From the NCBI GenBank assembly GCA_902774145.1, contig CACYHC010000014.1, forward strand, positions 1-52,994: a DNA stretch of 52,994 nt. The letters run 5' to 3'. A program made the translations under genes and the position numbers. Below, piece after piece: positions 1 to 52,994 of the stretch (its first letter is position 1; each line of letters opens with the position of its first letter). This DNA is from an uncultured Bacteroidia bacterium. Its GTDB lineage: Bacteria; Bacteroidota; Bacteroidia; Bacteroidales; UBA932. The notes beneath the pieces were generated by a model. The model did no database searches and had not been told where the DNA came from. It worked only from the letters and a program-made list of their open reading frames with translations.

Positions 1-1
1 T

Positions 2-265
2 ACCTTTACGACCGACGAACGCAATAAGTACAAGCACGATATGACTACGCAACGTGACATACGCAACCAGATTGCCTACGCACGCAAAGAGGGCGTTGCG
101 GAAGGAATCGCGCAGGGAATCGCTGAAGGAGAGGCAAGAGGAGAGGCAAAAGGTGCCGAAACGAAAGCAATCGAGGTAGCCAAAAATCTCAAATCATTGG
201 GAATCCCCCTTGACAAAATCGCCCAGGCGACAGGCCTGACCAAAGAACAGTTGGAAGCCATATAA
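2..265 (+). CDS. Rpn-family recombination-promoting nuclease/putative transposase, C-terminal part (5' end outside window)
   Basis: The reading frame is open from base 2 and ends with TAA at 263-265, so about 87 residues are visible and the nuclease domain lies beyond the left edge. The visible part has the aromatic/charged lead-in (FTTDERNKYKHDM) and then a low-complexity tail with Gly every fourth residue (EGIAQGIAEGEARGEAKG). It closes with a short helix-turn-helix-like end (LKSLGIPLDKIAQATGLTKEQLEAI). This architecture is typical of the PD-(D/E)XK nuclease-family transposases (Rpn) common in Bacteroidota. Known members promote RecA-independent recombination and cut DNA. The internal ATG at 41 is not the start, because coding continues upstream of it. 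Family assignment rests on the tail alone. Confidence 0.72.
   Translation, partial: TFTTDERNKYKHDMTTQRDIRNQIAYARKEGVAEGIAQGIAEGEARGEAKGAETKAIEVAKNLKSLGIPLDKIAQATGLTKEQLEAI
31..51. repeat. 21-bp direct repeat, copy 1 (inside Rpn gene)
   Basis: Bases 31-51 recur exactly at 266-286, directly after the stop codon of the Rpn gene; the copies are 235 bp apart. Copy 1 encodes the residues around KHDMTT. Confidence 0.9.
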
Positions 266-344
266 CAAGCACGATATGACTACGCATGTGTTCATTACGA
301 AAAAAGTCGTAACGAAAAAAATCGTAATAAGGGGAACCGCATAA
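266..344 (+). other. 21-bp direct repeat copy 2 followed by a silent alternative C-terminal tail
   Basis: Copy 2 of the direct repeat (266-286) starts at the base after the Rpn stop codon. Read in the phase used by copy 1, the sequence stays open to TAA at 342-344 and encodes KHDMTT, then HVFITKKVVTKKIVIRGTA. The tail contains an in-phase 15-bp tandem duplication (297-311 and 312-326, one mismatch) encoding TKKVV/TKKIV. Deletion between the two 21-bp copies would join the Rpn body to this tail. The sequence shows the repeat and the open phase; use as an alternative tail is inference. Confidence 0.5.
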
Positions 345-373
345 AGGGCCCGCCTTTTTTGTGGTAATTTCAA

Positions 374-413
374 GAATGGCAGGGCCTCGAGGGCCCTGCC
401 ATTCAAGTTTTTT
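374..413 (+). terminator. Rho-independent terminator of the Rpn gene
   Basis: A perfect 13-bp GC-rich stem (374-386 with 392-404, 5-nt loop) is followed after three bases by six T (408-413) on the plus strand. It lies 109 bp after the Rpn stop codon. On the minus strand the same stem is not followed by a T run, so it is less likely to terminate the korAB transcript arriving from the right. A second self-complementary stretch, cagggccctg, lies at 432-441. Confidence 0.75.
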
Positions 414-446
414 GGGGATTTTCAAGAAACACAGGGCCCTGCAAGC

Positions 447-1457
447 CTAGACCTCCCAGGTGGAGCCGGAGCGGAGGAGGTCGTCGACGCAGTGGATGCG
501 GGCGCGGGCGCTGACTTCGTCCACCTGGCGGTTGACGCCGGCGTCGTAGGTGTCGGCTTCCACGTCACGCAGGATGCCGAGGGCCACCGGGAAGTCCGGT
601 CCCTTCATCTCCGCGAGCATCAGCTGGAGGCCCGGATCCGGGCAGTGGGCGTCATGCACGAGGATATCGTCCTCCGTGACGCCGTTCTCCCCTATCGTCA
701 CCACTTTGAGGCCCATTCCGTCCAGCACCAGGCCCTTGTCCCGCTTCGCGCCGAAGATCATCTTTTCCCCGTGGCGCAGCACCAGCGTGCGGTCCGCCTT
801 GACGGCCGGATCGGAAATCTCCTTGTGCGTTCCGTCATTGAAAATCACGCAGTTGGTGAGCATCTCCATCACGGAAGTGCCCTTGTGACGGGCCGCCGCT
901 ACCATGATTTCCTCATTGAACTTGAGGTCCATGTCCAGCGAGCGGGCGAAGAAGGTTCCCTTGGCGCCCAGCACCAGCGAGCCGGGATTGAACGGCGGCT
1001 CCACCGTCCCGTAAGGGGACGTCTTGGTAATGGCCCCGAGCTTGGAGGTCGGGGAATACTGGCCCTTGGTCAGGCCGTAAATCCGGTTGTTGAACAGGAC
1101 GATATTGATGTCGATGTTCCGGCGGATGGCGTGGATGAAGTGGTTGCCGCCGATGGCGAGCGCGTCGCCGTCGCCGCAGGCCTGCCAGACGGAAAGTTCC
1201 GGCCGCGCCACCTTAATGCCGGTGGAGATGGCCGTAGCCCGTCCGTGAATGCTGTGGAACCCGTAGGTATCCATATAGTAAGGGAGGCGCGACGAGCAGC
1301 CGATGCCGGACACCACCACAAACTTCTCTTTGGGAAGGCCGGCTTCCTCGCTGACGGTCGGCAGGGCCCGCTGCAGGGCCGCCAACACCGCGTGGTCCCC
1401 GCAGCCGGGGCACCAGCGCACTTCCTGATTGCTCTTGAAATCTTTCGCGGTATACAT
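447..1457 (-). CDS. korB: 2-oxoacid:ferredoxin oxidoreductase, beta subunit (KorB)
   Basis: This 336-residue protein is the thiamine-diphosphate subunit that, with KorA, oxidatively decarboxylates a 2-oxoacid (probably 2-oxoglutarate) to acyl-CoA and reduces ferredoxin in the cytosol. Visible motifs are the N-terminal WCPGCGDH (Cys16, Cys19), GIGCSSR (Cys54), HGRA, the ThDP/Mg motif GDGD at about 95-98 with NN at 123-124, and YSPTS. The Cys residues probably bind a 4Fe-4S cluster. The start MYTAKDF at 1457 is chosen because homology begins there and it lies one base after the korA stop; the frame is open further upstream but that overlaps korA. The substrate is inferred from the usual role of KorAB in Bacteroidales, where it replaces the NAD-linked complex. 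Confidence 0.93.
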   Translation of the reverse strand: MYTAKDFKSNQEVRWCPGCGDHAVLAALQRALPTVSEEAGLPKEKFVVVSGIGCSSRLPYYMDTYGFHSIHGRATAISTGIKVARPELSVWQACGDGDALAIGGNHFIHAIRRNIDINIVLFNNRIYGLTKGQYSPTSKLGAITKTSPYGTVEPPFNPGSLVLGAKGTFFARSLDMDLKFNEEIMVAAARHKGTSVMEMLTNCVIFNDGTHKEISDPAVKADRTLVLRHGEKMIFGAKRDKGLVLDGMGLKVVTIGENGVTEDDILVHDAHCPDPGLQLMLAEMKGPDFPVALGILRDVEADTYDAGVNRQVDEVSARARIHCVDDLLRSGSTWEV

Positions 1458-1458
1458 A

Positions 1459-3291
1459 CTACATTTCCTTTTTGATGGCCTCGACAATCTCGCTGACGAG
1501 GAACGGCTGTCCCTGTACCTTGTTGCACTGACGGATATCCACCCCGGGGAAGAGTCCGCGCAGATAACGCGCAAACTGGCCGGAGTTCAGCTCGCAGACC
1601 AGCACTTTCTCGAAGGAGGAAAGCACCTCTCCGGTATTGGCCGGCAGCGGCTGGATATAGTCGAAATGGGCGAAGGAAACGCCCTCCACTTCGCTGACGG
1701 CGCTGAGGATGTGCCCGTAGGTACCGCCCCAGCCCACGACCAGCAGTTTCCCGCTCCGGGGTCCGCGGACGGCAAGCGGCGGCAGGCAGGCGGCGATGCG
1801 CTGCACCTTTTCCGCACGCTCGGCCACCATCTGCGCGTGATTGGCCGGGTCCGTCGAGAGCACGCCCGCGTGGTTCTTCTCAAGTCCGCCGACGCGGTGT
1901 TCGTAGCCCTTCGTCCCGGGGACGGCCCAGCGGCGCACCAGCGTCTCGGCATCCCGCTCGAAGGGACGGAACTTCTCCCCTTCCGGCATTTCGCCCTGTA
2001 CGAAGGGCGGCACGATCGCGGGGTAATCCGCCATCGACGGAATGCGCCAGGGTTCGCTGCCGTTGCCGAGGAAGCCCTCGGAGAGCAGCATCACGGGCGT
2101 CATATGCTCGAGCGCGATTTTCGCGGCGTTGAAGGCGGCGTCGAAGCAGTGGGCCGGCGAGTGCGCGGCCACGACCGGCATCGGGCATTCGCCGTTGCGG
2201 CCGTAGAGCGCCTGGTCCAGGTCCGTCTGTTCGGTCTTGGTGGGCAGGCCCGTCGAGGGACCGCCGCGCTGTACGTCCACGACCACCAGGGGCAGTTCCG
2301 CGATGACGGCCAGGCCCATCGCCTCGGATTTCAGGGAAATACCGGGGCCGGAGGTCGTCGTGGCGGCCAGTTGTCCCGCATAGGAGGCGCCGATGGCCGT
2401 GCAGATGCCGGCAATCTCGTCTTCCGCCTGTACCGTACGCACGTTCAGGTTCTTGTGGAGCGCGAGCTCTTCGAGGATGGCCGTGGCGGGCGTAATCGGG
2501 TAGGAGCCGCAGAAGAGCGGCAGGCCCGCCTTTTCCGCAGCGGCGATGAGGCCCCAGGCCGTGGCTTGGTTGCCGGTGATGTTGCGGTAGGTGCCCTTGG
2601 GCAGGTCCGCAGCCTTGGCCACCGTGTAGGTGTTGGGGATGGCCTGGATGTTCGCCGCGTAGTTGAAGCCGTCGTTGAGCACCTTTTTGTTGGGGGCGAT
2701 GACTTCCGGATGCTTCTTGGAGAACTTCTTTTCCAGGTACTGGTAGATGTATTCCAGCGGACGGCTGTAGATGTAGCACGCCATCCCCAGCGTGAACATG
2801 TTCTTGCACTTGAGGATGGCCTTCTGGTCCATCCCGCTGTCCTTCAGGCTCTCTTTGGTGAGCGTGGTGATGGGCGCGACAATCAGCGTCCGGTCCTCCA
2901 CGCGGAGTTCTTCGAAGGGGTTGTCCGTCGTGAAGCCCGCCTTGCGGAGGCCCTGTTCGTCAAAGGCGTCGTCGTCCACGAGGATCATCGCCGTGGGCTT
3001 GCACCACTTGGCATTGGCCTTGAGGGCCGCAGGATTCATCGCCACCAGCAGGTCGCAGAAATCGCCGGGGGTGTTTACGGAACCGTCGCCGATATGCACC
3101 TGGAAGCCGGAAACGCCGGATACGGTGCCGTGCGGGGCGCGGATTTCCGCCGGATAATCAGGGAAGGTCGACAGTCCGTTGCCGTAGATGGCGGACATAT
3201 CGGCGAAGAGGGACCCGGTCAGCTGCATGCCGTCTCCGGAGTCCCCCGCAAACCTGATTACGACGTCTTTAACATCAATAACCTTGTTCAT
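1459..3291 (-). CDS. korA: 2-oxoacid:ferredoxin oxidoreductase, alpha subunit with fused gamma domain (KorA)
   Basis: The 610-residue KorA joins two domains. The N-terminal gamma domain (about 1-190) contains the FAGDSGDG motif (residues 14-21) and a conserved PAEIRAP stretch. The alpha part follows, with the pyrimidine-binding segment (GSYPITPAT), TTSGPGISL and QRGGPSTGLPTKTEQ, and ends in a transketolase C-like domain (VGWGGTYGH). This gamma-alpha fusion is the normal form for KorA. It lies directly upstream of korB with a 1-nt gap. The start follows the ompH stop by 16 nt, so korAB may be cotranscribed with the bamA-ompH operon. No ferredoxin-like delta subunit is present here, as expected for two-subunit enzymes. 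Confidence 0.94.
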   Translation of the reverse strand: MNKVIDVKDVVIRFAGDSGDGMQLTGSLFADMSAIYGNGLSTFPDYPAEIRAPHGTVSGVSGFQVHIGDGSVNTPGDFCDLLVAMNPAALKANAKWCKPTAMILVDDDAFDEQGLRKAGFTTDNPFEELRVEDRTLIVAPITTLTKESLKDSGMDQKAILKCKNMFTLGMACYIYSRPLEYIYQYLEKKFSKKHPEVIAPNKKVLNDGFNYAANIQAIPNTYTVAKAADLPKGTYRNITGNQATAWGLIAAAEKAGLPLFCGSYPITPATAILEELALHKNLNVRTVQAEDEIAGICTAIGASYAGQLAATTTSGPGISLKSEAMGLAVIAELPLVVVDVQRGGPSTGLPTKTEQTDLDQALYGRNGECPMPVVAAHSPAHCFDAAFNAAKIALEHMTPVMLLSEGFLGNGSEPWRIPSMADYPAIVPPFVQGEMPEGEKFRPFERDAETLVRRWAVPGTKGYEHRVGGLEKNHAGVLSTDPANHAQMVAERAEKVQRIAACLPPLAVRGPRSGKLLVVGWGGTYGHILSAVSEVEGVSFAHFDYIQPLPANTGEVLSSFEKVLVCELNSGQFARYLRGLFPGVDIRQCNKVQGQPFLVSEIVEAIKKEM

Positions 3292-3307
3292 ACCTATTTA
3301 TATTATA

Positions 3308-3871
3308 CTACTGTTGCATCGCCTGCTGTTGGGCCTGGAGCTCCGCCTGGAGGGATTCGAGGGTGCGGTCGGCGGGAATGCCGAGCAGTTTGCGCGCGTC
3401 GGGCGTGATGTCGGTGCTCTGCGTCTCGTCGAAGTACACGAGCGAGGCGGCCTCGAACACGTAGATGTAGCCGCGCTCCTTGGCAATGCCCTTGACGGTG
3501 TCCATCACCTTCTTGTAGATGGGCGCCATCAGCTGCTGCTGTTGCTGCTGCAGTTCGTTCTGGATGGACTGCTCGAACTCCTGGATCCGGGTGCGGATGT
3601 CGGTCAGTTCTTTCTCCTTGCTCTCGCGGATGGCCGCGGTCCAGGTCTGTCCGTTCTGTTCGTATTTCTGATACTTGGACTGGAACTCGTCCACCATCGC
3701 CTGGTAGGTATCCTGGGCTTCTTTGCGCGATGCGGTGAGGGTGGCACGGGCCTGGTCAGACTCGGGGCAGAGTTGTACCAGCTCTTCGGTGTTCACGTGA
3801 GCGAACTTCGGCTGGGAAAGTCCGGTCAGGGAGAGCAGCGCCGTAGCAGCGATCAAGAAAAACTTTTTCAT
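3308..3871 (-). CDS. OmpH/Skp-family periplasmic chaperone
   Basis: This 187-residue protein has a signal peptide (MKKFFLIAATALLSLTG) followed by an extended, charged, coiled-coil-rich body with a Gln tract (QQQQQ near 115-120). It ends in the conserved OmpH C-terminal region (AKERGYIYVFEAASLVYFDE). Skp-type chaperones bind unfolded outer-membrane proteins in the periplasm and deliver them to the Bam complex. It sits 11 nt downstream of bamA, the standard Bacteroidota arrangement. The ATG at 3871 is chosen because a proper signal peptide begins there; upstream in-frame codons would overlap bamA and destroy the signal sequence. A second OmpH-like gene lies at 9027-9644. Confidence 0.9.
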   Translation of the reverse strand: MKKFFLIAATALLSLTGLSQPKFAHVNTEELVQLCPESDQARATLTASRKEAQDTYQAMVDEFQSKYQKYEQNGQTWTAAIRESKEKELTDIRTRIQEFEQSIQNELQQQQQQLMAPIYKKVMDTVKGIAKERGYIYVFEAASLVYFDETQSTDITPDARKLLGIPADRTLESLQAELQAQQQAMQQ

Positions 3872-3882
3872 AATGGTAAGAT

Positions 3883-6477
3883 TTAAAATTGTTGTCCGAT
3901 AACGAAGTGGAACTGGCTGCCGCCGGAGGTGGGATCGTCGAAGCCCCAACCCCAGTCTACGCCGAGCAGGCCGATCATCGGCAGGAAGATACGCACGCCG
4001 ACGCCCGCGCTCCGCTTGATCTGGAAGGGATTGAAGTCGCGGATGTCGGCCCAGCAGTTTCCTCCTTCGAGGAAGGCGAGCACGAAGATGGTCGAGGTGG
4101 GCTGGAGAATCACCGGATAGCGGAATTCCACCGTGAATTTGTCATATACGTTGCCCTGGTAGGTGTAGTTGCCGGAGTTGTAGCCGGTAACGGTCCGGGG
4201 CGTCAGGGAGTAGTTTTCGTAACCGCGGAGCGAGATGACCTCGGAGCCGTAGGTGTTGTAGCCCGACATACCGTCGCCGCCCACGAGGAAGCCCTCGAAG
4301 GGCGAGTAGCCCCAGCGGCGGTTGTAGTAGCCCAGGTAACCGAACTGGGCGCGGGTCATCAGCACCAGGTCGCCCACCAGCTTGGTGTAGGTGGTGGCGG
4401 AGAATTTCCATTTGTGGTATTCGATCCAGCGGTAGCGGTTCTGTGCGGTCCAGTTGTCGTAGTCGACGTCCTTCCAGCTGGCCACGGGCACCTTGTTGCC
4501 CTTTTCGTCGTAGTCATACTTGCGGAAGAGGGAGAAGGGCGGGGTGAGCGACAGGGACATCGAGATGTCGGAACCCTGGCGCGGGTAGATCTGCTGGTCG
4601 GTGGAGTTACGCGACAGGCTGATGGTGTAGCTGATGTTGTTCGAGGTGCCGGTGTCGAAGATGAAGTAGCCCGAATACCAGTTGGTCAGGCGGTAGGTCT
4701 GCCAGCTGAGGCCGTTGTAGAGCACGAAGTAGTTGTCCGGCCATTTGAGGCGCGTACCCAGCGAGGCGGAGAAGCCGAAGACCTCGAACTGTTTGTCGTT
4801 GCGGAGGATGTTGTACGCCAGGTAGGAGTTGGTCTGGCGCGTGTAGTAGGCCGCGATGTTGAGCGAGGTGGGCTTTTTGCCGAAGAGCCAGGGCTCGGTG
4901 AAGTTGGCCGTGAGGGCGGTGTAGTAGGTACCGTTGGTCTGGAAACGGAACGCGAGGTTCTGCGCGTCACCCAGGGGAACCGGCCGCCAGGCGCCCTTTT
5001 CGAAGAGCCGGCGCGTGGAGAAGTTGTTGAAGGAGACGCCCACCGTGGCCACGAAGGTCCGTCCGCCCCAGCCGCCGGAGAGTTCCAGCTGGCTGGAAGG
5101 TTTCTCCGTCACGTTGTAGACCAGGTCCACGGTGTTGGAAATCTGGTTGGGGATGATGGAGTAGCCGGTGGTCGGGTTCATGATGGCTTCCGGGTCGAAC
5201 TGGCCCAGGGAGGCGATTTCCCGCACGGAACGCTCGAAGTCGCTCTGGCTGAAGAGGTAGCCCGGGCGGGTGAAAATCTGGCGGCGCACCACCCGTTCGT
5301 TGGTGAGGTCGTTGCCGTTGATGATGATGTTGTTCAGCGTGGCCTGCTTGCCCTCGGAGATGCGCATTTCCACATCGACGGTGTCGTTCTGGATGTTGGT
5401 CTCGACGGGGTTGAGGTTGAAGAAGAGGTAGCCGTTGTCGCGGTAGAGCTTGGATACGTCCATTTCCCCCTGCTTGCCGCCGCCGAAGAGGCGCTTCTGC
5501 ATCGTGACGACGTCGTAGATGTCACCCTTCTTGATGGAGAGCACGTTGCTGAGCAGCTGGGTGGGATAGACGGAGTTGCCGGTCCAGCTGATGTCGCCGA
5601 AGTAGTATTTCTTGCCCTGCTCGAGGTAGAGGTCGATGCCGAGGCGTTTTTTGCCCTGTTTGTTGTAGCAGTAATAGATGGAATCCTTGACGAGCCGCGC
5701 GTCGCGGAAGCCCGCTTCGTTGAAGGCGCTGACGAGGGATTTCTTGTCGTTGAGGTATTCTTTTTCGTTGAACTTCTTGCTGCTGAAGAAGTTGTACCAC
5801 TTGGCGGACTTGGTTTTCTTCATCGAGCGGGAGAGTTTGAAGTCCTTGAGTTCTTTCTCGCCGATGAAGTTGATGGTCTTGATGCGGATTTTTTCGCCTT
5901 TGTCTACGTCGAAGTTCACGCGGATGGCGTTGCGAACCATCGTGTCGCGCACGAACTGTGTCTTGACGTCGCAGAGGAGGAATCCTTTTTCCGCGTAGTA
6001 GCGCTTGATGATGTCGGTGCAGGTTTTCTCCACGTATTCGGAGAATTCCCCGCCGCGGCGCAGCTTGAGGCGTTCCTGGAGGTCTTTTTTCTCGCCGGAG
6101 CGGACGCCGCTGAAGGTCCAGCGCGACACGCGCGGGCGTTCGGTGATGCGGACGACGAACCAGGCGGTGTCGCCGGCGGCGTTGGTGTGGTCGATTTCGA
6201 AGGAGACGTCTTCGAAGAAGCGCTGCAGGAAGAGACGGCGCACGACGGCGGCGGTTTCCTCGCCGGGAACGGTGATGCTGGTGCCGGGGTTCAGGCCCGT
6301 GAGCTGCAGGATCTGCTCCGTACGGAAGTAGTTGTTGCCCTCGACGCTCAGGCCGCCGATGACGTAGCTGCGGGGATGCGCGTAGTCCACCTCGATGCCG
6401 TTGTCCTGGCCCCGAAGCGGAAGGGAGGCCGCCAACAGGGCGGCGCACATCATCCACGCAAGCAGTATCCTTCTCAT
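3883..6477 (-). CDS. bamA: Outer membrane protein assembly factor BamA
   Basis: BamA (864 residues) is the Omp85 core of the beta-barrel assembly machine in the outer membrane. A signal peptide (MRRILLAWMMCAALLAASLP) is followed by a series of POTRA domains to about residue 450. The 16-strand barrel comes after that, with the conserved VRGYE-like SLRGYENYSL segment near 745 and a C-terminal strand ending in aromatic FHFVIGQQF, the normal beta-signal. Length is usual for Bacteroidota BamA. ATG at 6477 is preferred; an in-frame TTG five codons upstream falls inside a hairpin arm of the leader. It lies downstream of uppS but with its own promoter and a structured leader, and upstream of ompH. 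Confidence 0.95.
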   Translation of the reverse strand: MRRILLAWMMCAALLAASLPLRGQDNGIEVDYAHPRSYVIGGLSVEGNNYFRTEQILQLTGLNPGTSITVPGEETAAVVRRLFLQRFFEDVSFEIDHTNAAGDTAWFVVRITERPRVSRWTFSGVRSGEKKDLQERLKLRRGGEFSEYVEKTCTDIIKRYYAEKGFLLCDVKTQFVRDTMVRNAIRVNFDVDKGEKIRIKTINFIGEKELKDFKLSRSMKKTKSAKWYNFFSSKKFNEKEYLNDKKSLVSAFNEAGFRDARLVKDSIYYCYNKQGKKRLGIDLYLEQGKKYYFGDISWTGNSVYPTQLLSNVLSIKKGDIYDVVTMQKRLFGGGKQGEMDVSKLYRDNGYLFFNLNPVETNIQNDTVDVEMRISEGKQATLNNIIINGNDLTNERVVRRQIFTRPGYLFSQSDFERSVREIASLGQFDPEAIMNPTTGYSIIPNQISNTVDLVYNVTEKPSSQLELSGGWGGRTFVATVGVSFNNFSTRRLFEKGAWRPVPLGDAQNLAFRFQTNGTYYTALTANFTEPWLFGKKPTSLNIAAYYTRQTNSYLAYNILRNDKQFEVFGFSASLGTRLKWPDNYFVLYNGLSWQTYRLTNWYSGYFIFDTGTSNNISYTISLSRNSTDQQIYPRQGSDISMSLSLTPPFSLFRKYDYDEKGNKVPVASWKDVDYDNWTAQNRYRWIEYHKWKFSATTYTKLVGDLVLMTRAQFGYLGYYNRRWGYSPFEGFLVGGDGMSGYNTYGSEVISLRGYENYSLTPRTVTGYNSGNYTYQGNVYDKFTVEFRYPVILQPTSTIFVLAFLEGGNCWADIRDFNPFQIKRSAGVGVRIFLPMIGLLGVDWGWGFDDPTSGGSQFHFVIGQQF

Positions 6478-6681
6478 ACTAAAGTTTCGCAAGTATTAAA
6501 GTATTTCGCCATCCGAACGTTCAGTGAGCTTGCGAAACTTTTCCCACCGCACATTCTTTCTTACTTCGTTACCCTTACCCTAAATCCCTTCCCTCGGGGA
6601 AGGGACTTCCTATCGCCCTCACGGGCTCCAAAAAGGTCGTTTCGCATGATGCGAAACCCAAATCATTTTATATAAAACTTG
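6478..6681 (-). promoter_or_regulatory. Structured 5' leader of bamA
   Basis: About 200 nt lie between the predicted promoter and the bamA ATG. Three perfect stems are visible. Bases 6481-6493 pair with 6529-6541 (13 bp); the 3' arm in the mRNA ends only 3 nt before the start codon. Bases 6585-6593 pair with 6597-6605 (9 bp, 3-nt loop), and 6639-6646 pair with 6650-6657 (8 bp, 3-nt loop). The first and third stems share the words GTTTCGCA and TGCGAAAC, so their arms can pair in the alternative combination. No T-run terminator is present. A translational switch is inference; the complementarity is seen directly. Confidence 0.5.
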
Positions 6682-6714
6682 CAAATATAGCAAAGTTTCC
6701 CTAATTCCCGTCAA
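6682..6714 (-). promoter_or_regulatory. Promoter of bamA-ompH(-korAB)
   Basis: On the minus strand a perfect Bacteroidota -7 box TATATTTG (6689-6682) has a TTG (6714-6712) 22 nt upstream, slightly longer than the usual 19-21 spacing. The -33 element lies inside the 3' end of uppS. Confidence 0.55.
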
Positions 6715-7414
6715 TTTTTCCGTAGCGGCGGTCGCGCCGGGCGTATTCGCGCACGGCATCGAGAAGTGCTTCCCTCCGAAAATCGGGCCAAAGCACCGGC
6801 GAGAAGACAAATTCCGTATAGGCGCACTGCCAGAGCAGGTAATTGGAGAGGCGCTGTTCCCCGGAGGTGCGGATGAGGAGGTCCGGGTCAGGGATGCCCG
6901 CGGTGACGAGCCCGTCGGAGAGGTCCTGCGCCGTGGGGACGAAGGCGGGGTCCGCCGCAAGCCGCTTTGCCAGCTTCTCGGAAGCCTGGAGGATGTCCCA
7001 CTGGCCGCTGTAGCTGATGAAGAGAATCATCGTGATGCGGTCTCCCCCGGCCGTCGCGCTTTCAATTTGGTCGATCATCGCGTTGAGCTTCGCGGAGAGC
7101 CGCGCCCGGTTGCCCAGGATGCGCAGGCGCACGCCGCCTGCGAGCATTTCGTCCTTTTCGCCGAGCAGGGACTGCGCGAAGAGTTCCATCAGGAAGGAGA
7201 CCTCCTGTTCGGGGCGGCCCCAGTTTTCTTCGGAAAAGGCATAGAAAGAAAGGTAGCGCACGCCGATGTCGGAGGCGGCGCGCAGGACGTCGCGGATGCT
7301 GTTCACCCCCTCGATGTGCCCTTCTACGCGGTTTTTGCCGCGCTGGCGGGCCCAACGGCCGTTGCCGTCCATGATGATCGAGATGTGCTGCGGTATTTTG
7401 GTCAGGTTTTCCAT
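6701..7414 (-). CDS. uppS: Isoprenyl (undecaprenyl) diphosphate synthase
   Basis: This cis-prenyltransferase (237 residues) condenses isopentenyl diphosphate units onto farnesyl diphosphate to make the lipid carrier for peptidoglycan and surface polysaccharides. Diagnostic motifs are MDGNGRWA with catalytic Asp16, FSEENWGRP, and the C-terminal RTSGEQRLSNYLLWQ with the diphosphate-binding Arg residues. Length is normal. Its ATG overlaps the nadK stop by one base (TAATG), so the two are translationally coupled. bamA follows after 223 nt, with its own promoter starting in the uppS 3' end. Confidence 0.96.
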   Translation of the reverse strand: MENLTKIPQHISIIMDGNGRWARQRGKNRVEGHIEGVNSIRDVLRAASDIGVRYLSFYAFSEENWGRPEQEVSFLMELFAQSLLGEKDEMLAGGVRLRILGNRARLSAKLNAMIDQIESATAGGDRITMILFISYSGQWDILQASEKLAKRLAADPAFVPTAQDLSDGLVTAGIPDPDLLIRTSGEQRLSNYLLWQCAYTEFVFSPVLWPDFRREALLDAVREYARRDRRYGKIDGN

Positions 7415-8256
7415 TATCGTTGTTCTCCGGAATTACGGATGTCGCTGCCCCAGAGCAGCCGGCTCTTGAGCGCGCCGATGAAGTCAGATTTGGCCGCACA
7501 GACGCGGCGGGTCCGGATGGGAGCCGCGCAGAGGCGGAGGCGGGTATCGGCGTCCAGGGTGTGGACGCGATTGTCCATCGTGAGCATCACGCTGTTGCTG
7601 CGGGCGCGGAAGCGGATGCTGATTTCGGTGTGCAGGGGCACGATGAGCGGACGCAGGTTGAGGTTGTGCGGAGACACCGGTTCGACGATGAGGATTTCCG
7701 TGTCGGGCAGGCAGATGGGGCCGCCGACGCTCAGGGAATAGGCCGTGGAGCCGGTGCTGGTGGAGACCAGCAGGCCGTCCGCCCAGTAGGTGGGCAGGGG
7801 TTCGCCGCCGACGGTCACGTCGATGCCGAGCATTGCGCCGCCGCTGCGCAGCACGCTCACTTCGTTGAGGGCAAAGCGCCAGAAGGGAGGTTCGGGTTCG
7901 AAGCGCGCGCCCGCCGCGTCATCGAGGGTCACTTCGAGCATCGCCCGTTCCTCGATGCGGTAGCCGCCGTCCAGGAGCAGGGCCGCCACGTCGCCGGCGT
8001 CCGTTCCGGAAAGGAAGCCCAGGCGCCCCATATTCACGCCCAGTACGGGTACGCCCTTTCCCGCGGCGATGCGGGTGGCGTCGAGGAAGGTGCCGTCTCC
8101 GCCGATGCTGAGGAGCATTTCGCAGTCGTGGCACAGGTCGGCGGTCTGGCGGACTTCGAAAAGCGACAGTCCGGCTTCGCCCAGGCGGGCGATGAGGGCT
8201 TCGACGCGCGCGTCCGTGCGCAGGGCCTCGTTTTTGATGAAATAGCCAATTCGCAT
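7414..8256 (-). CDS. nadK: NAD kinase
   Basis: NadK (280 residues) phosphorylates NAD to NADP in the cytosol. It contains the GGDGT motif (residues 52-56), the NEVSV segment, and the DGLLVSTSTGSTAYSLSVGG block characteristic of ATP-NAD kinases. ATG at 8256 (MRIGYFIK) is chosen over the upstream in-frame codon at 8277 because the -7 box TAAATTTG lies at 8273-8266, between the two, so only the downstream start can be transcribed from that promoter. It is divergent from pdxJ and first in the nadK-uppS unit. Confidence 0.94.
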   Translation of the reverse strand: MRIGYFIKNEALRTDARVEALIARLGEAGLSLFEVRQTADLCHDCEMLLSIGGDGTFLDATRIAAGKGVPVLGVNMGRLGFLSGTDAGDVAALLLDGGYRIEERAMLEVTLDDAAGARFEPEPPFWRFALNEVSVLRSGGAMLGIDVTVGGEPLPTYWADGLLVSTSTGSTAYSLSVGGPICLPDTEILIVEPVSPHNLNLRPLIVPLHTEISIRFRARSNSVMLTMDNRVHTLDADTRLRLCAAPIRTRRVCAAKSDFIGALKSRLLWGSDIRNSGEQR

Positions 8257-8265
8257 AACAAACTT

Positions 8266-8297
8266 CAAATTTAGCATTTTTTTAGTTACATTTGCAA
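8266..8297. promoter_or_regulatory. Divergent promoters of nadK and pdxJ
   Basis: Minus strand: TAAATTTG at 8273-8266 with a TTG at 8297-8295, spacer 21, and the nadK ATG 9 nt downstream. Plus strand: TACATTTG at 8287-8294, pdxJ ATG 6 nt downstream, with no convincing -33 element. The two promoters interleave: the minus -33 triplet lies immediately after the plus -7 box. Confidence 0.6.
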
Positions 8298-8300
8298 GCT

Positions 8301-9023
8301 ATGACCCGATTGAGTGTCAATATCAACAAATTCGCCACCCTCCGCAATGCGCGCGGGGGGAACCTTCCCGATGTGGTGAAGGCGGCCCGCGACTGCGAGC
8401 GCTTCGGCGCCCAGGGCATTACCGTGCATCCGCGGCCGGACGAGCGCCACATCCGCTATTCCGACGTCAGGACGCTCCGCGGCACCGTGGAAACGGAATT
8501 CAATATCGAGGGCAACCCCATCCCCAGTTTCATCGACCTGGTGTGCGCGGTGGTGCCGGACCAGGTGACGCTGGTGCCGGATGCGCCGAACGTGATTACC
8601 TCCAACGCCGGCTGGGATACGGTGACGAGCCGGGAGTTCCTCACCGAGACCTGCGCCCTTTTCAAGGAGAAGGGTATCCGCGTGTCGATTTTCACGGACC
8701 CGGACCCGGTGATGGTGCGGGGCGCGCTGGCCTGCGGGGCGGACCGCGTGGAACTCTATACCGCGGCCTATGCCGAACGCTATGCGCAGGACCGGGAGGC
8801 GGCCGTCGCCCCTTACGTCCGGGCTGCGGAAGCGGCGCGCGAATGCGGCCTGGGGCTCAATGCGGGGCATGACCTGAACCGGGAGAACCTCTCCTGGTTC
8901 ATCCGCAACATCCCCTGGACGGACGAGGTGTCCATCGGGCACGCCATTATCTGCGACGCCCTCTACCTCGGGTTGGAGCGCACCATCGGCGAATACCTGG
9001 ATTGTATCAAAAATTATCAATAA
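8301..9023 (+). CDS. pdxJ: Pyridoxine 5'-phosphate synthase
   Basis: PdxJ (240 residues) joins 3-amino-1-hydroxyacetone phosphate and 1-deoxy-xylulose 5-phosphate to form pyridoxine 5'-phosphate, the last step of the DXP-dependent vitamin B6 route. Motifs include [17 protein letters not shown] at the N-terminus, the catalytic stretch [10 protein letters not shown], the ELYTAAYA segment and GHDLNREN. The ATG at 8301 follows the -7 box by 6 nt. pdxA, the preceding pathway enzyme, is in the same window at 42805, so both dedicated steps are present. The gene ends 3 nt before an ompH-like gene, indicating an operon. Confidence 0.95.
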
Positions 9024-9026
9024 GTT

Positions 9027-9644
9027 ATGAAAAAATTACCCCTTATTTTGAGCATTTGCGCGCTGGTGGTGGCAATCGCCGCCTGCGTGCTGTCCCTGAC
9101 GGGCAGGCAGAAGAAGGCCGTTGCGGCCACGGAAGAGCAGGCCGGGGAGATTCCCGCCGGCGCCATCGTCTATTTCGACTTTGACCGCGTGCTGGAAGAG
9201 TATGACCTGGCGAACGACGAGCGCAACCGCCTGCAGACCAAAGTGCAGAACGTGGAGCAGGAGCTGAAGCGCAAGCAGAACAAGATCGAGCGCGACCAGA
9301 AGGCCTTCCAGGACAAGATGAACAAGGGCATTCTGACCACCTCCACCGCCAATGAGCAGTACCAGAAACTCCAGCAGCAGGCCGCCGCGTTCCAGGAGGA
9401 AGCCGCGGGCAAGCAGCAGGAACTGGCCGAGGAGCAGCAGGCGATGATGAACCTGCTGACCGACGCGGTGAAGACCTATGTGGACGAGTACAACGCAGAG
9501 AAGGGCTACGATATGATTTTCGCCTTCCAGATGCAGTTGAACATGCCTTATCCGCTGGTCAACGCCACCTCCGCGCTGGACATCACCGACGAGATCATCG
9601 CCGGGCTGAATGCCGAATACGCCAAGAATAAGGAGAACAAGTGA
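9027..9644 (+). CDS. OmpH/Skp-like membrane-anchored or periplasmic protein
   Basis: This 205-residue protein begins with a long hydrophobic segment (about residues 4-24) that could be a signal anchor or a signal peptide. It continues with YFDFDRVLEEYDL, a long coiled coil rich in Gln and Glu (about 55-145), and the OmpH-type C-terminal half (YNAEKGYDMIFAFQ). OmpH/Skp proteins hold unfolded outer-membrane proteins. This is a second paralogue, distinct from the one next to bamA. It starts 3 nt after pdxJ and its stop overlaps the GTG start of the glycosyltransferase, so the three are likely cotranscribed. An uncleaved anchor would make it membrane-tethered. Confidence 0.82.
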   Translation: MKKLPLILSICALVVAIAACVLSLTGRQKKAVAATEEQAGEIPAGAIVYFDFDRVLEEYDLANDERNRLQTKVQNVEQELKRKQNKIERDQKAFQDKMNKGILTTSTANEQYQKLQQQAAAFQEEAAGKQQELAEEQQAMMNLLTDAVKTYVDEYNAEKGYDMIFAFQMQLNMPYPLVNATSALDITDEIIAGLNAEYAKNKENK

Positions 9645-10762
9645 GAATCGCCATCCTCTCCTGTTTCTATCCGTACAGGGGCGGTATCGCCCAGTTCAAT
9701 GCCGGGATTTATGCCGAATTGGGCCGGGAGCATACCGTCCGGGCGTTTAATTTCAAGCGCCAGTACCCGTCTTTGCTCTTTCCGGGCAAGACGCAGAAGG
9801 TGACGGAACAGGACGAGGCGGTTCCCATTCCTTCGGACGCCCTTTTGGACAGCATCTGTCCGCGCAGCTGGGTCCGTACGGCCCGCGCCATCCGTGCGTG
9901 GAAGCCGGATTTGCTGATTCTGCGCTACTGGATGCCGTTTTTCGCCCCCTGTCTGGGCTATGTGGCCCGGCGGATGCCTGCGGGCGTGAAGGTCGTCGGC
10001 ATCCTGGACAATGTGATTCCCCACGAGCGCAGGCCCCTGGACGGCTGCTTGACGCGCTATTTCCTGTCGGGGCTCGACGGGGCCGTCACCCTCTGCGAGG
10101 AGGTGGGACGCGACCTGCAGGCGCTCCGGCCGCAACTGCCGCGTACGGTGCTGCCGCATCCCGTCTATACGCATTTCGGGGAGAAACTTCCCCGCACCGA
10201 TGCGGAACGCGCCCTGGGGCTGCTGCCCGGCAAGAAGAACCTGCTCTTTTTCGGGCTGATCCGGGAGTACAAGGGGCTGGATATCCTGATCGAGGCCTTC
10301 GGGATGCTGGACGACAGTTACCAGTTGATTATCGCCGGGGAGCCCTACGGGTCGTTCGAGAAATACCAGAAGCTGCTGGACGAGAGTCCGGGGAAGGAGC
10401 GCATCCGCCTCTATCCGGAGTATATCCGCGATTCGGAGGTGAAGCGCTGGTTTTCCGCCGCCGATGTGGTGGTCCTCCCCTACCGCAGCGCCACCCAGAG
10501 CGGGGTCAGCAGCGTTTCCTACCATTTTGAAGTGCCGATGATCGTAACGGCCGTCGGCGGGCTGGAAGAAGCCATCGGCGGTCGCGGCACGGGAATTGTC
10601 GCAACTGAAATCAGCCCCGCGAGCATTGCGGACTGCATCCGGCGGTATTTTGCATCGCCGGAGGTGCGCCGCAGCTGCGTCGAAGCCATCCGCGCCGAGA
10701 AAGAACGGCTCGGCTGGGAGAAATTTTGTAAAGACCTTAGCGCATTCGCCCAAAGCTTATGA
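9641..10762 (+). CDS. Glycosyltransferase, GT-B fold, family 4-like
   Basis: The 373-residue protein has an N-terminal Rossmann-like acceptor domain beginning MRIAILSCFYPYRGGIAQF. The C-terminal donor domain contains LLFFGLIREYKGLDILIEA and an E-x7-E-like nucleotide-sugar region (VVLPYRSATQSG). These mark a retaining GT4-type transferase that uses a nucleotide sugar, probably at the cytoplasmic face of the membrane; the donor and acceptor cannot be read from sequence. The start is GTG at 9641, overlapping the upstream TGA by three bases. The 3' end overlaps the next gene by 4 nt (ATGA). It is the only clear GT-B glycosyltransferase in the window and lies well away from the capsule operon. Confidence 0.88.
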   Translation: MRIAILSCFYPYRGGIAQFNAGIYAELGREHTVRAFNFKRQYPSLLFPGKTQKVTEQDEAVPIPSDALLDSICPRSWVRTARAIRAWKPDLLILRYWMPFFAPCLGYVARRMPAGVKVVGILDNVIPHERRPLDGCLTRYFLSGLDGAVTLCEEVGRDLQALRPQLPRTVLPHPVYTHFGEKLPRTDAERALGLLPGKKNLLFFGLIREYKGLDILIEAFGMLDDSYQLIIAGEPYGSFEKYQKLLDESPGKERIRLYPEYIRDSEVKRWFSAADVVVLPYRSATQSGVSSVSYHFEVPMIVTAVGGLEEAIGGRGTGIVATEISPASIADCIRRYFASPEVRRSCVEAIRAEKERLGWEKFCKDLSAFAQSL

Positions 10763-11952
10763 AAGGCAGAATCGTCCTCTTCGCGCTTTTGCTGCTTGCC
10801 CTGACGCAGGCGGCCTGCGCCCAAGTCCGGCTTTTCCCCCGCAAAGGCCGGCAGGAAGTGTTGGACACCACGAAAGTGGCGGTCCCGGACAGTACCGTCG
10901 CCGCGCCGGTGGACAGTGTGGCGCCTGCGCCGGTGATTGTGGCCCCGTCGGTGGTGCAGGTCCGGCTGCAGCTTCCATTGAGCGGGAGCGACGAGCAGAA
11001 GGCCGGCTATATGAACTTCTATGAGGGATTTTTGCTGGGACTGCGCCAGGCGGCCGCGGAAGGCATCCGGGCGGAGGTGAGCGTGCAGGAGTGTTCAGAG
11101 CCTGTGCAGGAAGGGCCGTTCCACCTGGCGGTGGACGTGACGCACAGCCCGCAGGCGCTGGCGCGGAACGTGTCGGCGTGCCCGGACTGGACCGTGGTCC
11201 CGCTGGAGCAGGATATGGACGCGATGGCGGACTCCTGCCGCGTGGCGCTGGTGGCCGGCGGCTGGCAGGCGCGCACGCTGGAACTGGTCCGCTGGATCCG
11301 CGAGGACTGGCACTGGGGGGACAAGCTCTTTGTCCTGTCGCCGGGCGACGACCCCAAGACGGAGTTCCTCAAGGAAGCGCTCCGGAGCGAGGGACTGCGG
11401 TTCCTCTCGCTGGCCGGGAACTATACCCAGCAGGATTATTCGATTATCGCCGGGACGGCGCGCTTTGTCCTGGTGGCCGAGGACCCGGGCTATACGGCTT
11501 CGGCGGTGAATTTCCTGTCTGGCGGCATCAAGGCCCAGAAGACGGAGACCGCGTTTTACTGCACCTCCAAGGTGCGCAGTTACGCCCGCCGCTTCGAGGA
11601 GGACGCCCTGGGCAATGCGAACACCCGGATGGTGACCTCTTATTATGTGGATTACGCGGCGCCGGCGGTGGATGCGTTTATCCAGGATTTCCGCCGGTAT
11701 TATGGCGCGGAGCCCAACCAGTTCGCCTTCCACGGCTATGATACGGCGCTGTATTTCGTGCGGCTCGCCGCCGTGTATGGCGCGCAGTGGCCGCTGGGGC
11801 TGGAGAAGGACGGGGCGCCCGCGCACGGGCTGCTGACGGATTTCCGCTTCAAGCGCGAAGCGGGTGATACCGGGTTTGTGAATACGGCGTTCCGCCGGAT
11901 TTCCTACGACCCGGACCTCAACGAGACGATCAGTTCAACGCTCGCCGAGTAG
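10759..11952 (+). CDS. Secreted protein with type I periplasmic-binding fold
   Basis: This 397-residue protein has an N-terminal signal peptide (cleavage likely after ...AACA before QVRLF), a Val/Ala/Pro-rich linker (about 38-70), and a region resembling ABC-transporter branched-chain amino-acid-type substrate-binding proteins. The binding-fold features are VQVRLQLPLSGSDEQKAGYMNFYEGFLLG and later AFHGYDTALYFVRLAA. Bacteroidota often carry such proteins with a LysM domain in front; no LysM repeat is visible here. No permease or ATPase genes adjoin it, so a transport role is not supported; envelope binding or scaffold roles are possible. Its 3' end overlaps recN by 18 nt in convergent orientation. 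Confidence 0.65.
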   Translation: MKGRIVLFALLLLALTQAACAQVRLFPRKGRQEVLDTTKVAVPDSTVAAPVDSVAPAPVIVAPSVVQVRLQLPLSGSDEQKAGYMNFYEGFLLGLRQAAAEGIRAEVSVQECSEPVQEGPFHLAVDVTHSPQALARNVSACPDWTVVPLEQDMDAMADSCRVALVAGGWQARTLELVRWIREDWHWGDKLFVLSPGDDPKTEFLKEALRSEGLRFLSLAGNYTQQDYSIIAGTARFVLVAEDPGYTASAVNFLSGGIKAQKTETAFYCTSKVRSYARRFEEDALGNANTRMVTSYYVDYAAPAVDAFIQDFRRYYGAEPNQFAFHGYDTALYFVRLAAVYGAQWPLGLEKDGAPAHGLLTDFRFKREAGDTGFVNTAFRRISYDPDLNETISSTLAE

Positions 11953-13518
11953 GGATTCCGCATTGGCGATGGCTTCCGGGGTAATCGTGGCGCCGCTGAG
12001 CAGCCGCGCGATTTCCATTTTCCGCTCCTCTGTGTCGGCCAGTTTCAGATGAGAGACCGCTCCCCCGTCCGGGAGGAGTTCTTTGCTGACGATGAAGTGG
12101 GCGTCGCCCTTGGCCGCCACCTGCGGGAGGTGCGTGATGGCAATCACCTGGCAGTGCGCGCCCATCCGGCAGATCATGGCGCCCATCTTGTCCGCCACGC
12201 TGCCGGAAACGCCGGTGTCGATCTCGTCGAAGATGAGGGTGGGCATTCCCTGAAATTCAGACATCAAGGCCTTGAGGCAGAGCATGATGCGGGAGAGTTC
12301 GCCGCCGGAGGCGCATTTGGCGAGCGGGACGGGGGCGGCGCCGTGGGCGGAAAAGGTGAACTGCAGGGCGTCCCGCCCCGTGGCGGAAGGCTCTGCCGCG
12401 CCGAGTTCCGCCTGGAAGACGGCGCGTTCGAGTTCCAGGTATTGCAGGTCCTGGGCGATGCGGGCGGCAAAGCGGGGCGCAGCCTCCCGGCGCTTTTCGG
12501 AGAGCGTGTCCGCGCAGCCGTCAAAGGCTTTTTGCAAATTCGCCGTGCGCCGTTCCAGGGCGTCGATTTCGTCGTCCAGGCCTTCGCTGCGCTCCTGGTG
12601 CGCGGCGAGTTTATTTTGCTGTTCCAGCAGTTCCCCGACCGTCCGGCAATCGAAGCGCCGAAGCAGGGAGTAGAGTTGGGAAAGGCGCGCCTCGACGGCT
12701 TCCAGGCGGGATTCGGAAACATCGACGGAAGCCCCGAGCTGTTCGAGGGTGGCGAGGATGTCGTCGATTTCGATGCGGGCGGAGGCGAGCCGCTCTTCCA
12801 GTTCGGCGGACTGGGGCAGGAAGTCCCGGATGCGGGCGAGCCGCCGTTCCGCCTCCCGCAGGGCGTGCGTGTCGGGCAGGCCGGCCGCTTCAGTGAGCGC
12901 TTCCCGGATCTGCTCCGCGTGGGCGAGGCGTTTTTGTTCTTCTTCGAGTTCTTCCAGTTCCCCTTCGCGCAGGGACGCTTCGCGCAGCTGCTCGAGCCGG
13001 GCCTGTTCGTAATCGGCGCGCAGGCGGCTTTCTTCGCGCTCCTGCCGCAGGCGCCTGAGTTCCGCTTCGGCGCTGCGCAGGTCTTTCCAGTGCTGTGCGC
13101 AATTTTCCCGCAGTTCCCCCGCCCCGGCATAGGCGTCGAGCACCGAGAGTTGGAACGCCGGGCTGGAGAGCAGGAGGCTGCCGTGCTGGGAGTGGATGTC
13201 GAAGAGCCGGGCCGCGAGCGCTTCGAGTTCCTGCTGGGGCACCGGTTCGTCGTTCACGAAGCAGCGGGAGCGGCCCGTGCGCGAGAGGGTCCGCCGGACC
13301 AGCAGGCCGTCGGAGAATTCCGCCTCGACGACGCAGGTATCGGCCCCCGGAGAGATTTTGGAGGCGTCCGCCTTGGCGCCGGCCAGCAGGGAGAGGGCCC
13401 CCAGCAAAATGGATTTGCCCGCGCCGGTCTGTCCGGTTATGATGACAAGACCCTCCGGGAACTGAATGTCCAGAGAGTCTATCAGGATAAAGTTCTTGAC
13501 GTAGAGGGAGCGGAGCAT
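11935..13518 (-). CDS. recN: DNA repair protein RecN
   Basis: RecN (527 residues) is an SMC-like ATPase that acts at double-strand breaks. Walker A is GQTGAGKS (29-36). Two long coiled-coil stretches rich in Glu, Arg and Leu run from about 150 to 365. The ABC signature ASGGELSRIMLCLKAL and Walker B TLIFDEIDTGVSG are followed by the His switch AITHLPQVAAKG. Length is slightly below the usual 550 residues. The start MLRSLYVKNF lies 6 nt after the rpoZ stop. It is the last gene of trxB-bamD-rpoZ-recN. Confidence 0.96.
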   Translation of the reverse strand: MLRSLYVKNFILIDSLDIQFPEGLVIITGQTGAGKSILLGALSLLAGAKADASKISPGADTCVVEAEFSDGLLVRRTLSRTGRSRCFVNDEPVPQQELEALAARLFDIHSQHGSLLLSSPAFQLSVLDAYAGAGELRENCAQHWKDLRSAEAELRRLRQEREESRLRADYEQARLEQLREASLREGELEELEEEQKRLAHAEQIREALTEAAGLPDTHALREAERRLARIRDFLPQSAELEERLASARIEIDDILATLEQLGASVDVSESRLEAVEARLSQLYSLLRRFDCRTVGELLEQQNKLAAHQERSEGLDDEIDALERRTANLQKAFDGCADTLSEKRREAAPRFAARIAQDLQYLELERAVFQAELGAAEPSATGRDALQFTFSAHGAAPVPLAKCASGGELSRIMLCLKALMSEFQGMPTLIFDEIDTGVSGSVADKMGAMICRMGAHCQVIAITHLPQVAAKGDAHFIVSKELLPDGGAVSHLKLADTEERKMEIARLLSGATITPEAIANAESLLGER

Positions 13519-13524
13519 CCTGCG

Positions 13525-13848
13525 CTAGCGGGCCGTGTCGTCCGTGTTGGCGACGCGGTAGTAGAGTTCGTCGTTTTCGAACTCCGCGATGGCCACGAGG
13601 TCGGGCTTGGGCTGGCGCTCGTAGTATTTGGAGATTTCAATCTGCTCCTTGTTCTCGAAGACTTCCTCCATCGTGTCGCGCTCGCTGCGGAAATCCTCCA
13701 GCTTGGCGGCCAGTTCTTTCTTCTCGGCCAGGGCAATCTGGTTGGCCCGCTTGGAGAGGATGACGACGGATTCGTAGATGTTGCCCGTGGGGGCGGCGAG
13801 ACGCTTCACGTCCCGCGTAACGGTGTTTACAGGTATTTTCTTTTCCAT
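13525..13848 (-). CDS. rpoZ: RNA polymerase omega subunit (Rpb6-like)
   Basis: The 107-residue protein matches the Bacteroidota form of omega. It has the conserved region TGNIYESVVILSKRANQIA (about 21-39), which corresponds to the omega/Rpb6 fold that latches the C-terminal part of beta-prime. A longer charged C-terminal tail than in E. coli RpoZ follows. Its position between bamD and recN is the usual one in this phylum and supports the call. Confidence 0.88.
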   Translation of the reverse strand: MEKKIPVNTVTRDVKRLAAPTGNIYESVVILSKRANQIALAEKKELAAKLEDFRSERDTMEEVFENKEQIEISKYYERQPKPDLVAIAEFENDELYYRVANTDDTAR

Positions 13849-13884
13849 AACAACTATAGTACGGAGGCTCCCCTTCGGAAAGTT

Positions 13885-14676
13885 TCAATTTTTTCGTTTC
13901 ACTTTTTCATAGAGCGCGTCCAGCTCCTTGCGGTGCTCGGATTCGGGGTATTCGCCGATGAAGTTCAGGTAGTCGTCGGTGAACACCAGGAAGCGCTCCT
14001 TCTGCTTGGAAGAGACGGAGAGGTTGGCGTATTTGTAGGAAGACATCGCCGTGTAGTAGAGGATGTCTTCGCGGTAGCGGTTGTCCGCATCGTCCTTGAG
14101 AATGTTGCGGAAAGCGACGCGGGACGCCTTGTAGTCTTCCATTTTGTAATAGAGCCGCGCGTTCTCGAAAGCCTTCTTGTCCAGGCGGCCGTTCAGGTCG
14201 TCAATCATACTGCGGACGGCGTCTGCGTTGACGGAATCGAGGTGCTTCAGGAGGTATTCGTTCAGGCCGGCGAGCGCCTTGTAGGTGGGCGTCTGGTCCA
14301 GTTCGTAGCGCAGGGTGGATTTGTAGAGGCAGTTGACGTGCAGGAATTCCGCCTGCTCGGCGAAGGGGCTGCGGGGATATTCCTGGAGGAAGCGCTCGAA
14401 GGTGCTCTCGGCGGTATAATAGTCTTTCGCGCGGTAGCTGCTCAGGCCCCAGTAGAACTGGACGGTGTCGTCGCGCTCGGTACCGCCGGTCAGCACCGCA
14501 AGCGACTCGAAGAGTTTGGTGGCGCGGTTGTATTTACCATTATTAAAGTAGGTAAAGGCGGCATCGAACTTTTCGTCGGCGCTGCCGGACTCCAGCAGGG
14601 TATCAAACTGTCCCTTGCAGGAAAAAAGGGCCGCAAGCAGCAGCGCAAGGGCAAAAAGCGGAGAAAAGCGTCTCAT
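13885..14676 (-). CDS. bamD: Outer membrane assembly lipoprotein BamD
   Basis: BamD (263 residues) is a TPR lipoprotein that binds BamA and substrate proteins at the inner face of the outer membrane. A lipoprotein signal (MRRFSPLFALALLLAALFSC, Cys20) precedes consecutive TPR-like units such as AAFTYFNNGKYNRATKLFE, QFYWGLSSYRAKDYYTAES and LHVNCLYKS. ATG at 14676 gives the intact lipoprotein signal; the frame is open upstream within trxB but lacks a signal. The ATG overlaps the trxB stop by 4 nt (ATGA), so translation is probably coupled. rpoZ follows after 36 nt. Confidence 0.92.
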   Translation of the reverse strand: MRRFSPLFALALLLAALFSCKGQFDTLLESGSADEKFDAAFTYFNNGKYNRATKLFESLAVLTGGTERDDTVQFYWGLSSYRAKDYYTAESTFERFLQEYPRSPFAEQAEFLHVNCLYKSTLRYELDQTPTYKALAGLNEYLLKHLDSVNADAVRSMIDDLNGRLDKKAFENARLYYKMEDYKASRVAFRNILKDDADNRYREDILYYTAMSSYKYANLSVSSKQKERFLVFTDDYLNFIGEYPESEHRKELDALYEKVKRKN

Positions 14677-15593
14677 TGTTTCAGGAATTTTTCCGCGTCG
14701 AGCGCAGCGCGGCAGCCCGAAGCGGCGGCGTTCACCGCCTGACGGTAATGCGGGTCCTGCACGTCGCCGGCGGCAAACACTCCTTCCACGTTGGTCGCAG
14801 CGCTGCAGCCGTCCGTAACGATGTAGCCGTTTTCGTCGGTCTTCACCCACGGGGCGAACAGTTCGGAAGCGGGATGGTGGCCGATGGCGACGAAGAAGCC
14901 GTCCACGGCGATATCGAAGCTGCTGCCGTCCTTGCGGAGCAGGCGCGCACCGGTGACGCCGTTCGTATCCCCGAGCACCTCCTGCGTATTGCAGTTCCAC
15001 AGGACCTCGATATTGGGGGCCTCGAGCACGCGCTTCTGCATCGCCGCGGAGGCGCGCAGGACATCGCGGCGCACGATCATATACACTTTGCGGCAGAGGC
15101 CGGCAAGGTACGCCGCCTCTTCACAGGCGGTATCTCCCCCGCCCACGACGGCCACATCTTTCCGGCGATAGAAAAAGCCGTCGCAGGTGGCACAGGCCGA
15201 CACGCCCATTCCGAGGAAATTCTGCTCGGAAGGCAGGCCGAGGTACTTGGCGGTAGCGCCCGTCGCGATGATGAGCGCATCGGCCGCCAGGCTGTCCCCG
15301 CGGTCGGTCGTCAGCCGGAAAGGCCGCTGCGACAGGTCCGCCGCCACGATGACGCCGCTACGCACCTCCGCGCCGAGGTTCACCGCCTGGGCCCGCATAT
15401 CCGCCATCAACTGATTGGCATCCACCCCCTGCGGAAAGCCGGGGTAATTTTCAATGACGGTCGTGGTGGTGAGCTGCCCGCCGGGCACGAGGCCCTCGTA
15501 GAGGACGGGAGAGAGCGCGGCGCGCGCGGCATAAATCGCCGCGGTATAGCCCGCCGGCCCACCGCCGAGAATCAGTAGTCGAATTTGTTCCAT
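14673..15593 (-). CDS. trxB: Thioredoxin-disulfide reductase
   Basis: TrxB (306 residues) uses NADPH and FAD to reduce thioredoxin. It contains the FAD-binding GGGPAG (10-15), the redox-active CATC (Cys134 and Cys137) in SACATCDGF, the NADPH-binding GGGDTA (151-156), and the C-terminal FAD motif VFAAGDV. ATG at 15593 is chosen because the FAD-binding beta strand begins directly after it; the -7 box TATATTTG lies 11 nt upstream. It is the first gene of trxB-bamD-rpoZ-recN and is divergent from a Fur-family gene. Confidence 0.95.
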   Translation of the reverse strand: MEQIRLLILGGGPAGYTAAIYAARAALSPVLYEGLVPGGQLTTTTVIENYPGFPQGVDANQLMADMRAQAVNLGAEVRSGVIVAADLSQRPFRLTTDRGDSLAADALIIATGATAKYLGLPSEQNFLGMGVSACATCDGFFYRRKDVAVVGGGDTACEEAAYLAGLCRKVYMIVRRDVLRASAAMQKRVLEAPNIEVLWNCNTQEVLGDTNGVTGARLLRKDGSSFDIAVDGFFVAIGHHPASELFAPWVKTDENGYIVTDGCSAATNVEGVFAAGDVQDPHYRQAVNAAASGCRAALDAEKFLKQ

Positions 15594-15604
15594 AATATAA
15601 CTTG

Positions 15605-15612
15605 CAAATATA
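15605..15612 (-). promoter_or_regulatory. -7 box of the trxB operon promoter
   Basis: TATATTTG on the minus strand matches TAnnTTTG perfectly and is 11 nt before the trxB ATG. No TTG is visible at 19-22 nt upstream. On the plus strand, AATCTTTG (15626-15633) is a one-mismatch candidate for the Fur-family gene, 13 nt before its ATG. Confidence 0.5.
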
Positions 15613-15646
15613 CAAATTTTGAACAATCTTTGTAGAAAGTATCAGT

Positions 15647-16105
15647 ATGGCGCGAAGGAAAAGGAAGATATTGGACATTGCAGGGTTCAGCGCACTGCTG
15701 CGCGACCGGGGCTACCGGGTCACGAAGCAGCGCCTGGCCGTCCACACCGCCATGCTCACCCTCGGCCACGCCAGCGCCGACGAAGTCCTGGAACACATCC
15801 AGGACCGCCAGAAAGGCCTGGACGCCAGCGCATCGACGGTCTACACCATCCTCTCGAAAATGGCCGACCTGGGCCTCTACAACCGCATCCAGGGCATCGG
15901 CGGCAAGGTGGTGTTCGACGTCAACCCCGGCCGCCACATCCACCTCTACGACAGCCGCGCCGGCATCTTCAAGGAAATCGAAGACGACGGACTCGCCGCC
16001 CTGATCGACGCGCAGCTCAAGACCCGCACCTTCCGCGGCTACCGGATGGACCGCTTCGACCTCCACATCATCTGCCACCCCTCGCGTAAAAAGAAAAAGG
16101 TATGA
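15647..16105 (+). CDS. Fur-family transcriptional regulator lacking the usual CxxC zinc sites
   Basis: The 152-residue protein has the Fur winged-helix region ([16 protein letters not shown], then [19 protein letters not shown]) and a dimerisation half with the metal-ligand-like HIHLYD and the late DLHIICH. The usual structural-zinc pair after the HxH motif (CxxC) is replaced by DSRAG, and the protein contains a single Cys. Members of the Fur superfamily sense iron, zinc, manganese or peroxide; the missing cysteines mean the sensing mode cannot be assigned. Its stop overlaps the start of the FAD oxidoreductase by 4 nt (ATGA), so it probably regulates or is cotranscribed with that operon. Confidence 0.85.
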
Positions 16106-17595
16106 AAAAGACCGCCCTGATTGCCGGTGCCGGCCCTGCCGGGCTGACCGCGGCGCTGGAACTGCTGCGGCAGACCTCCTGGCTGCCCGAAATCCACGAA
16201 GAGAGCGCCTGGATCGGCGGCATATCGCGTACCGCGCGCTACAAGGGGAACCGGATGGATATCGGCGGGCACCGCTTTTTCTCGAAGGAGGAGGCCGTGA
16301 CGCGCTGGTGGCAGGAGATGCTGCCGCTCCAGACGCCGGACGGTCCCGACCCCGCGCAGACGGACGAGGTGATGCTGCTGCGGCAGCGCATCAGCCGCAT
16401 CTATTTTATGCGGAAGTTCTTCGATTACCCCGTGTCGCTGAGCCGGGCGACGCTCGCCGGAATGGGGCTGCGGCGGACGCTGAAGGTGGGCTTCGGCTAC
16501 CTGCATTCCTGCCTGCACAAACTGCCGGAAACGAGCCTGGAGAATTTTTATATCAACCGCTTCGGACGGCCGCTCTACGAGATGTTCTTCGAGGATTACA
16601 CCGAGAAGGTCTGGGGGCTGCACCCCTCGCAGCTGGGCGCCGACTGGGGCAGCCAGCGCGTGAAGGGGCTTTCGATTACCGCCGTCATCGCCGATATGCT
16701 GGCGCGCTCCCTGCACCGCAAGCGTAGCAAGGAGGAGGTGCAGACCTCGCTCATCGAGCAGTTTATCTATCCGAAATACGGCCCCGGACAGCTCTGGGAG
16801 AAGGTGGCGGACGAGGTGCGCGCGGGCGGCGGACGCATCGAGATGGAGTCGCGCGTGGTGGCGGTGAACGTGCAGGAACGGCAGGTGGTGAGCGTCACCG
16901 TGCAGGATGCGGACGGAACGCAGCGCGACTGTCCCTGCGGGGTGTTCCTTTCGTCGATGCCGCTGCGGGACCTCGTGGCGGCGCTGCGGGGCATCGAGGT
17001 ACCGGCGGACGTGGCGGCGGCGGCAGACGGACTCCCCTACCGGGATTTCATCACCGTCGGCCTGTGCCTGGACAAGCGCAAGGTGTTGCGGGAATTGCCG
17101 GATACCTGGATTTATGTGCAGGAAAGGGATGTGAAGCTGGGACGGCTGCAGGTGTTCAACAACTGGTCGCCGTACCTGGTGGCGGATACGGAAAATACCC
17201 TCTGGATGGGGCTGGAGTACTTCTGTACGGAAGGCGATGCGCTCTGGGAGATGAGCGAGGCGGACTTTATCGCAATGGCCGCCGGCGAACTGGAGAAAAT
17301 CGGCATCGTGGGCAAGGACGCCGTGCGCGACGCCTGCCGCCTGAAGGTGCGCAAGGCCTATCCCGCCTATTACGGGACCTACGCCGAAATCGGCAAGGTG
17401 CGCGATTTCCTCGATACGATAGAGAATCTGTGGTGCATCGGCCGCAACGGGCAGCACCGCTACAACAATATGGACCATTCGATGATGACGGCGATGGAGT
17501 GTGTGCGCTGCCTGCGCGACGGCGTGAGCGACAAATCCGCCGTCTGGAGCGTAAATACCGATGAAGCGTACCACGAAAGCAAGGAAAACAAGTGA
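16102..17595 (+). CDS. FAD-dependent oxidoreductase, protoporphyrinogen oxidase/UDP-galactopyranose mutase-like
   Basis: This 497-residue flavoprotein begins with the dinucleotide-binding motif GAGPAG (9-14), followed by a GGISRT segment and the [10 protein letters not shown] motif typical of the HemY/amine-oxidase/UDP-galactopyranose-mutase superfamily. The C-terminal FAD-contacting stretch is [18 protein letters not shown]. Relatives act on sugars, phytoene-like lipids or porphyrins. The adjacent GT-C-like membrane protein favours a role in surface glycan or glycolipid synthesis, but this is inference. It overlaps the Fur-like gene by 4 nt and the next gene by 35 nt, an unusually tight arrangement. 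Confidence 0.75.
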
Positions 17596-19006
17596 CGGCA
17601 GCGCCGTCCTGGACTGGGGCCTGACGGCCCTTTGTGTCATCGCCGGAAGCCTTTTGGTCTGGTTTTGCTGCCCTTATCCCGCGACGATGACGGATTCGTG
17701 GGGCTACCTGCTCGCCGCGATCGAGAAGCGTTTTATCGTTTTCCGGCCCTACGGCTATTCGGCGTTCTTGCGGGTGGTGCATTTTTTCAGCCATAGCGTG
17801 CTGGCGGTGTTCATTGCGCAGGCGCTGCTGTACTGGCTGTCGCTGACGCTGCTGCTGCGCGTGGTACGGAGGGCTTTCCCCCCGCGGCGGACCCTGCCCT
17901 TCGTGCTGCTGGAAGCGCTTTGCGCGCTGGCCCCGTCGGCGCTGTTTATGCTCGACGCGTTGATGGCGGACACGCTCTACTGCTCTTGTCTGTTCCTGAT
18001 GCTCGCCGGTGCCGTTGCGCTGCTCGACGGGCGCTCGCCGGGTTGGCTGGTGCTGTATGCCGGCGCGTTTTTCGTGGCGCTGAACACCCGCTATTCGGCG
18101 ATGTTCCTGCCCTTTGCGTTCGTGCCGGTGCTGTTGTTCGTGCGGAAGCGCGCCGCGGCCGTCTGTGCGGTGGTCCTAACGCTCGCCGTGTTCCTGGGCT
18201 TCCGCGCGTCGATGCTTTCGAATATGCAGAAGGCGGTGGGCGTGCGCCAGTTCTCGACGGGATTCGACGGTTGGCAGCTGGCGAACAACGCGATGCACCT
18301 GCTCCCGCACCTTTCGAAGGAAGAATGCCGGAAAATGCCCGCCGATGCGCGCCTGAAGCAGTTGCACGCCTTTTGTCTGCGGCGATACGACGAGCGCATC
18401 CTCGACTATACCGGCGGCGGAAAACGCGTGGTGTCGGCCTTTGTCTGGAAGCGCGACCTGCCGCTCAAGCAGTATATGGAGGCGACGATGGCCTCCGGCC
18501 GGGCGAGCTACCAGGAAGTCTGGGTGAAGCTCGGCAGCGGGCTGTACGCCGATTACGGGCGCTGGCTGATCCTGCACTACCCTTTCAAGTTTTTCCGCTA
18601 TTACCTGTGGCCGAACCTGGCGGGGGTGTTTTACCCGCGCGATACGGAACTGGTGGGGAATTTCGTGGAGATTCCCGCCGGAAAGCAGGAGATGGTGCAG
18701 TGGTTCGACCTCCCCGCAGACCGGGTGATGCGGGAACGCAGCCCCTTCTTCCGCCGGCAGGTCCTGCCCTGGCTCCCGGCCCTGGACCTCGTTACCTGGC
18801 TGATTTTTATTGTGGCCGTTGTCGTGGCCCTGCGGCGGCGCAGGAAGGATTCCGCGCCTGTGCGGCAGGTCCTGTGGCTGCTCTTCCTGCTGGCCCTGGT
18901 GCACTATGGCAGCACCTGGTTCGCCACCCCGGTGGTGCTCCGCTACTGGATCCCGATGCATGCGGTCAAATTGATTTTTGCTTGGATTGCGTTGGCGAAG
19001 CGGTAG
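17561..19006 (+). CDS. Polytopic membrane protein, GT-C glycosyltransferase-like
   Basis: The 481-residue protein has about ten hydrophobic helices, concentrated at 15-230 and 395-480, separated by a large extracytoplasmic region (about 230-395). An acidic residue follows the first helix in the loop TMTDSWGYL, as in GT-C enzymes that use lipid-linked sugars. I do not recognise a named family with confidence. The ATG at 17561 overlaps the upstream gene by 35 nt; the next in-frame Met would cut into the first helix. The promoter of the downstream dehydrogenase lies partly inside its 3' end. Confidence 0.6.
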
Positions 19007-19022
19007 ATTTTTTGTAACTTTG
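18992..19022 (+). promoter_or_regulatory. Promoter of the FAD/Fe-S dehydrogenase gene
   Basis: TTG (18992-18994), 20-nt spacer, and a perfect -7 box TAACTTTG (19015-19022). The -33 element is inside the upstream coding region, and the ATG follows the -7 box after 18 nt. Confidence 0.65.
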
Positions 19023-19040
19023 GGGAAATCCGCATGTGTT

Positions 19041-21800
19041 ATGAAACACGAGACCTATACCGATGAATTGCGCCGCCTGGCTTGGGGAACCGACGCCGGG
19101 GCGTACCGCCTGATGCCCCAGAAAATCATTCGCGCCGCTTCCGAGGAGGAAGTCGCCGAAATCCTCGCCGGTCTCTACGCGAGCGGAACGCCGGTGACTT
19201 TCCGTGCGGCCGGCACCTCGCTGTCCGGACAGTCCGTGACGGAGGGCGTGCTGCTCGTCGCGGGAAAGCACTGGGAGAAATGGACCTATCATCCTGAGGA
19301 TGAGACGGTCAGCCTGCAGCCCGGACTCGTCGGCGCAAGGGTGAACCGCCTGCTGGCGCGCTTTGGCCGGCGCTTTGGTCCGGACCCCGCGTCGATCGGG
19401 AGTTGTATGGTGGGCGGTATCGTCAGCAACAATGCCTCCGGAATGAGTTGCGGCACGCACGCAAATTCCGACAAGCTGATGGTCAGCGTACGGATGGTGC
19501 TCGCGGACGGAACGGTGCTCGATACCGGCGACGAGGCCTCGCGTGCGGCCTTCCGGCAGTCGCATCCGCAGATGCTTGCGGACATTGAGCAGTTGCGCGA
19601 CGAGATTCGCGCCAATGAGACGCTGCGCCGGCGTATCGAGCGCAAATACCGCATCAAGAATGTGACGGGACTCAATCTGCGGCCGTTTATCGCCTATGAC
19701 GACCCGTTCGAGATCATGGCGCACCTGCTGGTGGGCGCGGAAGGGACGCTCGCTTTCCTGTCGGAAGTACGGATGAAGACCCTGCCCGTGGTGCCGTACA
19801 AGAGCAGTGCGATGATTTATTTCGACGATATCGTGACGGCGGCCAAGGCGGTGGGCGCGATCCGGCACCTGGAGGTGTCGGCGGCCGAACTGCTGGACAA
19901 CCGTTCGCTCACGAGTGTGCAGGACCCGCACCTGAGCGCCGACAAGCCGGGACTCACCGCTATCCTGACCGAGACGCAGGCCGCCGACGAGGCGACGTTG
20001 CACGCGCAGGAAGCGGCGATTACCGAGGCCCTGGAACCCTTCGGCGTGCCGGTGAACTTTACGACCGACCCGAAGGAGGTGGCGGCGATGTGGGCCATCC
20101 GCTCGGGGATTTTCCCCACCGTGGGCGGCCTGCGCGAGGAAGGGACGACCTGCCTCATCGAGGATATCGCCTTCCAGGGCGAGGACCTGCCGGAGGCCAC
20201 GGCGGACCTGTCGGCCCTGCTGGACCGGCACGGGTATCCTGGCTCGTGTATCTATGGTCACGCGCTGGAGGGGAATTACCATTTTATTGTCAATCAGTCT
20301 TTTGACAGCCCCGCCGAGGTGAAGCGCTATGAGGCGATGATCCGCGACGTGGTGGAACTCGTCGTGAAGAAATACGACGGGTCGCTGAAGGCGGAGCACG
20401 GCACGGGCCGCAATATGGCGCCGTTCGTGGCGTATGAGTGGGGCGCGGAGGCCTTTGCGGCGATGAAGCGCGTCAAGGCCATCTTCGACCCGAAGGGCAT
20501 CCTCAATCCCGGGGTGATTTTCAATGACGACCCGGATTGTTATCTGAAGCATTTCAAGGCCCTGCCGGTGCTGACGCCGCGCGACGGCGATGCGGCCGGG
20601 GCCTATCAGCTCATCAATAAGTGTATCGAGTGCGGTTTCTGCGAGGTGAACTGTGTTTCCTGCGGATTTACGCTCTCGTCCCGCACCCGGATCGTGGTGC
20701 AGCGCGAAATCGCGCGCCGCAAGGCGGCGGGCGAACCCTGGGAAGCCCTGGAGAAGGCGTACCGTTATCCCGGCAAGGTGACCTGTGCCGGGGACGGGTT
20801 GTGTTCCACTTCCTGCCCGATGGGCATCAATGTGGGCGATATGACGCATCAACTCCGCAGGGAGGGAACGGGGGCGCCGGGGAAATGGGCGGCGACCTGG
20901 GTCGCCGAACATTTCCGAGGCACGAAGAACGCCGTGCGCGGCGTTCTCGGCCTCGCCGGTGCAGCCCGGAGCGTCCTGGGAGATGGCGCGATGAGCGCCA
21001 TCGGACGCTCTCTGCACCGCGCCGGCGCCCCCCTCTGGACGCCTTCCACGCCCAAGGCCTACCGTCCCGTCAAGCTGGAGGGGAAGGCCTCTGACCTGAA
21101 GGTCGTCTATTTCCCCAGCTGTCTCAACTCGATGATGGGGACGGCCCCCTCGGACAAGACGCACCGCCCGCTGGTGGAAGAGATGCAGACCCTGCTCGCC
21201 AAGGCCGGCTACGAGGTCGCCTTCCCCGAGAAGATGGACAGCCTCTGCTGCGGAACCATCTGGGAGAGCAAGGGCCAGCCCGAAACCGCGGAACGGAAAC
21301 TGCGCGAACTGGAAGATGCACTCTGGAAGGCCTCCGAGGAAGGAAAATACCCCGTTCTCTGTGACCAGAGTCCCTGTCTCCACCGGATGCGCGCCCACAT
21401 TGAGAAGATGCACCTTTACGAGCCGGCGGAGTTCATCTGGACCTTCCTGCGGGAACGGCTGGAATTCCATCCCGAGGACATCACCGTGGCGGTGCACCCG
21501 ACCTGCTCCACCCGCCTGATGGGCCTGACCGACACGCTGGTCAGCCTGGCGAAGCTCTGTGCCACGAAGGTCGTCGTACCGGAAGGCGTAGGTTGCTGCG
21601 GCTTTGCGGGCGACAAGGGAATGACCAACCCCGAGCTCAATGCCTACGCCCTGCGCAAGTTGCGCGGCGAGCTCGCGGAAGCGGGCGCCACGGAAGGCTT
21701 CTCCAACAGCCGCACCTGTGAGATTGGTCTGACGGACCACGGCGGCATCCCCTACCGCTCCATCGCCTACCTGGTCAACCGCTGCACCACGGCGAAATAA
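19041..21800 (+). CDS. FAD-binding and (Fe-S)-binding dehydrogenase (D-lactate/glycolate-type, GlcD-GlcF fusion)
   Basis: This 919-residue protein fuses a GlcD/Dld-like flavoprotein to a GlcF-like iron-sulfur protein. The FAD_binding_4 domain spans about 25-215 (RAAGTSLSGQSVTEGV, IGSCMVGGIVSNNASGMSCG) and the FAD-linked oxidase C domain about 240-495 (KAEHGTGRNMAPF). Two 4Fe-4S motifs follow near 528-538 (CIECGFCEVNC) and 581-590 (CAGDGLCSTSCP), then two CCG domains (CCGTIWES near 736, CCGFAGDKG near 852). Such enzymes oxidise D-lactate or related 2-hydroxyacids and pass electrons to the quinone pool at the membrane. The exact substrate is not readable. The start at 19041 follows a good promoter. 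It stands alone; the mobile island begins 35 nt after its stop. Confidence 0.88.
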   Translation: MKHETYTDELRRLAWGTDAGAYRLMPQKIIRAASEEEVAEILAGLYASGTPVTFRAAGTSLSGQSVTEGVLLVAGKHWEKWTYHPEDETVSLQPGLVGARVNRLLARFGRRFGPDPASIGSCMVGGIVSNNASGMSCGTHANSDKLMVSVRMVLADGTVLDTGDEASRAAFRQSHPQMLADIEQLRDEIRANETLRRRIERKYRIKNVTGLNLRPFIAYDDPFEIMAHLLVGAEGTLAFLSEVRMKTLPVVPYKSSAMIYFDDIVTAAKAVGAIRHLEVSAAELLDNRSLTSVQDPHLSADKPGLTAILTETQAADEATLHAQEAAITEALEPFGVPVNFTTDPKEVAAMWAIRSGIFPTVGGLREEGTTCLIEDIAFQGEDLPEATADLSALLDRHGYPGSCIYGHALEGNYHFIVNQSFDSPAEVKRYEAMIRDVVELVVKKYDGSLKAEHGTGRNMAPFVAYEWGAEAFAAMKRVKAIFDPKGILNPGVIFNDDPDCYLKHFKALPVLTPRDGDAAGAYQLINKCIECGFCEVNCVSCGFTLSSRTRIVVQREIARRKAAGEPWEALEKAYRYPGKVTCAGDGLCSTSCPMGINVGDMTHQLRREGTGAPGKWAATWVAEHFRGTKNAVRGVLGLAGAARSVLGDGAMSAIGRSLHRAGAPLWTPSTPKAYRPVKLEGKASDLKVVYFPSCLNSMMGTAPSDKTHRPLVEEMQTLLAKAGYEVAFPEKMDSLCCGTIWESKGQPETAERKLRELEDALWKASEEGKYPVLCDQSPCLHRMRAHIEKMHLYEPAEFIWTFLRERLEFHPEDITVAVHPTCSTRLMGLTDTLVSLAKLCATKVVVPEGVGCCGFAGDKGMTNPELNAYALRKLRGELAEAGATEGFSNSRTCEIGLTDHGGIPYRSIAYLVNRCTTAK

Positions 21801-21834
21801 TCTTCCGCCCGTCCGGACACCGCTTCACCGTTCA

Positions 21835-21937
21835 GGTACAGCGGATTCGACGTTTTGGGCTGATTTTGAAGGATCTGCTGCACCCCGGGTACAGTGGATC
21901 TTACGTTTTGTGTCATTTTTGACCGATCCGCTGTACC
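21835..21937. repeat. REP-like doublet, copy 1 (103-bp direct repeat)
   Basis: The element has two 50-bp units (21835-21884 and 21888-21937) separated by CCG. Each unit starts GGTACAG and ends at or near GCTGTACC. In each, the 12 terminal bases pair as a stem with one wobble-compatible position, and ACGTTTTG lies inside. The whole element recurs at 24085-24187 with two mismatches (21881 and 21913) in the same orientation, exactly 2250 bp away. It lies between the dehydrogenase stop and the transposase promoter. Confidence 0.92.
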
Positions 21938-21951
21938 TCGCATAAATTAAG

Positions 21952-21993
21952 CGTTGAAAAAAATTTTCAACGGCGCATCGCCGATTATCTTTG
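21952..21993 (+). promoter_or_regulatory. Promoter of the RAYT gene with a 21-bp palindrome
   Basis: A perfect -7 box TATCTTTG (21986-21993) lies 4 nt before the ATG. A palindrome with arms CGTTGA and TCAACG around an A/T core occupies 21952-21972, ending 13 bp upstream of the -7 box, where the -33 element should be. A near-identical palindrome stands at the same distance from the rsmI -7 box (49135-49155). Confidence 0.55.
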
Positions 21994-21997
21994 CCAC

Positions 21998-22915
21998 ATG
22001 TTAAAGATAAGGAAACTGCGCCAAGATTACAGGATTCTTCCCAAAGGCTATTATCATCTGTGTTCCGACGGCTGGAAAGACGGACGTTTGTTCACCGGGG
22101 ACCGGCAGTATGCCGCCGGGGTAACGGCCATCGCCGTGATGACGCTCAAATGGAATATCGTAATTTATGGCTATGTATTGATGCCCAATCATATTCACCT
22201 TTTGTTGTCAGGGACGGGCGAGGATTGCGTCAATGCCTTTGAACTGTTCCTGCGAAAATGCGCCAGGTGGCTGAAAAACGACAACTGCCCACCTCTCCCG
22301 AACAATTATGGATTCCGACTTATCCCGGTAGAAAATCCCGAATCCTTTCGTTCTCACATTCTATATCTGGCCAGAAACCCTTATGAAAAAGGAATTTGCA
22401 CTCCGGGATCGTATGAATGGGGAAGCGACTATGCCTTGTTCAGTCCCATCAGTAAACGAATTCGGGGGTTGCGGGCCGGGGGCTTATCGTTAAAGGCACT
22501 GGCCCGGATAACCGATTGTACGGAAAGATTACCTGACGACTGGGAGATTCATCCGGAACTGGGCATTCTCCCGGGCAGTTTTGTGCATTTAGACAAAGTC
22601 CGCGATTTATTTCCTTCCCCGAAAGCCTACACATCCCGGCTGGTCAAAGACTATGAATCGCTATTTCATATCTCCCAAGATTTGGAAGAAGATATACATC
22701 TCGGCGATGAAGAAGTAGACGATATCTATTTTTCTCAGCTTCGTCGACTATTCCCGGGAAAAGCGCCCAGGGACCTTTCGATTGGAGAAAAGTACCGATT
22801 AGCCACCCTGCTTGCCGGGAAGTATGGGCTCACGGCACAACAACTTTCCCGCCCCATGCATCTCAGCGAGCACACCATCACCCAAGCGCTGAATGCCAAA
22901 GAGTCCTGGGGTTAA
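21998..22915 (+). CDS. REP-associated tyrosine (Y1, IS200-like) transposase, RAYT type
   Basis: This 305-residue protein carries the HUH motif His65-Ile-His67 in YVLMPNHIHLLL and the candidate nucleophile Tyr123 in ILYLARNPYEKG, both diagnostic of Y1 transposases of the RAYT group. The N-terminal YYHLCSDGWKDGRLF segment fits the fold. The C-terminal half (about 160-305) is an added region ending in a helix-turn-helix-like LSRPMHLSEHTITQALN. RAYTs are single-copy enzymes that act on REP palindromes flanking their own gene, and here a REP-like doublet lies on each side. Base composition is visibly lower in GC than neighbouring genes, pointing to transfer. The 163 bp after the stop are AT-rich, with only a weak 5-bp hairpin at 23006-23021. 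Confidence 0.85.
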   Translation: MLKIRKLRQDYRILPKGYYHLCSDGWKDGRLFTGDRQYAAGVTAIAVMTLKWNIVIYGYVLMPNHIHLLLSGTGEDCVNAFELFLRKCARWLKNDNCPPLPNNYGFRLIPVENPESFRSHILYLARNPYEKGICTPGSYEWGSDYALFSPISKRIRGLRAGGLSLKALARITDCTERLPDDWEIHPELGILPGSFVHLDKVRDLFPSPKAYTSRLVKDYESLFHISQDLEEDIHLGDEEVDDIYFSQLRRLFPGKAPRDLSIGEKYRLATLLAGKYGLTAQQLSRPMHLSEHTITQALNAKESWG

Positions 22916-23078
22916 TATACTACCTTCTTGCGAACATATCGTCGGCATAAGCGAATAGCATTATCACTCAAAAAAGACCCAAGAACACTCTAAAATACAG
23001 TATCAGTGCTATTATCAGCACAACAGCACTATATATCATGATATTCCGCCCTTGCGAATCTTGTATTTTCCTCTCATA

Positions 23079-23699
23079 TCAGTTGCTGCTCTTCCGCCGA
23101 TTATGCTCCACGCACAGCAGCTGGCAGTTCTCTGCTACGGTCTTGCCACCTTCCACCCAGGGAGTGATGTGATCAGCCTCCATCTCGTCGATCTCCCAAT
23201 GGGTTTTCTCCCGGTGCTCGGCCACACAGTGCGGGCAGATGCCGCCCTGGCGCTCATAAACTTCGCGCTTCACGGCATCGTCGAAGGTGCGGAGATTCAA
23301 GTACTTCTCGTTGCCAGTGAGCACGTACTGGTAAATGCCGGATTTCTTCTGCACCTCGGGGTCTTGCATCAGCGCTGCCACTTTGGCTTCCAAAGCAGCA
23401 GTGTCCAGAGCTTTATTGCCGAACTCATTGTAGATTTCGCCCCAAGGTAGGCCCTTCATCTCTTTGCGGTAAGTGGGGAAGATAGTCTTGACCCAGTTAA
23501 TGACGCTGGTATAGTAGAGCCACAGTTCGTTGCAATTGGGGTCATGCTGATGGTCGGCCATATACTGCTCAATGTGCCCGTCGGAAATCCACTTCAGCAC
23601 CAGCTCCAGCAGTCCCTGCCGATTCACCTCGCAGCGAACGTACTTGTCACCCAGGCCGATACCGGCGCAGTTGCTCTTGGAGAAATGCCGCTTGGCATC
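23079..23699 (-). pseudogene. DUF262/HNH endonuclease, 5'-truncated remnant
   Basis: About 206 residues of recognisable protein remain, starting near DAKRHFSKSN and running through GLGDKYVRCEVNRQ to a C-terminal HNH domain. The HNH domain shows CPHC, EMEADHITPWVEGGKT, NCQLLCVEHNRRK. Full-length relatives (GmrSD/type IV restriction-like) have an N-terminal DUF262 domain of roughly 170 residues, which is absent. The frame stays open upstream to about 23831, but that stretch has no ATG, has an unrelated composition and is made of short inverted repeats. The gene therefore appears cut at about 23700. It is convergent with the RAYT gene inside the repeat-bounded island. A short HNH protein from an internal Met cannot be excluded. 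Confidence 0.75.
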
Positions 23700-24084
23700 C
23701 GTCGGACGTGGCCACCCGCGGCCACGGGAACCGACGCACGAGTGAGCGAAGTGAAAGGCGGCCCTTTCACTTCCGAGCGAGAAGGAGGAAACGAGCGCAG
23801 CTCGTAACCGGGTAGGGTCCGCCGGAGACAAGTTATCACGAAGTGATGACGCAGGAAACGGTGGAAGGGTCCGGAGTGAGCGAAGCGAACGGAGTTCCGA
23901 CGGGTGCAGTACCCGACCGGCCCGGAGGCAGCCGCATCAGATAACAGCACCGCGGCCTCGCGGATACGGGGCTCGGCGGCTACGGTGCGGGCGCTGCGCC
24001 GGGCTCGATGGAGCGGCCCGCTCCGCGCCCGTCCGTTGCCAAGACGCGCAAAGAGTCAAAGCGGGCAGCGATCGCCTGAGCGGA
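23700..24084. other. Hairpin-dense non-coding stretch at the HNH truncation point
   Basis: No convincing gene is seen in these 385 bp. Short perfect inverted repeats follow one another: 23701-23705/23731-23735 enclosing 23708-23713/23720-23725; 23751-23758/23763-23770; 23791-23796/23800-23805; 23835-23839/23843-23847; 23901-23905/23911-23915. Their regular occurrence resembles a decayed structured RNA or mobile element. The right part (23920-24084) is GC-rich without clear structure. Origin unknown. Confidence 0.5.
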
Positions 24085-24187
24085 GGTACAGCGGATTCGA
24101 CGTTTTGGGCTGATTTTGAAGGATCTGCTGTACCCCGGGTACAGTGGATCTTACGTTTTGTGCCATTTTTGACCGATCCGCTGTACC
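24085..24187. repeat. REP-like doublet, copy 2 (103-bp direct repeat)
   Basis: Same architecture as 21835-21937: units 24085-24134 and 24138-24187, spacer CCG. It differs at two positions, 24131 (T) and 24163 (C). Copy 2 closes the island on the right. Its first unit has a complete GCTGTACC end, where copy 1 has GCTGCACC. Confidence 0.92.
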
Positions 24188-24199
24188 TGGCGGAGTATG

Positions 24200-24338
24200 G
24201 ACGGGCAAGAGGGCGGCGGGGTGGGACGGGCAAGAGGGCTGGATGAGGCGGGAGCGGGGCGGGGGGGACGGGCAAGAGGGCGGCGGGGGTGGGACGGGCA
24301 CGAGAGAGGGCTGGATGAGGCGGGGATAGGAGCGGGGG
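24200..24338 (+). repeat. G-rich imperfect tandem repeat, possible G-quadruplex region
   Basis: Two units of about 67 and 72 bp (24200-24266 and 24267-24338) share order and sequence, and each contains two copies of the word GACGGGCA (at 24200, 24225, 24267, 24293). The plus strand has many runs of three to seven G. No reading frame resembles a protein. It ends about 30 bp before the -7 box of the ABC exporter. Confidence 0.8.
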
Positions 24339-24369
24339 TAAAGAGGGCGGGAGAGTCCAAAATAATTAT

Positions 24370-24377
24370 TATCTTTG
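24370..24377 (+). promoter_or_regulatory. -7 box of the ABC exporter operon
   Basis: TATCTTTG matches the consensus and is 6 nt before the ATG at 24384. The G-rich tandem repeat lies directly upstream, so no normal -33 element is visible. Confidence 0.5.
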
Positions 24378-24383
24378 TGGGCT

Positions 24384-26219
24384 ATGAAGGAATTCTGGAG
24401 TATGCTCAGGCGGTATGTGCGGCCCTACGGGAGGTATCTCGGCGGGTCGGTGGTGCTGAGCATCCTGTCGGCGGTCTTCAACATCTTTTCCTTCACCCTG
24501 ATCATCCCCATCCTGCGCATCCTCTTCAACGTGGACGGCGGCGTGTACCGTTTCATCGCCTGGGATGCGGCGGACGTCTCCCTCCGGGAAAAGGCCATCA
24601 ATAATCTCTACGCCTTCGTCACGCAATTTATGGAAGTGCACGGCGCGGGACGGACCCTGTTCGCCCTCTGCCTGTTCCTCTGCGTGATGACCCTGATCAA
24701 GACGGCCTGCTACTTCGGCGCGTCGGCGGTGATGGTCCCCATCCGCACGGGGATCGTCAAAGACCTGCGGATGCAACTCTACAACAAGATTGTGACCCTG
24801 CCCATCGGCTTTTTCAGCGCCGAGCGAAGGGGTGACATCATCGCCAGGATGAGCGGAGACGTGCAGGAGATAGAGACTTCCATCACCGCGTCCATCGAGA
24901 TGCTGATCAAGAACCCCATCCTGATTACCTTCTATATGGGGACGCTCTTCTTCATTTCCTGGAAACTGACGGTCTTCGTCCTGGTCTTCGCCCCGCTGAT
25001 GCTGCTGGTGATGAGTGCCATTGGACGACGCCTGAAGGCGGATTCCGCCGAAGCCCAGGCCCTCTGGAGCGACACGATGAGCCAGGTGGACGAGACCCTC
25101 GGCGGCTTGCGGGTCATCAAGGCCTTCCTCGCCGAGAAACTGATGATTCAGCGCTTTGACGGGGTTACCGACGCGATGCGCCGTAAGAACAACCGCGTCT
25201 GGATCCGCCAGTCCAGCGCCCATCCCGTCAGCGAATTCCTCGGAACGGTCATGATTTCCATCGTGATGGGATTCGGCGGCACCCTGATCCTGGGCAATCA
25301 CGCGATTATCGACGCGCCGACCTTCATCTTTTATATGGTCATCCTCTACAGCGTGATTCAGCCCATCAAGGACTTCTCGAAGGCCGCTTACGGCATTCCC
25401 AAGGGCCTGGCCTCGATGGAGCGCATCGACCGGATTCTCAACGCCGACAATCCCATCCGGGAAGCGGAGCATCCCTTGAAGGCGGAGAGCCTGCGCGAGG
25501 GACTGCGTTTCGAGCACGTCAGTTTCCGCTACGAGGACGGGAAGCAGGTACTGCGGAACATCGACCTGACCATCGCAAAAGGAAAGACGGTGGCCATCGT
25601 GGGGGCTTCGGGCGCGGGAAAATCGACACTCGTGGACCTTATTCCCCGCTTCTGGGACCCCTCCGAAGGGCAAATCACCCTGGACGGCGTGCCGCTGCAG
25701 CAGTTGAGCAAGGACTCCCTGCGCGCGTTGATCGGCTATGTCAACCAGGACCCCATCCTCTTCAACGACACCATCTTCGGGAATATCGCCTTCGGGAAGC
25801 CCGGCGCCACACGCGAGGAGGTCGAACAGGCCGCCCGGATTGCCAACGCACACGACTTCATTATGGAGAAGGAGGAAGGCTATGACACGAACATCGGCGA
25901 CCGCGGCGTCAAATTGAGCGGCGGACAGCGGCAGCGCCTGAGCATCGCCCGGGCCGTCCTCAAGAATCCGCCGGTCCTGATTCTCGACGAGGCCACCGCG
26001 TCGCTGGACACGGAATCCGAACGGGCCGTACAGGACGCCCTGGAGCGCCTGATGAGCGGACGCACCACGATTGCCATCGCCCACCGCCTCTCGACCATCA
26101 AGAACGCCGATGAAATCATCGTCCTGGACGAAGGGCGCATCGTCGAGAGGGGCCGCCACGAGGAACTGCTCCGCAAGGACGGCTATTACAAGAAACTCAA
26201 CGATATGCAGGCATTGTGA
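24384..26219 (+). CDS. ABC exporter, fused permease and ATPase (MsbA-like)
   Basis: The 611-residue half-transporter has six membrane helices in its first 320 residues. The nucleotide-binding domain shows Walker A GASGAGKST (about 407-415), Q-loop VNQDP, signature LSGGQ (about 511), Walker B LILDEATASLD and H-loop AHRLST. It would act as a homodimer in the inner membrane. The sequence is closest in style to lipid A/lipid exporters (MsbA), but drug export is possible. VanZ-like and amidase-like genes follow with overlaps, suggesting an envelope-related operon. ATG at 24384 is chosen from the promoter position and the charged N-terminal helix start. Confidence 0.9.
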   Translation: MKEFWSMLRRYVRPYGRYLGGSVVLSILSAVFNIFSFTLIIPILRILFNVDGGVYRFIAWDAADVSLREKAINNLYAFVTQFMEVHGAGRTLFALCLFLCVMTLIKTACYFGASAVMVPIRTGIVKDLRMQLYNKIVTLPIGFFSAERRGDIIARMSGDVQEIETSITASIEMLIKNPILITFYMGTLFFISWKLTVFVLVFAPLMLLVMSAIGRRLKADSAEAQALWSDTMSQVDETLGGLRVIKAFLAEKLMIQRFDGVTDAMRRKNNRVWIRQSSAHPVSEFLGTVMISIVMGFGGTLILGNHAIIDAPTFIFYMVILYSVIQPIKDFSKAAYGIPKGLASMERIDRILNADNPIREAEHPLKAESLREGLRFEHVSFRYEDGKQVLRNIDLTIAKGKTVAIVGASGAGKSTLVDLIPRFWDPSEGQITLDGVPLQQLSKDSLRALIGYVNQDPILFNDTIFGNIAFGKPGATREEVEQAARIANAHDFIMEKEEGYDTNIGDRGVKLSGGQRQRLSIARAVLKNPPVLILDEATASLDTESERAVQDALERLMSGRTTIAIAHRLSTIKNADEIIVLDEGRIVERGRHEELLRKDGYYKKLNDMQAL

Positions 26220-26605
26220 CAAAGAACCGGACATATCAACTCCTGATGCTGCTGTACCTCTGTGCCGTAGCGGTACTGTGTTTCGCCAATATGGACAAAG
26301 CACCGACACAGGGAACAATCTGGGGTATTCCGAGCGATAAAATCGCCCATTTTCTCCTTTTTATCCCCTTCCCCCTCCTGGCCTGGCCCTGCAGCCGGCC
26401 CCGGACGGAAACGGTGCCTTATATCATAGAGAAAATCTGCCTTATCTTCCTGCTGGGCCTCCTGCTGGGTTTTGCCACCGAATACACCCAGGGTTGCCTG
26501 CCGCATCGCACCCGTGAACGCCTTGACTATCTGGCGGATTTCTGCGGCATTACCGCCGCGTGCCTGAGCATCGTCATCTTCAAATTATGCAGGCAAGAGG
26601 CATAG
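26216..26605 (+). CDS. VanZ-like membrane protein
   Basis: This 129-residue protein has about three or four hydrophobic helices and the VanZ-type signature: DKIAHFLLFIPF in the middle, then GFATEYTQGCLPHRTRERLDYLADFCG. The conserved acidic, Gln and Arg residues of that motif are all present. VanZ family proteins are membrane proteins of mostly unknown function; one confers low-level teicoplanin resistance. Translation starts at GTG 26216, overlapping the exporter stop, and the gene ends 19 nt inside the next one. Confidence 0.8.
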   Translation: MTKNRTYQLLMLLYLCAVAVLCFANMDKAPTQGTIWGIPSDKIAHFLLFIPFPLLAWPCSRPRTETVPYIIEKICLIFLLGLLLGFATEYTQGCLPHRTRERLDYLADFCGITAACLSIVIFKLCRQEA

Positions 26606-29508
26606 CGCTCGCCCTGCTGCTTGCCCTCTCCTGTACGGGCGCAAGGGCGCAGAGTACGGCGGAACTGCAGGTTTTCAGCGATTCACTGACCCGGCGTCTC
26701 CAGCAACGGACCGGCGTACGGGCGGCGGAAGCCCGGCTGCGGAGCGTCGTCCGTCTGGGCGGCCGCGCCGATTTCTACTTTTCTTCTTCCATCGGCGAAT
26801 TCCCCTGGCACGCAGAAGACCTGCAATGGCTGCGGGATACGCTGCAGCAGCAAATCGGCGAAGGAACCCCCGTCGGCAAGTGCTTTTGCGGACGCATCGA
26901 TATGGACGACTTCGCCGTCCCGGTGCAGGGCAATGACGGGAAGCCTTCCGCCAGTTATCTTTTCCGTTCGGACGACCCCAATCCGTCGCGCCGGAATATC
27001 GTCGAGAAAGCCGCCGCAAGGCGTTTTAAAAAGGGACTGAGCGGCCGGCATATCGCCCTGTGGCAGAGTCACGGACGCTTTTACGACGAGGGAAGCGGGC
27101 GCTGGTGCTGGCAGCGGCCGCCGCTGTTCCGCACCGTCGAGGACCTCTATACCCAGAGTTACGTCCTCCCCTTCCTGATACCGATGCTGGAAAATGCCGG
27201 CGCCTATGTACTGACACCCCGCGAGCGGGATACGCAAATCCGGGAAATCGTCTGTGACGCCGACCCCGATTACGGCGAGAGCAGCGACCCGCACGGCCGT
27301 ACGCACGGCCGGTACGCCGAGAGCGGAAGCTGGCGCGACGGGCCCGCCGGATTCGCCGACCGCCAGGAGCATTACGACTTCGGGCAGAATCCCTTCCGGA
27401 TGGGCGGCACGCGGCTGTGCACCGTCCGCAAAGGGGATGCAAAAGCCGTCTGGACACCCGTCATCCAGGAAAAAGGCGACTACGCCGTCTATATCTCCTA
27501 CCCCGCCCTGCCTTCTTCGAGCCGCGCCGCCCGCTATACGGTCCGGCACGCCGGCGGGGAGAGTGTCTTTTATGTCGACCAGCGCAGGGGCGGCGGCACC
27601 TGGATGTATCTGGGGACCTTTTCCTTTGCGCCCGGCACGCAGGGCTGCGTCATCCTGGACAACGGCGTCCCGGAAGGTTACAGCGTCCCGGAAGGCAGTG
27701 TCGTGGGTGCCGACGCCGTCAAGTTCGGCGGCGGCATCGGGAAAACCCTGCGCGGAGGGAGCGTTTCCGGGCTGCCCGCCTTTGCCGAAGGGGCTTCCTA
27801 CTGGATGAACTGGGCGGGACTGGACACCTCGTCCGTCCGCAAGCCCGCGAACGACTATGTCAACGATTATGCGGGCCGCGGCGCCTGGGTAAGGCATCTA
27901 AAAGAAGAACGCGGCGTGCCCTTCGACCTTTCCCTTGCCTTCCACAGCGACGCCGGGACCACCCCGGACAGCACCACCGTCGGCACCCTGGCCATCTATT
28001 CCCTGATCAACGAGCACCGGCGCAGTTTCCCGGACGGCAGCGACCGGATGAAGAGCCGCCTGCTCGCCCAACAGGTCCAGGACCAGGTCTGCAGCGACAT
28101 CCGGGCCAGTTTTGAGCCGGAGTGGAACCGCAGGGGCCTCTGGAACAAGGGCTACAACGAATCGCGCACGCCGGAGGTGCCGGCGATGATTCTCGAGCTG
28201 TTGAGCCACCAGAACTTCGCCGATATGAAATACGGTCTGGACCCCACGTTCCGCTTCCAGGTCAGCCGCGCCGTTTACAAGGGCATTCTCAAGTTTCTGA
28301 GCGAACTCTACGGCTGCTCCTATGCCGTGCAGCCGCTTCCGGTGCACAATTTCTCGGTCCTTCCGGGCGGCGACGGAAACGCCTGCCTGCGCTGGTCCCC
28401 TACCCCTGACCCGCTGGAGCCGACCGCCGTGACGAAGGGTTATACGGTCTATACCCGCATCGACGGGGGCGCCTTCGACACGGGCCGCGAGCTGACGGAC
28501 AGCACGTTGCTCCTGCCGATTGAAGCGGGACACGTCTATTCCTATAAAATCGAGGCCTGGGGCGACGGGGGCCGCAGTTTCCCTTCGGAAATCCTTTCTA
28601 TCGGCATTGCGCCCGGCGATACGGCCGCGCCCCTTCGCATCGTCAACCACTTCACCCGCGTCAGCGGACCGGCGGTCATTGAAAAAGGCGACGACTACGC
28701 GCTCTTCGACGACCGGCTCGATTCCGGCGTTCCCTGGGGCCAGGACATCAGTTTCATCGGCGAGATGTACGGCTCGGACCGCCGCCTGCCCTGGGTCAGC
28801 AACGAGGATGCGGGCTTCGGCGCCTCCTGGACCGACCAGGCGGGCAGCATCATCGCCGGCAACCGCTTCGACTACTGCGCCGTCCACGGTGCGGCGGCCC
28901 TCGCCTGCGGCCATTCCTTCTGCTCGCTCAGCGAAGAAGCCTTCCTGCGCGACACCGACAGCACCGCCGCGGTCATCGACCTGATTTGCGGAAAACAGGC
29001 GTCTACGCGCGTGGGACGCGGAACGACCGGACTGCGTTTCGAGCTCTTCCCCGCCCCGCTCCGCCGGAAACTCACCGCCCTCCGCGCCCGCGGGGGAAGA
29101 CTGCTCATCAGCGGCGCGAACATCGCTTCGGACATTTGGCGGCCGCTCACCGAAACGGGCCGCAGAGAAGCGGAGACGGACGCGCTCAAGCGTTTTGCCG
29201 CCGATACGCTCGGCTATCGTTTCGCCACGGCGTTCGGCAGCCGGAGCGGCAGCATCGACGGGATGGCGTATTGGAACCGTCCGAATCCCTGGGAATACTG
29301 CGTCGAGAACCCGGACGGGCTGCGGGCGGTCAGCGGCGGACGGACCCTCCTGCGTTACGACGACTCCGGCGCCGGTGCGGCGGTGCGTTTTATCGACGAG
29401 AAAAGCGGCTACCGCATCTTCGCCGCGGGCTTTCCGCTGGAAGTCCTGAAGAATGAAGAAGACCGCCGGAAGGTGATGGAGATGGCGCTCGGCTGGCTTT
29501 ACCGCTAG
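26587..29508 (+). CDS. Large secreted amidase-fold protein with golvesin-type insert and FN3 domain (often annotated xanthan lyase)
   Basis: The 973-residue protein has a signal peptide (MQARGIALALLLALSCTGARA). An N-acetylmuramoyl-L-alanine amidase-like fold appears in two halves (ALWQSHG near 160; LAFHSDAG near 455 and VPAMILELLSHQN near 535). Between the halves is a beta-rich insert (about 285-400, DYAVYISYPALPSSS, YVDQRRGGGTWMYLG) resembling the golvesin C-terminal-like domain. A fibronectin type III-like domain follows (about 600-675), then a C-terminal Rossmann-like domain (about 690-973). Related Bacteroidota proteins are labelled xanthan lyase without proof of activity; glycan or peptidoglycan binding or cleavage is plausible. 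It starts inside the VanZ gene and meets the capsule operon tail to tail with a 4-nt overlap. Confidence 0.65.
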   Translation: MQARGIALALLLALSCTGARAQSTAELQVFSDSLTRRLQQRTGVRAAEARLRSVVRLGGRADFYFSSSIGEFPWHAEDLQWLRDTLQQQIGEGTPVGKCFCGRIDMDDFAVPVQGNDGKPSASYLFRSDDPNPSRRNIVEKAAARRFKKGLSGRHIALWQSHGRFYDEGSGRWCWQRPPLFRTVEDLYTQSYVLPFLIPMLENAGAYVLTPRERDTQIREIVCDADPDYGESSDPHGRTHGRYAESGSWRDGPAGFADRQEHYDFGQNPFRMGGTRLCTVRKGDAKAVWTPVIQEKGDYAVYISYPALPSSSRAARYTVRHAGGESVFYVDQRRGGGTWMYLGTFSFAPGTQGCVILDNGVPEGYSVPEGSVVGADAVKFGGGIGKTLRGGSVSGLPAFAEGASYWMNWAGLDTSSVRKPANDYVNDYAGRGAWVRHLKEERGVPFDLSLAFHSDAGTTPDSTTVGTLAIYSLINEHRRSFPDGSDRMKSRLLAQQVQDQVCSDIRASFEPEWNRRGLWNKGYNESRTPEVPAMILELLSHQNFADMKYGLDPTFRFQVSRAVYKGILKFLSELYGCSYAVQPLPVHNFSVLPGGDGNACLRWSPTPDPLEPTAVTKGYTVYTRIDGGAFDTGRELTDSTLLLPIEAGHVYSYKIEAWGDGGRSFPSEILSIGIAPGDTAAPLRIVNHFTRVSGPAVIEKGDDYALFDDRLDSGVPWGQDISFIGEMYGSDRRLPWVSNEDAGFGASWTDQAGSIIAGNRFDYCAVHGAAALACGHSFCSLSEEAFLRDTDSTAAVIDLICGKQASTRVGRGTTGLRFELFPAPLRRKLTALRARGGRLLISGANIASDIWRPLTETGRREAETDALKRFAADTLGYRFATAFGSRSGSIDGMAYWNRPNPWEYCVENPDGLRAVSGGRTLLRYDDSGAGAAVRFIDEKSGYRIFAAGFPLEVLKNEEDRRKVMEMALGWLYR

Positions 29509-30593
29509 TTTTCGCGCAGGGAGGCCGGCTTGGCGAGATGCGCCTTGAGCTGGGCGAAGAAGGTGCAGAAACGAGACTCCCGGAAGACAATTTTCTGCTT
29601 CCAGGCTCCGACTTTCCAACGGCGATACTTGAAGAACAGGCCGGGAATGAGGCCGTCGGGCAGTTCTTCCGTAAATTCCGGATCAATCACGTCATCGAGG
29701 ATGCGGTCGGCGAGCACCCGCTCCCTTTCCAGCACGGGGAAGCCCTCGGCGGGGAAACCCAGGTCTTCGATGCAAATCGTGTCCAGGGCGCAGAGGAAGC
29801 GGTACATTCCCGCTTCGCGCGCGGCGTCGATGACATCCGCCCAGTCGATCTTGTCCCGGTGCGCCACCGTCATAAAGCCCCAGTCCATCAGGTGCCGCAG
29901 CGAGCAGCCGATAGACGCGAAATGCAGGGCCATATGCCGCAGGTTGAAGAGCGCCTCCAGCTGCGGGCCGGGGAGATAGAATCCGTCGCAGGGGACGGCC
30001 GTCTCCAGCCCGGCGATGGCTTTGAGCCGTTTCTCATAGGGCCGGTTGCTGCTGTGGGCCGCCGTATTGATGAAGTCATAATGGTTTTCCACCAGCCGGT
30101 CCCGCAGCATAAAGACCGTGTGGTGATGGTGGGCGTTGCTCACCTCCACCTTCTTTTCCACCCGCAGCAGCCGGTCCGCCTCTTCGGACTTGCCGAAGAG
30201 CCAGATATCCAGGTCGCCGGAGGTGCGGTGGGACGGTTCGGGCCAGTCCAGGGAGGTACCATAGCCCTTGAGCACCATCATCGGGAGCCCGCGGGAAGAG
30301 AAGAAACGCGCCAGGCGGTCCGCCTGCATTTTCATCAGGCGCCAATCCTGCTCCGTACTCATGATCCAGGACGTCCACTCGTCCATCAGGGACTGGGACA
30401 TCGTTCCCGTCCCGAAGATGCGCGCGTCATAGAGCCGCTGCATCCCGTCCCAGACCAGGGCCACGATGCCGTTGCGCACGCAGATATCCAGCACTTCGTT
30501 CCAGTCATACCGCTCCCTGCGCGGAAAGTCCTCCAGGGGGCCTCCCGTACAAAGCCGCAGCAGGGCCAGGACGATGTTGCCGGACTCAGTCAT
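29505..30593 (-). CDS. NTP_transf_5-type nucleotidyltransferase family protein (paralogue 1)
   Basis: This 362-residue protein belongs to the uncharacterised nucleotidyltransferase family PF14907-like. Key features are LKGYGTSLDWPEP, the active-site-like SGDLDIWLF (Asp-x-Asp), a His-rich HHHHTVF, and a later NLRHMALHFASIGCSLRHLMDW. Members occur in polysaccharide loci and some peptide-modification clusters; substrate unknown. It is the last gene of the capsule operon and overlaps the CapD-like gene by 8 nt. It shares N-terminal spacing and motifs with the protein at 35761-36843. Confidence 0.8.
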   Translation of the reverse strand: MTESGNIVLALLRLCTGGPLEDFPRRERYDWNEVLDICVRNGIVALVWDGMQRLYDARIFGTGTMSQSLMDEWTSWIMSTEQDWRLMKMQADRLARFFSSRGLPMMVLKGYGTSLDWPEPSHRTSGDLDIWLFGKSEEADRLLRVEKKVEVSNAHHHHTVFMLRDRLVENHYDFINTAAHSSNRPYEKRLKAIAGLETAVPCDGFYLPGPQLEALFNLRHMALHFASIGCSLRHLMDWGFMTVAHRDKIDWADVIDAAREAGMYRFLCALDTICIEDLGFPAEGFPVLERERVLADRILDDVIDPEFTEELPDGLIPGLFFKYRRWKVGAWKQKIVFRESRFCTFFAQLKAHLAKPASLREN

Positions 30594-32496
30594 ACTTCTC
30601 GAAAACGGAATTGTTGGATTTCCACTCGGGCACCGTCTGCTTCATCCGGCGCACCATCGTGTCGATATCATAGTCCCGGGCCGCCTCCAGGATGGCGTCC
30701 ATCGCCTTGCAGCTTTCCTCATAATCCGCAGGGCGCACGCGGGCAATCCGGATGCGCTCGTGCGAAGTCGGGTCCGAATTCTCCGTATTCGAGAGGACCT
30801 CTTCGTAGAGTTTTTCTCCGGGACGCAGGCCGGTATAGCTGATTTTGATATCCTTGTCCGGCTTCAGGCCGGCCAGTTCGATCATCCGCACCGCAAGGTC
30901 GGCAATCTTCACGGGTTTCCCCATATCAAAGACGAAAATCCGGTTGTCCGAAGGCAGTACCGCGGCTTCCAGCACCAGGCGGCAGGCTTCGGGGATGGTC
31001 ATAAAGTAACGGGTAATCTCGGGATGGGTCACGGTGACGGGGCCGCCCTCGGCAATCTGCTGCCGGAAGCGCGGAATCACGGAGCCGTTGGAACCCAGCA
31101 CGTTACCGAAACGGGTGGTCACGAAGTGCGTCTTCCCGGGAATCTTGCCCGCCTCGCGCGCCAGGCCCAGGCTCTGGACATAGATTTCCGCCAGGCGCTT
31201 CGTCGCTCCCATCACATTGGTGGGGTTGACCGCCTTGTCGGTGGAAATCATCACCATTTTCTCCACCCCGTAGGCCATACACTTGTCCGCGACCAGACGG
31301 GAGCCGCCCAGGTTCGCAAGCACCGCCTCGCAGGGATTTTCCTCCATCAGCGGCACGTGTTTGTAGGCCGCCGCGTGGAAGACGACCTGCGGCTGGTAGC
31401 GGCTGAACGCCATATCCAGGCGCCGCTCGGAGCGCACGTCGCCGATGACCGGCACGAAGTCCAGCTGCGGGAAGCGCGCTTCCAGTTCGAGCCGGAGATT
31501 GTGCATTGGCGTTTCGGCATCGTCGTAAAGAATGAGTTTGCCGATGCCGAGCACGGCGAGCTGCCGGCAGAGTTCCGAACCGATGGAACCGGCCGCCCCT
31601 GTCACCAGCACCGTCTTTCCGCTGAAGGAAGCGTGGATCTCGTCCATCGAAATCCGGATCTCGTCGCGGCCGAGCAGATCTTCGATCCGCACTTTACGAA
31701 TCGCGACGGAGGGTTGGTCGGCGGAATCGCTGATCTGCGGCGCCACCAGGACCTTGATACCGGAGGCCGTACAGAAGCGCACGAGATGCTCGTTTTCTGC
31801 ACTGAGGTCTTCCGGCCGGACAAAGAGCACGGCGCTCAGGGACAGACGGGTCGCTTCGCTTTGGAATTGTTCCAGGGTATCGAAATGATACACGGGTTTG
31901 TCGAGCAGCTGCCTCCGTCCCACGGAGCGTCGTCCGCTGATAAAGCCCACGACCTCGTAGTGCGGGGAATTGCGAAGGCGGACGATGATGGAGACCGCCT
32001 TGTCGCCGGTCCCGTACACCAGCAGACGCTTGCGGGACTGGATATCCCGGATGCGGCTTTTGTAAAATTCGTAACTCCGCACGGCCAGCACGCGGACGGA
32101 AACCAGCGCGACGAGGGTAATCACCGCGTCGATAATGGCCATCGCATCCGAGACCGGAGTCGCCTTTCCGATAATCCGGACGACCAGGGCCAGGGAAAAG
32201 CCCTTGAAGATGACCACGCCCAGGAATTTGATCAGGTCCCGGACCGTGGTGTGTCGGATAATGATATAATGTGTCCGGAGGACGAGGAAAGCCAGCAGGG
32301 AGGAAAGCGCAGCCGTGGCCATCCAGTCGAAGGCGAACCATTCCCAGGCGTAGATATTGGACTCCGCCACGAGATTCGCCATCCCGAGCACAACGAAAGA
32401 ACACGCCAGGGAAATCCCAACATCACTTGCCAGGACCACCCATACCGAAAGGTAGGAAGTTCTGAATCGCTCAAACTGACGTCTTAAGAAGGACAT
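30586..32496 (-). CDS. CapD/FlaA1-like membrane nucleoside-diphosphate-sugar epimerase/dehydratase
   Basis: The 636-residue protein has four N-terminal membrane helices (about 15-140), a first Rossmann-like domain (LLVYGTGDKAVSI) and a catalytic SDR domain. The SDR domain shows TGAAGSIGSELCRQL, the substrate-loop HAAAYKHVPLMEENP and the downstream ISTDKAVNPTNVMGATKR. Members with this architecture (WbpM, CapD, PglF) are 4,6-dehydratases of UDP-N-acetyl sugars and make the precursor of initiating sugars such as FucNAc, QuiNAc or bacillosamine. It acts at the cytoplasmic face of the inner membrane. It lies between the Wzc-like kinase and a nucleotidyltransferase. Confidence 0.92.
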   Translation of the reverse strand: MSFLRRQFERFRTSYLSVWVVLASDVGISLACSFVVLGMANLVAESNIYAWEWFAFDWMATAALSSLLAFLVLRTHYIIIRHTTVRDLIKFLGVVIFKGFSLALVVRIIGKATPVSDAMAIIDAVITLVALVSVRVLAVRSYEFYKSRIRDIQSRKRLLVYGTGDKAVSIIVRLRNSPHYEVVGFISGRRSVGRRQLLDKPVYHFDTLEQFQSEATRLSLSAVLFVRPEDLSAENEHLVRFCTASGIKVLVAPQISDSADQPSVAIRKVRIEDLLGRDEIRISMDEIHASFSGKTVLVTGAAGSIGSELCRQLAVLGIGKLILYDDAETPMHNLRLELEARFPQLDFVPVIGDVRSERRLDMAFSRYQPQVVFHAAAYKHVPLMEENPCEAVLANLGGSRLVADKCMAYGVEKMVMISTDKAVNPTNVMGATKRLAEIYVQSLGLAREAGKIPGKTHFVTTRFGNVLGSNGSVIPRFRQQIAEGGPVTVTHPEITRYFMTIPEACRLVLEAAVLPSDNRIFVFDMGKPVKIADLAVRMIELAGLKPDKDIKISYTGLRPGEKLYEEVLSNTENSDPTSHERIRIARVRPADYEESCKAMDAILEAARDYDIDTMVRRMKQTVPEWKSNNSVFEKYD

Positions 32497-32502
32497 TATT
32501 GT

Positions 32503-34926
32503 TTATTTATAACTTCCGTAATAACTGTGACTGCCGTAACCATAGCCGTAGCCGTAGGCGTAATAGCGCCGGCGGGACTGTACCTCCGTACCGTTGAGGA
32601 TGACGGAGAGGCCGTTGAAGCGGCCCTCTTCCTGCATCGCCTGCAGTTCCGGCAGCAAGGACTTGTCCAGCAGGCCCACGCGCAACAGGAAGATGGTACG
32701 GTCCGCCATCTGGGTGACCAGTTGCGTATCTGCCACCAGGTTCACGGGCGGGCAGTCGATCAGAATATAGTCATAGCTTCCGCGAAGTTGGTCAACCGCC
32801 TGGCGGAAAGCCGCATCGCCGATGAGTTCCGACGGGTTCGGAGGCACGGAGCCTACCGGCAGGACATCCAGGCCGTTCACGTCGGCGTAAGGACGGATGA
32901 CCTTCTCCAGCGAACTTTCCTGACCCGAAAGGTAATTGGCAAAACCAGTGGCCGGGGAACCGACCAAAGTGGAGAGCGAGGCGCGGCGGAAGTCCCCGTC
33001 GATGAGCAGCACGCGCATCCTCTTGATGGCGAGCGTAGCGCCGAGGTTCAGGGAGACGAAGGTCTTGCCCGAACCGGGGTTGAAGGATGTCAGCGCCACG
33101 ACCCTGCCGGCATTGCCGTGATCCATAAACTCCAGGTTCGTACGAATCACGCGGAAGGCTTCGTTGACCGAATCGCGCTTACCGGGTTTCACATACAGGG
33201 TATAGTCGTTTTCCAGCTGTTTTTTGCCGAGTAGTTTGTCAATGCGGGTGAGTTTCTCTCCCACGAGGGGAATCTCGCCGAGGAAAGGAATGTCCGGCAG
33301 GTCGATGTCCTTGCGGCCGCGGATGGTGGTGTTGAGTGCCTCGATGAGGTAGAGCACCGCGACGGGAATGCCCAGCGCAATAATCAACGCAAAGAGCAGA
33401 ATCCGCCGGCTATTAGGTACGGGCGGCACGTTGGCCGCGGTGGGCGAGGTCACTACGCGCGTATTATAAGCGGTAAAGGCCTGCGAGAGTTCGTTTTCCT
33501 CACGCTTCTGCAGGAGATAGAGGTACAGGGACTCCATGACCTTCTGGCGGCGTTCCACGCTCAGCAGGTACATCGCCTGGTTGGGATTGTCCGCCAGGCG
33601 GGAAGTCGCCTTTTCCGCCGTTTTGCGCAACGCTGCGAGACGGTCCTGCAGCACGACGATCTGGTTATCCACGGACTCGCAGATGGCCTGGCGCATCGCA
33701 TCCAGATTGGCGTCCATCTCCACCACCAGCGGGTTGGAGGACGAGGAGCTCGCCGCCAGGGAATTGCGCTGAATGAGGAGGTTGTTGTAGGTATTGATCT
33801 GGCCGGAGATGGCGATGTCGGAAAGGCCCGCGGGCACCGGAATCAGCTGGTTGCTGCTGACCTTGGAATCCAGGTAGTTGCGCACGTAACGCGAAGTGGA
33901 GATTTGCGTTTCTACCTCCTGAATCTGGCGGTTGAGTTCCGTAGACTGGCTCATGTACATATTCGAAGCCGCCGCCACATCGGGCAACAGGTTCCGGCTC
34001 TTGTACGAGGAGATGTCGCTGTCCACGCCGGACAGGTCCTTTTCGATGGAAGTAAGACGCTCGTTGATGAACATCGAGGTGCTGAGCGCCATCTTGTTGC
34101 GGTCTTCCACCCAGTTGGCGTTATAGACGGCAATCACGCAGTTCAGCACGTCGTCTGCCCGTTCCGCGGATTGGTCCGTATAGGTCAGGCGCAGCAGGTC
34201 GGAGAAATTCTTCTGGTCGACGGCAGCCGTACCCAGCCGCCCCGTGCAGCGGGAGGTCGCCGCTTCGAGCGAGCAGGTGGTCACGAACACCGGGGAATCC
34301 CACTCCCCTTCGAAGTAGGGGTTCACATTGAGAATCAGCTCCCCGGCGGGCGTAGTGACGGGGCTGCCGGGCGCGGCGGTGTAGCGGGCCTTGTCCTTGA
34401 CGATCTTGCCGTCCTGGTTATATTCCATCCCGTAGAGCACCAGGGAGCCGTCTTCGCCGCGGAAAATGTACCCCTTCATCGACGGGACGTTTTCTTCGTC
34501 GGAAAAGGTAAGGTAGGCGGGCAGGGCGCTGCCGTAGAGCATCGTCTTATGGAAACGGGTGTCCTGAAAATAGGAATAGTTGAGGGACAACTGCCGGACG
34601 ACTTCCAGCATCAGGTCCGGCGAACGGAACGCCACGATTTCATTGGAAAGTTTGGAGCTCATCTGCGATACGCCGCCCATATTGAGCATCGACTCGAGGT
34701 CATTGCGGCTGCGGGTCGCATTGGTTTCCTTGATGAGGATGGTGGCCGTCCGCGTATAGAGGGGCGGGGTCCGCAAAATTTTGATGAACGCGATGCTCAT
34801 CACCACGACGAGCGAGACCGCGAACCAGTACCAGTTGTCCAGACAAAGCCAGAGAAAGTCTTTGAACCGCTCGATGGGGTCCAGCATCTCTTCCCTGCGG
34901 GGCTTGTTGTTTTCGTTGTTTGCCAT
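32503..34926 (-). CDS. Polysaccharide co-polymerase/tyrosine autokinase (Wzc-like BY-kinase)
   Basis: The 807-residue protein has a Wzz domain bounded by two membrane helices (about 30-50 and 505-530), with coiled coils between them. A bacterial tyrosine kinase domain follows: Walker A SFNPGSGKT, A' VLLIDGDFRR, Walker B YDYILIDCPP. It ends in a tyrosine cluster (YYAYGYGYGYG, then SYYGSYK) with nine Tyr in 23 residues. Such proteins set chain length and control export through cycles of autophosphorylation of the tail. The tail is encoded by short repeats (about 32530-32565). It follows the Wza-like gene by 25 nt. Confidence 0.94.
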   Translation of the reverse strand: MANNENNKPRREEMLDPIERFKDFLWLCLDNWYWFAVSLVVVMSIAFIKILRTPPLYTRTATILIKETNATRSRNDLESMLNMGGVSQMSSKLSNEIVAFRSPDLMLEVVRQLSLNYSYFQDTRFHKTMLYGSALPAYLTFSDEENVPSMKGYIFRGEDGSLVLYGMEYNQDGKIVKDKARYTAAPGSPVTTPAGELILNVNPYFEGEWDSPVFVTTCSLEAATSRCTGRLGTAAVDQKNFSDLLRLTYTDQSAERADDVLNCVIAVYNANWVEDRNKMALSTSMFINERLTSIEKDLSGVDSDISSYKSRNLLPDVAAASNMYMSQSTELNRQIQEVETQISTSRYVRNYLDSKVSSNQLIPVPAGLSDIAISGQINTYNNLLIQRNSLAASSSSSNPLVVEMDANLDAMRQAICESVDNQIVVLQDRLAALRKTAEKATSRLADNPNQAMYLLSVERRQKVMESLYLYLLQKREENELSQAFTAYNTRVVTSPTAANVPPVPNSRRILLFALIIALGIPVAVLYLIEALNTTIRGRKDIDLPDIPFLGEIPLVGEKLTRIDKLLGKKQLENDYTLYVKPGKRDSVNEAFRVIRTNLEFMDHGNAGRVVALTSFNPGSGKTFVSLNLGATLAIKRMRVLLIDGDFRRASLSTLVGSPATGFANYLSGQESSLEKVIRPYADVNGLDVLPVGSVPPNPSELIGDAAFRQAVDQLRGSYDYILIDCPPVNLVADTQLVTQMADRTIFLLRVGLLDKSLLPELQAMQEEGRFNGLSVILNGTEVQSRRRYYAYGYGYGYGSHSYYGSYK

Positions 34927-34951
34927 ATCTCTTCTTATCTCTACAAATTAA

Positions 34952-35764
34952 TCATTTTGCGCGGAGGACATTCGTCACCACGACGGTGATGGTGGCCGCC
35001 AGCGACGCCACGGAAATCCAGAACGAGGCGCTCAGGACATTGTTGCCGTTGACGCTCGCCTGACGGATCCGCATCGGATTGGGTTCCACGTACAGGAGGT
35101 CGTTCTGGCGGATATAGAAGGCCGGAGAACGGAACACATCTTCCGCCCGCGTGAGGTTCAGGACGTAAACCTTGCGCTCCCCGTTCTCCTCACGGACCAG
35201 CTTCACGTTATCCCTGCGTCCGGTAATGGTCAGGTCTCCCGCCAGGGCAAGGGCGTCCATCACAGTCAGGCAGTCCTGGCTGATGGCAAAGCGGCCGGGA
35301 TGGGCAACCTCGCCCATTACGGAAACGCCCAGGTTTACGAATTCCACCGTTACGACGGGGTCCTTGATCAGGTTCTTGTCCTGGAGTACGTTCTTGACGA
35401 TTTCGGAAACTTCTTCCCGCGAATGTCCCGCGATTTTGATTTTTCCCGCCAGGGGGAAATCGATATTCCCCTCGGAATCCACCAAATAGGAGCAGACCCG
35501 CTGTCCGGAGGTAGCGGCGGAACCGGTTCCCGTCGACCCGATCATCTGCGCAATGTACGGCAGGTTGAAGAGGGTGGTCAGGGTCGGGTCCTTGCAGGTG
35601 ACGATGATGGCAACCTGGTCGCCGGGCGCCAGCCGGATGACCAGGTCCTCGGTCCGAATGGGTTTGTAACCGGATTCCGTATCCTGCAGATAGGAAATCT
35701 GGTTCGTGGTAGAACAGGCTGCCAGCAAAACGGCAGCACACAAAACGGATACAATATGTTTCAT
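34952..35764 (-). CDS. Polysaccharide export outer-membrane lipoprotein (Wza-like)
   Basis: This 270-residue lipoprotein (signal with LAAC, Cys17) contains a polysaccharide-export domain starting YLQDTESGY...RLAPGDQVAI, then SLBB-like beta-grasp domains (FPLAGKIKIAGHSREEV and VMGEVAHPGRFAI). A C-terminal hydrophobic helix (about 245-265) may span the outer membrane. It would form the export channel that pairs with the Wzc-like kinase downstream. Its ATG overlaps the stop of the upstream nucleotidyltransferase by 4 nt. Confidence 0.92.
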   Translation of the reverse strand: MKHIVSVLCAAVLLAACSTTNQISYLQDTESGYKPIRTEDLVIRLAPGDQVAIIVTCKDPTLTTLFNLPYIAQMIGSTGTGSAATSGQRVCSYLVDSEGNIDFPLAGKIKIAGHSREEVSEIVKNVLQDKNLIKDPVVTVEFVNLGVSVMGEVAHPGRFAISQDCLTVMDALALAGDLTITGRRDNVKLVREENGERKVYVLNLTRAEDVFRSPAFYIRQNDLLYVEPNPMRIRQASVNGNNVLSASFWISVASLAATITVVVTNVLRAK

Positions 35765-36843
35765 ACGCTTTTATATAATAATCGATAACAGAAATGCCAT
35801 AGTTTGAAGAACGGAAGCCAGAGGGTTTCCGAGGTATATTGCGAAAGGAAACGGAAACTCCGCAGGGTCCGCGCGAAGAAGTTCCGCAGCGGGTTGCCCC
35901 CGTTTTCGCCTTTGAGCCGGTCGTCGTACATGCCAAAGTTGCCCGCCCGCAGGATTTCCCTGAGCAGGAAGGCCCCCCGGCGGGAATCCGGTGCCGTCAG
36001 CATACATTCGCGGGGCAGGTTGAAGACTTCCCGCAGGACATACATCACCGCGGCTGCAAAGCCGGCCAGATTCAGCTGATTCAGGAAAGCCACCACCTCC
36101 ACTTTTTCCTCCTCCGTCGTCCCCTGGCGGAGCAGGTAATAGTAGTCCATCAGGTGCCGCAGGCCCACGCCGTCCGTAAAGACGTGGCGGAAGACGTGAA
36201 TCAGCAGGAATACCCGGTTGTAGGCGAGGTCCAGAGCGGGGATTTCCCCGCCGCCGCAGGGAAGGCGGGTCAGGTGGCTGTCATCCTTCCAGAAATCCCG
36301 GAACCAGCGCTGCAGGCGGGCGTTGGCAAAGGGATTGTTCATCCAGGTGGGGGTAATGTGCACCTCTACCTCCACGCCGTTCACCTTGGCCAGCGGGATA
36401 TGGTGATAATAGACTTTCGACGCAGGATTGACGCCCCGGCAGAATCCGATAATCCATTTCCGGCTGCCTTCCACCCAGATGTCCACATCGCCGGCGGAAC
36501 GCAGTTCGGGCGCCGCGTAAAGCGCTGCGGCGGAGGCGCCTTTGAGGATGACGCAGCGATGGCCCTCCCGGGAGAAGCGGCGCACGGAAGAGAGCGAAGC
36601 CTCTGCCGCCTGGGCGGAGAAGGAACGGATGTACTTGACCTGGGCGTAGAACTTCATCGCCATCATCTTGTCCGGCCAGCGGTCGTTGGGCAGTTTTTCA
36701 ATGCCCCCGAACACCACGCCGAGTACGGACTGCTGGACGGACAGGTCGTAAATCTGCTGCCACTCCTTTTCCGTCAGGACCGGAAAATACTCCTCCGGGG
36801 CCCCGGTAGAAAGCCGGAGCAGTTTGAAGAATATTTCCGTCAT
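35761..36843 (-). CDS. NTP_transf_5-type nucleotidyltransferase family protein (paralogue 2)
   Basis: The 360-residue protein shows the same family pattern as 29505-30593: MTEIFFKLLRLSTGAPEEYF at the N-terminus, ILKGASAAALYAAPELRSAGDVDIWVEG (split here only by function, the Asp-x-Asp site being GDVDIW), YYHHIPL and a LRHLMDYYYLL stretch. ATG 36843 is preferred over 36855 because the paralogue starts at the equivalent MTE. Substrate unknown. It lies 17 nt after fcl and overlaps the Wza-like gene by 4 nt, so the two paralogues bracket the export genes. Confidence 0.78.
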   Translation of the reverse strand: MTEIFFKLLRLSTGAPEEYFPVLTEKEWQQIYDLSVQQSVLGVVFGGIEKLPNDRWPDKMMAMKFYAQVKYIRSFSAQAAEASLSSVRRFSREGHRCVILKGASAAALYAAPELRSAGDVDIWVEGSRKWIIGFCRGVNPASKVYYHHIPLAKVNGVEVEVHITPTWMNNPFANARLQRWFRDFWKDDSHLTRLPCGGGEIPALDLAYNRVFLLIHVFRHVFTDGVGLRHLMDYYYLLRQGTTEEEKVEVVAFLNQLNLAGFAAAVMYVLREVFNLPRECMLTAPDSRRGAFLLREILRAGNFGMYDDRLKGENGGNPLRNFFARTLRSFRFLSQYTSETLWLPFFKLWHFCYRLLYKSV

Positions 36844-36860
36844 CCTGCCGTACATAGTGC

Positions 36861-37805
36861 TTATCTTTCCGTCCGCACGGGATTTTCCAGGAAGTCCTTG
36901 TATGCGAGCGCGATACCAGCCTCGAGCGGGGTCGACGCCCGCCAGCCCAGGGCCTCCGCCTTGGAGATGTCCAGGAGTTTGCGCGGCGTACCGTTGGGGC
37001 GGGAAACATCCCAACGGATGCTCCCTTCATAGCCGACCACACGGGCCACGATTTCCGTCAGTTCCCTGATGCTCACTTCCTGTCCGCTGCCGGCATTGAC
37101 GGTCTCGTTGCCGCTGTAGCGGTTCATCAGGAAGACGCAGAGCCCCGCCAGGTCGTCCACATAGAGGAATTCCCGCAGAGGGGAACCGTCTCCCCAGCAG
37201 ACCACTTCCGGCGCACCGGCGACCTTCGCTTCGTGGAAGCGCCGGATGAGCGCGGGCAGCACGTGGGAGTGTTCGGGATGGTAGTTGTCGCCGGGACCGT
37301 AGAGGTTCGTCGGCATCACGCTGATAAAGTCCGTCCCGTACTGCCGGTTGAGGTATTCGCAGTATTTGAGCCCGCTGATTTTGGCCAGCGCGTAGGCCTC
37401 GTTGGTCTTTTCCAGCGCGCCCGTAAGCAGGCAGTCCTCTTTCATCGGCTGCGGCGCGAGGCGCGGATAAATGCAGCTGGAGCCCAGGAATTCAAGCTTT
37501 TTGCAGCCGTAGCGCCAGGCGGCGTTCACCACGTTCATCTCCAGCATCATGTTCACGTACATAAAATCGGCGGGAGCCGTGTCGTTCGCGACGATGCCGC
37601 CCACCTTCGCCGCGGCGAGGAAGACGTACTCCGGCCGCTCGGCGCGGAAAAAGTCTTCGACGGCCGCCTGACAGGTCAGGTCCAGCTCCGCGTGGGTGCG
37701 GGTGACGATGTTTTCGTAGCCCTGCCGGCGCAGTTCGCGCAGAATGGCGCCGCCCACCATTCCGCGGTGGCCCGCCACAAAAATCTTGCTGCCTTTCTCC
37801 ATCAT
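36861..37805 (-). CDS. fcl: GDP-L-fucose synthase
   Basis: Fcl (314 residues) is an NADPH-dependent epimerase-reductase that converts GDP-4-keto-6-deoxymannose to GDP-L-fucose. It has the Rossmann motif [10 protein letters not shown] (12-21), [24 protein letters not shown] and the catalytic YALAK. It overlaps gmd by 4 nt, forming the two-step GDP-fucose module from GDP-mannose. Two ATGs in tandem (37805 and 37802) could both serve as start. GDP-fucose may feed the capsule or protein O-glycosylation, which is common in Bacteroidales. Confidence 0.95.
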
Positions 37806-38893
37806 TTCACAATGCCCTTTTCCAGGTATTCGGCGAGGTTCACACGCGCGTGCTCGGCAGCGCTGTCCGCGGCGATTTTCGCGCGGTCGGCGGCCACCAT
37901 CAGGCGCACAAGCTCTTCAAAAGAGGTTTTCGCGGGGTTCCAGCCCAGTTCGCGGCGGGCCTTCGAGGGGTCGCCGAGCAGATTCACCACGTCCGTGGGC
38001 CGGTAGAAGTCCGGCGATACCTCCACGAGCACGCGGCCCGTCGCCTTGTCGACGCCCTTTTCGTTTTCGCCTTCGCCGGTAAATTCCAGCTCGATGCCCG
38101 CATAATGGAACGCAAGTTTGCAGAAATCCCGGACCGAATGCTGCACGCCGGTCGCGATGACGAAGTCCTCGGGGGTTTCGTGCTGCAGAATCAGCCACAT
38201 ACATTCGACGTAATCCCGGGCATAGCCCCAGTCGCGCAGGCTGGAAAGGTTGCCCAGGTAGAGTTTATCCTGCAGTCCCGCGGCGATGCGGGCGGCCGCC
38301 AGGGTGATTTTCCGCGTAACGAAGGTCTCGCCGCGCCTTTCGGATTCGTGATTGAAGAGGATGCCGCTGCAGCAGAACATGCCGTAGGCCTCGCGGTATT
38401 CCTTTACGATCCAGTAGCCGTAGAGTTTGGCCACCGCATAGGGGCTGTAGGGGTGGAAGGGCGTCTCCTCGTTCTGCGGCACCGCCTCCACCTTGCCGTA
38501 GAGTTCGGAGGTGGACGCCTGGTAGATGCGGCAGCTTTTCTCCAGTCCGCACATACGGACGGCTTCGAGCACGCGGAGCACGCCGGTCGCATCGACATCG
38601 GCGGTAAATTCCGGTGCGTCGAAACTCACCTGGACGTGGCTCTGCGCCGCCAGGTTGTAGATTTCGTCGGGACGGACCTTGGAGACGACCTGCACGAGAC
38701 TCATCGAGTCCCCGAGGTCGGCGTAATGGAGGTGAAAGTGCGGGCGGCCCTCCAGATGAGCGATGCGCTCCCGCCAGTCGACGGAAGAACGGCGGATGAT
38801 GCCGTGTACCTCATAGCCCTTTTCCAGCAGGAATTCGGACAGATAGGATCCGTCCTGCCCGGTCACGCCCGTAATCAATGCCTTTTTACTCAT
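37802..38893 (-). CDS. gmd: GDP-mannose 4,6-dehydratase
   Basis: Gmd (363 residues) dehydrates GDP-mannose to the 4-keto-6-deoxy intermediate used by Fcl. Motifs are [10 protein letters not shown] (8-17), [26 protein letters not shown], the Ser/Thr site in [10 protein letters not shown] and the catalytic YAVAK. Length is normal. Its ATG overlaps the stop of the UpxY-type gene by 4 nt, and its stop overlaps fcl, so translation through the module is probably coupled. Confidence 0.96.
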
Positions 38894-39405
38894 ATCTTTT
38901 CCAAAAATGAAGGATGGATGTAAGAGGTGGCTACGGCGGCCACGCCGCCCACGGTCACCACCAGCCTCCGGTCTTTTTTAATGCGTTTGACAATCCCTTC
39001 CGCGCCCTTGAAGACGCCGCCCGTGACCCGGACGCGGTCTCCCTGGTGCCAAACGGCCTTGTCTCCCCCCAGAAAAAGCAGGTCCTTGTCCTTGGTGGAG
39101 GTCACCATCATGAACATCTGCATCTCCAGCTCCGGAATGGGCCGGGGCTGGTAGGATTCCGCTTCGTGATAGGCCATAAAGGGCACCTCGTCCTTCTTGC
39201 GCTGCTCCTGCAGCCAGTCGGGCGTACACTTGACGAAAAGCAGCGAGGGAACCAACTGTTTCTCCACATATTTGATGGTGCCCGCGACGAAGACCTCTTC
39301 GATCTTCATCGGCACATAGGTCTGCCAGGCATCCTTCGTGCAGATGGCCTGCAGGGGAAGTACCCGGTTGTAAAAGACTTTCAGTGCGTACCAGGCGGGA
39401 TCCAT
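38890..39405 (-). CDS. UpxY-type (NusG-paralogue) transcription antiterminator
   Basis: This 171-residue protein starts with a NusG N-terminal-like domain ([18 protein letters not shown]...[10 protein letters not shown]) and ends with a KOW domain ([29 protein letters not shown]). In Bacteroides each capsule locus starts with such an UpxY protein, which lets RNA polymerase read through its own long operon. Here it is the fourth gene, behind rfbD-rfbA-rfbB, and no UpxZ-like inhibitor is visible. It overlaps gmd by 4 nt and follows rfbB by 6 nt. Confidence 0.88.
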
Positions 39406-39411
39406 CGTGTT

Positions 39412-40518
39412 CTATCGGTTGCCGTACATCGATTCGTAATAACTGAGGTAGGCGCCGGAAGTGACGGCGTCCAGCCAGGCTCCGTTCTCCAGGTACCAGC
39501 GCACCGTCTTCTCCAGGCCTTCCTCGAAGGTGACGGAGGGCTTCCAGCCCAGTTCGTCGCGCAGTTTCGACGGGTCGATGGCATAACGCAGGTCGTGCCC
39601 CGCGCGGTCGGTCACATAAGTGATGAGGTCCAGGTCCGCGCCCTCGGGACGGCCCAGCACCCGGTCCACCGTCGCAATCATCAGGCGGATCAGGTCGATG
39701 TTCTTCCATTCGTTGAACCCTCCGATGTTATAGGTCTCCCCTGCCGCGCCGCGGTGGAAAATCAGGTCGATGGCGGCGGCGTGGTCGCCCACGTAGAGCC
39801 AGTCCCGCACATTCTCGCCCTTGCCGTATACCGGCAGCGGCTTGCGGTGGCGGATGTTGTTGATAAAGAGGGGAATCAGTTTCTCGGGGAACTGGTAGGG
39901 GCCGTAATTGTTGGAGCAGTTGGTGACGACCGTCGGCATCCCGTAGGTGTCGTGGAAGGCCCGGACGAAGTGGTCGGAAGAAGCCTTCGCCGCGCTGTAG
40001 GGGCTGTGGGGATTGTACGGGGTCTTCTCGGTGAAGAGTTTCTCCCCGTAAGGGCCGCGGCCGTCCTTGTCCCCTTCCGGGCGCGTCATTTCGAGGGCGC
40101 CGTACACCTCGTCGGTGGAAATGTGGTAGAAGAAGCAGCCTTCGTAATTGCGCTCTTCCCAAAGCAGGCGCGCCGCCTGCAGGAGCGACAGCGTACCCAT
40201 CACGTTGGTGCGGGCAAAGGTGAAGGGGTCTTTGATGGACCGGTCCACGTGGCTTTCCGCCGCCAGGTGAATCACGCCGTCCACTTTTTCCTGGCGCATC
40301 AGGTCGCTCACCGTCTCGAAATCGCAGATGTCCGCCTTGAAGAAGCGGTAGTTGGGCGCGTTTTCGATGTCCCGGAGGTTGTCGAGGTTCCCGGCGTAGG
40401 TCAGTTTATCGAGATTGATGATCCGGTAGTCGGGATAAGCCTTCACGAAACGGCGCACCACGTGCGAACCGATGAATCCGGCCCCGCCGGTAATGAGGAT
40501 TGAACGTTTGTATTCCAT
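39412..40518 (-). CDS. rfbB: dTDP-glucose 4,6-dehydratase
   Basis: RfbB (368 residues) makes dTDP-4-keto-6-deoxyglucose, the second step to dTDP-L-rhamnose. It has GGAGFIGSHV (11-20), DKLTYAGNLDNL, HLAAESHVDRS, the active-site STDEVYG and YSAAK, and VRDWLYV. Length is within the family range. It lies 4 nt after rfbA. Confidence 0.96.
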   Translation of the reverse strand: MEYKRSILITGGAGFIGSHVVRRFVKAYPDYRIINLDKLTYAGNLDNLRDIENAPNYRFFKADICDFETVSDLMRQEKVDGVIHLAAESHVDRSIKDPFTFARTNVMGTLSLLQAARLLWEERNYEGCFFYHISTDEVYGALEMTRPEGDKDGRGPYGEKLFTEKTPYNPHSPYSAAKASSDHFVRAFHDTYGMPTVVTNCSNNYGPYQFPEKLIPLFINNIRHRKPLPVYGKGENVRDWLYVGDHAAAIDLIFHRGAAGETYNIGGFNEWKNIDLIRLMIATVDRVLGRPEGADLDLITYVTDRAGHDLRYAIDPSKLRDELGWKPSVTFEEGLEKTVRWYLENGAWLDAVTSGAYLSYYESMYGNR

Positions 40519-40522
40519 TAGG

Positions 40523-41404
40523 TTATCTGCGGTCTTCCGCCAGTTTCAAAAGATATTGTCCGTAAGGATTTTTCGCCATCGGCGCGGCGATGCGTTTGAG
40601 GTTTTCCGCGTCGATCCAGCCCCGCTTGAAAGCGATGCCCTCGAGGCAGGCGATTTTAAGCCCCTGGCGCTTCTCGATGACTTCCACGAAAATGGAGGCC
40701 TCCGCCAGCGAATCGTGGGTGCCGGTGTCCAGCCAGGCGAAGCCGCGGCCGAAGGTCTGCACTTTCAGTTCGCCCGTACGCAGGAATTCCTGGTTCACGC
40801 TCGTGATTTCCAGTTCTCCGCGCGCCGAGGGACGGATGTTCGCCGCCACGTCCACCACCTTGTTCGGGTAGAAATACAGGCCTACTACCGCGTAATTGGA
40901 CTTGGGGTGGGCGGGTTTTTCCTCGATGGAAAGGCAGTTGCCCTGCGCGTCGAATTCCGCAACGCCGTAGCGCTCCGGATCGTTGACCCAGTAGCCGAAG
41001 ACCGTCGCCTTGCCCCGTTCCTCCGCATCCGCGACGGCCTCCTTGAGCATCGGCGTCAGGCCGGGGCCGTGGAAGATGTTGTCGCCGAGCACGAGGCAGG
41101 CCGCATCGTCGCCGATAAACTCTTTACCGATGATAAAGGCCTGGGCAAGCCCGTCGGGAGAGGGCTGGACGGCATAGGAAAAGTGGACGCCGTAGTCCGA
41201 CCCGTCCCCGAGCAGGCGCTGGAAAGACGGCATGTCGTCCGGGGTGGAGATGATGAGGATGTCCCGGATTCCGGCCAGCATCAGCACGGAAATGGGATAA
41301 TACACCATCGGCTTGTCGTAGACGGGCAGCAATTGCTTGCTCACGCCCTTGGTGATGGGATAGAGGCGGGTTCCGCTTCCGCCGGCGAGCACGATTCCTT
41401 TCAT
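40523..41404 (-). CDS. rfbA: Glucose-1-phosphate thymidylyltransferase
   Basis: RfbA (293 residues) forms dTDP-glucose from dTTP and glucose 1-phosphate. It carries the nucleotidyl-transfer signature GGSGTRLYP (8-16) with the following [19 protein letters not shown], and [13 protein letters not shown] 41404 is used because the beta strand before the signature starts there. The ATG overlaps the rfbD stop by 4 nt. Confidence 0.96.
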
Positions 41405-42273
41405 AGTCTCTCGAGGCATTTTTTGAGGGCATCGGGCCACCAGGGCAGCGCGATCCCGAAGGTTTTACGGAAAAGGGTCTTGTCCAGAACGCCGTAATGC
41501 GGGCGGACGGCTTTCGTGGGGAAGGCTTCGCTGCGGCAGGGACGGATGTCGCACTGGTGACCGGCCGCCGCCGCGATGGCGCAGGTGAAGTCGTACCAGG
41601 TGGTGACGCCCTCGCCGGTATAATGGTAGGTGCCGCATTTGTGCAGTTGTCCGCTGTCCACGATCTGCAGGATGGCGGCGGCAAGGTCCGCGGCGCAGGT
41701 GGGGCTGCCCGTCTGGTCGAAGACCACGTCGAGCGTGTCCCTTTCGGCGGTCAGGCGCAACATCGTCTTCACGAAATTCTTTCCGAAGGGTGAATACATC
41801 CAGGCCGTGCGCAGGATAATGGACTTGCAGCCGCTGGCGCGCACCGCTTCCTCCCCCGCCAATTTCGTCTTTCCGTAGACGCTCAGCGGCGCCGTCGGAT
41901 CGTCCTCGCGGAGCGGGGTGCAGCCCGTACCGGCGAAGACATAATCGGTGGAAATGTGAATCAGGGTGGCCCCGCAGTGCAGGGCGGCAGCGGCGAGATT
42001 AGCCGGCGCCTGTGCGTTCAGGCGCATCGCCGCTTCAGGCTCGTCCTCCGCGCGTTCTACATCCGTCCAGGCGGCGCAGTTCACGATCAGTTCCACCGCT
42101 TCGCGGGCTGCAATCGCGTCGACGGCCGCGGCATCGAGAATATCCAGCCGCTCTACGCTCAGCCCGGGAATTTCGGTAACGTCCGTAAAGATAAAACGAT
42201 GCGCCGACCCCTCCGAAAGGAGCCGAAGCTCCCTGCCGAGTTGTCCGTTTGCACCGGTGACGAGTATATTCAT
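41401..42273 (-). CDS. rfbD: dTDP-4-dehydrorhamnose reductase
   Basis: RfbD (290 residues) catalyses the last, NAD(P)H-dependent step to dTDP-L-rhamnose. Motifs are [10 protein letters not shown] (7-16), [25 protein letters not shown] and the catalytic YGKTK. It is the first gene of the eleven-gene polysaccharide operon, with a promoter 24 nt upstream, and is divergent from rnhA. RfbC, the 3,5-epimerase whose product it reduces, is not encoded between rfbA and rfbD or anywhere else in the window. Confidence 0.95.
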
Positions 42274-42297
42274 AGCGCCTGTTTTTAGATATTCCGA

Positions 42298-42328
42298 CAA
42301 AAATACTAAATTTGCGGCTAATGACCAA
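42298..42328. promoter_or_regulatory. Overlapping divergent promoters of the polysaccharide operon and rnhA
   Basis: Minus strand: TTG (42328-42326), 20-nt spacer, -7 box TATTTTTG (42305-42298); rfbD ATG 24 nt downstream. Plus strand: -7 box TAAATTTG (42307-42314), rnhA ATG 6 nt downstream, no -33 element visible. The two -7 boxes are 1 bp apart, so polymerase can occupy only one at a time. The minus -33 triplet lies inside the first codons of rnhA. Confidence 0.65.
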
Positions 42329-42788
42329 AAATGAACCGATAGTTTTGTACACCGACGGAGCGGCGAGCGGAAATCCCGGTCCGGGGGGATGGGGCGCCGT
42401 TTTGCTGTGCAAAGGTCTGCGGAAGGAACTGAGCGGCGGCTTCGCCCTGACCACCAACAACCGGATGGAACTGCTGGCCGTCATCAACGGGCTGGAAGCC
42501 ATCCGCTGGGACAGGGCGACGGTCCATATCTACAGCGACTCCACCTATGTCGTCAAGAGCGTCGAAGAGGGCTGGCTGGACGGCTGGCTGGCGCGCGGCT
42601 GGAAAAAGACGAAGAACGTGGACCTGTGGCAGCGCTTCCTGCCCCTGCGGGAGCGGCACGAGTTGCATTTCCACTGGGTCAAGGGGCACGCAGAGAACCC
42701 GGAGAACGAGTGCTGCGACCGCCTGGCCGTCGCCGCCCGCTCCCTCCCCGGCCTCCCGCCCGACCCGGGGTATGACAAGAATTTTTAA
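42321..42788 (+). CDS. rnhA: Ribonuclease HI
   Basis: RNase HI (155 residues) degrades RNA in RNA-DNA hybrids. The catalytic carboxylates are in place: Asp12 (YTDGAASGNPGPGG), Glu50 (TNNRMELLAV), Asp73 (IYSDSTYV) and Asp133 (CCDRLAVAA). The basic-protrusion region WLARGWKKTKNVDLW and the His loop HWVKGHAENPENE are present. Full length. pdxA begins 16 nt after the stop but has its own -7 box. Confidence 0.96.
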   Translation: MTKNEPIVLYTDGAASGNPGPGGWGAVLLCKGLRKELSGGFALTTNNRMELLAVINGLEAIRWDRATVHIYSDSTYVVKSVEEGWLDGWLARGWKKTKNVDLWQRFLPLRERHELHFHWVKGHAENPENECCDRLAVAARSLPGLPPDPGYDKNF

Positions 42789-42796
42789 TATATTTG
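42789..42796 (+). promoter_or_regulatory. -7 box of pdxA
   Basis: TATATTTG is a perfect match, begins at the base after the rnhA stop codon and lies 8 nt before the pdxA ATG. No -33 element is evident. Confidence 0.5.
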
Positions 42797-42804
42797 CAGA
42801 TACT

Positions 42805-45965
<3,161 letters not shown>

Positions 45966-46052
45966 AGTATTTCGTTTTTCGTTTTTCTCTGTCTCCAGAT
46001 AGACAAAGATAGTTAAAGTTTTTTGATAATTTTGATAAATTTGCGGTTAGTT
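45966..46052. promoter_or_regulatory. Divergent promoters of recA and rlmN-recX, with a small inverted repeat
   Basis: Minus strand: TATCTTTG (46011-46004) gives a leader of about 38 nt for recA; no TTG is seen 19-22 nt upstream. Plus strand: TAAATTTG (46036-46043) lies 9 nt before the rlmN-recX ATG. An inverted repeat TGTCT-N6-AGACA (45990-46005) overlaps the edge of the recA -7 box and could be an operator. The recA leader also repeats the word TTTTTCG. Confidence 0.5.
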
Positions 46053-47549
46053 ATGAAAAATAGGTTGCTGGGAAAAAATCTGGAAGAACTGGAGGCGGTT
46101 GCCCTCGACGCGGGGCTGAAAAAATTCGCCGGCAGGCAGCTCGCGCAGTGGCTCTACGAAAAGCGGACGGGGGATTTTGCGGCGATGACGAACCTCTCCG
46201 CCGCCGCCCGCCAGACGCTCGCCGAACGCTGGGACACCGGCCTTCAGCCCTACGAACAGGTCGCCCAGTCCGCCGACGGCACCCGCAAATACCTTTTCGC
46301 GGTCGAATGCGCCCACGGCGGCAAAACCGAACGCAGCCTCATCGAAGCGGTGATGATTCCGGACGGCGACCGCCGCACGCTCTGCGTATCGTCGCAGGCG
46401 GGCTGCAAGATGGGCTGCAAATTCTGCATGACGGGCCGCCAGGGCTTTCACGGCAACCTGGACGCCGCGGACATTCTGAACCAGATTCTCTCCATCGACG
46501 AAGCGGCGGAGCTCACCAACATCGTCTTTATGGGAATGGGCGAGCCGCTGGACAACTACGAACAACTCTCGCGCGCCCTGACGGTCCTCACGGCGCCCTG
46601 GGGCTTCGCCTGGAGCCCGAAACGCATCACCGTATCGACCATCGGCGTGCTCCCCGCCCTGCGGCGCTACCTCGACGAGTTCTCCTGCCACCTGGCCGTC
46701 AGCTTGCACAACCCCTTCCCCGACGCCCGCGAAGCGATGATGCCCGTCCAGAAGGCCTGGCCCGCGGAAGAGGTGCTTGCACTCATCCGCAACTACGACT
46801 TCTCCGGACAGCGGCGCGTCAGCTTCGAATACACGATGTTCGCGGGCTACAACGACACCCCCGCCCACGCGGACGCCCTGGCCCGGCTGTTGCGCGGCAT
46901 CGAGTGCCGGGTGAACCTCATCCGCTTCCACCGCATTCCGGACTTTCCGCTCCAGAGCAGCAGCCAGCAGCGGATGGAGGCCTTCCGCGACCGGCTCGGC
47001 CACAGCGGCATCACCTGCACGATCCGTGCGTCGAGGGGCGAAGACATCTCCGCCGCCTGCGGCATGCTCGCCGGAAAAAAACGGGAAGAAGGGGGCAAGA
47101 AGACCGCCGATGACGAAGCGCAGGCGCTCTCGCATTTCCAGGCCCAGTGCGCGCGCCGGGAATACTGCAGCAAGGACTTGCTGCGCAAAATCACGGAGCG
47201 TCTGGGCGGCGATACCGAAGCGGCGCAGCGCATTCTGGAAGCCCTGAAAAAGGACAATTACCTCTCCGATGCGCGCTATGCGGCGGCGTTCGCGCGGGAG
47301 AAAGCGGCGCTGACCGGCTGGGGACCGATGAAAATCCGCCTCGCGCTGCGTGCCAAGGGAGTGGACGAAGAGGATATTTTCGAAGCGCTGAAGAGCATCG
47401 ATGCACAGGCCGCCGACGCGAAGCTCGAAAAACTGCTTGCAGCCAAACGCAGGCAGCTTGAAGGCGACCCGGCGGCCCGCCTCAAACTGATTCGCTACGC
47501 CCTTTCGCGCGGCTATTCCTATGCCGAAATCGAACATTTAATCCCGTAA
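46053..47549 (+). CDS. rlmN: RlmN-RecX fusion: rRNA/tRNA adenine-C2 methyltransferase joined to RecA modulator
   Basis: One 498-residue frame holds two proteins. Residues 1-340 are a complete RlmN, a radical-SAM enzyme that makes m2A2503 in 23S rRNA and m2A37 in tRNA. Its cluster is CKMGCKFC (Cys118, Cys122, Cys125), with GMGEPLDNYE and the methyl-carrying Cys336 in ISAACGMLAG. A charged linker (341-352) leads into a full RecX (about 353-498): CARREYCSKDLLRKI, EALKKDNYLSDARYAAAFAREK, GPMKIRLALRAKGV, ALSRGYSYAEIEHLI. RecX normally binds and controls RecA filaments, and recA is the divergent neighbour. The linker codons contain seven A (47075-47081) in a A_AAA_AAA arrangement; a -1 shift there would meet TGA at 47111 and release RlmN alone. 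A sequencing indel is possible. Confidence 0.88.
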   Translation: MKNRLLGKNLEELEAVALDAGLKKFAGRQLAQWLYEKRTGDFAAMTNLSAAARQTLAERWDTGLQPYEQVAQSADGTRKYLFAVECAHGGKTERSLIEAVMIPDGDRRTLCVSSQAGCKMGCKFCMTGRQGFHGNLDAADILNQILSIDEAAELTNIVFMGMGEPLDNYEQLSRALTVLTAPWGFAWSPKRITVSTIGVLPALRRYLDEFSCHLAVSLHNPFPDAREAMMPVQKAWPAEEVLALIRNYDFSGQRRVSFEYTMFAGYNDTPAHADALARLLRGIECRVNLIRFHRIPDFPLQSSSQQRMEAFRDRLGHSGITCTIRASRGEDISAACGMLAGKKREEGGKKTADDEAQALSHFQAQCARREYCSKDLLRKITERLGGDTEAAQRILEALKKDNYLSDARYAAAFAREKAALTGWGPMKIRLALRAKGVDEEDIFEALKSIDAQAADAKLEKLLAAKRRQLEGDPAARLKLIRYALSRGYSYAEIEHLIP

Positions 47550-48419
47550 TTTTTCACAGCGGCCGAGTTTGCGCGCCTGCTCTTCCCCGACCACGCCGGC
47601 GTCGAGCAGCCCGCGGGCAGTCCATTCCTCCCGGGGATGGTGCTTTCGGTAGAGCGCAATCGCCCTGGCAAGGGAAGCGTTCCGGATATCCGGATGGCCG
47701 TGCAGGGCTTCGTCGTCCCAGTCCCAGAAGAGTTTTGCCTCTGAAGGCCCGCAGACAATCAGGTCCCGCAGCCCGTTGTATTTTTCCTCATCGAAGCGCC
47801 AGATATTCAGGAGCTGCTCCGGACAACTGTAGCCGCCCAGCGCCTCCCGGTAAGCCACCATTTTCGACGCGAACCAGGGGCCGATGCCCGGCAAGGCGTC
47901 GAAGGCCGCGGAATCCGCCCGGTTGATATCCGTTTTCGGGATATCGATATAGGGTTCCAGGCGTTTGTACACCGAATCCGCCACCACATAGGACTTCGCG
48001 AAATCCGACTTCCGGCGGAAGCGGCCGCCCTTTTCCCGATAGGCCACAATCGACGCCGCCTGTTTCTCGCTGAAGCCCAGCCGCTGAAAGTCTTCCACCG
48101 TCGCCGTATTGGGGTTGAAGCGGAAGTTTTCCACTTTGCGCCGATAACTCCGTCCCACGGCCCGGGCTTCCGGAGAACGGGAACTGCTGCGCCGGATTTC
48201 GCGCTTTTCCGCCGACGGGGCACCGCTTTCCTCTTGTATTTCCGTTGCCGGAACCGCCACGAAAACCGTGTCCGGATGGTCTTCGTTCGCGATGATCTGC
48301 AACGCCGCCGCGCGGTGAACGAAGAGCGCCGACTGGTAGCCGATGATCAGGAAGGCGAGCGATACGGCACCCGCCTTGAAGGCGGAATGGCCGCCCTCAG
48401 GCTTCTCCTTCTTCCCCAT
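47538..48419 (-). CDS. Membrane-anchored helix-hairpin-helix protein (ComEA-like)
   Basis: This 293-residue protein has one N-terminal membrane helix (about 14-34), then a charged Ser/Arg-rich linker. At least two helix-hairpin-helix segments follow: NPNTATVEDFQRLGFSEKQA with YREKGGRFRRKSDF, and DINRADSAAFDALPGIGPWFA with YREALGGY. Such repeats bind DNA non-specifically; ComEA proteins act in DNA uptake, but in Bacteroidota the role is untested. The start at 48419 precedes the membrane helix and overlaps the broken rsmI by 23 nt. The 3' end overlaps rlmN-recX by 12 nt, convergent. Confidence 0.8.
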   Translation of the reverse strand: MGKKEKPEGGHSAFKAGAVSLAFLIIGYQSALFVHRAAALQIIANEDHPDTVFVAVPATEIQEESGAPSAEKREIRRSSSRSPEARAVGRSYRRKVENFRFNPNTATVEDFQRLGFSEKQAASIVAYREKGGRFRRKSDFAKSYVVADSVYKRLEPYIDIPKTDINRADSAAFDALPGIGPWFASKMVAYREALGGYSCPEQLLNIWRFDEEKYNGLRDLIVCGPSEAKLFWDWDDEALHGHPDIRNASLARAIALYRKHHPREEWTARGLLDAGVVGEEQARKLGRCEKLRD

Positions 48420-49109
48420 CGCCGTACACTGCTTTGTATTTATTGCGATGGACCTTCCCTTTTTCTTCCTTTTTCCCGCCGACGACGATGACGATTTCCC
48501 CGCGCGGCTCCTCCGCCCGGAAATGCGCGAGCACCTCTGCGAGCGCCCCCCGCACGTGTTCTTCGTGCAGCTTGGAAATTTCCCGCGCCACGGAGCAGGG
48601 GCGGTCCGGCCCGAAGGCGGTACACAGGTCCTCCAGCGTTCCGACAAGGCGACGCGGCGATTCGTAGAAAATCATCGTGCTGGCATCGCCGGAAAGTTCT
48701 TCCAGGCGCGTCCGGCGGCCTTTTTTCAGGGGCAGGAAGCCCTCGAAGCAAAAGCGGTCGCAGGCGTCGCACCCGGAAGCGTCTGCACCTCGATGCCCGC
48801 TTCCGCACAACTGCGCGCGAGCAGGAAACCCGGGTCGGAAATGCCGGGCGTGCCCGCGTCGCTCACCAGGGCGACGGTCTGCCCGCCGAGAATGCGGTCG
48901 CGGATGAGCGCCACGCCCTCGTGCTCGTTGAACTTGTGATGGGACTGCAGCTTTCCCTTGATGCCGAAGTGGGCGAGCAGGATGCCGCTGGTGCGGGTGT
49001 CTTCTGCAAGAATCAGGTCGGCGGCCTTGAGGACCTCCACGGCCCGGAAAGTCAGGTCATCGAAGTTGCCCACCGGTGTAGGGACGATATAAAGGATTCC
49101 GGTCTTCAT
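48397..49109 (-). pseudogene. rsmI: 16S rRNA (cytidine1402-2'-O)-methyltransferase, disrupted by an internal deletion
   Basis: The first frame (49109 to about 48765) encodes the N-terminal RsmI domain: LYIVPTPVGNFDDLTFRA, EDTRTSGILLAHFGI, VALVSDAGTPGISDPGF and TLPGAT. The matching C-terminal half resumes at once in another frame (about 48763 to 48397): CDRFCFEGFLPLKKGRR, MIFYESPRRLVGTL, and a basic end. In intact RsmI about 15 residues separate LPG from DRF; here only 11 nt do, so about 34 bp are missing and the frame shifts. The first frame stops at 48726. The lost segment joins the two domains of the SAM site, so activity is unlikely. The change lies beside two TGCGAC words (about 48758-48773). 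An assembly error is the alternative. Confidence 0.8.
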
Positions 49110-49113
49110 GGCG

Positions 49114-49155
49114 CAAAGATAACGCGAAACCTGCCGTTGAAAAAATTTTTCAACG
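49114..49155 (-). promoter_or_regulatory. rsmI promoter with a 21-bp palindrome
   Basis: On the minus strand TATCTTTG (49121-49114) lies 4 nt before the rsmI ATG. A palindrome with arms CGTTGA/TCAACG and an A/T core occupies 49155-49135, 13 bp upstream of the -7 box. The same arrangement, with one base changed in the core, precedes the RAYT gene at 21952-21993. It sits 12 bp past the xerD stop, so a terminator role for the xerD-side transcript is also possible, although no U tract follows. Confidence 0.55.
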
Positions 49156-49167
49156 CTTATTTTCGCA

Positions 49168-50046
49168 TTATCGGCGCGGATGGTGTTCCAGGACGGATTT
49201 CTGCCAGGTGCTGCGGTCGATGTGGGTGTAGAGTTCGGTGGTGAGGATGCTTTCGTGCCCGAGCATTTCCTGCACGACGCGCAGGTCTGCGCCGTGTTCG
49301 ATGAGGTGCGTCGCAAAGGAATGCCGGAAGGTATGCGGCGATATCTCCTTGCTCACCCCGGCGGCGAGCGCCTGTCGCCGCACCATTTTGAAGACCGAAA
49401 TGCGGCTGAGCGGCTTTCCGAAGCGGTTCAGGAAGAGCCGGCCGTCATCGGCGCCGGCAGGAACGGGACGCTCCGGAAGGTAATCGGCGACGGCGTCTGC
49501 GGCACATTCTCCCATCGGCACCAGACGCTCCTTGTCCCCCTTGCCCGTCACGCGCACGAAGCGCTCGCTCTCGAAAATGTCCGGCAGGAGCAGGGCGCAG
49601 GCCTCGGAAACGCGCAGGCCGCAGCCGTAAAGCAGTTCGAGAATGGCGCGGTCGCGCTTCCCCTGCCAGGAACGCGTATCGACGCTTTCGATAATCGCGG
49701 CGACTTCCTCTTCGGACAGGACGTCGGGCAGGTAGCGCCCCAGCTTCGGCGCATAGACCGCATCGCAGGGATTGTCCGGACGTTCGCCTTCGAGGACGAG
49801 GTAGTCGAAAAAGGACTTGACGGCGCTCAGTTCCCGCGCCTGCGAACGGCTGGAAACGCATTCGGAACGCGCTGCGAGCCATAGCGTTACATCGTCGGAA
49901 GTAAGCAGCAGCGGATCGGCCGGGCAGGCCTCGAGGAAAATGGCCGCGTCGGAGCAATAGGAACTTACCGTGTGGGGCGACAGCTGCCGCTCCATACGCA
50001 GATAGTACGCATAGTCCCGGAGCAGTTGTTCCGCCTTGGCTTCCAT
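49168..50046 (-). CDS. xerD: Tyrosine recombinase XerD
   Basis: XerD (292 residues) with XerC resolves chromosome dimers at dif. The N-terminal SAM-like domain (about 1-95) contains LSPHTVSSY. The catalytic domain has Arg145 (GLRVSEA), Lys169 (TGKGDKER), His238/Arg241 (HTFRHSFATH), His264 (MLGHESI) and nucleophile Tyr273 (ELYTHID). Complete length and all catalytic residues support a housekeeping recombinase rather than an integrase. The ATG at 50046 lies 6 nt after the -7 box TAATTTTG. It is divergent from the C11 peptidase gene. Confidence 0.93.
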   Translation of the reverse strand: MEAKAEQLLRDYAYYLRMERQLSPHTVSSYCSDAAIFLEACPADPLLLTSDDVTLWLAARSECVSSRSQARELSAVKSFFDYLVLEGERPDNPCDAVYAPKLGRYLPDVLSEEEVAAIIESVDTRSWQGKRDRAILELLYGCGLRVSEACALLLPDIFESERFVRVTGKGDKERLVPMGECAADAVADYLPERPVPAGADDGRLFLNRFGKPLSRISVFKMVRRQALAAGVSKEISPHTFRHSFATHLIEHGADLRVVQEMLGHESILTTELYTHIDRSTWQKSVLEHHPRR

Positions 50047-50052
50047 ACAACG

Positions 50053-50079
50053 CAAAATTACAAAAATTGCGTATATTTG
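50053..50079. promoter_or_regulatory. Divergent -7 boxes of xerD and the C11 peptidase gene
   Basis: Minus strand: TAATTTTG (50060-50053), xerD ATG 6 nt downstream. Plus strand: TATATTTG (50072-50079), peptidase ATG 5 nt downstream. Only 38 bp separate the two start codons. Clear -33 elements are not visible. Confidence 0.5.
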
Positions 50080-50084
50080 CGAGG

Positions 50085-51413
50085 ATGAAACGGAGTTTAT
50101 ATTATATAGGTTGGGTGGCGGCGCTGCTGCTGGGCGCGGTGGCGTGTGATATCGCAGGAATCGGGCCCTCGGAACCGTCTGTCGTGACGGAATATGACCG
50201 GGTGGTCATCCTGTATTCGCCGGGCTACAACACCATCAGCGACTACCTGAAGGGCGATGTCCGCGAAATCATCAACTCCCCCGCCGAATATATCCCCATC
50301 AAGGGCGGCCGGAAAGCCTTGATCGTTTTCTCGCACAACACGGAACGCGCCTACGATTTTACCACGCCCACGTCCCCCTGTCTTATCCGCATCATGCGCG
50401 ATTATGACGGGAGCATTCTCTGCGACACGCTGGCGACGATGGAAAAAGGCACGCACATCATCGACCCCGAAGTCGCCCGGCACGTCCTGTCGGTCATCGG
50501 CGAATATTTCCCGTCCAAGCATTACGGGATGATTTTCTCCTCGCACGGAACCGGTTGGCTGCCAAAGGGTTACTACGGCACCGAAAAGGACGACGACCCC
50601 ATCATCTGGTCCGGAGCCCCCGCCCTCGCCGGCGAAGCGAATGCAGCGGACGAGGCCCCCGAGGGGGCCGTCCCCTACCGCCTTCCCGACCCGGATGACA
50701 TCCCCGTCAAGAGCGTGGGCAATGAAGTGGAGCAGGATGCGCGGGGCAAGACCTGGGCCTACGAAATGGACCTGCCCGAATTCGTGAAGGCCTGTCCCCT
50801 GCACCTGGATTACCTGCTGCTGGACTGCTGCCTGATGGGCGGCATCGAGACCGCGTACGAATGGCGCAATGTCGCCGACTATATCGGCTTCTCCGCCGCC
50901 GAAATTCCCGCCGATGGTTTCTACTACACGCCGCTCTGCAAGCATCTGTTCTACGATACGCCCGCCGCGCCGGTGGAGGTCTGCAACGATTTCTACCTGC
51001 GGGCCCTGACCCGCAGCGGATCGCAGCGCACCGCGGTCATTTCCTATATCGACTGTTCCCGCCTGGAGGAATTCGCCCGCGTCAGCGCCCGCATTTTCGA
51101 AAAATACCGCGCCGAAATCGCCGCCGTGAATCCCGCGGAGGTACAGGGTTTCTTCCGCCACAACCAGCATTATTTCTACGACATGCTGGACATCGTGGAG
51201 AAAGCCGGCGTCACCGGGGAGGACCTCGCTGAATTCTCTGCGGCCCTGAACGCCTGCGTCCTGTACCGCAACCACACGGAAAAGGTGATGGGCAGCGTCA
51301 AAGTGGACCGCTTCTGCGGTTTCAGCATGTTCCTCCCCTGCAACGGGAACGCAACCCTGCACGACTTTTACAAGGGACTCGCGTGGAACAAGGCCACGGC
51401 GCTTGTCAAATAA
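50085..51413 (+). CDS. Clostripain-like (C11) cysteine peptidase, probable lipoprotein
   Basis: The 442-residue protein has an N-terminal lipoprotein-like signal (LLLGAVAC, Cys21). A caspase-fold C11 peptidase domain follows, with catalytic His154 (FSSHGTGW) and Cys249 (LLLDCCLMGG) and the following FSAAEIPADG loop. Bacteroidota C11 peptidases (for example fragipain) cut after basic residues and can process toxins; this one lacks an obvious long propeptide. Likely located at the cell envelope. It has its own promoter. Confidence 0.88.
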   Translation: MKRSLYYIGWVAALLLGAVACDIAGIGPSEPSVVTEYDRVVILYSPGYNTISDYLKGDVREIINSPAEYIPIKGGRKALIVFSHNTERAYDFTTPTSPCLIRIMRDYDGSILCDTLATMEKGTHIIDPEVARHVLSVIGEYFPSKHYGMIFSSHGTGWLPKGYYGTEKDDDPIIWSGAPALAGEANAADEAPEGAVPYRLPDPDDIPVKSVGNEVEQDARGKTWAYEMDLPEFVKACPLHLDYLLLDCCLMGGIETAYEWRNVADYIGFSAAEIPADGFYYTPLCKHLFYDTPAAPVEVCNDFYLRALTRSGSQRTAVISYIDCSRLEEFARVSARIFEKYRAEIAAVNPAEVQGFFRHNQHYFYDMLDIVEKAGVTGEDLAEFSAALNACVLYRNHTEKVMGSVKVDRFCGFSMFLPCNGNATLHDFYKGLAWNKATALVK

Positions 51414-51517
51414 GAAAAATATCCTATCTTTGCAGCGCATTTGAAAACCCGCCGGGTTTTGGTGCAATGGGTCCCGGGCCCGTCCCGGGATGAGTAACAC
51501 ATTTTAACAACAAAAAA
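51403..51517 (+). promoter_or_regulatory. Promoter and structured leader of rplY
   Basis: TTG (51403-51405), 19-nt spacer and -7 box TATCTTTG (51425-51432) form a complete promoter. The leader of about 80 nt holds two perfect 7-bp hairpins: 51444-51450 with 51454-51460, and 51472-51478 with 51484-51490. An AT-rich, A-rich stretch follows, ending in seven A (51511-51518 region) directly before the ATG, a typical Bacteroidota translation initiation region. Confidence 0.6.
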
Positions 51518-52096
51518 ATGCAACATTTCGAATTGAAAGGCCAGATCCGCCAGGTCGGTAACAAGGCGGTCATCAAGGCGTTCCGCAAGCAGGGCCTCGT
51601 CCCTTGCAACCTTTACGGTGGCGGTATGGACAATGTCCTCTTCACCGTTGACGCCAAAGAGCTCAGAGCGCTCACCAACACCCCCAAGGCTTACATCGTG
51701 GACCTCGTCCTGGACGGCAAGCAGAAGTTCAACGCCGTGCTGCACGAGCTGCAGTTCCACCCCGTGAACGACAACTGCCTGCACGTGGATTTCCTCGCTG
51801 TAAATGAGCAGAAGCCCGTCAGCATCTCCGTTCCCATCGTCATCACCGGCCACGCTGTCGGTGTGCAGAAGGGTGGCAAGTTCTTCCAGACAGCCCGTTC
51901 CCTGAAGATCAGCAGCCTGATGAAGAACCTTCCCGACGATGTCACCGTGGACATCACCTCCCTGGACCTGGACAAGAAGATCAAGGCCGGCGACATCAAG
52001 CTCGACAACATCAGCGTACTTACGCCGAAGGACAGCGTCATCTGCGGTGTCAAGACCACCCGCAACACGGCTGCTGCGCAGGCTGAAACCGAGTAA
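51518..52096 (+). CDS. rplY: 50S ribosomal protein L25 (general stress protein Ctc form)
   Basis: The 192-residue protein is the long, two-domain L25/Ctc type. The N-terminal 5S rRNA-binding beta-barrel (about 1-90, LKGQIRQVGNKAVIKAFRKQGLVPCNLYGG split across strands) precedes a C-terminal beta domain (VHPVNDNCLHVDFLAV-like, then SISVPIVITGHAVGVQKGG). An Ala-rich tail ends it. It binds 5S rRNA at the central protuberance. pth follows after 5 nt, the conserved rplY-pth pair. Confidence 0.94.
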   Translation: MQHFELKGQIRQVGNKAVIKAFRKQGLVPCNLYGGGMDNVLFTVDAKELRALTNTPKAYIVDLVLDGKQKFNAVLHELQFHPVNDNCLHVDFLAVNEQKPVSISVPIVITGHAVGVQKGGKFFQTARSLKISSLMKNLPDDVTVDITSLDLDKKIKAGDIKLDNISVLTPKDSVICGVKTTRNTAAAQAETE

Positions 52097-52101
52097 TCCA
52101 C

Positions 52102-52686
52102 GTGTCCGAGAAGACCTATCTGGTCGCCGGACTCGGCAACATCGGTTCCGAATACGCTGCGACGCGACACAATGTCGGATTTATGATATTGGATGCCTGG
52201 GCACAGGCATCCGATATTATTTTTTCGACCGAGCGTTACGGCGACGTCGCCCATCTCCGCCTCAAGGGACGGGACGTGTACTTGCTCAAGCCCTCCACTT
52301 ATATGAACCTGAGCGGCAACGCCATCCGCTACTGGGCGCAGAAACTGGACATTCCCCTGGAGAACGTCCTCGTCATCTGCGACGACCTTAATCTCCCCTT
52401 CGGCACGCCCAGGATGCGCCTGAGCGGCAGCGACGGCGGTCACAACGGACTGAAGAACATCATCGAGCTGCTGCAGACACAGGAGTTTGCACGCATCCGC
52501 GTGGGGATCGGCCACGACTTCACCGACGGGGCGCAGATCGACTTCGTCCTCAGTCCGATGAGCGAAGCGGAACGGGCGGAAATCAACACGGTCGGCGAAA
52601 AGGTCATCCAGGCCGTTAAGGACTGGATTTTCGTCGGAGGGCAGCGCGCAATGAGTTTTTTGAACGCAAAAACTCAGAAAAACTAA
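52102..52686 (+). CDS. pth: Peptidyl-tRNA hydrolase
   Basis: Pth (194 residues) releases peptides from dropped-off peptidyl-tRNAs. It has GLGNIGSEY, catalytic His23 (TRHNVGF), KPSTYMNLSG, Asp94/Asp95 (CDDLNLPFG) and GSDGGHNGLKNI. The start is GTG at 52102, the only start-type codon placed before the first conserved strand. It lies in the rplY-pth operon. Confidence 0.95.
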   Translation: MSEKTYLVAGLGNIGSEYAATRHNVGFMILDAWAQASDIIFSTERYGDVAHLRLKGRDVYLLKPSTYMNLSGNAIRYWAQKLDIPLENVLVICDDLNLPFGTPRMRLSGSDGGHNGLKNIIELLQTQEFARIRVGIGHDFTDGAQIDFVLSPMSEAERAEINTVGEKVIQAVKDWIFVGGQRAMSFLNAKTQKN

Positions 52687-52702
52687 AAATTTATACCAAA
52701 TA

Positions 52703-52734
52703 TTTGCAAATCAAATAAATGATTTCTATCTTTC
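52703..52734 (+). promoter_or_regulatory. Probable promoter of the histone H1-like gene
   Basis: TTTG (52703-52706), 20-nt spacer and TATCTTTC (52727-52734, one mismatch to TAnnTTTG). The -33 element lies in a perfect 10-bp palindrome (52702-52711). An A-rich leader of about 55 nt leads to the ATG at 52793. Confidence 0.5.
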
Positions 52735-52792
52735 GCAAGTTTTTGTTTAGGCAAACTTATTACTCAATACAAACCAATAAAAATTCAACACA

Positions 52793-52966
52793 ATGAAAGC
52801 ACTTGTTGAGAAGCTCAATGCTCAGATCGCTGAGTTCCAGAAGAACGCTGAAGCCCAGCTCGTAAAGGGAAACAAAGCCGCCGGTGCCCGCGCCCGCAAG
52901 GCTGCTCTCGCCATCATGAAGGACCTGAAGGAATTCCGCAAGGTTTCTGTCGAGGCTGCGAAGTAA
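52793..52966 (+). CDS. Histone H1-like nucleoid protein
   Basis: This 57-residue, Lys/Ala-rich basic protein reads MKALVEKLNAQIAEFQKN at the start and contains NKAAGARARKAALAIMKDL and ends FRKVSVEAAK. It matches the small histone H1-like proteins widespread in Bacteroidota, thought to bind DNA non-specifically. It is mostly helical by composition, with no Cys or Trp. AT-rich upstream DNA and adapted codons suggest strong expression. The last 28 bases of the window after the stop show nothing recognisable. Confidence 0.85.
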   Translation: MKALVEKLNAQIAEFQKNAEAQLVKGNKAAGARARKAALAIMKDLKEFRKVSVEAAK

Positions 52967-52994
52967 TTTCCCGCATACAAGACATAACAAGCCG

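Follow-up and report, generated by a model that had tools for sequence, protein, structure and literature searches.

A single reading frame that joins an RNA methyltransferase to a regulator of RecA raises two questions: whether it is a real fusion of two genes, and whether their union has a functional meaning. We have studied such a frame in the window, a stretch of 52,994 nucleotides from an uncultured species of Bacteroidales. The frame lies on the forward strand at 46053..47549 and has 498 codons followed by a TAA stop. A preliminary description had read it as RlmN followed by RecX, with a radical-SAM CxxxCxxC motif and a methyl-carrying Cys336. Both points are borne out: the translation runs through 498 amino acids without any internal stop, and the cysteines are found by alignment to E. 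coli RlmN. No terminator-like sites were found on the forward strand within the frame. Our main reading, to which we assign a probability of about 80%, is that two genes have fused and that the resulting sequence would encode one bifunctional protein, RlmN-RecX.

The RlmN part comprises residues 1–345 (46053..47087, forward strand). The enzyme methylates 23S rRNA at A2503 and some tRNAs at A37. The family model TIGR00048 matches residues 2–351 with a score of 328.6 bits, which exceeds the curated cut-off of 290, and the domains RlmN_N and Radical_SAM are both above cut-off in the fused protein. The [4Fe-4S]/SAM motif CxxxCxxC is formed by C118, C122 and C125 (46404..46427, forward strand). Two further catalytic cysteines complete the set expected of an RlmN: C111 (46383..46385, forward strand), which precedes the cluster motif and which we take to be the equivalent of Cys118 in E. 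coli RlmN, and the methyl-carrying C336 (47058..47060, forward strand), presumably equivalent to Cys355. The catalytic roles of all these aligned cysteines are assumed from the E. coli enzyme. As a measure of conservation we used 22 of the 77 available unfused RlmN sequences: out of 125 columns which are invariant in them, 121 are unchanged in all four fused proteins, those of the window and of three relatives described below.

RecX, which binds RecA filaments and limits them, occupies approximately residues 352–498, with a conserved core at residues 366–498 (47148..47546, forward strand). RecX_HTH2 is found at residues 405–446 with 54.3 bits, over a Pfam cut-off of 26, and in the fused proteins of the relatives L031, L032 and L033 it reaches 56.5, 59.4 and 62 bits. 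RecX_HTH3 is a weak match in the correct place: it has 21.2 bits, short of the 26 set by Pfam, and 24.8, 24.8 and 20.2 bits in the same three relatives. The NCBIfam RecX models also match, none of them at cut-off (the best is NF001065, 67.8 against 175 bits); we take these equivalog models to be lineage-narrow. In 27 of the 61 available unfused RecX sequences we found 35 columns with at least 90% conservation, and 32 of them are unchanged in all four fused proteins. The fused protein has only one match at E ≤ 0.001 in the window's own genome, and therefore no separate copy of rlmN or recX is seen in this draft, which is 96.88% complete.

A structure predicted with AlphaFold2 from an alignment of 53 sequences has a mean pLDDT of 90.3 and a pTM of 0.71; in this alignment most RecX rows have a few N-terminal residues placed far upstream. 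The pLDDT is at least 90 in 360 of the 498 residues and lies between 50 and 70 in 42 of them. The junction blocks 331–340 and 341–350 have mean values of 70 and 65, and low stretches are also present within RlmN itself, at 121–130 and 181–190 (66 and 71). Foldseek relates the first fold to E. coli RlmN (3rfa, E 9e-30, TM 0.85 by target length) and the second one to the RecX structures 3d5l, 3dfg, 3e3v and 3c1d, with E values from 4e-6 to 6e-5. The model gives two known folds in one chain.

The same fusion is found in three other species. A pattern scan of species genomes, limited to the best 80 of 470 loci, showed the whole fused protein in an unbroken frame in L031 (isolate Tb.RUG.181), L032 (Goat_Rumen) and L033 (Water_buffalos_Rumen). 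Their identity to the window protein is 85–87% in L031 and L032 and 68–69% in L033; for the best segment it is 86% in L031, 85% in L032 and 68% in L033. These loci correspond to G249, G292 and G271 of our genus set, as a 1000-base stretch is identical in each case. In this set of 400 genomes, 387 of which have some match, an unbroken full-query match is present in at least four genomes including that of the window, among the matches listed. The sets examined overlap with each other. Beyond the window's own fusion, none was found among the matches listed in the samples of the family (199 genomes, 192 with a match), the order (295, all with a match) and the phylum (148, 147 with a match). A divergent fusion outside the matches listed in any of these four sets could be missed. 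In one further genome (G127, locus L034) rlmN and recX share a frame and are separated by a TGA.

We have classified the gene order in 81 loci: the window and the 80 best of 470 (L031–L110). The commonest arrangement has a patatin-lipase gene between rlmN and recX (57 loci); in nine more a patatin gene follows rlmN and the locus ends before recX. The two genes are adjacent in seven loci (L034, L050, L053, L056, L057, L084 and L095) and fused in four. Another gene lies between them in three loci, and in one the order could not be determined. The slot between rlmN and recX is occupied in different species by patatin-Omp85, Peptidase_C26, DUF2207 or nothing. These assignments come from one Pfam example per type: patatin with Omp85_2 in L035, where POTRA is below cut-off, Peptidase_C26 in L102, and DUF2207 on the opposite strand in L064. 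The window's own genome yielded no patatin domain; the control was positive in 9 of 14 genomes. Other genera of the same family likewise have patatin between the two genes, in four stretches (L136–L139), so that this order is favoured as the older state. Two other genera of the family (L140, genome G550, and L141, genome G448) have recX directly after rlmN, in the same frame and with a stop between them. Two tandem patatin-like genes follow rlmN in L133 and L135 (genomes G612 and G597 of the family). We also came across apparent rlmN-patatin frames of 1196, 1221, 1174 and 1147 amino acids (G270, G508, G320 and G612); they are separate genes, since in all four a stop precedes the in-frame patatin gene.

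A tree was calculated from the RlmN parts of the 81 loci, with ultrafast bootstrap and SH-aLRT supports. The four fused proteins form one side of a branch with supports of 100 and 97. The fused state requires a single change on the tree, against a mean of 4.0 when the states are shuffled, and none of 500 shuffles was as low. The adjacent state takes three changes, just one of which is forced by strongly supported branches, so that the middle gene was likely, though not provably, lost more than once. The locus of undetermined order, L041, was placed with those having another gene in between, which inflates the changes of that class and of the patatin class and leaves the fused and adjacent states unaffected. 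In the simplest history the middle gene was probably lost, and the stop codon of rlmN was then lost in an ancestor of the four species; we infer this order of events from the comparison of sequences. Whether L034, with its single TGA, represents a step toward the fusion we are unsure: its branch in the tree is long and joins another long branch.

The region upstream of the fused frame bears on how special the arrangement is. The gene recA is found on the reverse strand at 44943..45965, 87 bp away, a divergent neighbour as the preliminary description had stated. The idea that this neighbour makes the arrangement special is not supported: 59 of the 81 loci, fused or not, have recA upstream with the opposite orientation, counted without requiring it to be the immediate neighbour, and divergent recA is therefore background. 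In 20 loci there is no recA upstream within the locus and in two the upstream sequence is too short. In L035 the gene next to rlmN on its upstream side is a membrane-transport-like one of the same orientation (1904–2998, identified by eye), and recA is therefore not the immediate neighbour.

Just before the ATG of rlmN there is a promoter-like -7 element, TAnnTTTG (46036..46043, forward strand), which follows the consensus given in a section of PMC7366714. L032 and L033 share it, but in L031 the 40 nt before the ATG lack it. In the 80 loci with sufficient upstream sequence (one of the 81 was left out), the element appears within 40 nt of the ATG in 67, against 3.2 expected from base shuffles, and in 38 of these 67 it is placed only 4–6 nt before the ATG. 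This suggests a conserved rlmN mRNA which would be leaderless or nearly so. According to a section of the same paper, 5' UTRs under 10 nt occur in only about 3.7% of cases in B. thetaiotaomicron (PMC7366714). An alternative start, the TTG at 46023, was not adopted, since it precedes the element.

Between the two domains lie the linker and the N-terminal edge of RecX, residues 346–365 (47088..47147, forward strand), whose length differs by whole codons among the four species. It is the fastest-changing part of the frame. In pairwise counts dN/dS is 0.06–0.12 in the RlmN part (all six pairs), 0.11–0.21 in the RecX part (five pairs, the sixth being saturated) and 0.24–0.54 in the linker, the latter from three pairs with just 13–17 codons each, the rest being saturated. 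In comparisons with L033 synonymous sites are almost saturated, and the ratios from these pairs are therefore rough. Judged from these ratios, both domains are under purifying selection. A programmed frameshift of the dnaX type, which would release RlmN alone, was also considered. The window has a run of seven A at 47075–47081 (GGA AAA AAA CGG), followed by a TGA in the -1 frame at 47111. The run is six A long in L031, where the stretch read shows no stop in the -1 frame; L032 has GGA AAG AAA and L033 lacks such a run. We therefore reject it as a conserved device; frameshifting in the window's own species is possible.

Two other explanations of the long frame were considered. An error of assembly or sequencing might have erased a stop codon, and the window does come from a draft genome of 76 contigs. 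Yet the three other species, separately assembled, carry the fusion without a stop, which is the check in independently sequenced relatives that had been proposed for it, and the fusion is therefore not an assembly artefact. Their linkers also vary, both in sequence and, by multiples of a codon, in length, and such an error is close to negligible. The RlmN-RecX fusion is genuine and has been kept in four species of gut Bacteroidales. Alternatively the long frame may be made while RecX works as a separate protein, released by cleavage of the linker or started internally. The nearest candidate for internal initiation would be the ATG of Met338 (47064..47066, forward strand), the last in-frame ATG, GTG or TTG before the RecX core. 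An ATG is found at this end of RlmN in all the fused frames (TTG in L033), CTG codons are present further downstream in L031 and L033, and the linker is both variable and of lower model confidence. However the Met or Leu at 338 belongs to the motif CGMLAG/CGLLAG, which unfused RlmN also has, and its presence is therefore uninformative. The sequence preceding Met338 is G+C-rich, and between the end motif of RlmN and the RecX core no ATG, GTG or TTG is found in any of the four frames. RecX could arise separately through Met338, through CTG in L031 and L033 or through proteolysis of the linker; we judge that it works in this way to be unlikely.

Under the reading as one bifunctional protein, an mRNA would start near the TAnnTTTG element and would be translated into a single protein of about 55 kDa. 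Its RlmN half would methylate rRNA and tRNA, and its RecX half, held on a short linker, would bind RecA filaments and limit them. The main effect of the fusion would be a fixed 1:1 ratio, with the supply of RecX set by the expression of rlmN, and the fusion was probably retained because both halves still work. Of the interpretations proposed in the preliminary description, tied expression is the best supported, since in most related loci rlmN and recX already share a strand, as a rule with a single gene between them (57 of 81 loci); for a coupling of RNA modification to recombination or SOS we found no evidence, nor any pointer in the sequence, and a special role of recA is not supported. RNA methylation and RecA may be linked by regulation, and the fusion might even have been selected for such a link, if the substrate or Fe-S state of RlmN altered the activity of RecX or its placing on RecA. 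It has been kept since before the split of L033, over a path of 1.18 substitutions per site in the RlmN tree, and parts of a study of Enterococcus faecalis describe RlmN as sensitive to ROS through its Fe-S cluster and propose it as an Fe-S-based ROS sensor, although a direct reaction is unproven there (PMC10336011). Against such selection, the fusion is found in just 4 of the 400 genus genomes among the matches listed and its linker changes freely; a strong regulatory link is disfavoured by this narrow distribution and this freedom. Unfused recX lies beside rlmN in seven of the 81 loci as well as in L140 and L141, so that proximity alone could explain the merger. We consider selection for a regulatory link very improbable. 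A relay from redox state to recombination, in which oxidative loss of the [4Fe-4S] cluster of RlmN or its contact with RNA would alter the grip of RecX on RecA, appears more doubtful still; if true, translation tuning and recombinational repair would respond together. The join is most likely the merging of two neighbouring genes, rather than a proven link between translation and DNA repair.

Neither half is new. Their combination was not seen among the papers listed for the literature searched, or in passages of PMC9252578, PMC10336011 and PMC1839093, or, beyond the window itself, among the matches listed in the wider samples described above. In this two-domain architecture a RecA regulator is attached to an enzyme that methylates RNA, and its history is readable: loci with an intervening gene, pairs of genes that touch and fused frames are all visible in relatives. 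It offers a natural test of whether unrelated housekeeping activities, once fused, gain regulation or just reflect the layout of the genes. It is also a warning that the rule by which fusion implies a functional link may fail for RlmN and RecX.

When compared with known systems, the fused protein is like RlmN (TIGR00048, the C2-methyltransferase of 23S rRNA A2503 and tRNA A37) in its whole domain, its cysteines and its fold. The unfused RlmN of nine relatives ends 9 to 20 residues past the methyl-carrying cysteine, whereas the fused RlmN continues into RecX. With RecX (the RecA regulator, PF02631) it shares the three-helix-repeat fold and the conserved residues, but here RecX is carried on RlmN and lacks the usual start codon of its own. 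In E. coli, as described in parts of PMC9252578, recX is downstream of recA and co-transcribed with it, and RecA exceeds the RecX protein about 500-fold in amount. A further comparison is with the seven adjacent unfused pairs, which have the same order with nothing in between: they keep separate genes, in which rlmN ends at its own stop codon and recX begins with an ATG.
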